The notes below the pieces were generated by a model, which saw nothing but the letters and a program-made list of their open reading frames with translations, made no database searches and was not told the DNA's origin. A DNA stretch of 64,000 nt from Halogeometricum sp. S3BR5-2 (GTDB lineage: Archaea; Halobacteriota; Halobacteria; Halobacteriales; Haloferacaceae). Shown piece after piece: positions 1 through 64,000 of this stretch. The first letter of the stretch is position 1; every line of letters begins with the position of its first letter. The stretch lies in contig NZ_JAMQOQ010000001.1 in the NCBI RefSeq assembly GCF_031624635.1, positions 620,001 to 684,000 of the forward strand, read 5' to 3'. The translations under genes were made by a program, and so were the position numbers.

Positions 1-1002
1 CAGCAGGCGAAGCGCCGCCGCGAGGAGGCCGCCGCGGCCGCCGCCGAGTCGGCGAAGGCGGAGGCGAGCGAGTCGGCCGAAGCGGTCGCCGAACTGCGCG
101 GGCAACTCGAGGCGGCCGAGGCCCGCCGGGACGAACTCGCCGCGGAGCGCGACGAACTGGAGTCCGAACGCGACGAGCACCGCGACCGGGCCGAGGAACT
201 CGAAGCGCGCGTCGAGACGCTGGAGGCGGAGGTCGAACGCCTCGAAGCGCAACTGGCGTCGGCCGACGGCGAGTTCGTCGCCGAGGAGTCGATGTCGCCC
301 GAGGCGGCGCTCTCGGGGACGAACCTGTTCGTCCGCTACCGGCGGAAGGGGCGGGCGACGCTCGAAGACGCCCACGACGGACGGGCGTCCAGGGAGGAGG
401 TCGTCGAGAACCTCCGCCTCGAACACCACACGACGTTCGACACGGCGGGACTGGCCGTCGACGGCGTCCCGTACGAGGAGTTCCTCCGCGAGAGCACGGA
501 GTACGCCTTCGCGGAGTGGGTCGTCACCGACCTCCTGTACGAAATCGGCGAGACGGGCAACCGGAACACGCTCGCGGACCTGTTCGACTCGCTACCGCGC
601 GTCGACCGCATCGAACTCCGCGGCGTCGTCGGCTTCGAGACGGAGGAGGGAGCGGAGAACCGCGAGTTCGACGTCGTCTTCCGCGACCAGATGGGCGACG
701 CCCTGTTCGTCGCCGACATGAACACCGCCCGCACCGCAGCCTCGGAGGCGATGGTGGCGTCGCTGGTCGAGAACGCGCGCGCCGTCGCCGAGAGCAGCGA
801 CGCGATGGCGACGGCGTTCTACGTCACCGAGTCGTTCTTCGACCCCGAGGCGCTGGAGTCCGTCTCCGAGGCGACGGGCGGGGGATTCCTCTCGCGGTCC
901 AAGCGGATGTCGTTCGTGAGGCTCTCGCGCAAGCAGGGCTACCACGTCTGTCTCGTCGAGGCGCGGAACAACGAGTTCCACGTGAACGTCCCCGACCTCT
1001 GA
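1..1002 (+). CDS. Coiled-coil protein with C-terminal haloarchaeal domain (5' partial)
   Basis: The reading frame is open from the first base, so the gene begins upstream of the window; 333 residues are visible. Residues 1 to about 92 are almost only Glu, Arg, Ala, Leu and Asp in heptad-like order and should form a long coiled coil. From about residue 97 (an internal ATG at 292) a globular domain of about 236 residues follows, rich in acidic and aromatic positions, without membrane segments or recognisable catalytic motifs. An annotation starting at base 292 would lose the coiled coil. The gene ends convergently with the winged-helix gene at 1190. I do not recognise a function; a structural or nucleoid/cell-division-associated role is only a guess from the architecture. 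Confidence 0.8.
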   Translation, partial: QQAKRRREEAAAAAAESAKAEASESAEAVAELRGQLEAAEARRDELAAERDELESERDEHRDRAEELEARVETLEAEVERLEAQLASADGEFVAEESMSPEAALSGTNLFVRYRRKGRATLEDAHDGRASREEVVENLRLEHHTTFDTAGLAVDGVPYEEFLRESTEYAFAEWVVTDLLYEIGETGNRNTLADLFDSLPRVDRIELRGVVGFETEEGAENREFDVVFRDQMGDALFVADMNTARTAASEAMVASLVENARAVAESSDAMATAFYVTESFFDPEALESVSEATGGGFLSRSKRMSFVRLSRKQGYHVCLVEARNNEFHVNVPDL

Positions 1003-1189
1003 GCGGGCGGAGAACGACGGCGACGCCGCTCTGCGGGCGCGTCGAGAGTAGTAAGAGGAGGGTCGCCGCGTGGTCAGTCCGGGGGCCGCGTTCCGCGGCC
1101 GGCGTCCGCGCACCCGGTGTCGCCGGAGGCGACGCGGACCGTCACCTCAGCCGCGAGACGCCGGCGGCGGCGTGGGACCGTCGGGCGAC

Positions 1190-1495
1190 TCAGTTCTCGA
1201 TTTCGGCCGCTTCCTCGATTTTCATCGAGTCCAGCTTGTCGACGATTTCGTCGAGCTTCTCGTCGAGTTCGTCGACGAACTCGGCGGTGCGCTCGGTCGT
1301 AATCGCACCCTGACTGGAGGGCTCGATGAGGTTCTCCTCTTCGAGGACGCGGAGGGAGTAACGGACTTTGTGGTGTGGGTAGCCGGTCTCGTTGGACATC
1401 TTCACGATTCCGATCGGCTCGCTCTCGATGACCATCTTCAGCACCTGCAAGTGCCGCTCCAGCATATCCACTTCCTTCTCAAGTCGGTCTATCAT
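1190..1495 (-). CDS. Winged-helix DNA-binding protein, small regulator
   Basis: A 101-residue protein. It starts with a short amphipathic coiled coil (MIDRLEKEVDMLERHLQVLK), then a winged helix in which a recognition-helix stretch (SNETGYPHHKVRYSLRVLE) precedes 'EENLIEPSSQGAI', and ends in an acidic helical tail (ELDEKLDEIVDKL). That is the plan of small haloarchaeal transcription regulators that dimerise through helices. The open frame runs upstream to 1852, but I chose the ATG at 1495: the added N-terminal sequence looks like shadow coding, and a TATA-like CATTTAAAGG lies about 30 nt upstream, giving an almost leaderless mRNA. It is divergent from purA. Target genes are unknown. Confidence 0.8.
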   Translation of the reverse strand: MIDRLEKEVDMLERHLQVLKMVIESEPIGIVKMSNETGYPHHKVRYSLRVLEEENLIEPSSQGAITTERTAEFVDELDEKLDEIVDKLDSMKIEEAAEIEN

Positions 1496-1520
1496 GCCAT
1501 TTGTTAACTCGTCTTTGCGG

Positions 1521-1530
1521 CCTTTAAATG
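1521..1530 (-). promoter_or_regulatory. TATA-like element of the winged-helix gene
   Basis: On the minus strand this reads CATTTAAAGG, centred about 30 nt before the ATG at 1495, the spacing expected for an archaeal TATA box with a nearly leaderless transcript. The rest of the 1496-1808 gap to purA holds no supportable gene; long ORFs through it are frame shadows. Confidence 0.55.
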
Positions 1531-1808
1531 TTACCCCTCCGCTCGGCCGCGGGTCGGAGAACTGTCGGTCCGCTGTGACCCGAGCCGAGGGACCCGCGCC
1601 GGTCCCGGATAAACCGGTCGACGCGGGCGTGGCCAGTGACGACGTGGTTTTGGAGGCACTGGGCCATAACCGTTTGGGTAGGAGTCTCGTACGAAAATGC
1701 ACGGGGATGGGTAGCGGCCGCCGTCGGGGCGGTGTTCGATACACGTCGGTGGATAGATGCCGGCGACGGACCGTAATCGGTTTGAGTGCCGCCGCAGAAT
1801 CGCCGACT

Positions 1809-3140
1809 ATGACCGTCACTATCGTCGGTTCCCAGTTGGGCGACGAGGGCAAGGGCGCTCTCGTCGACCTGTGGGGAGGCGACGCCGACGTCGTCGCGCG
1901 GTATCAGGGCGGCGACAACGCCGGACACACCGTCGTCGAAGACGGCGAGGAGTACAAGCTCTCGCTCGTTCCCAGCGGCGCCGTCCGCGACAAGGTCGGC
2001 GTGCTCGGAAACGGCTGCGTCGTCAACCCGCGGACGCTGTTCTCGGAGATAGACGACCTGCGAGAGCGCGGACTCGACCCCGACGTTCGCGTCGCCAAGC
2101 GCGCCCACGTCATCATGCCGTACCACCGCCGCCTCGACGGCGTCGAGGAGGAGGCGAAGGCCGACTCCGACCTCACCGTCGGCACGACCGGACGCGGCAT
2201 CGGCCCCACCTACGAGGACAAGGCGGGCCGCCGCGGCGTCCGCGTCGGCGACCTGTTGGACCCCGAGGTGCTCCGCCAGCGACTGGAGTACGTCGTTCCC
2301 AAGAAGAAGGCGCTCATCGAGGAGGTGTACGGACTGGAGGCCGGCGAGGAGTGCGACCTCGAGGCGCTCATCGACGAGTACGCCGAGTTCGGCCGCCGCC
2401 TCCGCGAGGAGGGGATGGCCGTCAACTGCGGGGACTTCCTCGCCGAGCGACGCGAGGCCGGCGAGAACCTCATGTTCGAGGGCGCGCAGGGGACGCTCAT
2501 CGACATCGACCACGGGAGCTACCCGTACGTCACCTCCTCGAACCCGACGGCCGGCGGCGCGGCCACGGGCACCGGCGTCGGACCGACCGTCGTCGGGCAG
2601 GGCGAAGTCGTCGGCATCGTCAAGTCGTACCTCTCGCGCGTCGGCGAGGGGCCGATGCCGACCGAACTGAAAGAGGACGAGAGAGAGGAGGAACTCGCGG
2701 ACTTCATCCGCGAGAAGGGCGGCGAGTTCGGCACCGTCACCGGCCGCCCCCGCCGCATCGGGTGGCTCGACATGCCGATGCTCCGCCACGCCTCGCGCGT
2801 GAGCGGTCTCACCGGCATCGCCGTCAACCACCTCGACGTGCTCGGCGGACTCGACGAGGTGAAGGTCGGCCACTCCTACGACCTCGACGGCGAGGAGCGC
2901 CTCACCATCCCGGCGACGACCGAGCGCTGGGACCGCTGTGAACCGAACCTCCGCGAGTTCGAGACCTGGGAGGAGGTCGACTGGGCGTCGGTCGCCGAGG
3001 AGGGCTACGACGCCATCCCCGCGGCCGCCCGCGAGTACCTCGACTACGTCGCCGACGAGGTTGGCGCGCCGGTGTACGCCGTCGGCGTCGGCCCGGACCG
3101 CGCCGAGACGGTCGAAGTCGTCGACCCCTTCGATCAGTAG
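1809..3140 (+). CDS. purA: Adenylosuccinate synthetase
   Basis: The 443-residue product joins IMP and L-aspartate with GTP hydrolysis to adenylosuccinate, the first committed step from IMP to AMP, in the cytoplasm. The N terminus carries the family signature GSQLGDEGKGALVD with the glycine-rich loop, then NAGHTVV and the IMP-contacting TTGRGIGPTYEDK segment. Further on are TSSNPTAGGAATGTGVGP and TGRPRRIGWLD. Length is as expected for the family. The open frame extends upstream to 1392, but the conserved domain begins at MTVTIVGSQ, so the ATG at 1809 is the start. purE and purK lie elsewhere in the window (40.1-41.9 kb), so purine genes are not clustered. Confidence 0.97.
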   Translation: MTVTIVGSQLGDEGKGALVDLWGGDADVVARYQGGDNAGHTVVEDGEEYKLSLVPSGAVRDKVGVLGNGCVVNPRTLFSEIDDLRERGLDPDVRVAKRAHVIMPYHRRLDGVEEEAKADSDLTVGTTGRGIGPTYEDKAGRRGVRVGDLLDPEVLRQRLEYVVPKKKALIEEVYGLEAGEECDLEALIDEYAEFGRRLREEGMAVNCGDFLAERREAGENLMFEGAQGTLIDIDHGSYPYVTSSNPTAGGAATGTGVGPTVVGQGEVVGIVKSYLSRVGEGPMPTELKEDEREEELADFIREKGGEFGTVTGRPRRIGWLDMPMLRHASRVSGLTGIAVNHLDVLGGLDEVKVGHSYDLDGEERLTIPATTERWDRCEPNLREFETWEEVDWASVAEEGYDAIPAAAREYLDYVADEVGAPVYAVGVGPDRAETVEVVDPFDQ

Positions 3141-3198
3141 CCGAACCGGTCGGTCATCCCTTTTCCTCGCTTCTCCTCTCCTCTCTGCTCCGCTCGCC

Positions 3199-3591
3199 TC
3201 AGGCCGTCCCGCTCGCCGCCGTCCCGTACTCGTCCGCGACGATGTCGTCGCGGAACGACTCGATGGCCGCTTCGACGTCGGCGCGGTCGGCCGCGGGCAC
3301 GTCGTGTTCGACCAGCGCGGCGTCCAAGTGCTCCTCGATGGCGTCGTACGCCTCGTGGTCGATGTCCATCCCCTCGTGCACCTCGTCCATCTCCCCGCCG
3401 TCGTACTCGCCGGGGCCGCCGGTCACCGCGGCGATGAACTGCGTCTGGTGGGCTCGCTGCTTCGCCATGTCGGTGTCCTCGAAGTACGGTGCGAGTCGGT
3501 CGTCCGCGAGGACGCGGTCGTAGAACGCGTCGACGACCGACGCGATGGCGTCGCGGCCGCCCAGCCGGTGGTAGAGAGTTTCCTCGGGCAT
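3199..3591 (-). CDS. Truncated hemoglobin (group I/II-like)
   Basis: A 130-residue globin of the truncated family, a small haem protein that binds O2 or NO. It starts with the typical MPEETLYHRLGG N terminus. It keeps the B-helix tyrosine and CD phenylalanine region (VVDAFYDRVLADDRLAPYF), the E-helix (AHQTQFIAAVTGGP) and the proximal histidine segment EVHEGMDIDHEAYD. The C terminus ends in a short low-complexity AASGTA tail. The ORF is open upstream to 3981, but the fold begins at the ATG at 3591. It is convergent with purA and divergent from the Trm112-like gene. Role in NO detoxification or O2 handling is known for relatives and only inferred here. Confidence 0.9.
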   Translation of the reverse strand: MPEETLYHRLGGRDAIASVVDAFYDRVLADDRLAPYFEDTDMAKQRAHQTQFIAAVTGGPGEYDGGEMDEVHEGMDIDHEAYDAIEEHLDAALVEHDVPAADRADVEAAIESFRDDIVADEYGTAASGTA

Positions 3592-3696
3592 GCGTTCGAC
3601 GTTCGCGGCGCCGGGAACAAAATCCGACCGCCGATTCCCGCGGCGCGAAAACGACGAACCCGTAGTCTTTTGTCGCATCGAGACGGAACGCGGAGT

Positions 3697-3882
3697 ATGA
3701 AGGAATCCCTGATGGACATCCTCTGCGACCCGCTCGACAAGAGCGACCTGGAACTCGAAGTCACGGAGCGAGACGGCGACGAGATACTCTCGGGGACGCT
3801 CGTCGGCACCGTCACGGGCGAGGAGTACCCCATCGAGGACGGTATCCCCAATCTCCTCCCGCCGGATATGCGGGACGAATAG
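3697..3882 (+). CDS. Trm112-family methyltransferase partner protein
   Basis: A 61-residue protein with the Trm112 outline: MDILCDPLDKSDLEL at the N terminus, a middle beta region, and the C-terminal signature YPIEDGIPNLLPPD. In eukaryotes and haloarchaea Trm112 binds and activates several class I methyltransferases acting on tRNA, rRNA and release factors. Only one cysteine remains (ILCDP), so the zinc-binding form of the fold seems to be lost, as in many archaeal members. A TATA-like TCTTTTG about 26 nt upstream fits a leaderless transcript from the ATG at 3697. The gene ends in TAG. Confidence 0.85.
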   Translation: MKESLMDILCDPLDKSDLELEVTERDGDEILSGTLVGTVTGEEYPIEDGIPNLLPPDMRDE

Positions 3883-3931
3883 GAACGCGACACCTGAACG
3901 CTTTTGAACCGGTGGGTCGACCGTACCAGAC

Positions 3932-4507
3932 GTGACCGAGTCGCTGCGAGTCGAGTTGAACGGAGATGGCCTCCACGCCATCGACGCGCCGCCGTCGTTC
4001 TCGGCGGCCGGCGAGTTCTACGTCGTCCTCGAGAACGCGGGACAGGCCGTGCACGTTCACCTCCACCTCGACGACGACCTCTCCGGCGTCGCGCGTCTCG
4101 ACGGCGGCAACCACTACGTCGAGGGCGGTGACTCACAGCACGTCCACGTCGAGACGTCCCCCGCGGCCGAACCCGTCTCCGGCACGCTGAAAGTCGTCAC
4201 CGGGTACGGCGCGGAGACGGCGTACGTCGACGTGACGATAGAACCGACGCCGGAGTCGAAACCCGGTATCGACGTCGACGAGGAGTTGAGCAAACCGCCC
4301 CAGCGGGAGCCGGAACCCTCCCTCGCCGACGAGTTACGAGGAGCGCTGCCGGCGGAGGTGTCGGTGCCCGTCGCGGCGCTGATACTGCTCGTGGTGTTCG
4401 TCGCCGCCCTCGTCGTCACCGTCGTTCAGAACACGGTCGTCGTCCTCAGCGTCGGCGTCGTCCTCGGCGCCGCCGCCGTCGCCGCGCTGTTCGTCCTGCG
4501 CGAGTAG
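3932..4507 (+). CDS. Haloarchaeal membrane-anchored protein, function unknown
   Basis: The 191-residue product has a soluble beta-rich domain (about residues 1-110, including the histidine-rich strand AVHVHLHLDDDLSG), an acidic proline-rich linker, and two C-terminal hydrophobic helices (about 145-165 and 168-187) separated by only a few residues. No N-terminal signal peptide is visible, so the soluble part probably faces the cytoplasm. The GTG at 3932 is preferred because a TATA-like CGCTTTTGAA lies about 28 nt upstream. The HVHLHL motif could bind metal, but that is a guess. I do not recognise a characterised homologue. Confidence 0.75.
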   Translation: MTESLRVELNGDGLHAIDAPPSFSAAGEFYVVLENAGQAVHVHLHLDDDLSGVARLDGGNHYVEGGDSQHVHVETSPAAEPVSGTLKVVTGYGAETAYVDVTIEPTPESKPGIDVDEELSKPPQREPEPSLADELRGALPAEVSVPVAALILLVVFVAALVVTVVQNTVVVLSVGVVLGAAAVAALFVLRE

Positions 4508-4555
4508 CGCGCGGCGAAGACGGGCACCGTCGAGGGCTCCGGCCCCGGTTCGGAC

Positions 4556-5668
4556 TCAGTTCTCGTCTTCGTCCGACTCCGTCGGCGTCCCCGAGAGGTT
4601 CCCTTCCTCGTCGAATCGCTTCGCGCGGAGGAACCGCGTCCGGTAGCGGTTCGCGCCCTCGTAGATGTCGGCCTCGCGCACGTCGTCGACGCGGCCGTCC
4701 GCGACGGCGTCGATTATCTCTTCGACCTGCTCCTTCTCGGAGGGCGTGAGTTCGAACTCGTACGTCCGGGACTCCTCGCCCTCCAGTCGCGTCCACTTGC
4801 GCGCGGCGGCGACGACGAGCGAACACGGCTCCCGGCAGGGGAACGCGCCGTCCCCGCCGGGGGCGTCGAGTTCGGTCTCCTCGTCGTACTGCCACTCGCG
4901 GCGCTTCAGACACTGCGAGTCGTCGCAGCAGGACTCCGCGACCCACTCGACGTGGTCCGTCCCCTTTCCCCGGTTCCACGTCTGGATGACGCTGTAGATG
5001 CCCGACTGCCGCTCCATCGTCCCCTCCCAGTGGGAGACGTCGAGTTCGCCCTCGCGTTCGAGGTTCCAGTTGGCGACCGTCGCCGGGTAGAACGCGTCGA
5101 CGGCCTCCACCAGTTCGCGGCCGTCCAGCGCGGGAAACACCCAGCCGTCGACGAGCGTCGGCGCCGTCTTCAGCGGCCGGTACCGCCCCTTCTCGTCGTA
5201 GGTGCCGATGTCGCGGGCGTCTAAGGGTTCCTCGTGCGTCTCCAACGCGGCGGCGGCGGCGGCCGCGTCGTCCTCGTGGCGCACCTCGTAGCGACGTTCG
5301 CCCGCGTCGCCGAGCGTCGCCGTGATGCGCAGTTCGCCCCACTCGGTCACCATTCCCTCCGCCAGCGAGTCGTAGCGCTCGGGGACCGACCGGTCGTCGG
5401 CCGCCTCCAGTTTGCGGAGGAACGCGCGGCGGTGCCGCCCCTCGTGCCCCACGTCGGCCTCCCAGAAGTGCCAGTTCGTCACGTACGGCTCGGCGTTCGC
5501 CGCGGCCTCGTGGAGTCCCGCCTGCGAGAGCCCCTCGTGCGTGCGCTCGGGCGTCTCGAACGCGTAGCCCTCGCCGTCCCACTCGGCGCGCAGTCCGTCG
5601 AAATCTATCGGTCGCTCGTCCAGTCGGCGGACGAGCGCCTCGAACTGTTCGCCCCGCACGCTAGTCAC
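4556..5668 (-). CDS. DR2241-family 4Fe-4S protein, partner of CbiX
   Basis: A 370-residue protein of the DR2241 type, which in haloarchaea sits beside the sirohydrochlorin chelatase. The first two thirds are the stabilising domain. The C-terminal third carries a cysteine cluster consistent with one 4Fe-4S centre: SCCDDSQC near residues 245-252 and PCREPC near 278-282. It ends in an acidic tail. The GTG at 5668 overlaps the stop of cbiX by 8 nt (GTGACTAG), so translation is probably coupled and the two proteins made together. A role in ferrochelation or redox support of sirohaem/cobalamin-precursor synthesis is inferred from this pairing; the exact reaction is unknown. Confidence 0.85.
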   Translation of the reverse strand: MTSVRGEQFEALVRRLDERPIDFDGLRAEWDGEGYAFETPERTHEGLSQAGLHEAAANAEPYVTNWHFWEADVGHEGRHRRAFLRKLEAADDRSVPERYDSLAEGMVTEWGELRITATLGDAGERRYEVRHEDDAAAAAAALETHEEPLDARDIGTYDEKGRYRPLKTAPTLVDGWVFPALDGRELVEAVDAFYPATVANWNLEREGELDVSHWEGTMERQSGIYSVIQTWNRGKGTDHVEWVAESCCDDSQCLKRREWQYDEETELDAPGGDGAFPCREPCSLVVAAARKWTRLEGEESRTYEFELTPSEKEQVEEIIDAVADGRVDDVREADIYEGANRYRTRFLRAKRFDEEGNLSGTPTESDEDEN

Positions 5669-6536
5669 CCGCGGCCGGCGTCTCTCTCGTCTCCTCGCGG
5701 ACGCTCGCGATGGCCTCCTCGATGTCTGCGCCCGCGTCGGCGGCGCGTTCGAGGACGACGTCCGCCATCAGCGCCTCCGTCCCGACGGCGCCGGCGTACC
5801 AGATGCGGTGGCCGTCCACCTCCGCGGGCACGTCGTAGCCCGTCCGGTAGTCGTCGGTGAGGCCCATATCCTCCGGGATGTCCTCCTGCGTGTGGAAGCC
5901 GTCCGCGACGAACAGGGGGACGACGACGACGTCCTCCGATTCGAAGTGGTCGGTCACGTCGTCCACCTCCGGTTCCTCGTCCATGTAGAGCGCCCGCACC
6001 TCCTCGAAGCGACCCGTCTCGCGGACGCGGTCGGCGTGGTACTCGATGGCCTTCGCGGAGTTCTCGTTGCGCTCGGTGCCGTGGCCGACGACGGCGAGGC
6101 CGAACCCCTCGCCCACGTCGGGGTCGCCCGTGACCGTCTCGGCGCGGCGGACGATGACGTCCGTCATCGACTCGTGGGTGCCCACCGGGCCGCAGTAGTG
6201 GACGGTCTGGCCGGTGTCCTCCGCGACGAGCGTCGCGGTGTCGGCCGAGAGGCCGTCGGAGTCCCACTCGGAGACGTCCCACCCCTCCAGACGGAGTTCC
6301 CGCGGGATGACCTGCTCGGTGAAGTAGCCCTCGCTGATGAACAGGGGGACGACGTACACCTCCTCGGACTCGACCGTTCGGAGGACCTCCCGCAGGGAGG
6401 GCTCCTCCTTCCAGAAGCCGGTCTTCACTTCGTCGAACGCTCCCGTCGCGCGGATGGTGTCCGCGTGACGCCGCGTCGGCGTGCTCGAATCCGGGTTCAG
6501 ATGCGACCCGTGCGCCACGATGACCAGCGCTTGCAT
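5661..6536 (-). CDS. cbiX: Sirohydrochlorin chelatase, two-domain CbiX
   Basis: The 291-residue enzyme has two tandem CbiX domains. The first begins MQALVIVAHGSHLNPDSS, with the catalytic histidine in VAHGS; the second contains VVGHGTERNENSAKAIEYH. CbiX inserts Co2+ into sirohydrochlorin for early (anaerobic) cobalamin synthesis, or Fe2+ for sirohaem. The duplicated form of about 290 residues corresponds to CbiXL of bacteria, whereas many archaeal CbiXS are single-domain. A TATA-like CATAAG at about 6561-6567 implies a leaderless mRNA from the ATG at 6536. It is first gene of a two-gene unit with the DR2241-type protein. Metal choice cannot be read from the sequence. Confidence 0.92.
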   Translation of the reverse strand: MQALVIVAHGSHLNPDSSTPTRRHADTIRATGAFDEVKTGFWKEEPSLREVLRTVESEEVYVVPLFISEGYFTEQVIPRELRLEGWDVSEWDSDGLSADTATLVAEDTGQTVHYCGPVGTHESMTDVIVRRAETVTGDPDVGEGFGLAVVGHGTERNENSAKAIEYHADRVRETGRFEEVRALYMDEEPEVDDVTDHFESEDVVVVPLFVADGFHTQEDIPEDMGLTDDYRTGYDVPAEVDGHRIWYAGAVGTEALMADVVLERAADAGADIEEAIASVREETRETPAAGD

Positions 6537-6638
6537 GTGCGGAGGTTACGGGAGCGCCGCCTTATGGACTTCGGGTTCTCGAAAGGATTCTTGTCGATTT
6601 CGGAGCCGGAGTTCGTCCCGCGCGCGACACCCGCCTCC

Positions 6639-6658
6639 GAGACGCTTTTGTGCGTCTC
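6639..6658. promoter_or_regulatory. Inverted repeat at promoter of the gene at 6675
   Basis: GAGACG and CGTCTC are perfect inverted arms around CTTTTGTG, which may be the TATA-like element; the ATG at 6675 follows. A regulator bound here would block transcription initiation. A chance match in GC-rich DNA cannot be excluded. Confidence 0.3.
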
Positions 6659-6674
6659 CGCCGAGGCCATCACC

Positions 6675-7178
6675 ATGTCACTGGCCGCCGAGACACGAGA
6701 CGCCGTCAGGGCGCGCCCGCACCTCCTCTACGCCCTCCGCGCGGGCGTCGTGAACTACGCCGCCGCCGCGAAGACCTTGGAGGTGGAGGGCGACGACGAC
6801 GCCGTCGCCACCGCCCTCCGCCGCTTCGCCGACGACCTGCCGCCGCTCGAAACCGAGGCGCGGGACGCCACCGTCAGGATGCGGAGCGGCGTCGGACTCG
6901 CCGGCGAGGACGTCGAGGCCGACGAGGACGACGAGCGAGTGCTCACCGTCGGCGGCGTCTCCGTCGTCGCCGCCGGCGGGGAACTCACCGCCCTCGTCGC
7001 CGCCGGCGACGTGGACGCCCGCGCGCTCTCGGTCGTCTGCGACCGACTGAGAGTCGAGAACGTCGTCGTCGACGCCGCGGGCGTCGCGGACGGCGAACTG
7101 GTCGTCGTCGTCCCGCGGCGACAGGGAGCGAACGCCCTCCGGCACGTCGAGTCGGCGCTGGCGTCGCTGTCGGTGTGA
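6675..7178 (+). CDS. Haloarchaeal protein of unknown function (helical N terminus, alpha/beta C terminus)
   Basis: A 167-residue acidic soluble protein. The first 60 residues (RARPHLLYALRAGVVNYAAAAKTL...) look helical and resemble a DNA-binding-like helical bundle. The C-terminal part (ERVLTVGGVSVVAAGGELTALVAAGDVDARALSVVCDRL) has a beta-alpha-beta rhythm like ACT or amino-acid-binding regulatory domains. I do not recognise a named family. It begins at the ATG at 6675, after an AT-poor promoter containing an inverted repeat, and is transcribed divergently from cbiX. A regulatory ligand-binding role is a weak inference from the fold-like pattern. Confidence 0.75.
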   Translation: MSLAAETRDAVRARPHLLYALRAGVVNYAAAAKTLEVEGDDDAVATALRRFADDLPPLETEARDATVRMRSGVGLAGEDVEADEDDERVLTVGGVSVVAAGGELTALVAAGDVDARALSVVCDRLRVENVVVDAAGVADGELVVVVPRRQGANALRHVESALASLSV

Positions 7179-7187
7179 GCGGGTCGG

Positions 7188-8468
7188 CTAGCTCTCCTCG
7201 GGGTCGATTTCCTCAGTCATCTCGGCCACCTCGACCCTCACACCGTTCGGTTCGTACGCGTTCGCGGCGTACCCGCCCTCGTTCCACGGGAACGCGTCCT
7301 CGTCGAGGGCGTCGCGCCACGCGTCCGGACCGGAGATGCGGGCTGGCTGTCGCCGCCCCCGCTCGTCGGTCGCGCGCGACAGCAGTTCGTACTCGCCCGC
7401 GTCGGGTCGCCAGTCGTACCGGAACAGCCGCCACGCCCCCGCGTAGTCCGGTCCGAACAGTTCCGCGTCCGCCCACGTCTCGCCGCCGTCCGTCGAGAGT
7501 TCGACGCGGTCGACCCGGTCGTCGCCGGCCCACGCGACGCCGCGGATTTCCACCCGTTCGCCGGCGCTCACCGGCGACTCGCCGTCCGGCGTCCCGATGA
7601 CCGACTTCACGTTCGCGTCGAACGTGTACGGGTGCTCGACGGCTCCCTCCAACTGCTCCCACGTGTCCACCTCACTGACGGAGTCGTTCGCCTCGGGTTC
7701 GACGCCGCGCGGGTGGATGCGGTAGGCCACCTGCTGCCAGTAGGCGTGCTCGCCCGGCCTGTCGAGGGAGCCCTCGGTCACCATCGAGTCCGTCACGCGG
7801 AGTTCCTCGACCCACTTCACGTTGTTCACCCCGTACCATCCGGGGACGATGAGACGGACCGGAAAGCCGTGCTCCCGCGGCAGGGGGTCGCCGTTCATCT
7901 CGTAGGCGAGGACGCAGTCGTCGAACGCCTTCGAGAGCGGAATCGACCGCGCGAACACGTCGTCGCCGTCGGAAGGGTCGCCGCCGACGGCGGTCAGCCA
8001 CCGGCCGTCCGAACCGGCGCCCCCGTCCGGGTCGACGCCGTGCGCGCGGAGCACCGAACTGACGGGCGCGCCGGTCCAGAGGGACGTCGCGGCGGCCTCG
8101 AACCCCCACTGGACGCTCCCCGTCTCGGGGCGGTGCTGGCCGCGTCCGTTGCCCGCGCACTCCATCGTGTGCGCGACGGCGACGGCGGGGTACTCCTCCC
8201 CGAGCGACGCCATCGAGAGCGTCCCGGACGCGTCGCCGGTCAGCGCGATGCGCCACGCGTCGGCGTCGGCCTCCGGGATGTCGTTTCGGTGGCAGACGAA
8301 GTGCTCCTCGACGGGCGTCAGCCAGTTGGCGAAGGTGTCCCGCCGGGCGGCGCCGAGGACGGTGTACTTGTCCGCCTCGTCGCGCGTCTCGGCCACGCCG
8401 CCCGCCTTCCGTTCGAGTATCTCCTCGATTTCTCCGCGTCGAGTCGGCCGCGGTCGTTCGGAAGCCAT
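7188..8468 (-). CDS. Sulfite oxidase-type molybdopterin enzyme
   Basis: A 426-residue protein with the oxidoreductase molybdopterin-binding domain followed by a C-terminal Mo-co dimerisation (immunoglobulin-like) domain. The molybdenum-ligating cysteine lies in VAHTMECAGNGRGQ, and the pterin-contacting region includes LPREHGFPVRLIVPGWYGVNNVKW, split here by family convention. The dimerisation domain is recognisable by VEIRGVAWAGDD and VELSTDGGETW. No haem b5 domain and no Tat or Sec signal are visible, so it is probably cytoplasmic and uses an unknown electron acceptor. I chose MASERPRP at 8468 over an ATG nine codons upstream. Sulfite as substrate is an inference from the family. Confidence 0.92.
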   Translation of the reverse strand: MASERPRPTRRGEIEEILERKAGGVAETRDEADKYTVLGAARRDTFANWLTPVEEHFVCHRNDIPEADADAWRIALTGDASGTLSMASLGEEYPAVAVAHTMECAGNGRGQHRPETGSVQWGFEAAATSLWTGAPVSSVLRAHGVDPDGGAGSDGRWLTAVGGDPSDGDDVFARSIPLSKAFDDCVLAYEMNGDPLPREHGFPVRLIVPGWYGVNNVKWVEELRVTDSMVTEGSLDRPGEHAYWQQVAYRIHPRGVEPEANDSVSEVDTWEQLEGAVEHPYTFDANVKSVIGTPDGESPVSAGERVEIRGVAWAGDDRVDRVELSTDGGETWADAELFGPDYAGAWRLFRYDWRPDAGEYELLSRATDERGRRQPARISGPDAWRDALDEDAFPWNEGGYAANAYEPNGVRVEVAEMTEEIDPEES

Positions 8469-8642
8469 GCTAACAGACAGCACTCGAACGGGCATAGCTG
8501 TTGGTGCGGACTCGGGACGCCGTCGCCGCGAACGAGTTCTCGCGGGACGTCTGTCGAAAACCGGTCGGAGCGCGCCCGGCGGCGTGACGCTCTCCCCTGC
8601 CGAGACGGACCGTGCACAGGTCCTCGAATCCGTCCCGGACGG

Positions 8643-10190
8643 TCAGCGGAGGTAGGCGGTGCCCGTGACCGGCGTGTCGAGGACCGCGCCGGCCGCTCCG
8701 ATGCGGACGCCGACGATGCCGCCGAAGTGGTCCGACAGGCGGAACGCGTGGCCGTCCCCGCCCTCGAAGGTGTGCGTCTCGCGGACCGCCGCGTCGCGGT
8801 GGAGTCCCCACTCCAGCAGTTCGGCCTCGACTGGGGCGTCCAGCGGCCCCACCGAGAGTTCCACGGCGACTTCGTCGTAGCCGGCGGCCGGGTAGCCGCC
8901 GAGGACGTTCCCGACGCCCGCCGACCGTTCGGCGCCGTCGGCGAAGTTCGCGTAGTCGATTCGGTCCCGAACGTCGGGTTGCCGCGAGGGGTCCTTCAGG
9001 TCCGAGATGGGGATAGCGGTCAGACTCGGGCGGTCGGTCATCGTCGCGGCGAACGTCTCGCCCGCGCCGTGGCCCGACGAGGCGGTTCCGAAATACACGC
9101 GGTCGTCGAACACCGCCATCCCCGCGAACCACTTGCCCGTATCGACGATGCGCGGCCCCGACTGGTCGAGGTAGACCAGCCACGAGTTGTTCCACCGCTG
9201 CGGGTCCGCCGGCGGCAGTCCCGGCGACTTCGAGAGGTCGTTGAGCGCGAACAGCACCCCGCCGGCGACGCGTATCGAATCGCTGCGAACCGACCGCCGA
9301 CTCCCCTCGTAGCCGGTCTCGCCGTCGTAGACGTTCCGAATCGACAGCGGTGCGAACGCGCCGCCGCGTTCATCGTGGACGGCGATTCCCTCCGCCAGCA
9401 ACGCGACGAACGCGCCGTCGAGCGACAGCAGTCTGGTCGGGCCGTCGCCGAACGCCTCCGTGCCGCCGGTCCGGCGGGGCAGTTCCGTCACGCCGACCGT
9501 CCGCGCGGCGTCGTCCGTCACGTTGAGGGCGACGTAGCCCGTCCCGGCGTCGTAGGTGACGTACTCGTCGCCGCGCATCACCCCCGCGTGCGCCGCGTGG
9601 CCGGCGACGCGGGTCACCTCCTCGCCGTCGTACCGGTAGACGCCGACGCCGACGCCCGACCCGCCGTCGTCCGCCCTGTTGACGTAGACGCCCGAGGGAG
9701 CGGACTGGAGACGTCCGACCTCGGCCGCCCACCCGTCCTCGCCGCCGGTCAGACCGTGGTCGCCGCTCCGGTCGGCGAGGACGACCTTCCACCCGCTCTC
9801 GGGGTCCGCCGCGCCGCCGTCGCCGAACCCCGTCTCGGGGTCGAGTTCGAGGAGGTAGGCGTACTTGTCGGTCACGTCGAAGGTATCCGTCGGACTCGGC
9901 GCGATGACCCACCCGCCGAAGTAGTACTTCCCCCTCCACGCACAGACCGCGCCGAAGGAGTCCCCGCCGGCGCGCGGTTCGGGGCCGAAGTCGGAGAAGT
10001 CGTAGGCGACTTCGTCGGCGGTGAAGTCGACGATGCGGGCGAACTTGCTGACGGTTCCGAGCAGGTGCGGGCCGTCGGGCGTCCGGACGCGCACGAGTCC
10101 GAAGACGTTGCTCCCGCGGTACTCCGGATGGTACTCGCTCGACCCGTCCGTGAGGTCGGCGATTCGCTCGCGTCCGTCTCCGTCCGTCAT
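8643..10190 (-). CDS. DUF2139-type archaeal protein, probable beta-propeller
   Basis: The 515-residue product resembles the archaeal DUF2139 family, of unknown function. It is made of repeated beta-rich blocks with Gly-Asp turns and aromatic positions (GAVCAWRGKYYFGGW, RDEYVTYDAGTGYVALNV-like segments, WFAGMAVFDDRVYFG), suggesting a propeller. No signal peptide or membrane helix is seen. The ATG at 10190 (MTDGDGRERI) is preferred; an upstream in-frame start would add 14 non-conserved residues. It lies between the molybdoenzyme and the divergent cysS; the 174-nt gap to the molybdoenzyme suggests separate transcription. Confidence 0.75.
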   Translation of the reverse strand: MTDGDGRERIADLTDGSSEYHPEYRGSNVFGLVRVRTPDGPHLLGTVSKFARIVDFTADEVAYDFSDFGPEPRAGGDSFGAVCAWRGKYYFGGWVIAPSPTDTFDVTDKYAYLLELDPETGFGDGGAADPESGWKVVLADRSGDHGLTGGEDGWAAEVGRLQSAPSGVYVNRADDGGSGVGVGVYRYDGEEVTRVAGHAAHAGVMRGDEYVTYDAGTGYVALNVTDDAARTVGVTELPRRTGGTEAFGDGPTRLLSLDGAFVALLAEGIAVHDERGGAFAPLSIRNVYDGETGYEGSRRSVRSDSIRVAGGVLFALNDLSKSPGLPPADPQRWNNSWLVYLDQSGPRIVDTGKWFAGMAVFDDRVYFGTASSGHGAGETFAATMTDRPSLTAIPISDLKDPSRQPDVRDRIDYANFADGAERSAGVGNVLGGYPAAGYDEVAVELSVGPLDAPVEAELLEWGLHRDAAVRETHTFEGGDGHAFRLSDHFGGIVGVRIGAAGAVLDTPVTGTAYLR

Positions 10191-10287
10191 CGGTGGACCA
10201 CTACTCCCCCCACGGGTCGCGGTCGTATTCAATCGCTAGGGCGCCGTTCCGACGGGTTGAAAACCGCCTCGGGAGTATCCTCCCCCG

Positions 10288-11775
10288 ATGACGCTGTCCG
10301 TGACCAACACCCTGACGGGAGAGCGCGAGGAGTTCGAACCACGGGACGACGACGACGTGTTGCTCTACGTCTGCGGGCTGACGGTCTCGGACGACGCCCA
10401 CCTCGGTCACGCCCGCCTCTGGATGCACGCCGACGTGATGCACCGATGGCTGGAACACGAGGGTTACGACGTCCACCACGTCGAGAACTTCACCGACGTG
10501 AACGAGAAGATAGCCGCGCGCGTCGGCGAGGACGATTTCGGTGACTCCGAACCGGAGGTGGCCCGCCACTTCACCGAGGAGGTCATCCGCGACATGCGCG
10601 GGCTGAACCTCAAGCGCGCCGAGGTGTACCCGCGCGTCTCCGAGCACGTCCCGCAGATAATCGACCTCGTGGAGACCTTAGTCGAGAAGGGGTACGCTTA
10701 CGAGTCGAACGGCTCCGTCTACTTCGACGTGACCGCCTTCGAGGAGTACGGAAAGTTGTCGAACCAGCGCGTCGAGGAGATGGAGGCGCAGGGGGAGGCC
10801 GACGAGCGCTCGGAGAAGCGCCACCCCGCCGACTTCGCCCTCTGGAAGGCGGGCGGCGTGTCGGAGGAGGCCGTCGCGGAGCACCGCCACGAGGGGCTGG
10901 ACCCGCTCTCGGGACCGCAGGGACAGACGTGGAAGTCGCCGTGGAGCGAGGGGCGACCGGGCTGGCACATCGAGTGCTCGGCGATGTCGATGACGCACCT
11001 CGGGGAGACGCTGGACATCCACGTCGGCGGCCGGGACCTCGTCTTCCCCCACCACGAGAACGAGGTGGCGCAGAGCGAGGCGGCGACCGGACAGACGTTC
11101 GCGCGCTACTGGCTCCACGTCGGCCTCCTGCAGACCGAGGAGGACAAGATGTCCTCCAGTCTGGGCAACTTCTTCACCGTCGAGGACGCCTTAGAGGAGT
11201 TCGGCGTCGACGTCATTCGCACGTTCTACCTCTCGACGGGGTACAACTCCGAACAGACGTTCGACGACGCGGCGATGAACGAGGCCGAGGAGCGCTGGAA
11301 CCGACTCGAACGCGCCTACGACGCGGCCGTCACCGCCGCCGACGGCCCCGACGCGTACGCCACGGTCGAGGACGGGGACCTGCGCGACGCCGTCGCGTCG
11401 GTGCGAGGGTCGTTCCGCGAGGCGATGAACGACGACTTCAACGTCCGCGAGGCGATGGCCGCGCTCATCGAACTCGCCCGCGCGGTGAACACCCACGTCG
11501 GCGACGCCGAGGAGTACGACTACCGCGGCCTGCGCGAGGCGATAGAGGCGTTCGAGGACCTCGGCGGCGACGTGTTCGGTCTCGGCTTCGACGGCGCGGC
11601 CGAGGGCGGCGACGTGTCGGTTGCCGAGGACCTCGTGGAACTCCTGTTGAACGTGCGCGAGGCCGAACGCGAGGCCGGCAACTACGACCGCGCGGACGAA
11701 CTCCGCGACGAACTCGAAGCGCTGGGAATCGAGGTGCACGATTCTGAGGACGGCCCGTCGTTCCGGTTCGAGTGA
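10288..11775 (+). CDS. cysS: Cysteinyl-tRNA synthetase
   Basis: A 495-residue class I aminoacyl-tRNA synthetase that charges tRNA-Cys with cysteine in the cytoplasm. It shows the family start (MTLSVTNTLTGEREEF), the first zinc-ligand cysteine in LYVCGLTV, the HIGH-equivalent HLGHARLW, the ADP/cysteine pocket residues in GWHIECSAMS and HHENEVAQSE, and the KMSKS-equivalent DKMSSSLGNF around residue 287. The helical C-terminal anticodon region is complete. A TATA-like GTTGAAAACC lies about 28 nt upstream of the ATG, fitting a leaderless message. It is divergent from the DUF2139 gene and convergent with the DUF357 gene. Confidence 0.97.
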   Translation: MTLSVTNTLTGEREEFEPRDDDDVLLYVCGLTVSDDAHLGHARLWMHADVMHRWLEHEGYDVHHVENFTDVNEKIAARVGEDDFGDSEPEVARHFTEEVIRDMRGLNLKRAEVYPRVSEHVPQIIDLVETLVEKGYAYESNGSVYFDVTAFEEYGKLSNQRVEEMEAQGEADERSEKRHPADFALWKAGGVSEEAVAEHRHEGLDPLSGPQGQTWKSPWSEGRPGWHIECSAMSMTHLGETLDIHVGGRDLVFPHHENEVAQSEAATGQTFARYWLHVGLLQTEEDKMSSSLGNFFTVEDALEEFGVDVIRTFYLSTGYNSEQTFDDAAMNEAEERWNRLERAYDAAVTAADGPDAYATVEDGDLRDAVASVRGSFREAMNDDFNVREAMAALIELARAVNTHVGDAEEYDYRGLREAIEAFEDLGGDVFGLGFDGAAEGGDVSVAEDLVELLLNVREAEREAGNYDRADELRDELEALGIEVHDSEDGPSFRFE

Positions 11776-11793
11776 GGGGCCGTCCCGTCCGCC

Positions 11794-12081
11794 TCACTCC
11801 GTCGTGAACAGCCCGGTTCCGTCGGGCACCTCGAACAGGCCCATCCGGACGCCGGCGTCCAGCCACCCGTAACCGTAGGAGAACGACGCCAGCGCGTTCA
11901 CCGGGTCGTCGTTCTCGCGGAAGTGCCGCCCGTCTTCGAGGTAGGAGACGGCCATCTCCTCTATCTCGTCGGCGGCGGCCCCGAGCGGCGTCTCCGGCGC
12001 GACGGCGACCGTCGCCGCCTTCAGGGCGTCGGCGAGCATCCGGCCGTAGCGGTCGGTCTTCTCCTCCAAGTCGGCGGGCAT
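11794..12081 (-). CDS. DUF357-family small helical protein
   Basis: A 95-residue, all-helical acidic protein of the archaeal DUF357 type. The pattern includes LEEKTDRYGRMLADAL at the N terminus and the conserved AVSYLEDGRHFRENDDPVNALASFSYGYGWLDAGVRMGLF region (shown in two parts in homologues), recalling TPR-like helical hairpins. The start is the ATG at 12081; the longer ORF to 12144 adds an Arg-rich stretch that looks non-coding. It is convergent with cysS and divergent from trxB. No biochemical function is established for the family as far as I know. Confidence 0.85.
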   Translation of the reverse strand: MPADLEEKTDRYGRMLADALKAATVAVAPETPLGAAADEIEEMAVSYLEDGRHFRENDDPVNALASFSYGYGWLDAGVRMGLFEVPDGTGLFTTE

Positions 12082-12194
12082 GAGGGCACGTCGTCTCCCC
12101 TCCCGCATGAAACCGGTCGGTCCCCGCGTCCGAGTCGACGGCAATCGCGCACGACAGCGGAACCTAAAAGGGCGACACTAGCCAACGGAGAGAT

Positions 12195-13265
12195 ATGACA
12201 GAGGACGACGCGTTCGTCGAACACCGGAAGCTCATCGTCGCGGGGTCGGGCATCTCCGGCCTCTCGGCCGCCATCTACGCCGGGCGGTCGAACAACGAGC
12301 CGCTGGTGTTCGAGGGCGACGAACCCGGCGGACAGTTGACGCTGACGACGGAAGTCGAGAACTACCCCGGCTTCCCCGAGGGCATCTCCGGCCCGGAACT
12401 CATCCAGAACATGAAGAAACAGGCCGAGCGGTTCGGCGCGGAGATAGACCACGGCATCGTCCAGAACGTGGACGCCTCGGACCGGCCGTTCACGGTGACG
12501 ATGAAGAACGGCGACGTCTACACCGCCGACGCGATAATCGCCGCCTCCGGGGCGTCCGCGCGGACGCTCGAAATCCCGGGCGAGGACGACCTGATGGGCT
12601 ACGGCCTCTCGACCTGTGCCACCTGCGACGGCGCGTTCTTCCGCGACGAGAAGATTCTCGTCGTCGGCGGCGGCGACGCCGCGATGGAGGAGGCGAACTT
12701 CCTCACGAAGTTCGCCTCGACGGTGTACCTCGCCCACCGCCGCGAGGAGTTCCGCGCGGAGGACTACTGGATAGATAGGGTGATGGAGAAAGTCGACGCG
12801 GGCGAGATAGAGATCATGCGCAACACCGAAGTCACGGAACTCCACGGCACGCCCGAGGAGGGCGTCGACCACGTGACGATGGTGCGACACCCCGAGGGCC
12901 ACCCGACCGAGCGGCTGGACGACCCCGAGACGGAGACGTTCGACTTCGACGTCGGCGCGGTGTTCTACGCCATCGGCCACACGCCGAACGCCGACTACCT
13001 CGAGGGCACGGGCGTCCGGCGCGACGACGAGGGGTACGTGCTGGCGAAGGGCGGCCGCGACGGCGGGCAGACGGCCACCGACGTCCCCGGAATCTTCGCT
13101 GCGGGCGACGTGGTCGACTACCACTACCAGCAGGCGGCGACGGCCGGCGGCGACGGCGTGAAGGCCGCCCTCGACGCGGACGACTACCTCGAAGAGTTAG
13201 AGCGGGAGGAGGCGGCCGAGGCGGAACCCGACGCCGAACCCGCGGCCGCGGAATCGGACGACTGA
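12195..13265 (+). CDS. trxB: Thioredoxin reductase
   Basis: The 356-residue flavoprotein transfers electrons from NAD(P)H through FAD to thioredoxin. It has an FAD Rossmann motif (AGSGISGLSAAIYAGR), the redox-active pair in STCATCDGAFF (about C141/C144), an NAD(P)H-binding GGGDAAMEEA segment with HRREEFRA after it, and the second FAD motif GIFAAGDVVDYHYQQAATAGGDG near the C terminus. After about residue 330 there is an acidic, Ala/Glu-rich tail (EAEPDAEPAAAESDD), a halophilic addition. A CTAAAAG element about 26 nt upstream indicates a leaderless transcript. No thioredoxin gene is adjacent. Confidence 0.93.
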   Translation: MTEDDAFVEHRKLIVAGSGISGLSAAIYAGRSNNEPLVFEGDEPGGQLTLTTEVENYPGFPEGISGPELIQNMKKQAERFGAEIDHGIVQNVDASDRPFTVTMKNGDVYTADAIIAASGASARTLEIPGEDDLMGYGLSTCATCDGAFFRDEKILVVGGGDAAMEEANFLTKFASTVYLAHRREEFRAEDYWIDRVMEKVDAGEIEIMRNTEVTELHGTPEEGVDHVTMVRHPEGHPTERLDDPETETFDFDVGAVFYAIGHTPNADYLEGTGVRRDDEGYVLAKGGRDGGQTATDVPGIFAAGDVVDYHYQQAATAGGDGVKAALDADDYLEELEREEAAEAEPDAEPAAAESDD

Positions 13266-13331
13266 ACGCGCTGTTCATCGAGCGTCACCTGATTCCCACA
13301 GACCCTTAACCGGAGAGGTCGCAGAGTACCC

Positions 13332-13616
13332 ATGGTCGACACCGAGACCTATACGATAGAAGGACCGGACGGCGACGTCGAGGAAGTCGAACTCCCCGAG
13401 GGACTCGTCGACGTGTTCACCGAACAGGGCGAGGAGGCGACGAACGTCGTCGGCGACCTGGTCGTCCAGTCGTTCGCACAGCAGGCGCACGTCGCCGTCC
13501 ACCACGGCGAGGGCGAGACGCCGGCGGACCTCGAAGAACTCAACGAGAAGATGGAGGAACTGTTCGAAGAGCGGTTCGGCGTCTCCCTGGCCGACGCGAT
13601 GGGCCACAGTCACTGA
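13332..13616 (+). CDS. Small acidic haloarchaeal protein, function unknown
   Basis: A 94-residue, strongly acidic protein. The N-terminal half reads like a small beta unit (TYTIEGPDGDVEEVELPEG) and the C-terminal half is helical (ADLEELNEKMEELFEERFG), ending in a His-containing tail (MGHSH). There are no cysteines and no membrane segments. A CCTTAACC element about 26 nt before the ATG supports a leaderless start and a real gene. It sits downstream of trxB with a 66-nt gap and is convergent with the ZIP transporter gene. I do not recognise a functional family. Confidence 0.8.
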   Translation: MVDTETYTIEGPDGDVEEVELPEGLVDVFTEQGEEATNVVGDLVVQSFAQQAHVAVHHGEGETPADLEELNEKMEELFEERFGVSLADAMGHSH

Positions 13617-13659
13617 GCCTCGAACGACGCTCCGCTTTTTCTCTCTCCCGCGAGGCCGC

Positions 13660-14502
13660 TCAGACGAACAGCAGCGGTACCATCACGACGACGCCGGCGA
13701 CGATGCCGGCGAGGAGTTCCGACCGGCCGCCGTTCGGCAGGTCCGCCCCGCGTTCGAGCGCCTCGGGGACGAACTCCGCGAGGACGAGGTAAACCATCGC
13801 GCCGGCGGCGAAGCCGAAGCCGACGGGGAGCAGGTCGCGGGCGACGCGGACGAAGTAGAAGGCGACGACCGCACCCACCGGTTGCGGTAGGCTGGAGAAC
13901 ACCGACCACCAGACGAGTTTCGGGTTCGACACGCCCATCGACCGGAGGGGGATGGAGATGGCGACGCCCTCGGGGACGTTGTGCACGGAGATGGCGACGG
14001 TCATGAACACGGCCAGAAGCGGGACGGCGACGCCGAATATCCGGAACCCTCCCTCCAGTCCGAGGTCAGCGAACGCGACGCCGACGGCGACGCCCTCGGG
14101 GAAACTGTGGACGGTGAGCACGCCGAGAATGAGGAGGAGTTTCCGGAAGTCCGCCTCCTCGTACTGCCGGGGGTTCACCTCGGCCCCCTCGATGACGCGG
14201 TGGGCGACGACGACGAGGAGGACGCCCGCGAGCAGTCCCACGAGGAGCAACAGGAGCGTCCGGGTCGGAACCGACGAGACGGAGACGCCGGACAGCGACA
14301 CCCGCACGTACGCCGACAGCGCCTCCAAGACGAGTCCGAACACGGACGCCGAAAGCATGATGCCCGAGGCGATACCCCACAGCGCGACGTTCCAGCGGTC
14401 GCTCACGTCGCGGACGAAGAAGAACGGAAGCGCCCCGATACCCGTCGCGAGGGCGGTGACGAGGCCGGCGAGGAAGACGAACGCGAAGCTACCCCAGTCC
14501 AT
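13660..14502 (-). CDS. ZIP-family divalent metal transporter
   Basis: A 280-residue integral membrane protein with eight predicted helices and the two ZIP signatures that form the binuclear metal site: HSFPEGVAVGVAFADLG in TM4 and HNVPEGVAISIPL in TM5. ZIP proteins import Zn2+, Fe2+ or Mn2+ into the cytoplasm. The start at ATG 14502 gives a first helix with no extra leader. The promoter contains the 12-bp perfect palindrome at 14536-14547, beside a TATA-like AACGTTTAT, so metal-dependent repression is plausible. It is divergent from the YbaK-like gene. Zinc is the likeliest substrate by family, but the sequence does not decide it. Confidence 0.93.
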   Translation of the reverse strand: MDWGSFAFVFLAGLVTALATGIGALPFFFVRDVSDRWNVALWGIASGIMLSASVFGLVLEALSAYVRVSLSGVSVSSVPTRTLLLLLVGLLAGVLLVVVAHRVIEGAEVNPRQYEEADFRKLLLILGVLTVHSFPEGVAVGVAFADLGLEGGFRIFGVAVPLLAVFMTVAISVHNVPEGVAISIPLRSMGVSNPKLVWWSVFSSLPQPVGAVVAFYFVRVARDLLPVGFGFAAGAMVYLVLAEFVPEALERGADLPNGGRSELLAGIVAGVVVMVPLLFV

Positions 14503-14535
14503 ACCGGTGGTAGACGGCCGGCGGAGATAAACGTT

Positions 14536-14547
14536 TCAGAATTCTGA
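14536..14547. promoter_or_regulatory. Perfect palindrome TCAGAATTCTGA at the ZIP promoter
   Basis: A 12-bp perfect palindrome sits directly upstream of the TATA-like AAACGTTTAT (about 14527-14536) of the divergently oriented ZIP transporter gene, overlapping the place where TFB would bind. This is a typical operator position. The responsible regulator is not in the window; a metal-responsive repressor is inferred only from the target. Confidence 0.45.
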
Positions 14548-14665
14548 TTATTTCGGCGGACCTAAAGCGAGTCGGGCGCCGTCCCTCGCGGTCCGGGGCG
14601 TCGGCCGTCGGGAAATCGCCGGGAGAGTGACCTTTTAGCGCCCCCTCCGCGTGCGCTTCGACAGC

Positions 14666-15142
14666 ATGCATCAGCGAGCGAGGCAGTTCGCCGACGCCGC
14701 GCGCGAACGGTACGGCTTCGAGGTGACCGTCGAGGAGTTCCCCGAGGGGACGAAGACGGCCGCCGACGCCGCCGCGGCCGTCGGATGCGAGGTGGGACAG
14801 ATAGCCAGCAGTCTCGTCTTCCGGGCGGGCGAGGACCTCGTCGTCGTCGTCACCAGCGGCGCAAACCGGGTGAGCGAGGAGAAGGTCGCCGCCCGCCTCG
14901 GCGTCGACGCCGCCGACGTGGGGATGGCCGACCCCGAAGCGATTCGAGACGTCGTCGGGTGGTCCATCGGCGGCGTTCCGCCGTTCTGCCACGAGACCGA
15001 CCTCCCCGTCCTGTTCGACGAGACGCTCTCGGCGTACGACACCGTCTGGGCCGCCGCCGGGACGCCCGAAGCCGTCTTCCCCGTCGACCCCGCCGAACTC
15101 CGCCGGTTGGCCGGCGCCGAGACGGCGGCGATTGCCGACTGA
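14666..15142 (+). CDS. YbaK/ProX-type aminoacyl-tRNA deacylase domain protein
   Basis: A 158-residue single-domain protein of the YbaK/EbsC superfamily, free-standing editing enzymes that hydrolyse mischarged aminoacyl-tRNAs such as Cys-tRNA-Pro or Ala-tRNA-Pro. Visible features are FPEGTKTAADAAAAVGCEVGQIASSLVFR and the substrate-pocket segments VVTSGANRVSEEK and GWSIGGVPPF. The ATG at 14666 follows a TTTTAG box about 30 nt upstream; a GTG five codons earlier (14651) is less likely. It is divergent from the ZIP gene. Exact editing specificity cannot be inferred. Confidence 0.88.
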   Translation: MHQRARQFADAARERYGFEVTVEEFPEGTKTAADAAAAVGCEVGQIASSLVFRAGEDLVVVVTSGANRVSEEKVAARLGVDAADVGMADPEAIRDVVGWSIGGVPPFCHETDLPVLFDETLSAYDTVWAAAGTPEAVFPVDPAELRRLAGAETAAIAD

Positions 15143-15164
15143 CTCGGAGTTCGCAGACACATAG

Positions 15165-15175
15165 ATTTATTTTTA
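15165..15175 (+). promoter_or_regulatory. TATA box of the heavy-metal exporter unit
   Basis: The AT-rich stretch TTTATTTTTA is centred about 26-28 nt upstream of the ATG at 15199 and is the clearest TATA box near this gene. Transcription from it should begin at or within a few bases of 15199, i.e. at the upstream ORF rather than the exporter start at 15254. Confidence 0.6.
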
Positions 15176-15186
15176 GAGGCGTCTAA
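15173..15186. promoter_or_regulatory. Operator-like inverted repeat TTAGA-GGCG-TCTAA
   Basis: Perfect 5-bp arms TTAGA and TCTAA flank GGCG. The element overlaps the TATA box and lies before the predicted transcription start of the heavy-metal/manganese exporter unit. Its TTAG...CTAA outline resembles sites of DtxR/MntR/SirR-type metalloregulators, which are known in haloarchaea. Regulator identity is inferred. Confidence 0.5.
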
Positions 15187-15198
15187 TTCTCCGCTGAG

Positions 15199-15261
15199 AT
15201 GAATCACATATTCGGTTTCGCCGCGAGGCGGAGCCGCGTCTCGGAGGGCGACGATGTCTGA
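15199..15261 (+). CDS. Candidate leaderless upstream ORF (20 aa) before the metal exporter
   Basis: The ORF starts with ATG at the predicted transcription start and encodes a 20-residue basic peptide (MNHIFGFAARRSRVSEGDDV). Its stop overlaps the exporter start by 8 nt (ATGTCTGA). This arrangement would let ribosomes loaded on a leaderless mRNA terminate and reinitiate on the exporter. Coding use is not proven; no family is recognisable. Confidence 0.4.
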   Translation: MNHIFGFAARRSRVSEGDDV

Positions 15262-16504
15262 AGTCGCCGATATCTTCCTCGGGTCTGTCCGCGACGGGTT
15301 CGTGCAGGTCAGCGCGTTCGTCGCCGTGACCGTTCTCCTGTTCAGTTACGTCCAGTACCGCACCGACGGCCGCCTCGTGAAGAAGCTAGAGGAGAACCGC
15401 CGGGCCGGCCCGTTGGTCGGCGCGCTGATGGGCCTCACGCCGGGGTGCGGCGGGGCCATCGTGATGATGCCGCTGTACGTCCGCGGGTCCGTCTCGTTCG
15501 GCACCGTGGTGGCGACGCTCATCGCCACGGCGGGCGACGCGGCGTTCGTCATCCTCGCCTTGGCGCCGGAGGCGGCGCTGTACTCCTACGGCATCGCGTT
15601 CGCGACGGCGATTCTGTTCGGGTACGCCGTCGACAACTTCGGACTCGGCGTCGGACGCGTCGACCGCGCGGTCAGAAGCCTCAGCACGATGGCCACCGAC
15701 GGCGGCGTCGCCGCTCCGGTGACGGGCAACAAGGTCCACCACTACGACGACGCGGCCGCGGGCGACGTGGAGGGCGCGTGCGACGCCGAGAGGTTCGGTC
15801 ACGACCACGACGGCCCCGTCCGCGATTCCCCCCTGATGCGCTCCGTGAGCCTCGCCGCCCTCGTCGCGTGGTGGGCCGCCGCCGCCGTCGGCCTCGGCGC
15901 GGGCGTCCTCTACCTGCTCCGCGGCGCGCCGGACGTTCCGATGGTCGCCGGCCTCTCGTTCGCCGGCCTGTTCACCGTCGCGGGCATCGCGGGGACGACC
16001 CTCTCCGTCTACCTCTACTTCGTCGGCCGGAAGTACGTCGGCCACGGCGACGTGGGCCGCGCCCGCGACACGTTCGGCAGCACCTACGAGACGCTGACGC
16101 ACGCCGCGATGGAGACGTCGTTCGTCACCGTCTGGGTCATCGCCGCCTACCTCCTCTACGAGTACGCCATGCTCTTCACCGGCGCCGACATCGCCGGTCT
16201 GGCGGCCGCCGCGGGCGTCCTCGCCCCCGTCGCGGGCGCGGCGGTCGGCCTCATCCCCGGGTGCGGGCCGCAGATCATCCTCTCGACGGCGTACGCCGAG
16301 GGCGCGATACCGTTCTCGGCGCTCACGGCGAACGCCATCAGCCAGGACGGCGACGCGCTGTTCCCCCTCATCGCCATCGACAAGACGGCCGCCGTCGTCG
16401 CCAGCATCTACACGACGGTTCCGGCCCTCGTCGTCGGCGTGGTCCTCCACTACACGTGGACGGCCGTGTTCGGCCTCCCGCAGTTCGGATTCGGTGTTCT
16501 CTGA
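15254..16504 (+). CDS. Putative 10-TM heavy-metal/manganese transporter (ArsP_2-type)
   Basis: A 416-residue membrane protein with about ten helices arranged as two inverted-repeat-like halves. Each half carries the family hallmark proline-glycine-cysteine loop: GLTPGCGGAIVMMPLY near residue 58 and GLIPGCGPQIILSTAY near residue 337. A soluble central loop with histidines (HHYDDAAAGD, FGHDHDGPV) separates them and may sense or bind metal. Relatives are annotated as putative manganese transporters or heavy-metal exporters. It follows a predicted operator and a leaderless upstream ORF. Direction of transport and metal are inferences from the family. Confidence 0.85.
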   Translation: MSEVADIFLGSVRDGFVQVSAFVAVTVLLFSYVQYRTDGRLVKKLEENRRAGPLVGALMGLTPGCGGAIVMMPLYVRGSVSFGTVVATLIATAGDAAFVILALAPEAALYSYGIAFATAILFGYAVDNFGLGVGRVDRAVRSLSTMATDGGVAAPVTGNKVHHYDDAAAGDVEGACDAERFGHDHDGPVRDSPLMRSVSLAALVAWWAAAAVGLGAGVLYLLRGAPDVPMVAGLSFAGLFTVAGIAGTTLSVYLYFVGRKYVGHGDVGRARDTFGSTYETLTHAAMETSFVTVWVIAAYLLYEYAMLFTGADIAGLAAAAGVLAPVAGAAVGLIPGCGPQIILSTAYAEGAIPFSALTANAISQDGDALFPLIAIDKTAAVVASIYTTVPALVVGVVLHYTWTAVFGLPQFGFGVL

Positions 16505-16553
16505 TGTGCGGAACCGTCGCACGAGCTTTGTGTCGAGACGGCGAAAGGCGACC

Positions 16554-16862
16554 ATGAGTTCGACGCCCGGCGACGGGGAGAGAGGGGGGGACGGAGAGAC
16601 CACACGCGTCTGGTTGGTCGAGCGCACCTACTCCGACGACGAGCAGAACATCATCATCCTCGTGTACGCGACGCCCGACGGGTCGCAGTACCTCCGGAAG
16701 GAGCGCTCTCTCACCAGTTTCTCCGACGTCCGCGACACGACGGCCGCCGTCGACACGGACGCCGACCACCTCGGGAGCGTCGACGACCCCGAGGAACGCG
16801 AGAGATACGCCGAGGCGGCCGCCGAGACCCGGGAGCGGTACGGGCCGGACGAGACGGTGTGA
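16554..16862 (+). CDS. Small haloarchaeal protein of unknown function
   Basis: A 102-residue hydrophilic protein. After a Gly-rich start, residues about 18-55 form a beta-rich core (RVWLVERTYSDDEQNIIILV, followed by YATPDGSQYLRKERSLTSF), and the C-terminal half is an acidic helix. No cysteine motif, signal or membrane helix is visible. It lies 49 nt after the exporter and could be co-transcribed. The ATG at 16554 is chosen because the longer frame to 16494 is basic and non-halophilic in composition. I do not recognise the family. Confidence 0.7.
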   Translation: MSSTPGDGERGGDGETTRVWLVERTYSDDEQNIIILVYATPDGSQYLRKERSLTSFSDVRDTTAAVDTDADHLGSVDDPEERERYAEAAAETRERYGPDETV

Positions 16863-16926
16863 GCGGGGGGCTCACTTCGGCGCACAATCCAACAGTCGGG
16901 TAGCGATCCGCCGGCGAACGAAAAAT

Positions 16927-16949
16927 CGTGAGCGAGAACTGCGCTCACG
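16927..16949. repeat. Perfect 8-bp stem-loop upstream of the acetyl-CoA synthetase promoter
   Basis: CGTGAGCG and CGCTCACG form a perfect 8-bp inverted repeat with a 7-nt loop. It lies after the end of the gene at 16554-16862 and about 25 nt upstream of the TATA box of the next gene, so it may be a 3' hairpin of the former or an upstream operator of the latter. Confidence 0.45.
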
Positions 16950-16972
16950 GGTCATGTAAAACCCCACATACC

Positions 16973-16983
16973 CGGATTTAAAC
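16973..16983 (+). promoter_or_regulatory. TATA box of the ADP-forming acetyl-CoA synthetase gene
   Basis: GGATTTAAACG is centred about 29 nt before the ATG at 17008, predicting an almost leaderless mRNA. A weak ATGT...ACAT inverted repeat just upstream (about 16953-16970) could modulate it. Confidence 0.6.
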
Positions 16984-17007
16984 GGAAAGGGCGTCTACTT
17001 CCGAGCG

Positions 17008-19101
17008 ATGGGAGAGTTATCCGAATTGTTCGTGCCGCGGCGCGTCGCCGTCGTCGGCGCGACAGAGCGCGAGGGCTCCGTCGGTCGCGCCATCATGGAG
17101 AACCTCATCGAGGACTTCGACGGGGACGTCGTCCCCGTGAACCCGAAGTACGACGAGGTGTTCGGCGTTCCGGCGGTGGCCGGCGTCGGCGAATCCGACG
17201 CGGACCTCGCTATCGTGGTCGTCCCCCCGCACATCGCGGTGGACGCCGTGCGCGAGGCCGGCGAGGCCGGCATCCGGAACGTGGTGGTCATCACGGCCGG
17301 GTTCGGCGAGACGGGCAGCGAGGGCGCCTCGCGCGAGCAGGAACTGACCGAGGTGGCCGAGGCGTACGACCTCAACCTCGTCGGCCCGAACAGCCTCGGC
17401 GTCATGTCCACGCCGACGGGGATGAACGCCACGTTCGGCCCCGAGAACGCGACGGCCGGCGAGATGTCGTTCATGAGCCAGTCGGGCGCGTTCATCACCG
17501 CCGTGTTGGACTGGGCGAACGACCAGGGAATCGGCTTCAAGGACGTCGTCTCGCTCGGCAACAAGGCCGTCCTCGACGAGGCGGACTTCATCGACGCCTG
17601 GGGCGACGACGAGAACACGAGCGTCATCATCGGCTACCTCGAAGGCATCTCCGAGGGGCGTGAGTTCATCGACACCGCGCGCGAGGTGACCCAAGACACG
17701 CCCATCGTCCTCGTGAAGTCCGGGCGGACCGACGCCGGCGCGCAGGCGGCGTCCAGCCACACCGGCACAATCGCCGGGTCCGACCAGGCCTACGAGGCCG
17801 GACTGGAACAGGCGGGCGTCATCCGCGCGGAGTCGGTGCAGGAACTGTTCGACGCCGCGCGCGTGCTGGAGAGCCAACCGCTCCCCGAGGGCGACGACGT
17901 GGCCGTCATCACGAACGCGGGCGGTCCCGGCGTGATGACGACGGACGCCGTCGGCGACTCCCGCCTGTCGATGGCGTCGTTCACCGACGAGACGCTCGAC
18001 GAGTTCTCCGAGAAACTCCCCGAGGAGGGCAACATCTACAACCCCGTCGACATCGTCGGCGACGCCGACAACGAGCGCTTCCGGAACGCGTTGGACGTGG
18101 CGCTGGCCGACGAGAACGTCGGGTCGGCCATCGTCCTCTCGTGTCCGACGGCCGTCCTCGACTACGACGAACTGGCCGCCGACACTGTGGAGTTACAGGA
18201 GAAACACGACAAACCGGTCGCGGCCTGCTTCATGGGCGGCGAGCGCGTGAAACCGGCCGCCGAGGTGCTCACCGAGGCGGGCATCCCGAACTACTTCGAC
18301 CCCGCCCGCGCCGTCGGCGGACTCGACGCCCTCTCGCGCTTCCGCGACATCTCCGAACGCGAGTACGACGAACCGACGGCGTTCGACGTTGACGAGGAAC
18401 GCCCCCGCGAGATACTCTCGGACGTCGAGGGCCGCGAGGACACCCGCCTCGGCGTCGAGGCGATGGACCTCCTCGACGCCTACGGCATCGAGACGCCGCA
18501 GGGCGACATCGTCGACGCGCCGGAGGACGCCCTCACCGTCGCCGAGGACGTCGAGGGCGACGTGGTGATGAAGATAGTCAGCCCCGACATCCTCCACAAA
18601 TCCGACATCGGCGGCGTCAAAGTCGGTGTCCCGAACGAGGAGGTGTTCGACGCCTACGAGGACCTCGTCACCCGCGCGCGCAACTACCAACCGGACGCCA
18701 ACATCATCGGCGTCCAGGTGCAGGAGATGGTGGACCTCGACAGCGGCGTCGAGACCATCGTCGGCATGAACAAGGACCCGCAGTTCGGCCCCCTGCTCAT
18801 GTTCGGCCTCGGCGGCATCTTCGTCGAAGTGCTCGAAGACACGACGTTCCGCGTCGCGCCCGTCGCCGAGTCCGAGGCGCGGGAGATGACCGAAGAGATA
18901 GACTCCGCGCCGCTTCTCCGCGGCGCGCGCGGCCGCGACCCCGTCGACGTCGACGGCGTTACGGAGACGATTCAGCGCCTCTCGCAACTCGTCACGGACT
19001 TCCCGGCCATCCTCGAACTGGACATCAACCCCCTCGTCGCCACGCCCGACGGCGTGAAAGCCGTCGACGTGCGATTGACGGTCGACCCCGACCAACTCTG
19101 A
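17008..19101 (+). CDS. acd: Acetate-CoA ligase (ADP-forming), fused alpha-beta
   Basis: The 697-residue enzyme converts acetyl-CoA + ADP + Pi to acetate + ATP + CoA, the archaeal substrate-level phosphorylation route. Order of domains: CoA-binding Rossmann domain (VAVVGATEREGSVGRAI), succinyl-CoA-ligase-like domains with MSQSGAFITAVLDWA, the phosphohistidine segment SSHTGTIAGSD (about H251), and after about residue 470 the ATP-grasp beta part (VMKIVSPDILHKSDIGGVKV, FGLGGIFVEVLED, DINPLVATPDG). The alpha-beta fusion is the usual haloarchaeal form. The next gene begins 3 nt after its stop, so the two are almost certainly co-transcribed. Confidence 0.94.
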   Translation: MGELSELFVPRRVAVVGATEREGSVGRAIMENLIEDFDGDVVPVNPKYDEVFGVPAVAGVGESDADLAIVVVPPHIAVDAVREAGEAGIRNVVVITAGFGETGSEGASREQELTEVAEAYDLNLVGPNSLGVMSTPTGMNATFGPENATAGEMSFMSQSGAFITAVLDWANDQGIGFKDVVSLGNKAVLDEADFIDAWGDDENTSVIIGYLEGISEGREFIDTAREVTQDTPIVLVKSGRTDAGAQAASSHTGTIAGSDQAYEAGLEQAGVIRAESVQELFDAARVLESQPLPEGDDVAVITNAGGPGVMTTDAVGDSRLSMASFTDETLDEFSEKLPEEGNIYNPVDIVGDADNERFRNALDVALADENVGSAIVLSCPTAVLDYDELAADTVELQEKHDKPVAACFMGGERVKPAAEVLTEAGIPNYFDPARAVGGLDALSRFRDISEREYDEPTAFDVDEERPREILSDVEGREDTRLGVEAMDLLDAYGIETPQGDIVDAPEDALTVAEDVEGDVVMKIVSPDILHKSDIGGVKVGVPNEEVFDAYEDLVTRARNYQPDANIIGVQVQEMVDLDSGVETIVGMNKDPQFGPLLMFGLGGIFVEVLEDTTFRVAPVAESEAREMTEEIDSAPLLRGARGRDPVDVDGVTETIQRLSQLVTDFPAILELDINPLVATPDGVKAVDVRLTVDPDQL

Positions 19102-19104
19102 CCC

Positions 19105-20190
19105 ATGAACACGCTACTCGTCACCTCGACCCACGAAAGCACCGGCAAGACGGCCATCACCCTCGCGCTCGGCAAACTCGCACAGGAGCGCGGGAGTTCC
19201 GTCGGGTACATGAAACCGAAGGGCACGCGCCTGCAGTCGAACGTCGGGAAGACGCTCGACGAGGACCCGATGCTGGCCCGCGAGGTGCTCGGCCTCGACG
19301 CCGAGATGCACCAGATGGAGCCCATCGTCTACTCGCCCACGTTCGTCGACGGCGCCATCCGCGGACGCGAGGACGGCGACGAACTCGGCGAAATCGTCGA
19401 GGAGAACTTCGAGCAACTCGCCGAGGGCACGGACCTGATGCTCGTCGAGGGCGGCGGCGTCTGGTCGACCGGCGGCATCGTCGACATGACCGACGTCGAC
19501 GTGGCCGACCGACTCGACGCGGGCGTCCTCCTCGTCGCCGACTACACGAAGCCCTCGGACCTCGACGACCTGCTCGTCGCCGCCGAGCAGTTCGGCGACC
19601 GACTCGCGGGCGTGCTGTTCAACGGCGTCACCGACGCCGTCTTCGACGAACTCGAACAGGAGGTCGTCCCGTTCCTCGAAGGCCGGGGCGTCCCCGTCCT
19701 CGGCGTCGTCCCGCGCGAACAGGAACTCGCCGGCGTCACCGTCTCGGACCTCGCGGACGAACTCGGCGCGGACGTGGTGACGCGCGGCGACGAGGGGGCG
19801 TACGTCGAGCGGTTCCTCGTCGGCGCGATGGGCGGCGACTCCGCGCTCCGGTACTTCCGCCGGACGAAGGACGCCGCGGTCATCACCGGCGGCGACCGCT
19901 CGGAGATAATCACGGCCGCCCTCGAGGCGCCGGGCGTGAAGACCATCATCCTCACCGGCGGTCACCGGCCGCCGTCGGCCGTCCTCGGCAAGGCCGAGGA
20001 GAAGGGCGTCCCCGTGATGCTCGTCAACGGCGACACGCTGTCGGTCGTCGACCGCGCGGAGGACGTCGTCCACTCCGGGCGCACCCGCGACGAGCGGACG
20101 GTCTCGACGATGCGCGACCTGCTGTTCGAGCACACCGACGTGGACTCGCTGGTCGGTCCGGCCGACGGCGGCGACGCCGACGGGGAGTAG
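19105..20190 (+). CDS. Phosphotransacetylase-family protein (BioD-like plus DRTGG)
   Basis: The 361-residue protein has an N-terminal P-loop domain like BioD/CobQ (LLVTSTHESTGKTAITLALG, then LMLVEGGGVW) and a C-terminal DRTGG-type domain (about residues 215-330; VITGGDRSEIITAALE, ILTGGHRPP). This is the regulatory N-terminal half of large phosphotransacetylases; the catalytic Pta domain is absent, so it should not make acetyl phosphate by itself. Its 3-nt spacing behind acd points to control of acetate/acetyl-CoA exchange, perhaps by nucleotide or CoA sensing. That role is inference from context. Confidence 0.88.
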   Translation: MNTLLVTSTHESTGKTAITLALGKLAQERGSSVGYMKPKGTRLQSNVGKTLDEDPMLAREVLGLDAEMHQMEPIVYSPTFVDGAIRGREDGDELGEIVEENFEQLAEGTDLMLVEGGGVWSTGGIVDMTDVDVADRLDAGVLLVADYTKPSDLDDLLVAAEQFGDRLAGVLFNGVTDAVFDELEQEVVPFLEGRGVPVLGVVPREQELAGVTVSDLADELGADVVTRGDEGAYVERFLVGAMGGDSALRYFRRTKDAAVITGGDRSEIITAALEAPGVKTIILTGGHRPPSAVLGKAEEKGVPVMLVNGDTLSVVDRAEDVVHSGRTRDERTVSTMRDLLFEHTDVDSLVGPADGGDADGE

Positions 20191-20216
20191 GCTCTCCGCT
20201 CCGCCCGCGTCCTCGG

Positions 20217-20441
20217 CTACCGCTCTTCGTCGTTCTCGTTCTCGTCGCTCTCGTCGTTCTCGTCGCCGTCGCCACTCTCGCCGCGTCGGGAGCCGTTTAT
20301 CCCCGAGGGAATGACGAACCCCAGACCGAGCAGCGTCGCCCCCGCCAGCGGGACCGACCCGGTGAGCGCGTAGACGAGATACGCCGCGGGCACCGCGAGG
20401 ACGACGCCGACCAACACCACCCGCTGTTCGCGCGTGACCAT
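20217..20441 (-). CDS. Small two-helix membrane protein
   Basis: A 74-residue protein: two hydrophobic helices (VVLVGVVLAVPAAYLVYAL and VPLAGATLLGLGFVI, joined by a short turn) followed by a low-complexity acidic tail of Asp, Glu, Asn and Ser repeats (GDENDESDENENDEER). The ATG at 20441 is preferred over a start 31 codons upstream that would add an Arg-rich extension. It is convergent with the phosphotransacetylase-family gene and divergent from the histidine kinase. Function unknown. Confidence 0.7.
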   Translation of the reverse strand: MVTREQRVVLVGVVLAVPAAYLVYALTGSVPLAGATLLGLGFVIPSGINGSRRGESGDGDENDESDENENDEER

Positions 20442-20549
20442 CGACCCTAATCGGCGCCGCGCGGACAAACGGGTATCGGCGCGTCGTCCGTCCGAAGACC
20501 GAGAAATAGTCGTCAAGGTATAAGTGAGCCCCACAGAACGTCACTGTAG

Positions 20550-22244
20550 ATGGCGTGGCAGGTCACCCCGTACAGTCTCCCGCTTGCGCTCTCCGCCGTC
20601 GTCGCGTTCGCGGTCGGAGTCGGCTTAGCGCGGCGGCGACGGCGACCGGGGGCGACCGAACTGTCGGCGCTGCACGTCGCGCTCTCGGGGTGGGCGCTGG
20701 TCTCGCTGCTGGAGATTTCGAGCGTCCCCATCTCCCGGAAGATGACGTTCTCCGCGCTGCTGTACGGGTTCGTCGGCGCGACGTCCGTCTCGTGGCTCGC
20801 GTTCGCGGCGGCGTTCACCGACCGGTTGACGCGCGACGCGCGCGTCTGGGTGTCGCTCGCTACGCTCCCCGTCGCCGTCGTCGCCGCGGCGCTGGCCTAC
20901 CCGGCGACGACGCTCGTCTGGACCGACGTGCGGACGGAGGTGGTCGCCGGGAACGTCCACCTCGTGGTGGACCGCGGTCCCCTCTTCGTCGTCTTCTTCG
21001 TGTTCTGTTATCTGCTGTTGACGGCTGGAACGGCGCTCATCGCCCGCGCGACGCTGTCATCGCGGACGTACCGACAGCAGAGCGCCCTCCTGTTGGGCGC
21101 GCTGGCCGTCACGTGGGTCACGAACGTCGTCTACTTCTTCGGTCTGTTCCCGCCCGGATTGGACCCGACGCCGATGGCGTTCACCGTCTCGGGCGGCCTG
21201 TTCGCCCTCGCACTGCTGGAGTTCGACCTGTTCGACGCGCTCCCCGCCGCGCGGGAGGCGGTGCGCGACCACGTCATCGACGACCTGCGGGACGGCGTGG
21301 TCGTCGTCGTCGACGACGAGATATCCGATATCAACCCGGCCGCCGCGGCGGCGCTGGGCGAACCCGCCGACGCCGTCACCGGCCGGCGACTCGACGCCGT
21401 GGCCGCGACGCTGGCCGCGCGACTCGACGCCGGCGAGCGGTCCTTCGAGTACGCCCCGGAGTGGTGCGACGCCATCTACGACGTGCGCGTCTCCTCGTTC
21501 TCCTCGGTGACGGGGCGCATCGTCGGCGAGGTGATAACGCTCCGGGACGTGACCGCCCGCCGCCGGCGCGAACAGCGACTGAGCGTCATGAACCGCATGC
21601 TCCGACACGACCTGCGGAACGACCTCAACGTCGTCTCCGGCTACGCGTCGCTCGTCGCCGACGAACACGGCGACGAGACCGACCGGCGGGCGGCCGCGAG
21701 GAAGGTCGTCGAACGGGTCGAGGAGATGCTCGACACGGCGAACAAGGTCCGAGACGTCGAACGCGCCCTCGACAGCGGCAGCCACCCCCGCGAGCGCGTC
21801 GACGTCGGACCGATGCTCCGCGAACTGGTCGACCGCGCCGAGACGGACTCCCCGGGTTCGACGGTCGTCTACGACGGCCCCGACGCCGTCCCCGTCGTGG
21901 CGACGCCGCTCGTGGAGTCCGTCTTCGACAACCTCGTCGAGAACGCGATTCGGCACTGCGACGGCGACCCGACGGTCCGAGTCGCCGTCGAACTGGACGC
22001 GAACGCCGTCGTCACGGTCGAAGACGACGGGCCGGGCATCCCCGAACACGAACTGGACGCCATCCGCGCCGGCGGCGAGACGCCGCTTCGCCACGCCAGC
22101 GGGTACGGCCTCTGGTTGGTGACGTGGCTCGTCAACCAGTCCGGCGGCCGGGTGACGTTCGACTCCGACGCGACGGGGACGCGGGTCCGCGTGACGCTCC
22201 CGCGCGCGACGGAGGCCGACGAGGGGTCGGAGGCGACGGCGTGA
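20550..22244 (+). CDS. Membrane histidine kinase with 7TM sensor and PAS domain
   Basis: A 564-residue sensor kinase. Residues 1 to about 225 form seven hydrophobic helices of the haloarchaeal N-terminal 7TM sensor type. Residues about 230-340 are PAS-like and end in EVITLRDVTARRRREQRL. The H-box is NRMLRHDLRNDLNVVSGY (phospho-acceptor about H353). The HATPase domain carries the N-box NLVENAIRHC, the G1 box VEDDGPGIPEHE and the G2 region SGYGLWLVTWL. No response regulator is adjacent, so the partner is unknown. It is divergent from the small membrane protein gene. Confidence 0.92.
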   Translation: MAWQVTPYSLPLALSAVVAFAVGVGLARRRRRPGATELSALHVALSGWALVSLLEISSVPISRKMTFSALLYGFVGATSVSWLAFAAAFTDRLTRDARVWVSLATLPVAVVAAALAYPATTLVWTDVRTEVVAGNVHLVVDRGPLFVVFFVFCYLLLTAGTALIARATLSSRTYRQQSALLLGALAVTWVTNVVYFFGLFPPGLDPTPMAFTVSGGLFALALLEFDLFDALPAAREAVRDHVIDDLRDGVVVVVDDEISDINPAAAAALGEPADAVTGRRLDAVAATLAARLDAGERSFEYAPEWCDAIYDVRVSSFSSVTGRIVGEVITLRDVTARRRREQRLSVMNRMLRHDLRNDLNVVSGYASLVADEHGDETDRRAAARKVVERVEEMLDTANKVRDVERALDSGSHPRERVDVGPMLRELVDRAETDSPGSTVVYDGPDAVPVVATPLVESVFDNLVENAIRHCDGDPTVRVAVELDANAVVTVEDDGPGIPEHELDAIRAGGETPLRHASGYGLWLVTWLVNQSGGRVTFDSDATGTRVRVTLPRATEADEGSEATA

Positions 22245-22277
22245 GCGGGTGGAACGCGGGAATCCGAGCGTCTGTCC

Positions 22278-23393
22278 TCAGCACTCCCAGCCGCGGTCGC
22301 TGTCGTTCAGTCGCTCGCATCCCTCCTCGGTGACGGCGACGAGGTCCTCGATTCGGACGCCGAATCGGTCGGGCAGGTAGACGCCGGGTTCGACGCTGAA
22401 CACCATGCCCGATTCGAGTTCCCGGTCGTTGCCGGCGACGACGTACGGTTCCTCGTGGACCTCCAGACCGACGCCGTGGCCCGTCCGGTGGACGAACCGC
22501 TCGCCGTACCCCGCCGCCTCGATGACCTCGCGCGCCGCGCGGTCGACCGCTTCCGCCGCGACGCCGGGTTCGACGGCGTCGACGGCGGCCGCCTGCGCCT
22601 CGTGGACCACCTCGTGCACCTCGCGGAACTCCGCCGAGGGGTCGCCGTCGAAGACGACGGTCCGCGTCTGGTCGCTCGGGTAGCCGTCGACGCGCGTCCC
22701 GAAGTCGAGGACGACGGGGTCGCCCGCCCGAATCTCCCGGTCGCCGTGGCGGTAGTGCGGCATCGCGCCGTTCTCGCCCGCGCCGACCACCGTCTCGAAC
22801 GAGGTGCCGTCGCCGCCGGCGTCGGCGAGGGACGCCTCGACGTCGGCGGCCAGTTCGGACTCGGTCATGCCGACGGCGTCGGCGCCGAGTTCGCGCACGC
22901 GGTCCATCGCGGCGTCGGCCGCCGCGCCCGCCCGCCGCAGGGCGTCGAGTTCCGCCTCGTCCTTGCGGACGCGGAGGGGGGCGAGCACCTCGCTGGCCAG
23001 TCCGAACGTCGCCTCCGGCAGCACCGCGCGGAGGTCCTGCGTGAACCGCGCCCACATGGTGTCGTCGACGAGGAGTCGCGGCTCATCCGGGAGTCCGAGC
23101 GCCGAGACGGCCGCCTCGGTGGCTGCGGCGGGGTCCTCGCCGTCCGCCCACGTGCGCACGTCGTCGGCCCACGTCGCCGCGCGCACCTGCGTCTCGTACA
23201 GGTCGGGGACGAGGAACGCCGGGTCGCCCTCGGCGGGGACGAGAAAGAACAGGTGGCGCTCGCCCGGTTCCTCCGAGAAGCCCGAGAGGTAGAACAGGTT
23301 CGGACTGGGAAAGCAGACGAGGGCCTCGGCGCCCGCCTCGCGGAGTGCGGCCTGCGCGTCGCGCGTGCGACGCTCGAACGGGGTGGTCGTCAT
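22278..23393 (-). CDS. Xaa-Pro peptidase (M24 family)
   Basis: The 371-residue metallopeptidase cleaves peptide bonds involving proline, probably in cytoplasmic peptide turnover. An N-terminal creatinase-like domain (LVCFPSPNLFYLSGFSEEPG) precedes the pita-bread catalytic domain. The five metal ligands are in place: the two Asp of VVLDFGTRVDGYPSDQTRT, the His of HRTGHGVGLEVHEEPY, the Glu of VFSVEPGVYLPD and the Glu of GVRIEDLVAVTEEG. The start MTTTPFERR at 23393 is preferred over an ATG nine codons upstream. It is convergent with the kinase gene and divergent from the membrane protein gene. Confidence 0.93.
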   Translation of the reverse strand: MTTTPFERRTRDAQAALREAGAEALVCFPSPNLFYLSGFSEEPGERHLFFLVPAEGDPAFLVPDLYETQVRAATWADDVRTWADGEDPAAATEAAVSALGLPDEPRLLVDDTMWARFTQDLRAVLPEATFGLASEVLAPLRVRKDEAELDALRRAGAAADAAMDRVRELGADAVGMTESELAADVEASLADAGGDGTSFETVVGAGENGAMPHYRHGDREIRAGDPVVLDFGTRVDGYPSDQTRTVVFDGDPSAEFREVHEVVHEAQAAAVDAVEPGVAAEAVDRAAREVIEAAGYGERFVHRTGHGVGLEVHEEPYVVAGNDRELESGMVFSVEPGVYLPDRFGVRIEDLVAVTEEGCERLNDSDRGWEC

Positions 23394-23512
23394 GCGCGAG
23401 CGTTCCGCGTCTCGCCACAAGAAGCTCCGGATAGCGGCCGCCGGGCCGAGTGGCCGACTCGGACCGCGGCGCCGCCGGCCGTTTTATCCGCTCGCGCGAC
23501 TCAGCGACGCGT

Positions 23513-24595
23513 ATGTCGTGGCACGCGATAGACGCCTTGGACGACGCCCGCGCGTCGACGGCCGACCTCCTCCTCCCGTTCGACCTCGGGACGTGGCTCC
23601 GCCTCGCCCTCCTCGCCGTCTTCGTCGGCGCCGGCGCCAGCAGCGCCTCGGTCAACGTCAACGCCGGCGGCGCGGTGACGCCGGGGCTTCCGGGGGCGTC
23701 CGTCGAGTTCCCGTTCGGCGAACTACCCCTCCCGACTCCGGAGACGCTCCCGGACGTCGGAACCCTCGCGTTCGGCGTCGCGGCCGTCGTCGCCGCGCTC
23801 CTCGCCCTCGCACTCGCGTTCTGGCTCGTCTCCGCGGCGCTTGAGTTCGTGTTCGTGACGGGGCTGGTCGACCCCCCGGTTCGCATCCGAGCGCCGTTCC
23901 GCGCGCAGTTCGGGAACGGGCTCCGACTGTGGGCCTTCGAGGCGTGCGTCGGACTGCTCGCGCTTCTGGTCGTCGGCGTCCCCGCCGCCCTCGTCGTCCT
24001 CGGCGGCGTCGCCGTCGGGCCGGGACTGCTCCTCGCCCTCCTTCCGGTCCTCCTCGTCGGCGTCGGCGTCGCGTTCCTCGTCGCCCTCGTCCTGCGCCTC
24101 TCGACGGACTTCGTCGTCCCGACGATGCTCGCGGAGGACTGCGGCGTTCTCGACGGCTGGCGCCGCGTGCTTCCGACGATGCGCGCCGAGTGGGAGGAGT
24201 TCGCGCTCTACCTCCTCGCCCGCCTCACGCTGGGCGCCCTCGTCGGTGCGCTGGTCGCCGCGGGGGCGCTCTTTCTCGCCGTCCTCGTGGCGCTCCCGTT
24301 CGCGGTGCTCGGCGGCGCCGTCCTGTTCGCGTTCTCCGCGTCGGGACCGGGGGCGCTGCCGCTCCTCGCGTGGGCGCTCCTCGCCCTCGTCGGCGCGTGC
24401 TACCTCCTCGCCGTGGCCGCGGCGTCGGCGGTGCTCCTCGTTCCCGTAGTCACGTTCTTCCGGTACTACTCGCTGTTCCTGCTCGGACGCGTCGACGAGG
24501 GACTGGACCTCGTGGGCGCGACGCGGGCGACAGACGGCGACGCGGACGGGGAAGACGGCGGCGGCGCTGGCACTGGCGGACCGGCGGTGCGGTGA
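23513..24595 (+). CDS. Polytopic haloarchaeal membrane protein
   Basis: A 360-residue membrane protein with about six to eight helices; there is a longer extracytoplasmic-like loop at residues about 45-75 (rich in Gly, Pro and Val) and the conserved stretch FVVPTMLAEDCGVLDGWRRV in the middle, an amphipathic segment typical of glycerophosphodiesterase-associated membrane domains. The C terminus is an acidic Gly-rich tail. A TTTTATCC box 26-28 nt upstream of the ATG at 23513 fixes the start with a leaderless transcript. No transporter signature is recognisable; function unknown. Confidence 0.8.
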   Translation: MSWHAIDALDDARASTADLLLPFDLGTWLRLALLAVFVGAGASSASVNVNAGGAVTPGLPGASVEFPFGELPLPTPETLPDVGTLAFGVAAVVAALLALALAFWLVSAALEFVFVTGLVDPPVRIRAPFRAQFGNGLRLWAFEACVGLLALLVVGVPAALVVLGGVAVGPGLLLALLPVLLVGVGVAFLVALVLRLSTDFVVPTMLAEDCGVLDGWRRVLPTMRAEWEEFALYLLARLTLGALVGALVAAGALFLAVLVALPFAVLGGAVLFAFSASGPGALPLLAWALLALVGACYLLAVAAASAVLLVPVVTFFRYYSLFLLGRVDEGLDLVGATRATDGDADGEDGGGAGTGGPAVR

Positions 24596-24701
24596 CACGC
24601 CGGGGCGAACGTGCGGTCCGCCCCGTCGAACAGGTCGTTAAGCCCGTGGTTCGGGCGGGTAAGTGGTTCGTAACAATGACTGTATCTCGAAAGTGAACAG
24701 T

Positions 24702-24875
24702 ATGGTATTCGAGTGGATCTCGTACTTCGACTGCGGGGCGTGCGGTACCGTCGAACGGGCCGACGCGGTCGGCTACGACTCGCTGGGTTACCCCGAGTGT
24801 CCGGGGTGCGGCGCCCGAACCGGTCCGCTGGTCGGCGCCGGCGCGACGGAGACGGGCACCGAAGCGCTCGATTGA
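24702..24875 (+). CDS. Small zinc-ribbon protein
   Basis: The 57-residue protein has two CxxC knuckles, FDCGACGTVERAD and YPECPGCGARTG, separated by about 20 residues, which should bind one zinc ion. Such haloarchaeal mini zinc-finger proteins are numerous and mostly uncharacterised; nucleic-acid or protein binding is assumed. A hexacodon ORF (24676-24696) precedes it but I do not count that as a gene. The gene ends at 24875, 84 nt before the next small gene in the same direction. Confidence 0.75.
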   Translation: MVFEWISYFDCGACGTVERADAVGYDSLGYPECPGCGARTGPLVGAGATETGTEALD

Positions 24876-24959
24876 GTCCGCGCGGTCGGCGCCGCGTCCG
24901 TCCGAACGCCGTCGCCGCGGAGGGCAAGAGACAGGTGCGGCCGGCGCCGAGGGGAGCCC

Positions 24960-25190
24960 ATGAGTTGGCAGGAAGTCCGCGCGGACGACCGCATCACCGA
25001 GTGGGAGCGCAGCGACGGCAACGCGACCATCCGGCTTCGACGGCGCCCCGACGACACGTGGACGGTCCGACTGGACCGCCTCCATCAGGCCGAGGACGGG
25101 CGCGACTACCGGCGGGAGCGAGTCGACGGGGAGGACGAGGCGCGCGAACTCGTCGCCGCGTGGCGCGAGGAACACGACGTGGCGGAGTAG
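24960..25190 (+). CDS. Small basic-acidic haloarchaeal protein
   Basis: A 76-residue protein made of a short beta-rich part (ITEWERSDGNATIRLRRRPD, WTVRLDRLHQAEDG) and a C-terminal helix (DEARELVAAWREEHDVAE). Alternating charged and hydrophobic positions suggest a compact antiparallel sheet packed on a helix. No metal or catalytic motif. It ends in TAG and is convergent with the CBS-ParB gene. Composition agrees with real haloarchaeal coding sequence. Function unknown. Confidence 0.7.
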   Translation: MSWQEVRADDRITEWERSDGNATIRLRRRPDDTWTVRLDRLHQAEDGRDYRRERVDGEDEARELVAAWREEHDVAE

Positions 25191-25257
25191 GCGGTTCCTA
25201 CCGCCGGGTGGGCGGAGAACAGAGACGGGGTGAGCGGTCGCCGTCGGACCGTCGGCG

Positions 25258-26046
25258 TCACTCCCGCTGGAGCCGTTGAGTCGACTCGACCAGCGGATGT
25301 CGACCGTAGTCGACCACGTCGATGTCGTCGATGGAGGAGAGCCCCTCCTTCTCGGCGGTCTGTTGCATCCCGAGTTCGATGGGGTCGTCGACGACGATGA
25401 CGTAGGCGTCCATCTCCTCGACGTCCAGTCGGTTCGCGGCCATCACGCGGTGGTGGCCGTCGGCGAGGAGGAGGGTGCCGTCGTTGTCGATGACGACGAG
25501 GGGTTCCGCGAGGCCGCGTTCGAGTTCGTACTTCCGGCCGTCGAGTTCGTCTGCGTAGACGCGCCCCTGCGTGGGGATGAGGTCGGCGAGTTCGACCGAG
25601 TGTCGCTCCTCGTGGACGGTGATGCCGTGAATCTGTTCGAGCGTCCGCATCAGCTTTCCGACCTTCTCGGGCGTCGCGCGCTCTATCTGCGAGCGGATGA
25701 CGTCGGTGTTGGAGATGATGCCGACGAGGTTGCCCGCGTCGTCGACGACGGGGAGTTTCTGGATGCCCGAGCGGAGGATGACGCGCGCGGCGTCGTTGAC
25801 GTCCATGTCGGGGTGCGCGACGATGATGTCCTCGGACATCACGGTGAAGATGGGCGCCTCGTCGTCGGCGAGGAGGAGGTCTCTGGCGGTGACGAACCCC
25901 TCGACCTTCCGACCGTCGCACACCGGAAACCCGTTGTGCCCGTCGCTCTCGGCGATGCGTCGGGCAACGTCTGCGACGGAGTCGGTGGGGGACACCGTCT
26001 GTACCTCTCGTGTCATGTACTCGTCGACGGCCGCCTTCCCGCTCAT
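25258..26046 (-). CDS. CBS-domain protein with ParB/SerK-like C-terminal domain
   Basis: The 262-residue protein has two CBS motifs (about residues 8-65 and 72-125: MTREVQTVSPTDSVADVARR and MSEDIIVAHPDMDVNDAARV), which bind adenine nucleotides, followed by a ParB-superfamily domain with the motif LLLADGHHRVMAANRL. The same DGHHR box occurs in the archaeal free-serine kinase SerK and the bacterial SbnI, so the domain may be a small-molecule kinase rather than a DNA partition factor. No centromere-like repeats or ParA gene are nearby. The ATG at 26046 (MSGKAAVDEYM) starts the first CBS unit. Function remains inferred. Confidence 0.85.
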   Translation of the reverse strand: MSGKAAVDEYMTREVQTVSPTDSVADVARRIAESDGHNGFPVCDGRKVEGFVTARDLLLADDEAPIFTVMSEDIIVAHPDMDVNDAARVILRSGIQKLPVVDDAGNLVGIISNTDVIRSQIERATPEKVGKLMRTLEQIHGITVHEERHSVELADLIPTQGRVYADELDGRKYELERGLAEPLVVIDNDGTLLLADGHHRVMAANRLDVEEMDAYVIVVDDPIELGMQQTAEKEGLSSIDDIDVVDYGRHPLVESTQRLQRE

Positions 26047-26155
26047 CGTCGTCGGTAGGCGCGGCGCCGCCAAAAGCGTGCCCCCGAGTCGCACGGACGC
26101 GGACACGGCGTCGCTCCCGCCGGTCGCTCCGCCGGTCGGTCGGCCGCGAGAGCGC

Positions 26156-27625
26156 TCACCACTCGTCCATGGGGAACTCGAAGGTGAGGTCGGTACCGTC
26201 CTCGCTCACGCCGAGCGTCCGGGTCGCGTCCTCCAGCGTCTCGAACACCCGCCCGGAGATGACGTCGTTGACGACGCGCGAGAGCGACTCGCGGGAGTCC
26301 TCGCCCACGTCCGCGAGGATGCCGAGCGGAATCTGCGCGCCCGCCATGTCGGCGTGACCGCCGGCGCTGCCGATGGGGCCGAGCGCCTCCCGCAGCGTCT
26401 CGCCGAGGTCGACGTCCGTCCCGCGCGCGCGTCCGGAGACGTAGACGGTGCCGTCCTTGAACCCGTAGACGACCGTGAGGCGGACGTGCTCCATGTCGAG
26501 GAGGCGGTCGGCCGCCTGCGCGAGGGCGTCCCGGTCGCGTATCTCGCCGACGTTGGTGGCGAGGGCCTCCCCGCGCACGTCACGGTTGCGGATGGCCCGC
26601 GCGAGCGTGTCCATCACCTCCGCGCTCATGCTCGGGGACTCCACGCGCTGGAGGACGGAGAGGTCCGCGTGGGGGACCAGCCACGCGGCCGCCTCGAAGT
26701 CCGGCACCGACACCTCGCGCGTGAAGTCGCGGGTGTCGACGCGGATGCCGAACAGCAGCGCCGTCGCCACCGTCGCGCCCGGTTCGATACCGAGGCGGCG
26801 GAGGTAGTCGGTGGCGAGCGTGCTCGTCGCCCCGAGTTCGCGCCGCAGGTCGAGGAAGCGCGCCTCGACGGGCGCGCGCGGCGGGTGGTGGTCGACGACG
26901 ACGTCCACCTCCGTCTCCTCGGGGAGGCCGTCGTTCACCCCCGGACGGGAGTGGTCGACGAGGGCGACGCCGCCGTACTCGGAGATGTCGTCGCCGCGTT
27001 CGAGGTTCACGAGTTCGATTTCGAGGAGGTTCACCAGCGCGCGGTTCTCCTGGTGGGAGATGGCGCCGAAGTAGCAGGCCTCGGCGTCGACGCCGACGCT
27101 CTCGGCGATGCGGACCAAGGCGAGTGCGCTGGCGATGGCGTCGGGGTCGGGGTTGTCGTGCGTGACGACGGCCAGGGTGCCGTCGATGCTCTTGAGGACG
27201 CGGTACAGTCGGTGGAGGCGCTCGGCGGCGTCGTCCGCCGTGAGTTCGGTGAGGCGGTCGACGAGCGTCGTCCGGGCGTCGACGATGCGGTCGGCCAGTT
27301 CCGTCAGGGCCTCGCGGGTGTCGGGGTCGGCGTCGCTGCCGACGTACGCGAGGAGGTGGGCGTCGGGGAAGCGCTCGCGGGCGGTGCGGGCGGCGTCGAG
27401 GTTCACCGCCGCGTCGTCGGCCGCGACGAACACCACGTCGGCGTCGTCGGGGTACGCCGTCTCGTCGTCCGGGGCGCAGCGCTCGGCGGCGACGCCGTCC
27501 TCGCGGAAGGAGTCGACGACGCCGCTCCGCCGGGAGAGCACCGTCAGCGACCCCGGCCACTCGGCCAACCGCTCGACGGCCCGCTCCGCGACCGGCCCGC
27601 ATCCGAGAACCAACCGCCGTTGCAT
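26156..27625 (-). CDS. RCK/TrkA-N-like domain fused to DHH-DHHA1 phosphoesterase
   Basis: The 489-residue protein has an N-terminal Rossmann segment (LVLGCGPVAERAVERL ... VVFVAADDAAVNL) like TrkA-N, then a DHH phosphoesterase: motif I THDNPDPDAIASAL, motif II SHQENRALVN, motif III ALVDHSRPG and the eponymous VVDHHPPRAP. A C-terminal DHHA1 domain carries GSAGGHADMAGAQ. All metal-binding Asp and His positions look intact. DHH-DHHA1 enzymes hydrolyse nanoRNA, pAp or cyclic dinucleotides; with an RCK-like sensor attached, c-di-AMP turnover is a possible role but unproven. Start is the ATG at 27625. Confidence 0.88.
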   Translation of the reverse strand: MQRRLVLGCGPVAERAVERLAEWPGSLTVLSRRSGVVDSFREDGVAAERCAPDDETAYPDDADVVFVAADDAAVNLDAARTARERFPDAHLLAYVGSDADPDTREALTELADRIVDARTTLVDRLTELTADDAAERLHRLYRVLKSIDGTLAVVTHDNPDPDAIASALALVRIAESVGVDAEACYFGAISHQENRALVNLLEIELVNLERGDDISEYGGVALVDHSRPGVNDGLPEETEVDVVVDHHPPRAPVEARFLDLRRELGATSTLATDYLRRLGIEPGATVATALLFGIRVDTRDFTREVSVPDFEAAAWLVPHADLSVLQRVESPSMSAEVMDTLARAIRNRDVRGEALATNVGEIRDRDALAQAADRLLDMEHVRLTVVYGFKDGTVYVSGRARGTDVDLGETLREALGPIGSAGGHADMAGAQIPLGILADVGEDSRESLSRVVNDVISGRVFETLEDATRTLGVSEDGTDLTFEFPMDEW

Positions 27626-27725
27626 GTGTTCGGAGTCGGCCTCGCCCGGCAAAACCCTACCGTCCTCGACCCCGGCGCAGGGGGGCGATGGAATTATGCC
27701 CGACGGTCGTGTGGTAACTCACGTC

Positions 27726-28121
27726 ATGGAAGCCGACCCTGATCTCGTCGCGTCCGACCTCTCGGAGTCGATCAGCGCAGCGTGTCGAACCGCCGTGGGA
27801 GACAACCTCAGGAGCATCACCTACTTCACGCCCTCGGCGTTCCAGCAGGTCTACCTCCGTTCGGACCTCGACTCGGACGCCGACCTGGCGGGGTTCGTCG
27901 AACACGAGACGGACGACTTCCGGGCCACCCGCGCCTACCGAGGGTCGGAACTCGGCGACTACGAGTACACCATCCGCGCGTTCGAGAACGGATACATGAC
28001 GGTTGTCACCCGCGGCGAGCACGGGGTGTTCGTCACGACCGACGAGATAACGGAGCGCACCTCCGAGGAGGTTGCGAGCGCGCTCAGAGAGATTCTCGTC
28101 GAACAGGTCGAGGCGGTGTAA
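27726..28121 (+). CDS. Small haloarchaeal protein of unknown function beside nuo operon
   Basis: A 131-residue acidic soluble protein with alternating helices and strands (SISAACRTAVGDNLRSITYF, YEYTIRAFENGYMTVVTRGE, EVASALREILVEQVEAV). The pattern of a helix, a curved sheet and a closing helix recalls roadblock or profilin-like sensor folds, but I cannot assign one. A TATA-like GGAATTATG about 30 nt upstream supports the ATG at 27726. It is divergent from the DHH gene and convergent with the end of the complex I operon. No function known to me. Confidence 0.75.
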   Translation: MEADPDLVASDLSESISAACRTAVGDNLRSITYFTPSAFQQVYLRSDLDSDADLAGFVEHETDDFRATRAYRGSELGDYEYTIRAFENGYMTVVTRGEHGVFVTTDEITERTSEEVASALREILVEQVEAV

Positions 28122-28203
28122 GTCGTCGCGGTCCGGGAACGAGCGGACGAGAGCGAAAACGAGAACCGAGATTCGGAGCCGAATTTTCTCCGTCGCCCCG
28201 CGC

Positions 28204-29721
28204 TCAGAACAGCGCGGCGGCGACGGTTTGCGCCGTCTCGATGACCGGGCGGAACGCCGGGAGCAGGAGTAGCGTCCCGACGGCCGCGAAGATGACGGCC
28301 GTGTAGAGGCCGACCGGTTTCGAGCCCAGTTCGAGCGACGACGTGTCGTCCTCTATCCACAGCGCCTTCACGACGCGGCTGTAGTAGAACAGGGACAGCG
28401 CGCTGTTTATCGCGCCGACGGCCGCGAGCCACCAGAACCCGGCCTCGATGGCCGAGTAGAACAGGGCGTACTTCGAGAAGAAGCCGCCGAACGGCGGCAG
28501 TCCAGCCAGGCTGAACATGAAGACGCTCATGGCGACGGAGGCCATCGGCGCCTTCGCGCCGAGGCCGTTGTAGTCCTCGAAGGTCCGGCCGACGCCCCAG
28601 TGTTCGGCCAGGGCGATGAACAGGAACGCACCGGTGTTCATGAAGCCGTACACCATCAGGTGCGCCATCGAGGCGCCGAGCACGTTCGCGTTCGGCCCGC
28701 CGGCCGAGAGGGCCGCGAGGCCGATGAGCGCATAGCCCGCGTGACCGATAGAGGAGTACGCGAGCATCCGCTTGACGTTCTCCTGCGTCGCCGCGGCGAA
28801 GTTGCCGAGCGTCATCGTGACGACGGCGAGCACCTGGAACGCGAGCACCCAGTCGACGCCCGGGGGCAGTCCCCCGAGGGGGAACGCCTCGACGAACACG
28901 CGGAACGCGACGGCGAACCCGGCGGCCTTCGAGGCCGACGAGAGGAACGCCGAGATGGGCGCGGGCGCACCCTCGTAGGCCTCCGGCGCCCAGAAGTGGA
29001 ACGGAACGGAGGCGGTCTTGAACGCGAAGCCGCCGAGAATCATCAGTACCCCCATCCCGAGGACACCGGTCATGCCGGTGGCCCCCGAGACGGCGCTCGC
29101 GATGTCGGGGAGCAGCAGCGACCCCGTGACGGCGTAGACGAGGCTGATACCGAACGCGAACACCGCCGAGGAGAGCGCGCCGATGAGGAAGTACTTCAGC
29201 GCCGCCTCGACGCTTCCCTTGTTGCTCTTCAGATACCCCACGAGGGCGTACGAGGGCAGGGAGGCGAGTTCGAGGCTGACGAACGCTGTCGCCAGCGAGT
29301 TCGACATCGACATGAGCACCATGCCGGACGTAGCGAACAGCACGAGGGTGTACAGCTCCCCCTGATGGCGCTGTTCCGCGGCGTAGTCCATCGAGGCGAT
29401 AGAGACCATCGCGGCGACGACGGTGAAGATGAGCGTGAAGAACAGGCTCATCCCGTCGACGACGAGGGCGTCGCCGTACAGCGATATCGCACCCCCGGTC
29501 GCCGCCTGTCCGGTCCCCTCGAGCAGGAACCAGCCGGCGACGGCGAACGCGAACAGCGACCCGGCCGTCGAGATGCCGGCCAGGACGGGGCTGTTCGAGG
29601 AGGTGGGGTCGATGCTGTCGATAGCCAGGAGTAGCAGCCCCGTCAGCGCGAGGATGAGCGCGGGCGAGACGGCCATCCAGTCCGGGAGCGGCGAACTCTG
29701 AAGCGCGAGCAGCGCGGACAT
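28204..29721 (-). CDS. nuoN: NADH dehydrogenase-like complex I subunit N
   Basis: A 505-residue antiporter-like membrane subunit with about 14 helices, homologous to NuoN/ND2, taking part in proton translocation by respiratory complex I. It contains the functional lysine/glutamate helices of the Mrp family (GELYTLVLFATSGMVLMS; GYLKSNKGSVEAALKYFLIG). It is the last gene of the operon; its ATG overlaps the nuoM stop by one base (TGATG), so translation is coupled. In haloarchaea the electron donor is not NADH via NuoEFG but probably ferredoxin or another reduced carrier. Confidence 0.95.
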   Translation of the reverse strand: MSALLALQSSPLPDWMAVSPALILALTGLLLLAIDSIDPTSSNSPVLAGISTAGSLFAFAVAGWFLLEGTGQAATGGAISLYGDALVVDGMSLFFTLIFTVVAAMVSIASMDYAAEQRHQGELYTLVLFATSGMVLMSMSNSLATAFVSLELASLPSYALVGYLKSNKGSVEAALKYFLIGALSSAVFAFGISLVYAVTGSLLLPDIASAVSGATGMTGVLGMGVLMILGGFAFKTASVPFHFWAPEAYEGAPAPISAFLSSASKAAGFAVAFRVFVEAFPLGGLPPGVDWVLAFQVLAVVTMTLGNFAAATQENVKRMLAYSSIGHAGYALIGLAALSAGGPNANVLGASMAHLMVYGFMNTGAFLFIALAEHWGVGRTFEDYNGLGAKAPMASVAMSVFMFSLAGLPPFGGFFSKYALFYSAIEAGFWWLAAVGAINSALSLFYYSRVVKALWIEDDTSSLELGSKPVGLYTAVIFAAVGTLLLLPAFRPVIETAQTVAAALF

Positions 29722-31250
29722 CAGAGCCCACCTCCGGTCTGGAGAATCGGGTTAACCGCTTGTTGAATCATCTGGAAGAACAGGTCCGGTGCCACCCCGA
29801 GCACGATGACGAGGAAGAGGAGCACCGCCAGCGGCGCCACGTCGTGGAACGCCGCCTCGGTCACCTCGTAGTCGCCGTCGAAGCGGAACGGCCCGAACAG
29901 CGTTCGCTGCATCGCGAGCAGCAGGTAGCCGGCGACGATGACGATACCGAACATCGCGGCCGCCGTGAACAGCGGCATCGCGGAGTGGACCGTCGAGGCG
30001 AACGCGCCCTGGAAGATGAAGAACTCCCCGGCGAAGCCGGCCATCAGGGGCAGTCCCATGTAGCCGAACGCGCCCGCAACGAAGATGCCCGAGGTGACGG
30101 GCATCCGGTCCGCAATGCCGGACATGTCGCCGACCATCCGCGTGTGCGTCGTGTTGTAGATGACGCCGACGGTCATGAACATCAGACCGGAGATGAGGCC
30201 GTGCGCCACCATCTGGAACGTCGCGCCGCCGACGCCGTACGTCGTGTACGCCACGAGTCCGAGGATGACGTAGCCCATCGACGACACCGACGAGTAGGCG
30301 ACGATGCGCTTGAGGTCCTGCTGAGCCAGCGCCAGCACAGCGCCGTAGATAACGCTGATGACGGCGATGAGCGCGATGGGCACGACGAGCGCCTGCGCCA
30401 CGTCGGGCATCATCGTGAAGTTGAACCGCAGCAGGGCGTAGGTCCCCATCTTCAGGAGGACGCCCGCCAGCATCACGGAGGCCGGCGTGGGCGCCTCGAC
30501 GTGAGCGTCGGGCAGCCACGTGTGCAGGGGGACGACGGGCACCTTCACCGCGAAGCCGACGAACATCGCGACGAACGCCGCCAGTTTCAGCGCGCCGGCG
30601 TCCAAGCCGGCGAAGCCTCCCAACTCTCCGCCCCTGAGCGCCGTCGCTATCTCGGGCAGGCGCATCGACGACACGGAGTCGCCGAGACCGAACACGAGGG
30701 CGATGAAGCCGATGAACATCGCCAGGGAGGCGATGTTCGTGTAGACGAAGAACTTTATCGCCGCGTACTTGCGCCGCGGGCCGCCCCAGATGCCGATGAG
30801 GAAGTACATCGGGACCAGCACGGCCTCCCAGAAGACGAACCACAGGAAGAAGTCCAGCGCCGTGAAGACGCCGAGGAGGTTCGCCTCCATGAACAGCATC
30901 AGTCCGTAGAACTGCGACTGACGCGTGTCGATGGGCGTCCACGCGCTGACGATGGCCAGCGTCGTGAGGATGGTCGTCAGGACGACGAGCGGCATGCTGA
31001 TGCCGTCCATCCCGACGAGCCAGTGGACGTCCAACCCGCCCAGCGTGAGCCAGACGAAGTCCGTCTCGAACGCGACGGAGCCGCCGAGCAGGGCGTTTCC
31101 GGTCGCGTCGAACTGTGACCACATGTAGAGCGACCCCGCGATGGGGACGAGACTGAGCGCGGCCGCCAGCCGACCGGCGTACTCGTCCGGCGAGACGAAC
31201 ACGACCAGAGCGGCGACGAACGCGACGGCGATGAGACCTTCTATCAACAT
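29721..31250 (-). CDS. nuoM: Complex I subunit M
   Basis: A 509-residue polytopic antiporter-like subunit (NuoM/ND4). Signatures include FFLWFVFWEAVLVPMYFLIG with the key glutamate, KVPVVPLHTWLPDAHVEAPT and the TM lysine region that follows. I take the ATG at 31250, sharing one base with the nuoL stop (TGATG), rather than the GTG nine bases upstream. It lies between nuoL and nuoN as in bacterial operons. Role: one of three proton-pumping modules in the membrane arm. Confidence 0.95.
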   Translation of the reverse strand: MLIEGLIAVAFVAALVVFVSPDEYAGRLAAALSLVPIAGSLYMWSQFDATGNALLGGSVAFETDFVWLTLGGLDVHWLVGMDGISMPLVVLTTILTTLAIVSAWTPIDTRQSQFYGLMLFMEANLLGVFTALDFFLWFVFWEAVLVPMYFLIGIWGGPRRKYAAIKFFVYTNIASLAMFIGFIALVFGLGDSVSSMRLPEIATALRGGELGGFAGLDAGALKLAAFVAMFVGFAVKVPVVPLHTWLPDAHVEAPTPASVMLAGVLLKMGTYALLRFNFTMMPDVAQALVVPIALIAVISVIYGAVLALAQQDLKRIVAYSSVSSMGYVILGLVAYTTYGVGGATFQMVAHGLISGLMFMTVGVIYNTTHTRMVGDMSGIADRMPVTSGIFVAGAFGYMGLPLMAGFAGEFFIFQGAFASTVHSAMPLFTAAAMFGIVIVAGYLLLAMQRTLFGPFRFDGDYEVTEAAFHDVAPLAVLLFLVIVLGVAPDLFFQMIQQAVNPILQTGGGL

Positions 31251-33271
31251 CAGAACCACCCTCCGAGGAGGCCGAAGCCGAGAATCAGCGCCGTCAGCCC
31301 CAACGTGAGGAGCGCGGCGTAGTTGCTCACGACGCCCGACTGGATGCGTCGGACGCGGTTACCCGAGAACAGGCTGACGCTGGAGACGCCGTTGACGACG
31401 CCGTCGACGACGCCTTGGTCGAACTTGTCCGCGCCGCGCGAGAACGGCTGGACGAGGCCGGTGGCCAGCCAGACCTGGGACTCGTCCTGGTAGTAGTTGT
31501 TGTACAGGACGGTCTTGACGCCGCCGAGTTTGTCGGTGTGCTCGGTCGGGTCGTCGTCGTTGTACAGGAAGTACGCGAGCCCCGCCCCGGCCAGGGCGAG
31601 TCCGAGCGAGACGGCGGCCCCGATGGCCACCGTCGCCGCCTCGCCGCCGCCGATGTAGGCGGAACTGTACGGAATCAGGTCACCGTAGTGGTGGGCGGTG
31701 AGTCCCTCGAAGCCGCCGTCGAGCCACTGGTGGAGGAAGTCGATACCCTCGATTCCGAGGAGCTTCTGGACGGGCACCATGTTGACGAGACCCGTCGTCG
31801 CGGCGAGGACGCCGAGGACGACGAGCGGTCCCTTGACGTTCCAGTGGACGCCGTGCGGGTCACGCGCCGTCTGCGAGCGCGGTTCGCCGTGGAACGTGAG
31901 AAGCACCATCCGGAAGGTGTAGAAGCCGGTGAAGAACACCGCGAGGAGACCCATCGCGTACGCGACGAGGAGCACCGGACTCCCGCCGAGGCCGTGGATG
32001 AGCGTCTCGTACAGCACCTCGTCCTTCGACCAGAAGCCGGCGAACGGGACGATGCCCGCGAGCGCGAGCGACCCCGAGAGGAACGTGTAGTAGGTGACGG
32101 GCATCTTGTCTTTCAGCCCGCCCATCTCCCACATGTTCTCGTTGTGGTGCATCGCGATGATGACCGACCCCGCGCCGAGGAACAGGAGCGCCTTGAAGAA
32201 CGCGTGCGTCATCAAGTGGAACGTCGCGGCGACGTAGCCGCCGCCGCCCAGCCCCAGCATCATGTAGCCGTACTGAGAGATAGTCGAGTACGCGAGCACC
32301 TGCTTTATCTCGCGCTTGACGACGCCCATCGTCGCCGCGAAGAGGGCCGTGAAGCCCCCGATGAGGGCGATGATGGCGAGCGCCGTCGGCGAGAGCGCGT
32401 AGAAGCCGTACATCCGCGCGACGAGGTACACCCCGGCGGCGACCATCGTCGCGGCGTGGATGAGCGCGGAGACGGGCGTCGGACCCTCCATGGCGTCCGG
32501 CAGCCACGTGTGCAGGGGGAACTGCGCCGACTTCCCGACGACCCCGCCGAGAATCAGGAGGCCGACGACGGTGAACCACGTCTGCGGGTCGAACCCGAAC
32601 GTGTTCACCGACTGCTCGCCCGCGATGGCCTGTTCGGCGAGGTGCGGGAACGACTCGGACCCGGCGAACGCCGCGGTGCCGAACGTCGCGAAGACGGCGA
32701 CGACGCCGACGAGGAAGAAGTAGTCCCCGAAGCGCGTCACCAAGAACGCCTTCTTCGCGGCCGACGGCGGACCCGGTTCGCGGAACCAGAAGCCGATGAG
32801 CAGGTACGAGCAGAGGCCCACCAGCTCGAAGAACATGAACGCCATGAGCAGGTTGTCGGCGACGACGAACCCGAGCATGGAGGCGGTGAACAGACCGAGA
32901 CCGGCGTAGTAGCGCGGCAGGCCCGTCTCGCCCTCGTCGTTCATGTAACCGAGGCTGAACACGTGGACCAGGGTGGCGACGAGCGTCACGATGACGAGCA
33001 TCATCGCCGACAGCGGGTCGATGAGGAGACCGAACGTCAGCGTGACGGCCCCGTCGAGCCCGCTGGCCCACGTGTATATCGTCTGGTTGTACGTCTGTCC
33101 CCCACTGACCGTGAAGAACGTCGCGACCGACAGGAGGAACGAGCCTGCCGTCGCCACGATACCGGCGAGCGCGCCGCCCTTCGGTAGCCGGTCGCCCACG
33201 GCGAGGGCGACGAGGAACGAGACGAACGGTAACAGCACGATCGCCGGAGCGAAGTCGAATATTCCTGCCAT
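31250..33271 (-). CDS. nuoL: Complex I subunit L
   Basis: A 673-residue subunit (NuoL/ND5) with about 16 helices; the distal proton-pumping module with a C-terminal lateral helix. Conserved elements include FFELVGLCSYLLIGFWFREP and the QFPLHTWLPDAMEGPTPVSA loop with GKSAQ before it. The extended C-terminal part (after about residue 560, including KLGGVKTVLYNNYYQDE) is typical. Start ATG 33271 is one base after the nuoK stop codon. All neighbours agree with an intact membrane arm. Confidence 0.95.
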   Translation of the reverse strand: MAGIFDFAPAIVLLPFVSFLVALAVGDRLPKGGALAGIVATAGSFLLSVATFFTVSGGQTYNQTIYTWASGLDGAVTLTFGLLIDPLSAMMLVIVTLVATLVHVFSLGYMNDEGETGLPRYYAGLGLFTASMLGFVVADNLLMAFMFFELVGLCSYLLIGFWFREPGPPSAAKKAFLVTRFGDYFFLVGVVAVFATFGTAAFAGSESFPHLAEQAIAGEQSVNTFGFDPQTWFTVVGLLILGGVVGKSAQFPLHTWLPDAMEGPTPVSALIHAATMVAAGVYLVARMYGFYALSPTALAIIALIGGFTALFAATMGVVKREIKQVLAYSTISQYGYMMLGLGGGGYVAATFHLMTHAFFKALLFLGAGSVIIAMHHNENMWEMGGLKDKMPVTYYTFLSGSLALAGIVPFAGFWSKDEVLYETLIHGLGGSPVLLVAYAMGLLAVFFTGFYTFRMVLLTFHGEPRSQTARDPHGVHWNVKGPLVVLGVLAATTGLVNMVPVQKLLGIEGIDFLHQWLDGGFEGLTAHHYGDLIPYSSAYIGGGEAATVAIGAAVSLGLALAGAGLAYFLYNDDDPTEHTDKLGGVKTVLYNNYYQDESQVWLATGLVQPFSRGADKFDQGVVDGVVNGVSSVSLFSGNRVRRIQSGVVSNYAALLTLGLTALILGFGLLGGWF

Positions 33272-33272
33272 C

Positions 33273-33575
33273 TTACCACCTCATCGTCGTCGCGTCGGTG
33301 ACGTCGACGTCGCCGAAGCTACGGTACAGCACCAGGATGATGCCGAGACCGACGGCGACTTCGGCGGCGGCGATCGCCATGGTGAACAGCCCGAACGTCT
33401 GTCCCGTGACGTTCCCCCAGACGTAGGAGAACGCGACGAGGTTGATGTTCGCGGCGTTCAACATCAGTTCGACCGACATCAAGAACAGCAGCGCGTTGCG
33501 CCGCGTCAGGATGCCGAACAGCCCGATACAGAAGACGGCCGCCGAGAGGAGCAGGTAGTACTGGGGCGGAACCAT
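33273..33575 (-). CDS. nuoK: Complex I subunit K
   Basis: A 100-residue, three-helix subunit (NuoK/ND4L). It keeps the two membrane glutamates used in proton transfer: SVELMLNAANINLVAFS in helix 2 and AAAEVAVGLGIILVLYR in helix 3. Length is that of bacterial NuoK. Its start shares one base with the stop of the preceding nuoJ2 (TGATG). Confidence 0.95.
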   Translation of the reverse strand: MVPPQYYLLLSAAVFCIGLFGILTRRNALLFLMSVELMLNAANINLVAFSYVWGNVTGQTFGLFTMAIAAAEVAVGLGIILVLYRSFGDVDVTDATTMRW

Positions 33576-33952
33576 CAGTCGTCGTCCTCCGGTTGACCGC
33601 GCTCCGTTTTCGAGAGCGTCTCTCGCAGCCGTTTCCCGCCGTCCGAGACGAGCTTCACCGTCGACTCGCCGGGTTCGCGGCGCGCCAGCAGGACGGCGCC
33701 GTCGAGTGCGACGTCGAGCAGCACCGCCATGATGAGGAACGCGGCGAGGAAGCTCTCGGAAGCCACGCTCCCGAAGTCGAGGTCGAACATCGCGTACCCG
33801 ATGCTCGCGACGATGTTCGCGTCGTCCGCGAAGCCTTGCGGCTCCGGGAACGACGCCGTGAGGAACACCGCTGCCATCACGGCGAACAGTGCGACGGCGG
33901 CCAGACCCGGCACGAGATGCGAGCCGAGTTTGAGCTCCGGTTTGGTCGTCAT
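33575..33952 (-). CDS. nuoJ2: Complex I subunit J, C-terminal half
   Basis: The 125-residue protein is the second half of a split NuoJ (ND6). It has two or three helices (LVPGLAAVALFAVMAAVFL near the N terminus; SFLAAFLIMAVLLDVALDGAVLLAR later) and a soluble acidic C-terminal tail. The 4-nt ATGA overlap with nuoJ1 keeps the halves stoichiometric. A split nuoJ is the usual haloarchaeal arrangement. It should assemble with nuoJ1 into the equivalent of a five-helix J subunit. Confidence 0.88.
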   Translation of the reverse strand: MTTKPELKLGSHLVPGLAAVALFAVMAAVFLTASFPEPQGFADDANIVASIGYAMFDLDFGSVASESFLAAFLIMAVLLDVALDGAVLLARREPGESTVKLVSDGGKRLRETLSKTERGQPEDDD

Positions 33953-34209
33953 GCGCTATTCACCTCCGATCGTGTACGCGTCAGCATCACGGCGAACGTG
34001 ACCAAGATCAGTATCCCGCCCACGTAGACGAGAATCTGCATCGCGGCCAGAAACTCCGCTTGCAGCATCACGTAGTGCACCGCGACGCTCAAGAGCGCGC
34101 CCCCGAGTAGGAGTGCGGAGTGCCAGATGTCCCGCACGAGGACGACGCCCAGGCTGCAGCCCAGGGTGATGAGGGCGAACAGCGCGAACGCGATGGTTTC
34201 ATAAACCAT
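33949..34209 (-). CDS. nuoJ1: Complex I subunit J, N-terminal half
   Basis: The 86-residue protein corresponds to the first half of NuoJ: three helices, including the conserved LGGALLSVAVHYVMLQAEFLAAMQILVYVGGILILV region (glutamate and the pi-bulge helix in bacteria), given here as two adjoining helices. A strong Shine-Dalgarno-like AAGGAG lies about 9-14 nt before the ATG at 34209, unlike the other, overlapping junctions, because this is the only gene in the operon after a sizeable gap. Confidence 0.9.
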   Translation of the reverse strand: MVYETIAFALFALITLGCSLGVVLVRDIWHSALLLGGALLSVAVHYVMLQAEFLAAMQILVYVGGILILVTFAVMLTRTRSEVNSA

Positions 34210-34334
34210 TGTGTGTGTCTCCTTGAGGAATCCCTTTGAACATTTCGAGAGCGCCCGGAGCCGACCGCGCGAGACCGCGACCGCGAGTGCGGGTCGGCCG
34301 TCGGGCGACGGTACCGTCGAACCAGCGAGTCACC
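34210..34334 (-). other. Non-coding gap between nuoI and nuoJ1 with 14-bp palindrome
   Basis: The only gap of note inside the operon, 125 nt. It contains the perfect palindrome CGACGGTACCGTCG at 34306-34319, 15 nt after the nuoI stop, which could fold into a short hairpin in RNA. Nearer nuoJ1 there is a weak TATA-like TTCAAAGG and a good Shine-Dalgarno AAGGAG. It may be an mRNA processing/attenuation point or an internal promoter. Confidence 0.5.
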
Positions 34335-34796
34335 TCACTGGTAGTCGACTTCGCCGTCACCCTCCCCGATCCACGCGTCGCGGTCGGGTTCGCGGGAGTT
34401 CAGCGGGTCGATGTCCTTGTACCAGGGGACGTTCTTTAGCTGTTCTTTGTTGTAGACGAACTCGTCTTTCGTGTCCGCGGTGAACTCGAAGTTCTGCGTG
34501 AGCAGGATGGCGTCAACCGGGCAGACCTCCTCGCACAGGCGGCAGTAGATGCACTGACCGATGTGGAGGTTGTACTGTTCGCCGTTGCGCTGGTCGTCCT
34601 GAACGATCTGGATGGTGTCGTTCGGGCAGACGTTCTCGCACTGGCGGCACCAGATGCAGCGCTCCTGACTGAACTTGTGGACCCCGCGGAACCGGGGGCT
34701 GACTTCGGGCGCGACGTCCGGATACTCCACCGTGAACGTCTCGCCGTCCAGCGCGTGCTTCATCGTCGTCGCCATGGATTTGAGCAGTCCGATCAT
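34335..34796 (-). CDS. nuoI: Complex I subunit I, 2x[4Fe-4S] ferredoxin-type
   Basis: The 153-residue peripheral-arm subunit carries two classical 4Fe-4S motifs, CIWCRQCENVCPNDTIQI and CIYCRLCEEVCPVDAILL, that pass electrons toward NuoB. The N terminus (MIGLLKSMATTMKHALDG) is the amphipathic helix lying on the membrane. The ORF is open much further upstream, but those residues are an nuoH shadow; the ATG at 34796 overlaps the nuoH stop in ATGA. With NuoEFG missing in this operon, NuoI may be the entry point from ferredoxin (inference). Confidence 0.96.
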   Translation of the reverse strand: MIGLLKSMATTMKHALDGETFTVEYPDVAPEVSPRFRGVHKFSQERCIWCRQCENVCPNDTIQIVQDDQRNGEQYNLHIGQCIYCRLCEEVCPVDAILLTQNFEFTADTKDEFVYNKEQLKNVPWYKDIDPLNSREPDRDAWIGEGDGEVDYQ

Positions 34797-35851
34797 GCTA
34801 TCACTCCCACGATGATGGCCGTGAGCACCAGGTTCGCGAACGAAAGGACGAGCATGCCCTTCCAACCGATGTCGAGGAACTGGTCGACGCGGAGGCGCGG
34901 AATCGCCGAACGCGCCCACTGCGTGAAGAAGTAGAACGCCCATATCTTGATCAGGAACCAGACGAACCCGGGCAGGATCGGTCCCGCCGGGCCGCCGAGG
35001 AACAGCGTCGCCGCGATGGCGCCGCCGAGGAAGATGTGGACGAACTCGCCGAGGTAGATGAGCACGAAGTACACCGAGGAGTACTCCGTCTGGTACCCGG
35101 CGACGATTTCGGTCGGCGCCTCGGGGATGTCGAACGGGTTCCGGCCGACCTCCGCGAGGTTCGCGATGACGAACAGCACGAACGCGAACGGGTTGACGAA
35201 CGCGAACCACTGCGGAATCGCCACGCCGGCCACTGTCAGAAGCGGTTCGGTCTGCGCCGCGACGATTTCGCTCATCCGGAGGGAGCCGGTGAACAGCACC
35301 ACCGACGCCCCCGTGACGACGAGCGGTATCTCGTAGGCGATGTTGGCCGCGATGGCGCGCAGACCGCCGAGCAGCGAGTACTTGTTGTCCGAGCCGTACC
35401 CCATCATCATGATTCCGAGCGAGGCCATGGATGCGGCCGCGAACGCGAACACGAGGCCCGTCTCGGGGTCCGCGAGGTGGATGCCGTTACCCATCGGGAT
35501 GACGGCGAAACCGAGAATGGCGGAGAACGGAATGAAGAGCGGACCGAGGTCGTAGGCGGGTCTGTCGACGCCGTCGGGGATGACCAACTCCTTCGAGAGC
35601 AGTCGGACGGCGTCGACCACGATGGTGAGCAGACCGAACGGTCCGACGCGGTTGACCGAGATGCGGTCGGTGAACGCCGCCGTGATCTTCCGCTTGGCCC
35701 ACGGGCCGGCGACGGCCGTCTGCAGGAGGACGATGTTGGCGATGAGGAACGCGCCGAGGAGCGCCCCCACGACCGTCCCGAGCAGGCCGGACAGCCCCAG
35801 CAGGTTCGCGATGGTGTCCGGCAGCGGCGTCGTCGACTGCAGCGGTATCAT
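34793..35851 (-). CDS. nuoH: Complex I subunit H
   Basis: A 352-residue membrane subunit (NuoH/ND1) with about eight or nine helices that forms the quinone-access channel and E-channel. Recognisable are FTDRISVNRVGPFGLL, the acidic loop AEVGRNPFDIPEAPTEIVAGYQTEYS (in two adjoining parts), and the C-terminal WARSAIPRLRVDQFL. Stop and start overlap neighbours by 4 nt on both sides. Confidence 0.96.
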   Translation of the reverse strand: MIPLQSTTPLPDTIANLLGLSGLLGTVVGALLGAFLIANIVLLQTAVAGPWAKRKITAAFTDRISVNRVGPFGLLTIVVDAVRLLSKELVIPDGVDRPAYDLGPLFIPFSAILGFAVIPMGNGIHLADPETGLVFAFAAASMASLGIMMMGYGSDNKYSLLGGLRAIAANIAYEIPLVVTGASVVLFTGSLRMSEIVAAQTEPLLTVAGVAIPQWFAFVNPFAFVLFVIANLAEVGRNPFDIPEAPTEIVAGYQTEYSSVYFVLIYLGEFVHIFLGGAIAATLFLGGPAGPILPGFVWFLIKIWAFYFFTQWARSAIPRLRVDQFLDIGWKGMLVLSFANLVLTAIIVGVIA

Positions 35852-37521
35852 CGGTCGACCTCACCCAAGATGATGTCGAGGCTGCCGAGCGAGGCGATCA
35901 TGTCCGGGATGTACTCGCCGTTGGATATCTCCGGCAGCGTCTGCAGGTTCGAGAAGCACGGGCTTCGGATCTTGAAGCGGCCGGGCTTGTCGGTGCCGTC
36001 CGCGCGGATGTAGATGCCGAGTTCGCCCTTCGCGCCCTCGACGGCGCGGTAGATTTCGGTGTCGTCCTCGGGACGCAGGGTCCGCGGGACGTTCGACTGG
36101 ATGGTGCGCTCCTCCTCGGGCCAGTCCTCGAGCAGGTCGACGCACTGTTCGATGATCTTCGCGGACTCCTCGACCTCGCGCATCCGACACAGCAGGCGGC
36201 TGTAGTTGTCGCAGCCGTCGTCGGTGATGACGTCCCAGTCGAGTTCGTCGTAGTAGCCGTACGGGTCGTCGCGGCGCAGGTCGTAGTCGACGCCCGACGC
36301 GCGGGCGACGGGTCCGGTCGCGCCGTACGACTTGGCGACTTCCGTCGGCAGGACGCCCGTGTCGATTGTGCGCAGTTGGAGAATCTCGTTGCCGGAGATG
36401 AGGTCGTGGTACTCCTCCAGCGCCCCCGGCAGGTCGTCGAGGAAGTCCCGAATCTTCTCGAAGAACTCCTCGCGGGGTTCGGGGAGGTCCCAGACGACGC
36501 CTCCGAGGCGGAAGTAGTTGAACATCATCCGCTGACCCGTGAGGTCCTCGAGGATGTTCTGTATCTTCTCGCGGTCCCGCATCGCGTACATGAAGATGGC
36601 CGTGAAGTCGCCGTAGACGTCCAGCGCGAACGTCCCGACGGCCAGCATGTGCGAGCAGATGCGGCAGAGTTCCGCGCTCATCGTCCGGATGATCTGCGCG
36701 TACTCGGGCACCTCGATGTCGTTGAGGTCCTCCGCGGCGCGGGCGTACGCCCACTCGTTGAGCAGACCGGCCGAGGCGTAGTCCCAGCGGTCGGGGTACG
36801 GCATGATCTGGTGGCGGTACGTCTTGTTCTGGCACATCTGCTCCTCGCAGCGGTGGAGGTAGCCGATGTCGGGGTCCACGTCGGCGACCTGTTCGCCGTC
36901 GAGGACCGTCCGGACGTGGAGGACGCCGTGGGTCGCCGGGTGGTGGGGGCCGATGTTGAGGTACATCGTCTCCCCCTCCGAGTCCCGGTGGTCGTCCGCC
37001 AGCGGGTTCGCCCACTCCTTCAGCGTGACGACCTGCGGGCGGCGCTGGTCGAAGTCCTTCGACAGCGGGTGTCCCTGCCACGTGTCGGGCAGGAGGATGC
37101 GCCGCAGGTCCGGGTGGTCGTCGTACTCGATGCCGATGAGGTCGTACGCCTCGCGTTCGTGCCAGTCGGCCGTCCGGAAGACGGCGCTCGCCGACTGACT
37201 GCGCGGGTCGTCCTTCGCGGTGGGGACGACGACGCTCACCTCTCGTCTGCGGTCGTCGTAGCTCGTGAGGTGGTAGATGGTCTCGTAGCGGTCCTCACGC
37301 TCCTCCGCGGTCACGTTCGAGAGGTGGTCGAAGCCGGCGTCGTCGCGCAGGCGGAACAGCGTCTCCTGCACGTCGGTCGGCCGGATGACGAATCCCGGCG
37401 CGTTCACGTGGTCGTCGCGGCCGATGACGAGGTCGCCGAGCAGGTCGGCGATCTCCTCGCCCGTCGTCGGTTTCGCGGCGACGGCGTTCGACTGCTCGTC
37501 TCGTGGTTTCTCCAAACTCAT
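35848..37521 (-). CDS. nuoCD: Complex I subunits C and D, fused
   Basis: A 557-residue fusion. Residues about 25-170 are NuoC-like (30-kDa subunit: HEREAYDLIGIEYDDHPDLRRIL), and residues about 180-557 are NuoD (49-kDa; NIGPHHPATHGVLHVRTVLDGE), holding the quinone-site histidine and forming the catalytic interface with NuoB. The nickel-site cysteines of hydrogenases are not present. Fusion of C and D is known in haloarchaea and some bacteria. It overlaps nuoB and nuoH by 4 nt each. Confidence 0.95.
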   Translation of the reverse strand: MSLEKPRDEQSNAVAAKPTTGEEIADLLGDLVIGRDDHVNAPGFVIRPTDVQETLFRLRDDAGFDHLSNVTAEEREDRYETIYHLTSYDDRRREVSVVVPTAKDDPRSQSASAVFRTADWHEREAYDLIGIEYDDHPDLRRILLPDTWQGHPLSKDFDQRRPQVVTLKEWANPLADDHRDSEGETMYLNIGPHHPATHGVLHVRTVLDGEQVADVDPDIGYLHRCEEQMCQNKTYRHQIMPYPDRWDYASAGLLNEWAYARAAEDLNDIEVPEYAQIIRTMSAELCRICSHMLAVGTFALDVYGDFTAIFMYAMRDREKIQNILEDLTGQRMMFNYFRLGGVVWDLPEPREEFFEKIRDFLDDLPGALEEYHDLISGNEILQLRTIDTGVLPTEVAKSYGATGPVARASGVDYDLRRDDPYGYYDELDWDVITDDGCDNYSRLLCRMREVEESAKIIEQCVDLLEDWPEEERTIQSNVPRTLRPEDDTEIYRAVEGAKGELGIYIRADGTDKPGRFKIRSPCFSNLQTLPEISNGEYIPDMIASLGSLDIILGEVDR

Positions 37522-38228
37522 GGCGAATCAGCCCAGTTGTACCGCATCACGAGGTCGTCCGTCTCTATCTCGTCGGCGAGTTTGTCGATCAGTTCGTCCT
37601 GTTCGAGGTCGCTGAACTGTTCGAGTTCGTACGGTTTGACCGTCACCGGACTCGACTCGCCCTCTGCGATGCGCTGCTGTAGTTTCGCGACGCCGTAGAC
37701 GAGGGCCTCCGGGCGCGGCGGGCAACCCGGAACGTGGATGTCGACCGGGATGACCTCTTCTGCGCCCTTGATGACGTTGTACCCCTCCTGGAACGGGCCG
37801 CCCGAGATGGTGCACGAACCCATCCCGATGACGAACTTCGGCTCGGGCATCTGGTCGTACACGCGCTTCATCCGCGGCGCGAACTTCGAGACGATGGTTC
37901 CCGGCACGATGATGACGTCGGCCTGCCGCGGCGACGCCCGGGGGACCCCGGCGTGGAAGCGGTCGAGGTCGTGTTTCACCGAGTAGGTGTGCATCATCTC
38001 GATGCTGCAGCAGGCGATGCCGAACTGCAGCATGAACATCGAAGAGCCGCGAACCCAGTTCATGAAGTTGTCGAACTTCGTGAGGATGAACGGCGAGGAG
38101 CCGAACGCCTCGCGAAGCTTCGAGTTGAACCGGTTGTCCGTCCCGGATCCCGTCATCCGGGCGTCGCGGGTCTTCGTCTGTACCTGTGAGTCGTCTGTAA
38201 CGAACGGTTGGTTCTGGTCGCTGCTCAT
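37518..38228 (-). CDS. nuoB: Complex I subunit B
   Basis: A 236-residue subunit that binds the terminal N2 [4Fe-4S] cluster next to quinone. The four cysteine ligands are in FGIACCSIEMMHTY (tandem pair), IGMGSCTISGGPF and VPGCPPRPEAL. The first 55 residues are a variable, polar extension (MSSDQNQPFVTDDSQVQTKT). I chose ATG 38228, overlapping the nuoA stop in ATGA; an upstream start would add 17 shadow residues. Confidence 0.96.
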   Translation of the reverse strand: MSSDQNQPFVTDDSQVQTKTRDARMTGSGTDNRFNSKLREAFGSSPFILTKFDNFMNWVRGSSMFMLQFGIACCSIEMMHTYSVKHDLDRFHAGVPRASPRQADVIIVPGTIVSKFAPRMKRVYDQMPEPKFVIGMGSCTISGGPFQEGYNVIKGAEEVIPVDIHVPGCPPRPEALVYGVAKLQQRIAEGESSPVTVKPYELEQFSDLEQDELIDKLADEIETDDLVMRYNWADSP

Positions 38229-38641
38229 GCGTCTTGTCTCTCTGTCTTCCGGCGGTTCGCCAGCGGGCTTTTGACCCACTTGACTGCGCCGTTACGCCAC
38301 GCCCACACGAGACCGATGACCAGCACGCCGACGAACACTAACATCGGCAGCAGTACGGCCGTCAGACTCGCCCCTTGCTCCAGCGCGGAACGGTAGATGA
38401 CCGTCCACGGGAAGATGAGGACGGTTTCGACGTCGAACACGAGGAACAGCAGCGCGACCATGTAGTATTGGATATTGAACTGGACGCGCGCCGATCCCGT
38501 GGGTACCTCACCGCTCTCGTAGGTGGCGCTCTTTCCTTGTTCCGGCACCGATGGCCGTATCATGGCTGACGTCTGCATCATCCCGATGGGGATGCCGACA
38601 GCCACGAGGGCCAACGCGCCGATTGCGATCCATGCACTCAT
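38225..38641 (-). CDS. nuoA: Complex I subunit A
   Basis: A 138-residue three-helix subunit (NuoA/ND3), first gene of the operon. The loop between helices 1 and 2 has YESGEVPTGSARVQFNIQYY (the TYESGE-type loop; the cysteine of mitochondrial ND3 is replaced), and helix 2 has LFLVFDVETVLIFPW with the conserved DVE. An AGGAG Shine-Dalgarno precedes the ATG by about 8 nt, and a TATA box is centred near 38685. Confidence 0.95.
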   Translation of the reverse strand: MSAWIAIGALALVAVGIPIGMMQTSAMIRPSVPEQGKSATYESGEVPTGSARVQFNIQYYMVALLFLVFDVETVLIFPWTVIYRSALEQGASLTAVLLPMLVFVGVLVIGLVWAWRNGAVKWVKSPLANRRKTERQDA

Positions 38642-39097
38642 TCCGTAATCTCCTGACGTGCCACGGTTAGAAGCGGCCCCCTATAAGCGTTGATTTGTGC
38701 GCGTCCGGCGGTTACGCCGGGTAACTATCCGGAAATCACTCGGGAAAAGAAAGTCGCCGTTTCGAGGCGAAAACCAGCGCGTGCGCTCCGTTCGCGGGCG
38801 AGAGGCTCACGGCCGATGGTGGCCGTCGACGGCGCTTCTCTTCGGGCCCCTCCCGACCCCCCACCACGCGGGTTCGGTGGTGCGCGGGCGACGAACGGTT
38901 GCGAACGGCGACTCTTCGCCCGCGAGGAGTGACAGAGAAGCGAGACACAGATAGATAGGTGACTGTATATCCGATAGCAAAAATGATTATATTACGTCGG
39001 TCACGTTGTTTATTCAGATATTTCTTCATGATTCAGACAGCGCAAATTCAACCTGCCGGAGTGCAGGAAAGAGACGGAGACGCGGAGGCGGTCTGAC
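38642..39097. other. 456-nt intergenic region, GC-rich then AT-rich, no supportable gene
   Basis: Apart from the nuo promoter, the first half (to about 38930) is GC-rich with only shadow-like ORFs. The second half (38940-39060) is markedly AT-rich for this genome, with GTATATCC, ATTATATTACG and GTTTATTC stretches that could act as promoter elements for the TackOD1 gene or an unannotated small RNA. I see no tRNA or conserved RNA motif. Confidence 0.5.
38680..38691 (-). promoter_or_regulatory. Probable promoter of the nuo operon
   Basis: On the minus strand ACGCTTATAGG is centred about 44 nt before nuoA ATG. Initiation about 26 nt downstream would leave a leader of roughly 18 nt containing AGGAG (38650-38654), one of the few leadered genes here. 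Confidence 0.6.
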
Positions 39098-40090
39098 GTG
39101 GTCTCTCCCGGAAAACTGCGCCTCGTGTCCGAACTCGCCGAGGGGTCCAAAGACTCGTACCGACCGACGGTCGACGAGGGGAGAGACGTCACCTATCCCG
39201 CCGTCGACGAGACGCTCGTCTCGGAGGAGACGCGTCCGAAGGACGCGCTCGAATCGCTGACCGAACGGGAGATACTCGAGCGGACCTTCGAGGGGAAGGT
39301 GTACACCTGCCCGGAGTGCCGCGAGGGCGAGATGACGTACGCGACCGCCTGTCCCCGGTGTCAGTCGCTGTACATCGTCGACACCGAACTCCTCCAGTGC
39401 GGCGGGTGCGGGCGGGCCGCGCCGCCCGAGGCGTTCGAGGACGACGACGGCGAAATCGTCTGTCACGGCTGCGGTTCGACGATGGAGTCGATGGACCAAC
39501 TGGAGCGAACGAGCCGGTACCGGTGTCACGACTGCGGCGAACAGCACGTGACGCCCGCCCACGCGCTCCGGTGTGAGAACGAGACGGGGCACCGCGGCGG
39601 CGGCTTCGCCTGCGACCCGCACGACGCCGTCGAACACGCGCTGTTCCGCTACCGCCTCGGGGAGAGCGGCGAACCGTGGCTCGAAACGCAGGTGCGGGCG
39701 AGGCGGACCATCGCGGAGGCGCTCGAAGACCGCGGATACGCCGTCGAGGAGGACGCGACCGTCACCACCGACGCGGGGAGCCAACACCGCCTCCACGTCT
39801 ACGCGACGGACGAACTGCTGGGGAAGGGAGCCGTCGTCTCCGTCCACGAGCAACCGACCGTCGGCGACGTCGATGCCCTCGAGACCACTGCCCGGGAACT
39901 CTCCGCGCAGGCGCTTCTCGTCCCGACGCTCGGCGTCGTCGACGAGAGCGTGGTGAACCGCGCCGACGCGGCCGACGTTCGCATCGTGACCGTGACGGAC
40001 GAAGGGGAGATCGAACGGGAGTACGAGGTGACGGAGAACCTCGGCGACGACCGGTCGTTCCTCGGGCGACTCACGTCCTCGCTGCGGTGA
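39098..40090 (+). CDS. TackOD1-type zinc protein with nuclease-fold-like C-terminal domain
   Basis: The 330-residue protein has a cysteine-rich domain at residues about 55-165: CPEC, CPRC, CGGC, CHGC and CHDC knuckles plus a final Cys (ALRC), matching the 'Thaumarchaeal output domain 1' outline, including DALESLTEREILERTFEGKV before the first knuckle. The C-terminal part (about 190-310; VEHALFRYRLGESGEPWLE, HRLHVYATDELLGKGAVVSV, LSAQALLVPTLGV) has the alpha-beta order of Mrr/PD-(D/E)XK folds, but the catalytic Asp and ExK positions look changed (His and HEQ). Start is GTG 39098. Role unknown, perhaps a signalling output. Confidence 0.78.
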   Translation: MVSPGKLRLVSELAEGSKDSYRPTVDEGRDVTYPAVDETLVSEETRPKDALESLTEREILERTFEGKVYTCPECREGEMTYATACPRCQSLYIVDTELLQCGGCGRAAPPEAFEDDDGEIVCHGCGSTMESMDQLERTSRYRCHDCGEQHVTPAHALRCENETGHRGGGFACDPHDAVEHALFRYRLGESGEPWLETQVRARRTIAEALEDRGYAVEEDATVTTDAGSQHRLHVYATDELLGKGAVVSVHEQPTVGDVDALETTARELSAQALLVPTLGVVDESVVNRADAADVRIVTVTDEGEIEREYEVTENLGDDRSFLGRLTSSLR

Positions 40091-40109
40091 CGCGGGCGCG
40101 GCGCTACGT

Positions 40110-40751
40110 CTACTTCTCGCGCGACTCGACGTAGCCGGCCACGCCCATGTCGTGGAGGTCCCGCGAGTCCCGCGCGACCCCGCCGGTCAGCGACTCGTGG
40201 TACTCCACGAGGCGCGTCTCCAGTTCCTCGTGCTCGCGCGCGAGCATCTGGACGGCCGACAGCGCCGCGTTGAACGACTTGCCCGCGTCGACGGCGACGA
40301 TGGGCGCGCCCGTCGGCATCCCGATGACCGAGTCGACGGACTTCTCTTGGACCGGCACGCCGACGACCGGCAGGGGGTAGGCGATGGAGGCGGTCATGTT
40401 CGGCAGGTCGGCGGACTTCCCGCCCGCGCCGGCGATTATCACGTCTAACCCCCTGTCCGCCGCCGTCTCGCCGTAGGCGTACATCAACTCGGGCGTCCGG
40501 TGCGCGGAGACGACGTACGTCTCGTACGAAAAGCGCGCGTCGGGCGCCTCGGAGAAGTCGGTCTGCTCCGCGAATCCGAGTTCGTCGAGGGCCTCGTGCG
40601 CGCCGCGCATGACCTCCAAATCCGAGTCCGACCCCATGATGATGCCCACGTCGGGCGTCGTCTCGGGGTCCGCGTCGGTGTCGGCCTCCTCTCTCAACCG
40701 ATCGATGAGCGATTCGACGGTCACGTCGTCCGCGTCGGTGTCGTCAGTCAT
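40110..40751 (-). CDS. purE: N5-carboxyaminoimidazole ribonucleotide mutase
   Basis: A 213-residue class I PurE that converts N5-CAIR to CAIR in purine synthesis. Core motifs: VGIIMGSDSDLEVM, the catalytic histidine in VVSAHRTPELMY, GAGGKSADLPNMTAS and PLPVVGVPVQ. An acidic N-terminal extension of about 33 residues precedes the core. It lies 7 nt after purK, so the pair is an operon. The C-terminal helix (RDLHDMGVAGYVESREK) is longer than in bacteria. Confidence 0.96.
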   Translation of the reverse strand: MTDDTDADDVTVESLIDRLREEADTDADPETTPDVGIIMGSDSDLEVMRGAHEALDELGFAEQTDFSEAPDARFSYETYVVSAHRTPELMYAYGETAADRGLDVIIAGAGGKSADLPNMTASIAYPLPVVGVPVQEKSVDSVIGMPTGAPIVAVDAGKSFNAALSAVQMLAREHEELETRLVEYHESLTGGVARDSRDLHDMGVAGYVESREK

Positions 40752-40758
40752 TGTGGGT

Positions 40759-41925
40759 TCACTCGAACGTCAGTCCGTCCCGCAGGTCCTTCGCGCGCGA
40801 GAGCAACTCGTCCACGTCCGCGCCGTCGTCGCTCGCGCCGTCCTCGCCCGTCAGCGTGAGGTGGCCCATCTTCCGCAGGGGCCGCACCTCGGCTTTCCCG
40901 TACCAGTGCAGCGACGCGCCGTCGGTTCCGAGAATCGACTCCACGTTGCCGAGTTCGGCCCGTCGCGACTCCTCCACGGTGCCGAGGACGTTCGCCATCG
41001 CGGTGGGCGACCGGCGGGCGGGCGACCCGAGCGGCCACCCGAGGACGGCGCGGACGTGCTGTTCGAACTGCGAGGTGCGCGCGCCCTCGATGGTCCAGTG
41101 CCCCGAGTTGTGCGGGCGCGGCGCTATCTCGTTGACCGATATCTCTCCGCCCTCGGTCTCGAACATCTCGATGCCGTAGACGCCGCGGCCGTCGAGCACC
41201 GAGAGCACGTCGCGAGCCACCTCGTCGGCGCGCGCGAGCGTCTCGTCGTCCGTCCGCGCCGGAACGACCGTCTCGCGCAGAATCTCCTCCTCGTGTATAT
41301 TCTCCCCGACGGGGAACGTCCGCACCTCGCCGTCGCCCTGCGCGGCGATGACGGAGAGTTCGCGCGCGAAGTCGACGAACGTCTCGGCCATCGCGGGGCC
41401 GCCGACGGCGTCGAGAGCGTCGTCTATCTCGCTCTCGTCGCGGACGGGGACGTTGCCGCGGCCGTCGTAGCCGCCGGTTCTGGCCTTCAGCATCACCGAC
41501 CCGAACTCCTCGAGGGCGGCGCGCAGGTCCTCGGCGTCGTCGACCTTCCGGAACGGTGGAACCGGGACGCCGGCGTCTTCGAGCGCCCGCTTCTGGACGA
41601 GTTTGTCCTCGATGAGCGACAGCGTCTCGGGGGAGGGATGCACGGAGAGGCCGCGTTCCGCCGCCACCTCCTCCAGGAGGTCGGAGTCCGCGAGTTCTAT
41701 CTCGAACGTCAGCGCGTCCGCCCGCGAGGCGAGTTCGCCGAACGCCTCGGGGTCGTCGAAGCCGCCGACTATCTGGTCGCGCGCGACGGGCGCGGCGGGG
41801 CAGTCGGGCGTCGGGTCGAGGACGACCACCTCGACGCCGAGGGGCGCGGCCGCCTCGGCGAGCATCCGCCCGAGTTGGCCGCCGCCGACGACGCCGAGCG
41901 TGGGACCGGGAACGGTGACAGTCAC
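40759..41925 (-). CDS. purK: N5-carboxyaminoimidazole ribonucleotide synthetase
   Basis: A 388-residue ATP-grasp enzyme that makes N5-CAIR from AIR, bicarbonate and ATP. N-terminal signature GVVGGGQLGRMLAEAAAPLG; ATP-grasp residues in VMLKARTGGYDGRGN; metal/phosphate region SVNEIAPRPHNSGHWTIEGA. Length and order are typical. It precedes purE with a 7-nt gap. It reads toward 40.7 kb and has an 81-nt gap to the agl23 stop. Confidence 0.96.
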   Translation of the reverse strand: MTVTVPGPTLGVVGGGQLGRMLAEAAAPLGVEVVVLDPTPDCPAAPVARDQIVGGFDDPEAFGELASRADALTFEIELADSDLLEEVAAERGLSVHPSPETLSLIEDKLVQKRALEDAGVPVPPFRKVDDAEDLRAALEEFGSVMLKARTGGYDGRGNVPVRDESEIDDALDAVGGPAMAETFVDFARELSVIAAQGDGEVRTFPVGENIHEEEILRETVVPARTDDETLARADEVARDVLSVLDGRGVYGIEMFETEGGEISVNEIAPRPHNSGHWTIEGARTSQFEQHVRAVLGWPLGSPARRSPTAMANVLGTVEESRRAELGNVESILGTDGASLHWYGKAEVRPLRKMGHLTLTGEDGASDDGADVDELLSRAKDLRDGLTFE

Positions 41926-42006
41926 GGTCGGCCGGTTGTGGACGTCACTGCATAAGCGTTACCGATTCGAGAGGAGAATACTCACGAACGTGTATCTTCG
42001 AACCGG

Positions 42007-43878
42007 TCAGGACGCCGTCTCGTTCGCCGGGACGCCCGCCGCGTCGAGGGCGTCGCGGTCGATGAACACGACGACGTGCTCGCTCCGGAGGCGCCAGTCG
42101 TGTTCGTAGGCGACGTAGCCGTCGAGTTGCTCCTCGGCCTCCTCGCGGCTGAACTCGCGCGAGATGACCACCGGCGGCGCGTCGGCCAGTACCTCCTCGG
42201 CCGAGGCGTCGGGGTCGGTGCTGGAGACGTTCGCGCCGTACTTCTCGAAGTACCACGGCAGCGGAAGCCGGTCGTGCCAGTGCGTCCCGCCCGGCGGCGG
42301 CGGCGTCAGCAGTTCGGACTCGTTGGCGACCCAGAACACCTCCCTGCTCTCGTCGCCCGGCACCGGCCTGCTGAAGAACAGCACGTCGGTCCCCTCGTTC
42401 TCCGCGGCCACCGCCTCCACCTTCTGGAGGGACTCTTTCAGGTCGTTGCCGGGTTGGGCCCACTGGAGCACCTGCCGGTCCTCGTTCGACGTGGAGTTGA
42501 AGTACTCGACGTTGGCGACGGCGACGCCGCCGACGGCGGCGAGGACGACGACGGCCGCCAGACCGACGCTGACGGCGTCTTCGGCCGCCAGCGCCTCCCG
42601 GACCGACTCGACGACGAACGCGACGCCGACCGCGGCGGGTATCGCGAGGGGGAGGACGATGTGGACTGCCGCCCACGGCGCCTCGATGTCCGTGGCGATG
42701 GGGTAGCCCGCCAGCGACGCCAGCCCCCAGTAGGTGGCGAACGCGACGAGTTCGCGGTACGTGCCGCCGGACTGGAAGCCGTAGCGGTCGACGACGATGC
42801 CGATGAGCGTGAAGCCGAGGACGACGGGCGCGCCGTACACCAGCGTCTCGACGATGTCGTGGAGGTAGGGCAGGTAGGCGTGGTCCTGATGGCTGCTGCC
42901 GACCCACGTGTTCGCGAACTCCTCTAAGGCGCCGACGGAACCGGCTTCGACGACTCCGGGGAGTCGCGTCGGGTCGCCCAGCGCCTGCCAGAGGTCTGGC
43001 CGCGGCGCGTAGAAGAAGACGAAGACGGCCCAGAAGGCGACGAACGCGCCGACAGCCGTCGCGCCGACGAGGAGCCATCCCGGTCGGGACTCGGTGCCGT
43101 GACCCCGGACTCGGGCGCGGACCGCCGCGGGCCACCGGCCGAACACGACGACCCGCGCGTCGTCGCCGCGGGCGGTCGCCTGCAGGAGGCGGTGGTCGAG
43201 CAGGAGCGCTCCCGCGCCGAGGAAGCAGAGCACGTAGATGAGCGCGTTCTCCTTCGCGGTGAAGCCGAGCGCAAGGCAGGCCGCCGCCGGAATCGCGTAG
43301 CGGAGCCGTCCGGTGTCGAAGCCGCGGACGATGCACCCGAGGGCGACCAGCGAGAAGGCGGCGACGAGCACGTCGTTGCGCATGAACCGCGAGTAGTAGA
43401 CGAGAAGCGGGTTCAGTGCGAGGAGGCCGGCGAAGGCGACGACTTCCGTGCGCGTGAGTCGCTCGCGGAACAGCCACGCCGCCAGGGGGAGGAGGCCGCC
43501 GACGACGGCCACCGGGAGGCGGAGGAGGAAGTCCGACGCGGGCGCGACGGTGAGCAGCCAATCGTTCACGACGGGCAGGAACGGCCCGTGGACGATGGGC
43601 CGGTAGACGTGGTAGCCGGAGTCGTGATAGCGCAGTATCCAGTAACCGACGCGGCCCTCGTCCCAGTGGAAGATGCGGCCGCCGAGCGCCACCAGGCGCA
43701 TCCCGAGCGCGAGCACCGAGATGGCGAGGACGGCGAGGAGCGCGCGGTTGTGGGCGGCGGTGTCCGCGCGGGTCCGCGTCGCGTCCTGCTCCGAGCGAGC
43801 GGCGACGGAGCCGTCCGTCGCGGACTCCGACGAGGACGCGGGGGCGGACGACCCCGACGCGGCGTCGTTCGAACTCAT
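42007..43878 (-). CDS. agl23: Agl23-like membrane protein (TIGR03663 type)
   Basis: A 623-residue protein: a Ser/Ala-rich cytoplasmic N terminus of about 45 residues, about 12 transmembrane helices, and an extracytoplasmic C-terminal domain from about residue 465. The first loop has the GT-C glycosyltransferase pattern FHWDEGRVGYW (Asp-Glu) with YRPIVHGPFLPVVNDW and YYSRFMRNDVLVA. Homologues are named flippase activity-associated protein Agl23 and are linked to dolichol-phosphate sugar handling in protein N-glycosylation. Start MSSNDAASG (43878) is chosen over an upstream start. No other agl gene is near. Confidence 0.9.
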   Translation of the reverse strand: MSSNDAASGSSAPASSSESATDGSVAARSEQDATRTRADTAAHNRALLAVLAISVLALGMRLVALGGRIFHWDEGRVGYWILRYHDSGYHVYRPIVHGPFLPVVNDWLLTVAPASDFLLRLPVAVVGGLLPLAAWLFRERLTRTEVVAFAGLLALNPLLVYYSRFMRNDVLVAAFSLVALGCIVRGFDTGRLRYAIPAAACLALGFTAKENALIYVLCFLGAGALLLDHRLLQATARGDDARVVVFGRWPAAVRARVRGHGTESRPGWLLVGATAVGAFVAFWAVFVFFYAPRPDLWQALGDPTRLPGVVEAGSVGALEEFANTWVGSSHQDHAYLPYLHDIVETLVYGAPVVLGFTLIGIVVDRYGFQSGGTYRELVAFATYWGLASLAGYPIATDIEAPWAAVHIVLPLAIPAAVGVAFVVESVREALAAEDAVSVGLAAVVVLAAVGGVAVANVEYFNSTSNEDRQVLQWAQPGNDLKESLQKVEAVAAENEGTDVLFFSRPVPGDESREVFWVANESELLTPPPPGGTHWHDRLPLPWYFEKYGANVSSTDPDASAEEVLADAPPVVISREFSREEAEEQLDGYVAYEHDWRLRSEHVVVFIDRDALDAAGVPANETAS

Positions 43879-44047
43879 TACGACTCCCAACCGCCCCCGT
43901 GGTTAGAATGGTTACGGTCTCTCATACGGTCGTTTCACTTACTCGTTCGCCCGTTCGGCGCGGTCGGCGAACGGGCCGGCCGGTCGACCGGCCGACGCAC
44001 CGCGGCCGAGACGCGCGGACCGGGCCGAGTCGCGCGTGTCGGTAGTT

Positions 44048-44057
44048 CTTTTATCGG
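44048..44057 (+). promoter_or_regulatory. TATA box of ribH-aminotransferase unit
   Basis: CTTTTATCGG is centred 25 nt upstream of the ribH ATG and predicts a leaderless transcript. The 43879-44076 gap holds the divergent promoters of agl23 and ribH and nothing else that I can support. Confidence 0.55.
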
Positions 44058-44076
44058 AGGGTGGAACCCAAGCGGT

Positions 44077-44481
44077 ATGGTTACACTGGGATTCGTGGTG
44101 GCCGAGTTCAACGCCTCGGTCACCGACGGGATGGCGGACGCCGCCCGCGACGCCGCGGCCGAACGCGGCGCCGACGTGGCGGACGTCCTCCGGGTACCGG
44201 GCGTCTACGACTCGCCGCTGGCCGCGGACCGACTCGCCCGACGGGACGACGTCGACGCCGTCGTCGTCGTCGGCGCCATCGTCTCCGGCGACACCGCGCA
44301 CGACCGGGTCATCGGCGACGCGACGGCGCAGGCGCTGACGGACGTGAGCCTCGACCGGGACAAACCGGTAACGTTCGGCGTCAGCGGGCCGGGACAGAGC
44401 GGCGCCGAGGCGAGAGAGCGCGTCGGGAAAGGTGCGGAAGCGGTAAACGCGGCGGTCGATATGGTGGAGGTGCTAGCATGA
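44077..44481 (+). CDS. ribH: 6,7-dimethyl-8-ribityllumazine synthase
   Basis: A 134-residue lumazine synthase, the penultimate step of riboflavin synthesis (condensing 5-amino-6-ribitylaminouracil with dihydroxybutanone phosphate). Motifs: GFVVAEFNASVTDGM, VPGVYDSPLAADRLA, VVVGAIVSGDTAHD with the catalytic His, and PVTFGVSGPGQSGAEAR. Starts at ATG 44077; the upstream open frame is shadow. Its stop overlaps the aminotransferase start (ATGA). Confidence 0.95.
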   Translation: MVTLGFVVAEFNASVTDGMADAARDAAAERGADVADVLRVPGVYDSPLAADRLARRDDVDAVVVVGAIVSGDTAHDRVIGDATAQALTDVSLDRDKPVTFGVSGPGQSGAEARERVGKGAEAVNAAVDMVEVLA

Positions 44482-45626
44482 GCTTCGACTTCGCAGCCCG
44501 CGTTCAGCGGGTCGAACCGAGCGCGACGCTCGCCATCAGCAACAAGGCGGGCGAACTGGAAGAACAGGGGGTCGACGTCGTCGACCTCTCGGTCGGCGAA
44601 CCCGACTTCCCGACGCCGCAGAACGTCGTCGACGCCGGACAGGAGGCGATGGACGCCGGCCACACCGGCTACACCTCCTCGAACGGCATCCGCGAGCTCC
44701 GCGAGGCCATCGCGGAGAAACTGCGGACGGACGGCATCGACGCCGACGCCGACGAGGTCATCGTCACGCCCGGCGGCAAGCAGGCGCTGTTCGAGACGTT
44801 CCAGACCCTCGTCGACGACGGCGACGAAGTCGTCCTCCTCGACCCCGCGTGGGTGTCCTACGAGGCGATGGCGAAACTCTCGAACGGCTCCTTGAACCGC
44901 GTCGACCTCGCGCCGTACGACTTCCAACTCGAACCCGCCTTGGAGGACCTCTCGGAGGCCGTCTCCGACGACACCGAACTGCTCGTCGTCAACTCGCCGT
45001 CGAACCCGACCGGCGCGGTGTACTCCGACGCGGCCCTCGAAGGCGTCCGCGACCTGGCGGTCGAACACGACATCACCGTCATCTCCGACGAGATATACAA
45101 GGAGATAACGTACGACGCCGACCTCACCAGCCTCGCTTCGATGGAGGGAATGGCCGAGCGGACCGTGACGATAAACGGCTTCTCGAAGGCGTACTCGATG
45201 ACCGGGTGGCGCCTCGGCTACCTCCACGCGCCCGAGGACCTCGTCTCGCAGGCGGCGAAGCTCCACTCCCACTCGGTGTCGTGCGCCGTGAACTTCGTCC
45301 AGCACGCGGGCGTCGAGGCCATCACGAACACCGACGAAGCCGTCACGGAGATGCGCGACGCGTTCCGCGAGCGCCGCGACATGCTCGCGGACCTGTTCGC
45401 CGAACACGACGTCGAGGTGCCCGTCGGCGACGGAGCGTTCTACATGATGCTGCCCGTCGACGACGACGACACCTCGTGGTGCGAACGCGCCATCGAGGAG
45501 GCCCACGTCGCCACCGTCCCCGGGTCGGCGTTCGGGTCGCCCGGCTACGCCCGCATCTCCTACGCCGCGAGCGAGGAGCGACTGCGCGAGGCCGTCGACC
45601 GCCTCGCGGAACACGACCTCATCTGA
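44478..45626 (+). CDS. Pyridoxal-phosphate aminotransferase, class I (aspartate aminotransferase-like)
   Basis: The 382-residue fold-type I aminotransferase begins MSFDFAARVQRVEPSATLAI, then the family SVGEPDFPTP and HTGYTSSNGIRELREAI. It carries NSPSNPTG in the substrate region and the PLP lysine in NGFSKAYSMTGWRLGY. Likely aspartate or aromatic amino acids are substrates; the sequence does not decide. It overlaps ribH by 4 nt, an unusual pairing that suggests coordinated expression without an obvious shared pathway. Confidence 0.93.
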   Translation: MSFDFAARVQRVEPSATLAISNKAGELEEQGVDVVDLSVGEPDFPTPQNVVDAGQEAMDAGHTGYTSSNGIRELREAIAEKLRTDGIDADADEVIVTPGGKQALFETFQTLVDDGDEVVLLDPAWVSYEAMAKLSNGSLNRVDLAPYDFQLEPALEDLSEAVSDDTELLVVNSPSNPTGAVYSDAALEGVRDLAVEHDITVISDEIYKEITYDADLTSLASMEGMAERTVTINGFSKAYSMTGWRLGYLHAPEDLVSQAAKLHSHSVSCAVNFVQHAGVEAITNTDEAVTEMRDAFRERRDMLADLFAEHDVEVPVGDGAFYMMLPVDDDDTSWCERAIEEAHVATVPGSAFGSPGYARISYAASEERLREAVDRLAEHDLI

Positions 45627-45666
45627 GGGTCACCGGACCACGAACGAATTTTTTCGACGCCGAACC

Positions 45667-46812
45667 CTACTTCCTGAGCGACTCCACGGGCCGCTCGGAG
45701 GCCGCCTTCCACGCCGGGTAGAGTCCGCTCAGGACGCTCGTGACGATACCGAACACGACGGCCAGTCCGATGTACATCAGGTTCACCGGCGCGAACGTCA
45801 GGAGGGGGTCCGACAGCACCACCTGATTGAGGACGAGGCCGGCGATGACGGAGAGGACGGCGCCGAGGAACCCGCCGACGAAGCCGAGCAGTCCCGCCTC
45901 CGCGAGTATCATCTTCACCACGTCGAGCTTCTGGACGCCGACGGCGCGGAGCACGCCGATCTCCTGTCTGCGCTCGATGGTGCTCATCAGCATCACGTTC
46001 AGGATGGCCACGCCCGCGACGACGAGGGAGATGGAGCCGATACCGATGAGGAAGGCGTTGAGGATGCCGAAGAACTGGTTGATGCCCTCGGTGATGCTGC
46101 CCAACTCGAAGATGGTCACCTTCTCCTCGCGGTCGTTCAGTTCCTCGCGGACGGCGACGGCCGTCTCGTTGGCCGCCGTTCCGGACGGCGAGCGGACGAC
46201 CACCTGCGAGTACCCCGACTCGTCGAACGATTCGAGGGGGACGATGACGGCGCCGTTGGGGTTCAGAAGCGAGATGCCGTCCTGCTCCTCGAGGATGCCG
46301 ACGACGCGGTAGGACTCGTTGTCGAGGGTGATGCGGTTGCCCACCTGAAGCTCCAGACGCTCGGCCAGCGACGACCCGACGAGCGCTCCCTGCCGGAGAC
46401 GTTCGGGCGCCTGCCCCTCCGACGCCTCGTACAGCACGCCGGGGTTCTCGATGCCGTACACCGTCGCTATCGTCCGGTCGTCCCCCCTCGTCAGCGTCGC
46501 GGTCTCCTGACGAATCGGCACCACCTCCCCCTCGTCGGTGACGCGCCTGATGTCGGCCACGTCGCGGTCTGTGAGCCGCTCGAACCCCTCCTCGGCGTTC
46601 GGCGATATCTGTATCTCGTTGCCGATGCCGCCGAGTTCCGCGGTCGCCCCCGTCCGCAGCGTCGTCCCGAACATGCCGAGCGAGGCGATGGCGAGGACGC
46701 CGATGATGATGCCGAGCGCCGCCAATCCCGAGCGGAGGCGGTTCCGCGAGAGGTTCCGCCGCGCCATGAGGAGCGCGGGCACCTGCCGGTACAGCCTGTC
46801 GAGGGCGCTCAC
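45667..46812 (-). CDS. MacB/FtsX-type ABC transporter permease
   Basis: A 381-residue permease: an N-terminal helix after ARRNLSRNRLRSGLAALG, a large extracytoplasmic MacB_PCD-like domain (about residues 45-240), and three C-terminal helices of the FtsX type (VAGVAILNVMLMSTIERRQE ... EIGVLRAVGVQKLDVVKMIL with the coupling helix). It overlaps the ATPase gene by 4 nt. Such systems move lipoproteins, peptides or act as mechanotransmitters rather than importers. Confidence 0.93.
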   Translation of the reverse strand: MSALDRLYRQVPALLMARRNLSRNRLRSGLAALGIIIGVLAIASLGMFGTTLRTGATAELGGIGNEIQISPNAEEGFERLTDRDVADIRRVTDEGEVVPIRQETATLTRGDDRTIATVYGIENPGVLYEASEGQAPERLRQGALVGSSLAERLELQVGNRITLDNESYRVVGILEEQDGISLLNPNGAVIVPLESFDESGYSQVVVRSPSGTAANETAVAVREELNDREEKVTIFELGSITEGINQFFGILNAFLIGIGSISLVVAGVAILNVMLMSTIERRQEIGVLRAVGVQKLDVVKMILAEAGLLGFVGGFLGAVLSVIAGLVLNQVVLSDPLLTFAPVNLMYIGLAVVFGIVTSVLSGLYPAWKAASERPVESLRK

Positions 46813-47519
46813 GTACCGAACTCCTCCTCCAGTTCGTCCGGTCGGCTCTCCTCGGTCAGCACGCCGTCGACGAGGTTGACCACCCGGTCGGCGTACTGCC
46901 GGAGTTGGTCGTCGTGCGTGACGGCGATGACGGCGACGTCCTCCTCGGTCTTCAGTTCGGTGAACAGTTCGAGCACGTCCCGCCCCGTCTTCCGGTCCAA
47001 GTTACCGGTCGGTTCGTCCGCGAGCAGGATGCGCGGTTCGTTGATGAGCGCACGGGCGATGGCGACGCGCTGTTTCTGCCCGCCCGAGAGCTGGTCGGGT
47101 CGGTGTTCGACCCGCTGACCGAGGCCGACCCGTCCGAGCAATCGCTCGCCCCTGTCGCGGGCGGTCGGGTCGCGACCGAACAGCGTCGGCACCTCCACGT
47201 TCTCGATGGCCGACAGCGTCGGGATGAGAAAGAAGTCCTGGAAGATGAACCCGATGGCGTCCTTGCGCTGAGTCGTCATCTCCTCGTCCGTGAGGTCGGT
47301 CACGTCGCGGCCGTCGAGGCGGACGACGCCCTCCGTGGGCACGTCGAGGAGGCCGAGCACGTTCAGCATCGTGGACTTCCCGCTTCCGGAGGGGCCCATG
47401 ATGGCGACGAACTCGCCCGGTTCGGCCGCGAAGTTCACGTCCTTCAGCGCCTCGACCGTCTCGGAACCGCTCTCGTAGCGCTTCCAGACGCCGTCGAGTT
47501 CGATGATTGGCGTCGACAT
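46809..47519 (-). CDS. ABC transporter ATP-binding protein (LolD/MacB type)
   Basis: The 236-residue ATPase has all canonical motifs: Walker A MGPSGSGKSTML, Q-loop FIFQDFFLIPTLSAIENV, ABC signature QLSGGQKQRVAIARAL, Walker B ILLADEPTGNLD and the H-switch VIAVTHDD. It energises the MacB-type permease downstream. ATG 47519 is two bases after the stop of the surface protein gene; a GTG overlapping that stop is an alternative. The order surface protein, ATPase, permease is a three-gene operon. Confidence 0.95.
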   Translation of the reverse strand: MSTPIIELDGVWKRYESGSETVEALKDVNFAAEPGEFVAIMGPSGSGKSTMLNVLGLLDVPTEGVVRLDGRDVTDLTDEEMTTQRKDAIGFIFQDFFLIPTLSAIENVEVPTLFGRDPTARDRGERLLGRVGLGQRVEHRPDQLSGGQKQRVAIARALINEPRILLADEPTGNLDRKTGRDVLELFTELKTEEDVAVIAVTHDDQLRQYADRVVNLVDGVLTEESRPDELEEEFGT

Positions 47520-47521
47520 CG

Positions 47522-48964
47522 TCACCGCCGGAGGTACGCGTACCCGCCGACGCCGACGATGACGAGGAGCGCCACCACGGCGAGGGCGACGAGCGGAATC
47601 ATCGGGAGGCCGCCGCCGTCGTCCTCTTCGGGGGATTGGGCGTTCAGGTCGCTCACGTCGAGTTCGGTCCGGGTCGTCCGCTCCGCGCCGTTCGCCAGGT
47701 ACGTCACCTCGATGGGCACCGTCTCCGTCCCCGGGTCGACTTCGGCGTAGAGGTCGAACGAGGAGAAGTCGCTCGCCGGGATGCTCCCGACGAAGTACTC
47801 GGGGTTGGGGCGGGCGGGCGTCACGTTCTCCGTGCGGACGACGCGGACGACGACGCTGTCCACGTCGCCGAGTCCGACGTTGCTGGCCGTCCCGGAGACG
47901 TGGAGTCTCCCCTCCTCCGTCTCGTAGTCGAGGCCGGTGAGTTCGATGCGGCCGGGGTTGGCCGAGTAGTTCAGGCGCGTCGTCGCCTCGCCGGTTCGTC
48001 CGCCGGTCTCGTAGCGGACGCGGACGTCCATCGGTCCCGACTCGACGTTCGAGACGTTGACGCGGGCCGTCCGCGTCTCGTCGGGGGCGACGTCGGCCAC
48101 GGGGCGGCGGAACAGCACGCTCCCGTCGCGGGCGAGTTCGACGACGGCGTCTTCGAGGGGGGCGTTCCCGAGGTTGGAGACGTCGACGGCCACGTCGGGG
48201 TCGGCCCCGTCGCCGACGACGCTCGCGTCGAGTTGGACGCTCTCGCGGAGCGGGTCGGCCTCCAGCGTCACCGACTCGGTGACGGTCCGCGCGCTTCCGG
48301 AGGTCGTGGTGTACTGCACCCGCGCCTCCAGTCGAGTCGTCCGCGACCGCGGCGTCACGGAGAAGTTGAACGTCTGCGACCGGTTGGCGGGCAGCGTCGC
48401 CAGGACGCGCGTGTCGTCTCTGATACCGGCGTCGCCGGAGAGGGAGACGCGAACGTTCCGGACGGCGGCGTCCTCCCCGTTGGCGGCCGTCACCTGCACC
48501 GTCCCCTCCGTACCGACGACGGCGTCCTCGGCGGAGATACCGACCTGCGGGCCGCCCTCGCGGACGGTGACGACGACGGGGTACTGCAGGCGGACCACCT
48601 CGTCGCTCGGGTTCCGCCCGACGACGTAGACGCGGAGTTCGCGCGTGCCGGGCGAGTCGAACGACGCCGTCAGGGGGACGGTGACGTCGGACCCCGGCGG
48701 GAGCGTCCCGATGTCCTCGACGCGGGCGACGTCGTCCGTCGACCCGCGCTGTCGGACGTAGACGTCCGTTATCTCGAACCCGCCGCCGCTCTGCTGGCTG
48801 TTTTGAATCGTCGTCCGGACGGTGAACTGTTCGCCGGGCGCCGGTTGCTCGGGCGACACCGTGGCGTTCGCGATGAACGCCGTCGTCGTCTGGGCGTCGG
48901 CGAGACCGACCCCGGCGAGCGACGACAGCACCACGAGGAGGGCGAAGACGGCTGCTCGGCTCAT
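47522..48964 (-). CDS. Exported CARDB-type surface protein with C-terminal anchor
   Basis: A 480-residue protein with a Sec signal (MSRAAVFALLVVLSSLAGVGLADAQ, cleavage probably after AQ, split as 20+5 residues), about four immunoglobulin-like CARDB/COG1361-type repeats (PVVVTVREGGPQVGISAED; VDVSNLGNAPLEDAVVEL), and a C-terminal helix (MIPLVALAVVALLVIVGVGG) with a short basic tail. It should stand on the outer face of the membrane. Co-transcription with an ABC ATPase and MacB permease suggests it is the extracytoplasmic partner of that exporter (inference). Confidence 0.88.
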   Translation of the reverse strand: MSRAAVFALLVVLSSLAGVGLADAQTTTAFIANATVSPEQPAPGEQFTVRTTIQNSQQSGGGFEITDVYVRQRGSTDDVARVEDIGTLPPGSDVTVPLTASFDSPGTRELRVYVVGRNPSDEVVRLQYPVVVTVREGGPQVGISAEDAVVGTEGTVQVTAANGEDAAVRNVRVSLSGDAGIRDDTRVLATLPANRSQTFNFSVTPRSRTTRLEARVQYTTTSGSARTVTESVTLEADPLRESVQLDASVVGDGADPDVAVDVSNLGNAPLEDAVVELARDGSVLFRRPVADVAPDETRTARVNVSNVESGPMDVRVRYETGGRTGEATTRLNYSANPGRIELTGLDYETEEGRLHVSGTASNVGLGDVDSVVVRVVRTENVTPARPNPEYFVGSIPASDFSSFDLYAEVDPGTETVPIEVTYLANGAERTTRTELDVSDLNAQSPEEDDGGGLPMIPLVALAVVALLVIVGVGGYAYLRR

Positions 48965-49102
48965 GTAATCTGGATAAAGAGAACGACGGGGGAGGTAAAA
49001 AACTGCCGCGAGGAGCGTCCCGCCGTCCGGTGATATCGGGCGTGACAGCGAACCGGGCGGTCGCCCGGTTCGAGAGCGCGGGCGAATCCGCCGAACGGGC
49101 GC

Positions 49103-49112
49103 GAGTTTTTAT
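49103..49112 (+). promoter_or_regulatory. TATA box of the Hel308-like gene
   Basis: GTTTTTATAC is centred about 31 nt upstream of the ATG at 49139, predicting a leader of only a few nucleotides. The minus-strand surface-protein gene begins at 48964 across a 174-nt gap with its own AT-rich start region. Confidence 0.6.
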
Positions 49113-49138
49113 ACGAACACGGACCCAGAAGCGTACGA

Positions 49139-51082
49139 ATGCACGTCCGGGACCTGCCGCTCCCCGGCCCGGTACAGGAGCACTACGAGTCCGAGGGTAT
49201 CGAGGAGTTGTACCCCCCGCAGGCCGCCGCCGTCGAGGCCGGCGTGACCGAGGGCGAACGCCTCGTCGCCGCCATCCCCACCGCCTCGGGGAAGACCTTC
49301 ATCGCGGAACTCGCCATGCTCACGGCCGGCGGACCCGCCCTGTACATCGTTCCGCTCCGCGCCCTCGCGCGCGAGAAGTACGAGACGTTCTCCGACCTGC
49401 CCGGCGTGAGCGTGGGCATCTCGACGGGAGACTTCGACGCGACCGACGAGGACCTCGTGAATAACGACGTCGTCGTCGCCACCGCCGAGAAGGTGGACTC
49501 GGCCATCCGCACGGGCGCCTCGTGGGTCGAGTCGCTCGCCTGCGTCGTCGTCGACGAGGTGCACCTCCTCGGCTCGGACGGCCGCGGCCCGACGCTCGAA
49601 GTGACGCTGGCGACGCTTCAGCGGCGCGCACCGGGCGTCCAAATCGTCGCGCTCTCGGCGACGGTCGACAACCCGGAGGACATCGCCGACTGGCTAGATG
49701 CCGACCTCGTGGAGACGACGTGGCGGCCCGTCTCGCTCCGCACCGGCGTCTACGCCGACGGCGACGTGGCGTTCGACGACGACTCGACGCTCGCCGTCGA
49801 CGTCGAACCGCCGGGACCGGACGGGGACGGCGCGACGGAGGCGACGGCGGCCCTCGTCGCCGACGCCGTCGAGAACGGCGGGCAGTGTCTCGCGTTCGTC
49901 CGCTCCCGCCGCGAGGCCGAGTCGCTGGCGCGCCGACTGGCGATGGAACCGCTGGCTGACTGCCCGGACCTCGCCGACGCCGTCTCGGAACTCGGGCGGA
50001 CCGAGACGGGGACGCGCCTCGCGGACGCCGTCGAGTCGGGCGTCGCGTTCCACCACGCGGGCGTCCGGAGCGGCCACCGCGCCCTCGTCGAGAACGCGTT
50101 CCGCGAGAAGGAACTGAAGGTCATCTGCGCGACGCCGACGCTCGCGGCGGGCGTGAACGTCCCCGCGCGCCGCGTCGTCGTCCGCGACCTGAAGCGCTAC
50201 ACCGGCGAGGAGATGGCGTGGCTCCCCGTCCTCGAAGTCCACCAGATGTGCGGCCGGGCGGGCCGCCCGCACCTCGACCCGTACGGCGAGGCCGTCCTCC
50301 TCGCGGAGGGCGACGACGACGCCGCGGTCGAGGAACTGTGGGACCGCTACGTCACCGCCGGCCCCGAGGCCGTCGAGTCGAAACTCGCCGCGCGCGACGC
50401 CCTGCGGACGCACGTGCTGAGCGTCGTCGCCTCGGGGTTCGCCGACTCGCAGGCGAGCGTCCTCGACCTCCTCGACGCGACGTTCTTCGCCCACCAGTCG
50501 CCGGATGTGGACCTCTCGCGCCTCGTCGCGAGCGTCGTCGACGACTTGGTCGAGATGGGGATGCTGACCGCGGGCGGGGGCGGGAAAGGTGATTCGGCTG
50601 GCGCGCTGGCGGCGACGGAACTCGGCGGCGTCGTCTCCCGGCAGTACGTCACCCCGGAGACGGGCGCGCGACTGGTCGAGGGGGTGCGGGCGGCGGCGGG
50701 GATGGACCCCGAGAACGTCACCGCGCTGACGGCCCTCGAAATCGTCTGCGACACGCCCGACATGCACGGGACGTACCTCGGCAACCGGGAGCGCGCGGCG
50801 ATGTACCGCTTCGCCAGCGGCCACGCCGCGGAGTTCACGACGGCGATGAACGACACCGACGACTTCGAGGAGTGGCTCTGCGCGGTGAAACTCGCGCGCA
50901 TCGTCCGCGAGTGGACCGAGGGGGAGTCCGTCGAGACCATCGTGGAGAACTACCGCATCGGGCCGGGCGACTTGGAGGCGCGCCTCGAACGCGTCGAGTG
51001 GTTGCTCGGCGCCGCGGACGCCGTCGCCGCCGTCGTGGACGCGGACCTGCCGGTGTTCCGCGAGGTGCGCGAGCGACTCTGA
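49139..51082 (+). CDS. Hel308-type superfamily 2 helicase, short form
   Basis: The 647-residue helicase has a Q-motif-like LYPPQAAAVEAGV, Walker A AIPTASGKTFIAELAML, DEVH box CVVVDEVHLLGSDGRG, motif III LSATVDNPEDIADWL, motif IV region CLAFVRSRREAESLARRLA, and motif VI QMCGRAGRPHLDPYGEAV. A winged helix (about 400-470) and ratchet-like helical domain (about 480-647) follow. It ends at REVRERL, short of the usual 700-830 residues, so the terminal helix-hairpin/RAR domain V of Hel308 seems missing. Role in replication-fork repair is by family; this may be a second paralogue. Confidence 0.9.
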   Translation: MHVRDLPLPGPVQEHYESEGIEELYPPQAAAVEAGVTEGERLVAAIPTASGKTFIAELAMLTAGGPALYIVPLRALAREKYETFSDLPGVSVGISTGDFDATDEDLVNNDVVVATAEKVDSAIRTGASWVESLACVVVDEVHLLGSDGRGPTLEVTLATLQRRAPGVQIVALSATVDNPEDIADWLDADLVETTWRPVSLRTGVYADGDVAFDDDSTLAVDVEPPGPDGDGATEATAALVADAVENGGQCLAFVRSRREAESLARRLAMEPLADCPDLADAVSELGRTETGTRLADAVESGVAFHHAGVRSGHRALVENAFREKELKVICATPTLAAGVNVPARRVVVRDLKRYTGEEMAWLPVLEVHQMCGRAGRPHLDPYGEAVLLAEGDDDAAVEELWDRYVTAGPEAVESKLAARDALRTHVLSVVASGFADSQASVLDLLDATFFAHQSPDVDLSRLVASVVDDLVEMGMLTAGGGGKGDSAGALAATELGGVVSRQYVTPETGARLVEGVRAAAGMDPENVTALTALEIVCDTPDMHGTYLGNRERAAMYRFASGHAAEFTTAMNDTDDFEEWLCAVKLARIVREWTEGESVETIVENYRIGPGDLEARLERVEWLLGAADAVAAVVDADLPVFREVRERL

Positions 51083-51117
51083 GGCGACTGGACGCGAGAA
51101 CGCCGCAGTGCGAGCCG

Positions 51118-51759
51118 CTACTTCGACGGTTCGGCGCCCGACGCGGCGTCGTCGGCGTCCGCGTTCGTGGCGGCGTTGGCGCTCTTCGCGTTCGTCCCCC
51201 TCGACCCGACGAGGCTCCGATAGCCGGCGACGGCGGCGGCGACGACGACGGCGCCGGAGGTGTTCACCGCGAGGTCTATCAGCGTGTCCTCGACGTAGAA
51301 GCCGGCCGACCAGCCGTACCAGAAGTCCTTGAACACGAACTCGTACACCTCGAATCCGGCGCCGATGGCGAAGACGGACGGAATCAGCCACAGCGGAGAC
51401 CGGACCGCCGCCGCGGTCCGGCGGTGGGTCAGCGCCAGGAGGACGGCGACGCCGAACCCGCCCATCGCGTGCGTGAGGAGGTCCCACCACGGCACCGCCG
51501 TGTAGACGCCGTACCGGAGGCCGCCGAAGTGGAGCGCCGAGACGAGGACGGCCCACAGCGCCATCCCCACCCACGCGACGGTCACCCGGTCGCCGCGCGG
51601 AAGGTCGACCCGGAGTCGGTGGAGGAGCGTTCGGGGCCACGAGCGAACGTCGCCGGGGAATCCCGGCGTCGCGGCGGCGACGACGACGGCGAGGGCCGCG
51701 AGGAGCAGCGACCCGACGCCGACGACGAGTCGCGGGGAGGAGTGAGGCAGCGGGGACAT
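51118..51759 (-). CDS. Polytopic membrane protein (YjdF-like outline)
   Basis: The 213-residue product has six or so helices: VVGVGSLLLAALAVVVAAAT, then VTVAWVGMALWAVLVSALHF, and the motifs WWDLLTHAMGGFGVAVLLAL and FEVYEFVFKDFWYGWSAGF with VEDTLIDLAVNTSGAV following. Conserved membrane-embedded Asp, His and Glu residues recall DUF2238/YjdF proteins of unknown function. A TATA AAATTTATCC at about 51783-51792 sits 26-29 nt before the ATG at 51759. Divergent from the broken AsnC gene; an inverted repeat TGAGA-CTGAA-TCTCA (51765-51779) lies at its start. Confidence 0.82.
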   Translation of the reverse strand: MSPLPHSSPRLVVGVGSLLLAALAVVVAAATPGFPGDVRSWPRTLLHRLRVDLPRGDRVTVAWVGMALWAVLVSALHFGGLRYGVYTAVPWWDLLTHAMGGFGVAVLLALTHRRTAAAVRSPLWLIPSVFAIGAGFEVYEFVFKDFWYGWSAGFYVEDTLIDLAVNTSGAVVVAAAVAGYRSLVGSRGTNAKSANAATNADADDAASGAEPSK

Positions 51760-51764
51760 CTCAC

Positions 51765-51779
51765 TGAGACTGAATCTCA
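51765..51779. promoter_or_regulatory. Inverted repeat at start of divergent membrane-protein gene
   Basis: TGAGA and TCTCA are perfect arms around CTGAA, overlapping the predicted start of transcription of the gene ending at 51118. In divergent promoters of AsnC-type genes such sites often bind the regulator encoded next door, which here is broken. Confidence 0.35.
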
Positions 51780-51897
51780 CATCGGATAAATTTCTTGTGT
51801 GTCTCGGTCGCCGACATCCCGGCTTCGGAGAAATTCGCGATCCGCCTCCCGTCGCGCGAATCCCAGAGAATTTGTGCGTAATCGCCGATACGGGGGT

Positions 51898-52482
51898 ATG
51901 GCTCACGAACTGGACGACGTCGACCGAGGGATTCTCTACCTCCTCCAAGTGGACGCCAGACACACGACGTCGTAGGACATCGCCGCCAAGGTCGGCGTCT
52001 CCGCGAGCACCGTTCGCAACCGCATCGAACGCCTCGAAGACGACGGCGTGCTACGGGGGTATCAGCCCGTGATCGACTACGAGGAGGCGAACTTACCGTT
52101 CCACGTCATGTTCGTCATCACCGCGCCCCCGTCCGAACGGGAACGGATCGTCGACCGCCTCATGGACGTCCGAGGCATCATCGACGTCCGCGAGATGCTC
52201 ACCGGTCGGCGGAACATCCACGCCGAGGTGGTCGGAGAGTCCACGACAGACATCGTCCGCATCACCGACGCCATCCACGAGATGGGCGTCGAGGTCGAAA
52301 GCTCGGAGATCATAAAGCGGCGACGGAGCCAACCGTTCAACCACTTCTACTTCTCGGACCCGTTCGACGGCGAGGAGAGCGAGGACGAGAACGAGGGCGG
52401 GGAACACGAGGAGCACGGAAGCGAGCGAGAGAGCCGAGAGGACGCCGGCGCGCGCGAGAGCGACGAGGAGGAACAGTCGTGA
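51898..52482 (+). pseudogene. Lrp/AsnC-family regulator interrupted by an in-frame TAG
   Basis: From the ATG at 51898 the frame encodes LDDVDRGILYLLQVDARHTT, then a serine and TAG at codon 26 (51973-51975), and continues in the same frame without further stop to 52482: DIAAKVGVSASTVRNRIERL (HTH recognition helix), then the RAM-like ligand domain (GRRNIHAEVVGESTTDIVRI) and an acidic tail. Homologues have Gln or Glu at the stop position, so one base change (for example CAG to TAG) explains it. Everything else, including a leaderless-type promoter (GAGAATTTG, about 26 nt upstream), looks intact. Either a recent pseudogene, a sequencing error, readthrough, or reinitiation at GTG 52048 to give a 144-residue HTH-less protein. 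Confidence 0.85.
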
Positions 52483-52483
52483 C

Positions 52484-52496
52484 AGAAATAATTTCT
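52484..52496. terminator. Inverted repeat AGAAATAATTTCT after the AsnC gene
   Basis: A perfect 6+1+6 palindrome begins two bases after the TGA at 52482 in AT-rich sequence. It may be a 3' element of the AsnC gene, or a binding site. A terminator in archaea needs only a T-run, so the assignment is uncertain. Confidence 0.3.
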
Positions 52497-52601
52497 AATC
52501 CGACTGCTCTGCTAATTTCGCAGTAATCCCCGTCATCACTGCTAGTATCGTTTGTCAAGTCTGTTTTTACGTGACTGAAGAACCGAATTATTGCGAATCT
52601 G

Positions 52602-52657
52602 TTTAAATGTTTCTGGTATGTCAAGAAACGTATTTGCGTGGCCCCACGTTTTTTTTT
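52602..52657 (+). promoter_or_regulatory. HalOD1 gene promoter/leader with inverted repeat and hairpin-T9
   Basis: TTTAAAT at 52602-52608 is the likely TATA box. Immediately downstream, GTTTCT and AGAAAC (52609-52614 and 52624-52629) form a perfect inverted repeat covering the predicted transcription start. The leader then holds CGTGGCCCCACG (52637-52648, a 4-5 bp hairpin) followed by nine T (52649-52657), which is terminator-like, only 4 nt before the ATG at 52662. This may be a repressor site plus an attenuator. Confidence 0.5.
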
Positions 52658-52661
52658 AAAG

Positions 52662-53129
52662 ATGCGAGACACTGAGCCGACAGACGCGGCTGTCGACTAC
52701 AACTCCGAGACGGGGACGTATCGGGGGTACTTCGACCCGGACTCCGAACCGGTGAGCGACGCCGTCGTCAGGGTGTTGTCGAGGATTTCCGAGCGCGAAC
52801 CGGAGGACCTGCGACCGGTAGACGACATCGTCGACCCGATAGTGTTGGACGCGTTGGTCCGCGAGCGACGGGGGGAGTTCCAGTTTCGGTTCGAACACGA
52901 GGGGTACGCCGTCCTCGTGACGAGCGGGGGCGAACTCCTCGTCTGGTCGGGCACCGTCCCGCTCGGAGGGGAGATACTGACCGACGCCCAGTTCCGAAGC
53001 GCCCTCGATCAGATCGTCCGCGAGGCCGAGGAGAACGGTATCGGCGTCGAGGGAGGGTGGGAGACGTCGGCGGCGGACGAGGGCTCGGTGTGGGACGTCG
53101 AGATTCTGGAAGTCAGGCGGTCGGACTGA
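52662..53129 (+). CDS. HalOD1-domain protein
   Basis: The 155-residue protein is a stand-alone haloarchaeal output domain 1: VDYNSETGTYRGYFDPDSEP, VSDAVVRVLSRISEREPEDL and GEFQFRFEHEGYAVLVTSGG. HalOD1 domains occur at the ends of signalling proteins and alone, and are thought to act as signal outputs; the biochemical action is unknown. After the core (about residue 90) comes an extra segment, ILTDAQFRSALDQIVREAEEN, that is longer than in minimal family members. The ORF is open from 52638 but the first codons there encode the T-run; ATG 52662 is taken. Confidence 0.88.
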   Translation: MRDTEPTDAAVDYNSETGTYRGYFDPDSEPVSDAVVRVLSRISEREPEDLRPVDDIVDPIVLDALVRERRGEFQFRFEHEGYAVLVTSGGELLVWSGTVPLGGEILTDAQFRSALDQIVREAEENGIGVEGGWETSAADEGSVWDVEILEVRRSD

Positions 53130-53175
53130 CCGTCGCGCCGGGTCTGGTTCTTCGGGGGTGGGAATCGGCGTCTGC

Positions 53176-53183
53176 TTATATAC
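53176..53183 (+). promoter_or_regulatory. TATA box of the DoxX gene
   Basis: TTATATAC lies about 42 nt before the ATG at 53222, predicting a leader of about 16 nt that contains an AAGGTG Shine-Dalgarno-like element at 53208-53213. Confidence 0.55.
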
Positions 53184-53221
53184 TGTCGCCTGTCGCTTGT
53201 CCAACCGTAAGGTGAACTAAG

Positions 53222-53788
53222 ATGGCAGCGACGACACAGACGGGGACGACCAACACGTTCGAGAGCACGGTGGCGGGTGTGACCGTCAGGGGGCGGGCCC
53301 ATCCGCTCAGCGCGTGGTTCGTCCTCGCGCTTCGCCTCATGATGGGTATCGCCTTCGCCTACTCGGGTATCGCGAAGATTATCGACGGCTTCGACGCGAC
53401 GGGTTACCTCGCGAACGCGACGGTGGCCAACGGGTCGCCCGCGGCGGGTCTGTTCGTCGCCATGGCCGGCAACGAGGCGTTCATGGCGTTCGTGAACGTC
53501 GCCGTCCCGTGGGGCGAACTCGCCATCGGACTGGCACTCATCGTCGGCCTCCTGACCCGCTTCGCGGCGTTCTGGGGCGCGGTGATGATGTTCCTGTTCT
53601 ACCTCGGCAACTGGGAGGTCGGACACGGCCTCATCAACGGCGACTTCGCCTACATGCTGGTGTTCCTCGCCGTCGCCGCCTTCGGCGCGGGTCGCATCCT
53701 CGGCCTCGACGCCCTCGTCGAGCGCTACGATGTGGACGGACGGCCCCTCACCGAGAAGTACCCCGTCCTCGACTACGTTCTGGGGTGA
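53222..53788 (+). CDS. DoxX-family membrane protein
   Basis: The 188-residue protein has four helices of the DoxX/DoxD type: LSAWFVLALRLMMGIAFAYSG, FMAFVNVAVPWGELAIGLAL, FWGAVMMFLFYLGNWEVGHG and AYMLVFLAVAAFGAGRIL (around them short loops). The motif GELAIGLALIVG and the NWEVGHG turn are family marks. DoxX relatives are thiosulfate:quinone oxidoreductase subunits or redox-stress partners; no DoxA or oxidase subunit is adjacent, so function is open. Starts ATG 53222 with Shine-Dalgarno-like AAGGTG. Confidence 0.9.
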   Translation: MAATTQTGTTNTFESTVAGVTVRGRAHPLSAWFVLALRLMMGIAFAYSGIAKIIDGFDATGYLANATVANGSPAAGLFVAMAGNEAFMAFVNVAVPWGELAIGLALIVGLLTRFAAFWGAVMMFLFYLGNWEVGHGLINGDFAYMLVFLAVAAFGAGRILGLDALVERYDVDGRPLTEKYPVLDYVLG

Positions 53789-53861
53789 ACTCCTAAAACG
53801 CGAGCGTTCTCTTCTCTCCGGTCGCGCGTCCCGAGGGTCGCGGAACCGGAGTCCGTCTCCG

Positions 53862-54155
53862 TCACTCGACGTACAGCGAGTAGGTGATGATGGCGAACCC
53901 GACGAGGGTGATGACCGAGTCGACGAGCAGGCCGACGACGAGGTCCGTCTGGAGGAGCACGTCGAGGACGCCCGCGACGATGGCGCCGAACGTGACGACG
54001 CCGAAGCCGATGGCGAGCGCCCGCAGCGACGGCTCGCCGGTCCGGCGGTACGCCTTGAAACTGAAGTAGGTGATGAGCCCGCCGAGAACGAGGATACCCG
54101 TCTGGACGACGATGACCGCCGTGGCCAGCAGGGGCGCGTCGGAGAAGTGGGTCAC
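53862..54155 (-). CDS. Three-helix membrane protein paired with wHTH regulator
   Basis: A 97-residue membrane protein with three hydrophobic helices (LLATAVIVVQTGILVLGGLI; LAIGFGVVTFGAIVAGVLDV; SVITLVGFAIITYSLYV) and the polar turn SFKAYRRTGEPSLRAL between the first two. It starts with GTG 54155 inside the stop of the wHTH gene (GTGA, 4-nt overlap). Such pairs are common in haloarchaea; the membrane protein may sense a signal for the regulator. Function unknown. Confidence 0.8.
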   Translation of the reverse strand: MTHFSDAPLLATAVIVVQTGILVLGGLITYFSFKAYRRTGEPSLRALAIGFGVVTFGAIVAGVLDVLLQTDLVVGLLVDSVITLVGFAIITYSLYVE

Positions 54156-54529
54156 TTCGTCTCCCTCCTGACGGCCGACCAGATGTCGGCGAGCTGCTGG
54201 TCGGGGGACTGGTCGGGTTGGACCACCTCGACGTCGAGCTTCCGGTCCTCGGTGAGTTCGATGCGCACCTCGTCGAACGTCACCTCGTACGTCGTCGTGT
54301 GGTGGCCGTCGGCGCGCACCTCCGTCCCTTCGGTCAGCAAGTCGGCCTCGGTGAGGAGGTCCAACTTGCGGTACGTCGTCGAGAGCGGTATCTCGCACTC
54401 GTCGGATAGTTCGCTTGCCGTCATAGGTTCTGCTAGTGCTCTGATGATGGCTCGGGCGTCCGCGTCGTCTAAGGCGTCGAGGACGGAGAGGAGTTCCCCC
54501 GACTCCTCGGCGGACCGGTCGCGTGCCAT
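54152..54529 (-). CDS. Winged-helix transcription regulator (ArsR-like)
   Basis: The 125-residue protein has an ArsR/MarR-like winged helix at residues about 20-80 (DADARAIIRALAEPMTASEL, SDECEIPLSTTYRKLDLLTE, wing DLLTEGTEVRADGHHTTTYE) and a beta-rich C-terminal part (VTFDEVRIELTEDRKLDVEV). No cysteine metal site. ATG 54529 is chosen over an upstream start three codons earlier. Its stop overlaps the start of a three-helix membrane protein, with which it forms a unit. Confidence 0.88.
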   Translation of the reverse strand: MARDRSAEESGELLSVLDALDDADARAIIRALAEPMTASELSDECEIPLSTTYRKLDLLTEADLLTEGTEVRADGHHTTTYEVTFDEVRIELTEDRKLDVEVVQPDQSPDQQLADIWSAVRRETK

Positions 54530-54697
54530 TGGCCGCACTCGTCCGCGCGAGACAATAATCCTCGCGGATACCGCCCCCGGTTCGCGCGCCGAACCCCGGC
54601 GCGGCGCGTCGACTCGACGACCGGGTCGCGGGCATCCGACAGACGCCGAGTCGGCCCGCGGCGAAGCCGAGGCCGGGGGTGGGGTCGTTCCCCCGCC

Positions 54698-55249
54698 TCA
54701 CTCCGCGCGGCGGTACGTGGCCGTCAGCGTCGTCCGCTCGAGGAGTGCGTCGTCTATCGCGCGCGAGACCTTCTCGTGTCTGGCGCCGGGGTGCAGGTCG
54801 AGCGTGCGGTCCAGCGCGTACGCGGTGATTCGGTACTCGTGCGGGTCGTCGCCCCGCGACGGACACGCGGCGAAGTATCCGAGCGTGCCGCCGTCGTTTC
54901 GTCCCTGCCGCGCCCCGCCGAGGGCGATTTCCTCTTTGGGCACTCCGGCCGGAATCTCTGTCGTGTCGGCGGGGACGTTCCACAGGAGCCAGTGGACGAA
55001 CGGCTTCTGTCCGGGCGCGTCGGGGTCGTCGACGACGAGGGCGAGCGATTTCGTCCCCTCGGGGACGCCCGCGACGGAGAGCGGCGGCGACTCGCCGGCC
55101 CCGTCGCAGGTGTGTCGGGCCGGCAGCGTCTCGCCGCGCTCGAACGCCGGGGAGGCGACCGTCAGCCCCGCGACGTTCGACAGTTGGCGCTCGCTTCCCC
55201 CATCGGTGACGACTTCGCGTCCCCCCTCAGGGACGGTCCTACGGTCCAT
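54698..55249 (-). CDS. YbhB/YbcL PEBP-family protein
   Basis: A 183-residue protein of the phosphatidylethanolamine-binding/Raf-kinase-inhibitor-like family. Motifs: FERGETLPARHTCDGAGESP, SLALVVDDPDAPGQKPFVHW (the DPDAP box), LLWNVPADTTEIP, and the C-terminal YALDRTLDLHPGARHEKV. Ligand pocket residues seem intact. No signal peptide is evident. Physiological role in archaea is unknown. It is the first gene of no clear operon; the OYE gene precedes it by 136 nt on the same strand. Confidence 0.93.
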   Translation of the reverse strand: MDRRTVPEGGREVVTDGGSERQLSNVAGLTVASPAFERGETLPARHTCDGAGESPPLSVAGVPEGTKSLALVVDDPDAPGQKPFVHWLLWNVPADTTEIPAGVPKEEIALGGARQGRNDGGTLGYFAACPSRGDDPHEYRITAYALDRTLDLHPGARHEKVSRAIDDALLERTTLTATYRRAE

Positions 55250-55385
55250 ACCGGCGACACGTCTCCCAACACGAAAGTGTTTGCCACCGGATAGTTGTCA
55301 ACCGTCCGTTCTCTCCGCCCGTTCGATACGTCCGCCGTCCGGGACGGAATCGGTGTCCGGAGGTCGACACGCGGGTCGACGGAAG

Positions 55386-56705
55386 CTATCGCTCCTCGGA
55401 CGGTTCGTACGCGCCGGCCCGTCGCAACGCCCCCGCCTCGCGGAGGACGCGGGGCGTCCGACAGACGCCGGGGGCGCCCGTCGCCTGCGGGACGGCGCAG
55501 TTGTTGCAGTTCTCGCAGACCGCCTCCGCGTCCCCCTCGCCGTCCGCACCGTCCGCGCCGAGCAGTCGGGCCGGCAGTCGCGGTTCGGCGTAGAAGGGGC
55601 GGCCCATCCCGACGGCGTCGCAGGCGCCGCCGAGCAGTCGGTCCGTCTCCGCCCGGCCGCGGATTCCCCCCTCGCAGAGCACCGGCACGTCGACGGCGCG
55701 GCGGACGCGGCGGCACAGGTCGGCGTTCCACGCCGGTTCGAAGTCGTACGCCTTCGATTCGAGCCAGTTGCCGAACGCGACGAGGCGGGCGCGGAGTCGC
55801 CCGCCGAACGCCGCCTCGTAGCCCGCGCGGTACCGGTCGTCGGACCACGCGCGCGCCGGATACTCCCCCCTGACGACGCTGGCGTCCCAGAACACCGAGG
55901 CGGTCACCGGGACGACGGCGTCGTAGCCGTAGTCGGCGAGGCGGGCGCAGATTCCGACGGCGTCGTCGGCCGAGAGGCGCCTGCGGACGACGGGCGGGGC
56001 GGCCGTCTCGGCGGGTACCTTCGTCATCAGGGGCACGTCGCCCGCGCGCGAGCGAACCTCGTCGTGGACGAGTTCGAGGAACCGGACGCCGTCGGCGAAC
56101 TCGTCTCTCCTGCGATTGTAGAACGGCGAGAGGAACTGCTGGAGGATGCCCATGTTCGCCCCCGCGAGGTGAATCACGTCGTACCCGGCGTCGACGCACC
56201 GCCGCGCCGCGCGCCCGAAATCCGCGGCCAGTTCGTACGCGTCGTCGGTGGAGAGGACGCGCGCGTCGTACTCCAGAAACCCCGTCGCGGCCATCGCGCG
56301 GAGGAGGCGCGGCGGTTCGGAGACGGCGAGTTGTCCGAGGTCCGGGTTGCGCTCTCGAAACCCGGCGTGCCACGTCTCCATGCTCCGCAGGCCGCCGTGT
56401 TCGAGTTGGACCGCTATCCTCGCGCCGTGGTCGTGTATCGCGTCGGTGAGCCTCGACAACCCCGCGACGAACCCGTCGTCGTGGACGCGGGTCATCCCCG
56501 GCGCGGCGCACCCGCCCTCTCCGCGGACGATAGTCGCCCCCTGACAGATCAGCCCCGCCCCCGCCGCGGCCGCGGGTTCCAACTCGGCGACGAGTCGACT
56601 CACGGCGTCGGGACCGTTCCCCGCGCACTCCAACAGCGGTGCGCGGTAGAGACGGTTCGGAACCGTCACGTCGCCGATTCTGAGGGGGTCGTCGAGCCGA
56701 GTCAT
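55386..56705 (-). CDS. Old yellow enzyme-family flavin oxidoreductase with 4Fe-4S motif
   Basis: A 439-residue FMN enzyme of the OYE/2,4-dienoyl-CoA reductase TIM barrel: GDVTVPNRLYRAPLLECAGN, AGLICQGATIVRGEG, IAVQLEHGGLRSMETW, FLSPFYNRRRDEFADGVRFL, and LLGGACDAVGMGRPFYAEP. Near residue 396-415 are four cysteines, CENCNNCAVPQ ... GVC, that should bind one 4Fe-4S cluster. The FAD/NAD(P)H domain of full dienoyl-CoA reductase is absent, so electrons must come from a separate partner. The ATG at 56705 is used; the ORF is spuriously open for 2.5 kb upstream. Confidence 0.9.
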   Translation of the reverse strand: MTRLDDPLRIGDVTVPNRLYRAPLLECAGNGPDAVSRLVAELEPAAAAGAGLICQGATIVRGEGGCAAPGMTRVHDDGFVAGLSRLTDAIHDHGARIAVQLEHGGLRSMETWHAGFRERNPDLGQLAVSEPPRLLRAMAATGFLEYDARVLSTDDAYELAADFGRAARRCVDAGYDVIHLAGANMGILQQFLSPFYNRRRDEFADGVRFLELVHDEVRSRAGDVPLMTKVPAETAAPPVVRRRLSADDAVGICARLADYGYDAVVPVTASVFWDASVVRGEYPARAWSDDRYRAGYEAAFGGRLRARLVAFGNWLESKAYDFEPAWNADLCRRVRRAVDVPVLCEGGIRGRAETDRLLGGACDAVGMGRPFYAEPRLPARLLGADGADGEGDAEAVCENCNNCAVPQATGAPGVCRTPRVLREAGALRRAGAYEPSEER

Positions 56706-56828
56706 ACTTGCGTCTCGGCGGCGGCGACCAAAGAGACGGCGGACGGGGCGGTCGGACGAGACGACGCGCCGCGTCGAACCGGTCGGATAGCGTGAAGATT
56801 CAAGCCCCGGCGCGACGACGACGCTCCA

Positions 56829-57860
56829 ATGAGCGACCCGAAGCCGTTCCGGTACGACACCGAGGTGCCGCCGGGCGAGAAGCGCCACCTCCGGTACGAG
56901 ATAAGCGAGACGTACCTCGGCGACCCCGTCGAGGTGCCGGTGACGGTCGTCAACGGCGAACGCGGCGGGCCGACGGTGTTCATGACCGCCGCCCTCCACG
57001 GCGACGAACTGAACGGCGTGAAAGTGCTGCAGGAGGTGGCCGCGCGCTACGACCCCGCGACGCTCCACGGCACTCTCGTCTGCATCCACGTCGCCAACGT
57101 GCCCGGCTACCTCGCCCAGCAGCGCTACCTCCCCATCTACGACCTCGACCTCAACCGCTCGTTCCCGGGGCGGAACTCCGCGAACACGGCCGAGCGGATG
57201 GCCAACCAGATATACGAGCGGTTCATCAAGCCGTGCGACGTCGGCGTCGACTTCCACACGTCGACGCGCAACCGGACGACGATGTACCACGTCCGCGCGG
57301 ACGTGGCGAAACCCGAGGTGAACCGCCTCGCGCGGTCGTTCGGGTCGAACCTCATCCTCTCGGGGGAGGCGGACCCGGGGTCGCTGCGGACCGTGGCGAC
57401 GCGCGACGGCATCCCGACTATCACCGTCGAGATGGGTCGGGCGCACCGCTTCCAACTTCCGCTCGTCGAACGGGCCTTGGAGGGCGTCGAGAGCGTCCTC
57501 GCCGAGTACGGACTGCTCCCCGGCCGACCGGTCGCGTGGCCGGGGTGGACTCGAATCGTCGAGAACGCCTCGGACAAGGCGTGGCTTCGGGCCGACACGG
57601 GCGGACTCGTGGAGATGCAGTACGGCGAGGTGCCCCTCGTCTACGAGGGCGACACCATCTGCACCGTCTCGGACCACTTCAAGAAGCGCGAGAGTCGCGT
57701 CGCGGCCCCCTTCACGGGCCTCGTCATCGGCGTCCTCCAGAATCCGGTGGCCGCGCCGGGCCACCCGCTGTGTCACCTCGTGAGCGTCGACGAGGGGACG
57801 CTCGCGGAGATAGAGCGGGAGATAGCGGCCGGGGAGTTCTCCGAACGACCGTGGTCCTGA
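56829..57860 (+). CDS. Succinylglutamate desuccinylase/aspartoacylase-family hydrolase
   Basis: A 343-residue zinc hydrolase of the AstE/aspartoacylase family. The zinc ligands are H57 and E60 in ALHGDELNG and H143 in DFHTSTRNRTT; the general base is the Glu of TVEMGRAHRFQ. The C-terminal barrel-like domain (about residues 240-330) has LRADTGGLVEMQYG and AAPFTGLVIGVLQN. Substrate unknown: N-acylated amino acids or ectoine-type osmolytes are possible. The 3' end and stop overlap the first copy of an imperfect direct repeat. Confidence 0.9.
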   Translation: MSDPKPFRYDTEVPPGEKRHLRYEISETYLGDPVEVPVTVVNGERGGPTVFMTAALHGDELNGVKVLQEVAARYDPATLHGTLVCIHVANVPGYLAQQRYLPIYDLDLNRSFPGRNSANTAERMANQIYERFIKPCDVGVDFHTSTRNRTTMYHVRADVAKPEVNRLARSFGSNLILSGEADPGSLRTVATRDGIPTITVEMGRAHRFQLPLVERALEGVESVLAEYGLLPGRPVAWPGWTRIVENASDKAWLRADTGGLVEMQYGEVPLVYEGDTICTVSDHFKKRESRVAAPFTGLVIGVLQNPVAAPGHPLCHLVSVDEGTLAEIEREIAAGEFSERPWS

Positions 57861-57936
57861 GACTCGTTTCGTCGAGTGGAATCGAGCGCGGCGTTCGGAG
57901 CGAACGACCGTGGTCCTGAGGCTCGCTCCGTCGAGT
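57842..57936. repeat. Imperfect 36-nt direct repeat spanning the stop codon
   Basis: The 36 nt at 57842-57877 recur at 57901-57936 with three mismatches (33 of 36 identical); the first copy includes the last codons and TGA of the aspartoacylase-family gene. Each copy holds an inverted repeat (ACTCG...CGAGT in copy 1, CTCG...CGAG in copy 2). It lies between convergent genes, so it may be a duplicated terminator. Confidence 0.7.
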
Positions 57937-57940
57937 CGAC

Positions 57941-59326
57941 TTACGCCGAGAGCGACCGGCGGAGGAACGCCAGCGTCTCCGACCACGCCGACGCCGAGGC
58001 GCGCGCGTTCGCCGCCGGCGTCCCGCCGTAGGCGTTGTAGCGGTCCCGCGAGATACCGGGCGTCGGCAGGTACGGGAGACGGAGGTAGTGGCCGGCGCCC
58101 TCGTGTCGGTCGTGTCGATACTCGTGCGCGTAGTCCGCGGCGTCGAGGCGCTCTCTCGCCCGTTCGCAGAACGCCGTCGACGGCCACCGACGGTCGTCCG
58201 TCGCCGAGACCAGATACACCGGCGCGTCCGCCTCCTCGACGGCGATAGCGGCCGCGTCCAGTTCGGCATCGGTCGCCCCCGCCAGCGCGGGTTCGTAGTA
58301 CGGGAGGGCGGGCGTCGGCGGGGGTCCGGGGTCCGCCTCGGCGAGTTCGAGGTACGGGACCGGGTCGCCGCCGACGGACCACGCCGAGGTGCCCGCGGGC
58401 GCGCGGCCGTGACCTAGCCCCTCCCAAACCAGTCCGCTCGGCACCCACCCGACGACGGCGCCGACGGCGTCGCTCCGACTCGCCGCGAGGAGCGCCAGCG
58501 ACCCGCCGCGGGAGAACCCGAACAGGCCGACCGTCGGTCCGGCCACCCGGTCGCGTTCGAGGAGCCACGATATCGCCCGTTCGACGTACTCCACCGGCAC
58601 CTCCGCCAGCGTGTCCGGTATCGGGTCGGGGGCGCCGAAATACTGCAGCGTCAGCGTCGCGATGCCGCGCGAGGCCAGCAGTCGGCCCGTCGCGAGGTGC
58701 GGCCGGCCGCCGGCGCCGTGGAGGTGGACGACGGCCGGGACGGAGTCGTCGCCCGGCGGCACGAAGAACCGCCCGACGAGGCCGACGCCGAGGGAGTGGG
58801 ACTCGATTTCGGGCTCGAACAGCAGGCGCGTCGTCGTCGCCTCCGCGAGCGTCTCCCCGCCGCGTTCGACGGCGAGCGTCACGTCGTACGCCCCTTCCGG
58901 CGGTGTGAACCGCGCGCCGGGCGGGAGCGGACCGTCGGGCGCGTCCGCCGGCCGCATCGACCAGAAGGGACCCATCGCGTCCGCGCGGTCGTAAGTGCCA
59001 CCGAGGGGCGTCCGCTCCGGAACCGCGAGGACCCCGTCCTCGTCGGCCTCGAACGCCGCGCGCGAGACCCACTCCGCGCCGTCGCGGGACCGGGCGGTCG
59101 CGCGGAGCGTCACCGGCGCACCGGGTTCGAGGTTCTCGGCGACGACGCGGACCGGTTCGTCCGTCAGCGCCGCGGAAGGGACGGAGAGGGCGGGGACGGA
59201 GAGGGCGGGGTCGGAGTCGGGGCCGGGGTCGGGTCCACCCGCGGCGCATCCCGAGAGCGAGGCGAGGCCGAGGCTCCCGACCGCTCGGAGGCAGGCGCGC
59301 CTGTCGAAGGCGGGACCGACGACCAT
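57941..59326 (-). CDS. Tat-exported lipoprotein, BAAT/acyl-CoA thioester hydrolase fold
   Basis: The 461-residue protein has a twin-arginine lipoprotein signal: RRACLRAVGSLGLASLSGC with lipobox L-S-G-C (Cys27). After a short Pro/Ser linker with a duplicated ALSVP unit comes a bile-acid-hydrolase-like N-terminal domain (VTLRATARSRDGAEW) and an alpha/beta hydrolase of the BAAT type. The nucleophile is the Ser of GLFGFSRGGSLALL, and probable Asp and His are in YLVSATDDRRWP and DRHEGAGHYLRLP. It should be anchored on the outer surface, where acyl-CoA is absent, so the true substrate is probably another ester or thioester. Confidence 0.88.
   Translation of the reverse strand: MVVGPAFDRRACLRAVGSLGLASLSGCAAGGPDPGPDSDPALSVPALSVPSAALTDEPVRVVAENLEPGAPVTLRATARSRDGAEWVSRAAFEADEDGVLAVPERTPLGGTYDRADAMGPFWSMRPADAPDGPLPPGARFTPPEGAYDVTLAVERGGETLAEATTTRLLFEPEIESHSLGVGLVGRFFVPPGDDSVPAVVHLHGAGGRPHLATGRLLASRGIATLTLQYFGAPDPIPDTLAEVPVEYVERAISWLLERDRVAGPTVGLFGFSRGGSLALLAASRSDAVGAVVGWVPSGLVWEGLGHGRAPAGTSAWSVGGDPVPYLELAEADPGPPPTPALPYYEPALAGATDAELDAAAIAVEEADAPVYLVSATDDRRWPSTAFCERARERLDAADYAHEYRHDRHEGAGHYLRLPYLPTPGISRDRYNAYGGTPAANARASASAWSETLAFLRRSLSA
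59178..59207. repeat. Two perfect 15-nt tandem repeats in the lipoprotein linker
   Basis: GGGACGGAGAGGGCG occurs twice without gap, and encodes on the minus strand the repeated five residues ALSVP in the linker after the lipobox. Being in frame, it changes linker length only; a slippage-prone site. Confidence 0.85.
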
Positions 59327-59373
59327 CCCCTCTCAGTTGACGACCGCCTCACAAAAGCGTGGCTCGGGATGCG

Positions 59374-59589
59374 TCACTCCCCGTTCCCGCCGTCCGCCAC
59401 TTGTCCGTGCGTGTGGTGGTAGAACCGGACGTGCGGTCGCCCGTCGACGGCGACGGGGTCGAAACATATCCGTCGGTAGGCGTCGTTGTCGAGGAGGTTC
59501 ACCATCAGTCCGGCGTCGTGCTCTGAGACGGAGTCGTAGGCGACGCCGCAGACGGGGCACGTCGGCGGCGCGTCGTCCGGAACGCGCAT
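59374..59589 (-). CDS. Small zinc-finger-like protein
   Basis: A 71-residue protein with one CxxC knuckle (PTCPVCGVAYDSVSEHDAG), a lone downstream Cys (RRICFDPV) and a histidine-rich C terminus (VRFYHHTHGQVADGGNGE). Cys2 plus Cys/His could bind zinc. ATG 59589 precedes MRVPDDAPPT; longer frames are shadow. It lies between the lipoprotein and the macrodomain gene, all on the minus strand. Function unknown. Confidence 0.7.
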   Translation of the reverse strand: MRVPDDAPPTCPVCGVAYDSVSEHDAGLMVNLLDNDAYRRICFDPVAVDGRPHVRFYHHTHGQVADGGNGE

Positions 59590-59649
59590 CGGCGGATGGA
59601 GGGGCCGGAGGCGCAAAAACGGTTCAGTCGCGGTCGTCGATTCGCGCCG

Positions 59650-60186
59650 TCAGTCCCCCGCCGCGGCGCCGCCCGCCCCCGCCCCGCTGACCTCGCGGGC
59701 GACGCGTTCGACCGTCTCGTACTCCGACTCGTCGTAGGCGACGAACCGCACGTCGTCGAGCGACGACGGCTCGTAGGCGTGGATGACCTCGCAGATGATG
59801 CGCGCCCCCTCTTCGAGGTCGAACCCGGCGACGCCGCACCCGAGCGCCGGGATGACGAGCGACTCGCAGCCGAGTTCGTCGGCGCGCTTCAAGGCGTTCC
59901 GCGTCGCGTCGCGGATGCTGTCGACCGTCGCCCGCCCGTCGCCGTAGTGCGGCATCGCGGCGGCGTGGACGACCCACCGAGCGTCGAGTTCGAAGGCCTC
60001 CGTGACGGCCACCGCGCCGAGGTCGATGGGTCCCTGGGACGTCGCCGCGGCGTCGAGACCCCGCCCGGCCCGCCGCTTCAACGCGCCCGCGACTCCCGAA
60101 CCCATCTGTAGGCTCGTGCCGGCGGCGTTGACGAGGGCGTCGGCGGACCGCTGTGCGATGTCTCCTTGGACGACGCGAAACTCCAT
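59650..60186 (-). CDS. Macrodomain protein (O-acetyl-ADP-ribose/ADP-ribose-binding type)
   Basis: A 178-residue stand-alone macrodomain. It begins MEFRVVQGDIAQRSADALVN, followed by the ligand loop NAAGTSLQMGSGVAGALKRR, HAAAMPHYGDGRATVDSIRD, and ALGCGVAGFDLEEGARIICE. These are the ADP-ribose pocket elements. Family members bind or hydrolyse ADP-ribose adducts, including O-acetyl-ADP-ribose. The C terminus is a Gly/Ala tail. Divergent from the DUF2071 gene. Confidence 0.92.
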   Translation of the reverse strand: MEFRVVQGDIAQRSADALVNAAGTSLQMGSGVAGALKRRAGRGLDAAATSQGPIDLGAVAVTEAFELDARWVVHAAAMPHYGDGRATVDSIRDATRNALKRADELGCESLVIPALGCGVAGFDLEEGARIICEVIHAYEPSSLDDVRFVAYDESEYETVERVAREVSGAGAGGAAAGD

Positions 60187-60319
60187 ACCGACGGTTTGCG
60201 AGCGACACTCAAGTCCGCTGTGGCCGACGGGCGGGTCGGCGCTCGGAGGGAACAGTCGAGAGACGGTCGACGGGGAGGGGCGGAACGCGCAAGTGCGCGC
60301 GGTCCTCAGCCCCGGACAG

Positions 60320-61057
60320 ATGGTCGCAGGAGACTCCGCGTTCCCGCCCTCGCTCCCGCTCCCGAACCTGGACGGACTGCTGCGGATGCGCTGGCGCGAC
60401 GCCCTGTTCGCCCACTGGCCCGTCGCCCCCGAGACGGTCGCGGCCCGCCTCCCGAACGGACTGGATGTCGCCACCTTCGACGGACGGGCGTGGCTGGGCG
60501 TCGTCGCCTTCGCCATGGAGGACATCCGACCCAAAGGGGCGCCGTTCGGCCTCTCCTTTCCCGAACTGAACCTCCGGACGTACGTCCGGCGGCCGGGGGA
60601 GGACGGCCACGCGGTGTACTTCTTCAACCTCGACGCGGACGATTGGCTCGGCGTCCCCGTCGCCCGCCGCCTCTACGCGCTCCCGTACTACCGCGCCGAC
60701 ATGCGCGTCCGGCGCCGAGGGGAAGAAATCGAGTTCGCCAGCCACCGCACGCATCGGGGGGCGCCGGCCGCGCACTTCGACGCGACGTACCGACCGACCG
60801 GCGAGGCGTTCGCGGCCGAACCGGGGACGCTCGAACACTTCCTGACCGAGAACTACCGCTTCTACGCGTCCGGCCGGACGCTCGTCTACGGCGACATCGC
60901 GCACGACCCGTGGCCGCTCCGCGAGGCCGACGCCGAGTTCCGGACGAACACGCTGTTCGCCGCCAACGGCTTCGAGCGACCCGACGCGGACCCCCTCCTG
61001 CACCACTCGTCGGGCGCGGACGTCACCGCCGGGAGAGTCCACCTCGCGCGCGACTGA
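60320..61057 (+). CDS. DUF2071/YqjF-family protein
   Basis: The 245-residue protein fits the DUF2071 outline: LLRMRWRDALFAHWPVAPET and LPNGLDVATFDGRAWLGVVA, FPELNLRTYVRRPGEDGHAV, LYALPYYRADMRVRR, and HFLTENYRFYASGRTLVYGD. This acetoacetate-decarboxylase-like fold has no firm function in archaea. ATG 60320 is used; the frame extends upstream but without the family's sequence. Divergent from the macrodomain gene, convergent with the P19-like gene. Confidence 0.9.
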   Translation: MVAGDSAFPPSLPLPNLDGLLRMRWRDALFAHWPVAPETVAARLPNGLDVATFDGRAWLGVVAFAMEDIRPKGAPFGLSFPELNLRTYVRRPGEDGHAVYFFNLDADDWLGVPVARRLYALPYYRADMRVRRRGEEIEFASHRTHRGAPAAHFDATYRPTGEAFAAEPGTLEHFLTENYRFYASGRTLVYGDIAHDPWPLREADAEFRTNTLFAANGFERPDADPLLHHSSGADVTAGRVHLARD

Positions 61058-61168
61058 GGCCGGGCGCTCCTCGCGCGACCGGTCGAAAGAAGGAAGAACG
61101 CGGTCGGTCCGCGTTTCGCGTTCGTCTTCGCCTCCGCGTCGCCGTGCCCGAACTGCGCCGGCGCGGCG

Positions 61169-61759
61169 TCAGTCCTGTCCCGTCTCGACGTCTATCTCCT
61201 CGAACGTCACCTCGACCGTCTCGCCGTAGCGGTCGCCGTTCTGCTCGTCGTGGCGGTGGAACTCCGGCGGTTCGACGGTCACGTGCATGTCGTACGTTCC
61301 GCCCTCGGGCACCTCGACGTTGGAACCGTAGTGGTAGACGCCGGGGTGCCAGAGGAAGTCGAGTTCGAAGGGGCCGTACTCCTCGCCGTCACCAGACTGC
61401 GTCTGGTTGCCCGCCGAACTCTGTTCGGCGACGTCGCGTTCGAGCGTCGCGGACACGTCGCAGTAGGGGACGAACCGCTTGTCGCCGCGGTCGGCGACGA
61501 CGACTTCGAGGTGGCAGTTCTCGTCGTCGGGTTCGTCGAGTTCGAACTCCCCTTCGCCCGCGAGCGTGTACATCGGTTCGGCTTCTTCCTGCGCGTAGCC
61601 GAGAATGTAGTCGCCCGCCTCGGTCGTGCCGCCGTCGTTGGCGACGGTGTTGGCCATGTAGGAGACCGACGTCTGGTAGGCTTCGCCCTCCGTGCGAGAC
61701 TGCTGAATCTGGTTCAGGTCGACTTCGTCGCTCGGCTGCTTTTCGGGGTTGTCAGGCAC
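61169..61759 (-). CDS. P19/Tp34-like (Iron_transport family) metal-binding protein without signal peptide
   Basis: The 196-residue protein has the P19-type immunoglobulin-like fold: ILGYAQEEAEPMYTLAGEGE, CHLEVVVADRGDKRFVPYCD, LDFLWHPGVYHYGSNVEVPE and YDMHVTVEPPEFHRHDEQNG. In bacterial P19 the Met and His of these segments bind Cu/Fe at the cell surface. Unlike P19, no Sec, Tat or lipobox sequence precedes the domain: an in-frame TGA lies one codon before the GTG start at 61759. So it is probably cytoplasmic or released by another route. Divergent from the CopD-like gene, 162 nt apart. Confidence 0.8.
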   Translation of the reverse strand: MPDNPEKQPSDEVDLNQIQQSRTEGEAYQTSVSYMANTVANDGGTTEAGDYILGYAQEEAEPMYTLAGEGEFELDEPDDENCHLEVVVADRGDKRFVPYCDVSATLERDVAEQSSAGNQTQSGDGEEYGPFELDFLWHPGVYHYGSNVEVPEGGTYDMHVTVEPPEFHRHDEQNGDRYGETVEVTFEEIDVETGQD

Positions 61760-61921
61760 GCTTCACGTTTGTGCGCGACTCACGTAGTACCTAACGGCCG
61801 TCTGCGCATCACAGAGCCGCTGAGCGTGCCGTTCGTGCGGCACTCCGTGTCGTTCTACCACACACCAAACGGGCCGACTCGAATCACCGGCGTTCAAGCG
61901 GCGAGAGGCGAACGCGACGAC

Positions 61922-62380
61922 ATGGTACTCGACACCGCGATGGTCACGCTGCACGTCCTCACCGGCGCGCTCTGGGTGGGAAGCGTCGTCTTCGTCGCCG
62001 GGGCGGTGCTCCCCGCCGCTCTCGACGGGTCGCTGGACGCCGGACCGCTGGAGACGCTGGCCGACAGACTCGTCTACGGGTCCCGCGCCGCGTCGGTGGT
62101 GATGTTCCTCACCGGCGGCCACCTCGCCGGGACGCGCTACACCTTCGAACTGCTCGCTGGGTCCGGCCGCGGCCACCTCGTCCTCGCCATGCTCGTCCTC
62201 TGGGTGGCGCTCGCCGCCCTCGTGGAGATAGGTCGGAGCCGACTCGTCGCCGGACTCCGGGAGAAGCGCGTCCGGACGCCCGTCCGGGAGAGCATCACCG
62301 TCTTCCGCGCGGCGGCCGTCGTCGGGGTGCTCCTCCTCGTCGACGGCGGCCTCCTCGCCGCCGGATTCGTCCCCTACTAA
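61922..62380 (+). CDS. CopD-like four-helix membrane protein
   Basis: A 152-residue protein with four hydrophobic helices and the CopD start pattern: VTLHVLTGALWVGSVVFVAG with its His, VVMFLTGGHLAGTRYTF with the second His, HLVLAMLVLWVALAALVEIG, and VFRAAAVVGVLLLVDGGLL. CopD-family proteins take part in copper handling or binding of haem. Its divergent neighbour is a P19-like metal-binding protein, so a shared role in copper or iron is plausible but not shown. Start ATG 61922. Confidence 0.82.
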   Translation: MVLDTAMVTLHVLTGALWVGSVVFVAGAVLPAALDGSLDAGPLETLADRLVYGSRAASVVMFLTGGHLAGTRYTFELLAGSGRGHLVLAMLVLWVALAALVEIGRSRLVAGLREKRVRTPVRESITVFRAAAVVGVLLLVDGGLLAAGFVPY

Positions 62381-62420
62381 TTTCGCCTCGCAACTACGTA
62401 GACTCCATAGACGTATGTGA

Positions 62421-62432
62421 CGAATATATATT
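62421..62432 (+). promoter_or_regulatory. TATA box before the small-ORF/coding pair at 62478
   Basis: CGAATATATATT is one of the most AT-rich promoters in the window. Transcription should start near 62454, leaving a leader of about 24 nt before the small ORF's ATG. Strong TATA implies a well-expressed unit. Confidence 0.6.
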
Positions 62433-62477
62433 ACGTCCGGTAGTTTCATCTGCCGAGCGGTCGGACCGACAGACGAG

Positions 62478-62600
62478 ATGCGAGGAGACGACTCCAGCGA
62501 CGCTGACGCCCCGTTGACCATCGAACTCGGCGCGGACGGCGGAATCGTCATCCGTCGAACCACCGCGCTGGGAACGTTCTCGCGGGCCGTCGAGCGATGA
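62478..62600 (+). CDS. Small 40-residue protein, coupled to next gene
   Basis: Short, acidic then beta-like protein (DAPLTIELGADGGIVIRRTT in the middle), too small for standard ORF cut-offs. Its TGA overlaps the next start (ATGA at 62597-62600), a typical coupled operon junction, and a strong TATA box lies upstream, so it is probably translated. The composition matches haloarchaeal proteins. No family is recognisable. Confidence 0.6.
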   Translation: MRGDDSSDADAPLTIELGADGGIVIRRTTALGTFSRAVER

Positions 62601-63388
62601 GTCGGTCGGACGGCGATGGGACGCCGTTCGTCGACGCGCACCTCGGCGACGCCGCCTCGATAGTCCGACGCGAGCGGCGGCGCTGCACGGACGAACGGAC
62701 GGCGTTCCGGGCGTTCCGCTCGGCCGTCGCGGACGTTCGACCGACCGCGCCGACGGGGCGCGCGGGCGGTCCGCCGACGGCCGAGGCGCTCTCGCGAACC
62801 GGGCAGTCGGCCTCGCTGACCGCCGTCCGGCGGGAGTACCGGCGGACCGTGATGGCGGTTCCGCACTACGAGGCGGAGTACGGCGACGAGTACGCCGACA
62901 GCGTCGCCGCCGAGTTCGGGGAGGCCGTCGCCGCCGGTCTGACCGGCGACGGGACGCTGACCCCGCCGCTCCGGGCGGCGGTCGTCGAGGGGGCGACGGC
63001 CTCGATGCGCGAACGCGGGGAGTTCGTCTCCCTGCTGGACGCCGAGTCGTCGTCGCTGGCGGCGGCCGGCGCGGCCGTCGACGACGCCGTGGACCGCCTC
63101 CGGGCGCTGGACGACCGGCCGCTCTCGGAGCGGTCGTTCGCGGACCTCGCCCGACTCCGCGCGGCCGTCGTCGACGTGCGGGACGGCCTGGACGAGGCGG
63201 CCGCGCGCCGGCAGGAGACGATACGGTCGCACGGACGGGGCCTCTCGGACCGGGCGCCGAGCGTCGAGACGTACCTCTACGCCGACCTGCCGGTCGACCA
63301 CCCCGCGCTGGACGCCCTCGCGAGCGCCCGGTCGCTCGTCGAGACGGCGCTGGTTCGCGTCGACCGGCGGTCGGTGGCGACGCTCTGA
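62597..63388 (+). CDS. Haloarchaeal helical protein of unknown function
   Basis: A 263-residue, mainly alpha-helical acidic protein rich in Ala, Arg and Asp. Helices such as IVRRERRRCTDERTAFRAFR, AAVDDAVDRLRALDD and LARLRAAVVDVRDGLDEAAAR suggest a coiled-coil bundle. No membrane helix, signal or catalytic motif; one Cys only. It is translationally coupled to the 40-residue protein upstream (ATGA). An 88-nt gap separates it from the next small ORF. Function unknown. Confidence 0.78.
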   Translation: MSRSDGDGTPFVDAHLGDAASIVRRERRRCTDERTAFRAFRSAVADVRPTAPTGRAGGPPTAEALSRTGQSASLTAVRREYRRTVMAVPHYEAEYGDEYADSVAAEFGEAVAAGLTGDGTLTPPLRAAVVEGATASMRERGEFVSLLDAESSSLAAAGAAVDDAVDRLRALDDRPLSERSFADLARLRAAVVDVRDGLDEAAARRQETIRSHGRGLSDRAPSVETYLYADLPVDHPALDALASARSLVETALVRVDRRSVATL

Positions 63389-63444
63389 GACGACCGGGGG
63401 GGCCCGCGGTTCGGCGCCGACGGCCCGCCGGCGTCTCGCCACAG

Positions 63445-63452
63445 ATATTTAG
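63445..63452 (+). promoter_or_regulatory. TATA box before the PH-domain gene unit
   Basis: ATATTTAG is centred about 28 nt upstream of the ATG at 63477. Initiation would be at or next to that ATG, i.e. at a small upstream ORF, not at the PH-protein start at 63548. Confidence 0.55.
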
Positions 63453-63476
63453 CACGAGCACGGAACGCCACCTAGC

Positions 63477-63551
63477 ATGAGTCCGACAGCCTCCGCCGCG
63501 GCGTCGCCTCCGTCCACCGCTCTCCGCTTCGCTCGCCGCCCCCGACGATGA
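63477..63551 (+). CDS. Candidate leaderless upstream ORF (24 aa) before the PH-domain gene
   Basis: ATG at the predicted transcription start encodes a Ser/Pro/Arg-rich 24-residue peptide (MSPTASAAASPPSTALRFAR plus four residues) whose TGA overlaps the next start (ATGA at 63548-63551). This mirrors the upstream ORF at 15199. Low-complexity sequence argues that coupling, not the peptide, matters. Coding is unproven. Confidence 0.4.
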   Translation: MSPTASAAASPPSTALRFARRPRR

Positions 63552-64000
63552 ACCGGCTCGACCCGCGCGTACAACTGCTCTGGGTCGCCAGCGCGGCCGT
63601 CTCGGCGCTCGTCGTCGGCGGGGTGCTGTTCGCCGTCGTCGCGTTCCTCTCGCCGCCGTTCCTCCCCTCGTGGACGCCGTACGCGGCGGCCGCCCTCGTG
63701 TTCCTCCTCGGCGCCGCCACCGCCGTCGCGCGCTACCGCTCGTGGGGGTACGAGGTGCGGGAGGACTCGCTGTACCTCGAACGCGGCGTGTTCACCCGCG
63801 TGCGAACCGTCGTCCCGTTCGTCCGCATCCAGCACGTCGACTCCTCGCGCGGGCCGATAGAGCGCGTCGTCGGACTGGCGAGCACCGTCGTCTACACCGC
63901 CGGGTCGCGCGGCGCCGACGTGTCGGTGCCGGGCCTCACCGCCGACGGCGCCGACGAACTGCGCGAGCGACTGAAGCGCCTCGCAATCCGCTCGGAGGGC
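63548..64000 (+). CDS. Membrane PH-domain (bPH2/DUF304) protein, 3' partial
   Basis: 151 residues are visible before the window ends. Two helices (VQLLWVASAAVSALVVGGVL and TPYAAAALVFLLGAATAVAR) are followed by a bacterial PH-type domain: YRSWGYEVREDSLYLERGVF, TRVRTVVPFVRIQHVDSSRG and PIERVVGLASTVVYTAGSRG. In YdbS/YdbT-like proteins this unit binds at the membrane; haloarchaea often have a small and a large PH gene in tandem. The true end lies beyond 64000. Confidence 0.88.
   Translation, partial: MNRLDPRVQLLWVASAAVSALVVGGVLFAVVAFLSPPFLPSWTPYAAAALVFLLGAATAVARYRSWGYEVREDSLYLERGVFTRVRTVVPFVRIQHVDSSRGPIERVVGLASTVVYTAGSRGADVSVPGLTADGADELRERLKRLAIRSEG

Follow-up and report, generated by a model that had tools for sequence, protein, structure and literature searches.

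According to a review of the subject (PMC8211752), stop codon readthrough in Archaea is known for selenocysteine and pyrrolysine only. Work on termination-reinitiation in H. volcanii concerns genes that overlap or lie close together, where Shine-Dalgarno motifs are used (PMC6728339). HalOD1 is described as a signalling-output domain of haloarchaea that has no assigned activity (PMC5847659). Here, we compare such systems with a locus of Halogeometricum sp. S3BR5-2, located in a stretch of 64,000 nucleotides (the window), where an Lrp/AsnC-type regulator gene carries an amber codon inside its helix-turn-helix (HTH) domain and is followed by a HalOD1 gene. The features of the regulator gene are:

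51871..51878, + strand: TATA-like element, a putative promoter, about 20-27 nt upstream of the ATG, placed like that of leaderless haloarchaeal promoters
51898..52482, + strand: frame of the Lrp/AsnC-type regulator, 194 codons plus TGA, with one TAG inside
51973..51975, + strand: in-frame TAG at codon 26, within the HTH domain (from frame reading, Pfam and the homologue alignment)

The frame starts with ATG at 51898, meets its sole TAG at 51973-51975 and is then open until the TGA at 52480-52482, so under table 11 the gene lacks an uninterrupted full-length coding frame. There are no frameshifts or further stops. With codon 26 read as Gln, the protein matches PF13404 (HTH_AsnC) at 49.3 bits (cut-off 27, E 4e-13) and PF13412 (HTH_24) at 51.8 bits (cut-off 21.9, E 6e-14), which places it among the AsnC-type winged HTH proteins. 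The putative C-terminal RAM/ligand-binding part has no match to a Pfam AsnC ligand domain, and NCBIfam LysM/Lrp models align with residues 5-141 below their cut-off. Full-length homologues show ~60-71% identity, with E-values down to 1.6e-75, and are conserved along the entire length of the protein. Given the HTH matches and these homologues the frame is not a chance one; frame, Pfam and homologues agree with the original prediction of a whole Lrp/AsnC gene running from ATG 51898 to TGA 52482 except for codon 26.

The rest of the gene looks intact. After the stop, the GC content by codon position is 0.65/0.37/0.89, which resembles that of functional neighbour genes. In columns that are at least 90% conserved the protein departs from its homologues only by I52L and L68F, both conservative; besides these it has an acidic C-terminal tail that is longer than in the homologues. 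Most homologues of its clade have TTTGTA at the position of the TATA-like element. A TATA-like element about 26 nt upstream of the ATG, common to the clade, suggests that the transcript is leaderless. Composition, homologue conservation and the TATA-like element fit the earlier view that the promoter, the remaining HTH, the ligand part and the codon use look preserved.

We compared codon 26 across 46 aligned homologues, none of which has a stop there. The residue is Gln in 35 and Glu in six, as had been expected, and something else in the other five (Lys in two, Gly, Val and Ala in one each). The codons are CAG (21), CAA (14), GAG (4), GAA (2), AAA (2), and GGA, GTC and GCG (one each). The window gene belongs to a clade of seven rows (support 97/85), where codon 26 is GAG in L016, L017 and L019, CAG in L020, GGA in L018 and GCG in L015. 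Since GAG and CAG are one base from TAG, one substitution explains the stop. Internal stop flags elsewhere in the alignment (L018, L032, L040 and others), considered as conserved TAG codons, are natural C-terminal ends. L015 seemed to be a broken orthologue and turned out to contain a stretch of Ns, the sequence coming from a MAG.

Readthrough to some degree would give a full-length regulator, and the frame beyond the stop is wholly preserved. However, the best PylS match in the genome scores 25.4 bits, the cut-off being 178, and the same search gives below-cut-off matches, i.e. related synthetases, in 12 out of 14 control genomes. None of 48 tRNA hits (Rfam hits, ARAGORN, two read by eye) carries a CUA anticodon. 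This set lacks long-intron tRNAs such as tRNA-Trp, the latter probably owing to its long intron, so that an intron-bearing suppressor could escape detection. Of the two hits missed by ARAGORN, one resembles an intron-bearing tRNA-Arg(TCT) and the other has no CTA in the anticodon region. An anticodon-loop pattern gave five matches: four are D-loops of known tRNAs, and the fifth does not rise above the reversed-pattern control. As PylS, the Rfam tRNA hits and the anticodon-loop pattern are all negative, both pyrrolysine recoding and suppression by a tRNA were rejected. The RNA fold around TAG is no stronger than in shuffled sequences (z 0.01), no homologue shares the TAG, and the known archaeal cases are confined to the two amino acids named above. 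We therefore regard readthrough, raised in the original prediction, as extremely improbable.

TAG is also an ordinary terminator here. Of the coding-like ORFs in the window 9 out of 49 end in TAG, as do many of the homologues from related genomes. All three examples put forward earlier were confirmed as TAG-terminated ORFs: a short Trm112-like one ending at 3882, one of 191 aa at 4507 and one of 361 aa at 20190. This use of TAG speaks against general recoding, as had been argued.

A second possibility is a shorter product made from a start downstream of the stop:

52048..52050, + strand: GTG at codon 51, the proposed reinitiation start, not conserved

An open frame of 144 aa starts at this GTG, and a later ATG could serve as well. 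As Lrp proteins function as oligomers and 14 Lrp-like matches exist in the genome besides the window copy (15 in all), a ligand domain without its HTH could poison related regulators, the dominant-negative effect that had been proposed. One of these 14 has a stop flag, a TAA beyond the conserved part (alignment column 171). However, codon 51 is GTG in 4 out of 47 sequences and ATC in most, and no Shine-Dalgarno-like motif is found upstream of it. The GTG also sits 72 nt beyond the TAG, compared with the overlapping or very close genes of H. volcanii reinitiation, and the transcript appears leaderless. On this evidence an HTH-less product is very unlikely. It is highly improbable that a functional product, whether a ligand domain without HTH from its own start or the outcome of low-level readthrough at the amber codon, tunes the remaining Lrp regulators of the host.

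To estimate the age of the stop, we used three-taxon codon fits (GY-type, six triplets, codon 26 omitted). Omega on the window branch is 0.03-0.07, values that are rough as dS is close to saturation. A free omega gives no significant gain over a shared one in any of the six triplets, the lnL differences being 0.5-2.1 for two extra parameters. Omega would increase by roughly f if the gene had been drifting neutrally for a share f of the branch, which limits f to a few percent at most, a rough bound with dS near saturation. The protein branch of the window gene is long (0.56). The fits indicate that purifying selection acted along nearly the whole branch and that the stop is either recent or a sequence error. 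The absence of a second stop is a weak clock, because only 2.8% of single changes within codons 1-165 would produce a stop. The low omega, the intact remainder and the uniqueness of the stop among the homologues support the recent loss that the original prediction had assumed.

The lack of any secondary disablement would also fit a sequence error or a functional product. If one base was wrong in sequencing or assembly, the strain would have a sense codon at this site and its regulator would work; all but one base of the gene appears functional, and the genome is a draft of 22 contigs. However, modern consensus assemblies rarely contain single-base substitution errors, and the other coding-like genes examined in the window appear intact. 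We consider such an error unlikely. The stop is absent from the homologues and no recoding machinery was found, as in a nonsense pseudogene, and most likely an accessory regulator was recently lost here by a nonsense mutation.

The regulator gene has a conserved neighbour, and both lie in a segment that is variable among the congeners:

52662..53129, + strand: intact gene of a HalOD1 domain protein, 155 aa, conserved neighbour in the Lrp clade
51801..53199, + strand: segment with Lrp plus HalOD1, missing from the congeners G004 and G002, which have 125-131 bp of intergenic DNA there

All seven clade members (window, L009, L010, L011, L014, L015, L020) have a HalOD1 gene 3' of Lrp on the same strand. 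Outside the clade, L021 has Lrp followed by HalOD1 too. The four clade partners that were examined, which are full-length, have two HalOD1 domain hits each, and the partner in the window has one. The Natrarchaeobius partner (L010:4628-4889) matches over just 82 residues, after which its frame apparently shifts, and it may be decaying. The pair may be a regulatory module. We found no description of it in a small literature sample, and its conservation could lend HalOD1 proteins a regulatory context.

G004 and G002 align with the window at ~90-93% up to 51800 and at ~89-94% from ~53200. In G003 and G001 the alignment breaks at the same place and the region holds other genes, two of which we take, from reading their translations, to be AMP-phosphorylase-like and ribose-1,5-bisphosphate-isomerase-like. 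A conserved membrane-protein gene and a DoxX gene flank the site (L085-L088), which contains ~130 bp in two congeners, the AMP-phosphorylase-like genes in two others and Lrp-HalOD1 in the window. The Lrp gene is found in none of the four congeners at E 1e-40. At the thresholds used it is patchy, present in 15 of 170 genomes of the family and 41 of 392 of the order. Its nearest relatives are mostly from other families, and a plasmid of Haladaptatus carries one of the homologues. The simplest reading is that the gene was probably acquired laterally and entered a variable site; its loss from each of the four congeners would be a less simple account.

Taken together, a DNA-binding Lrp/AsnC-type regulator would have arrived, probably laterally, along with the downstream HalOD1 gene. 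A single point mutation, from GAG or CAG, would then have turned codon 26 into a stop in this strain, where translation would halt after 25 residues and no working regulator would be made. Such a stop calls for no new mechanism, it is an ordinary event of a known kind. If this is true, the gene is another recently gained accessory regulator lost through a single nonsense mutation, and a warning against reading lone in-frame ambers as recoding.

The locus shares the in-frame UAG and the conserved frame beyond it with archaeal pyrrolysine recoding. It differs in that no PylS, CUA tRNA or conserved UAG was found and in not being a methylamine methyltransferase gene. Its nearest homologue, from Natrarchaeobius chitinivorans (L010/L017), is 70-71% identical. 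Like other haloarchaeal Lrp/AsnC regulators (PF13404/PF13412), the window copy has the sequence of the HTH and C-terminal domain over ~165 residues, the promoter position and the downstream HalOD1, and unlike them it has the TAG at codon 26 and the longer acidic tail. Compared with ordinary nonsense-mutation pseudogenes it shows no further decay so far, and it resembles them in having one premature stop, confined to a single genome, within a frame that is conserved elsewhere and in being an accessory gene absent from the congeners.
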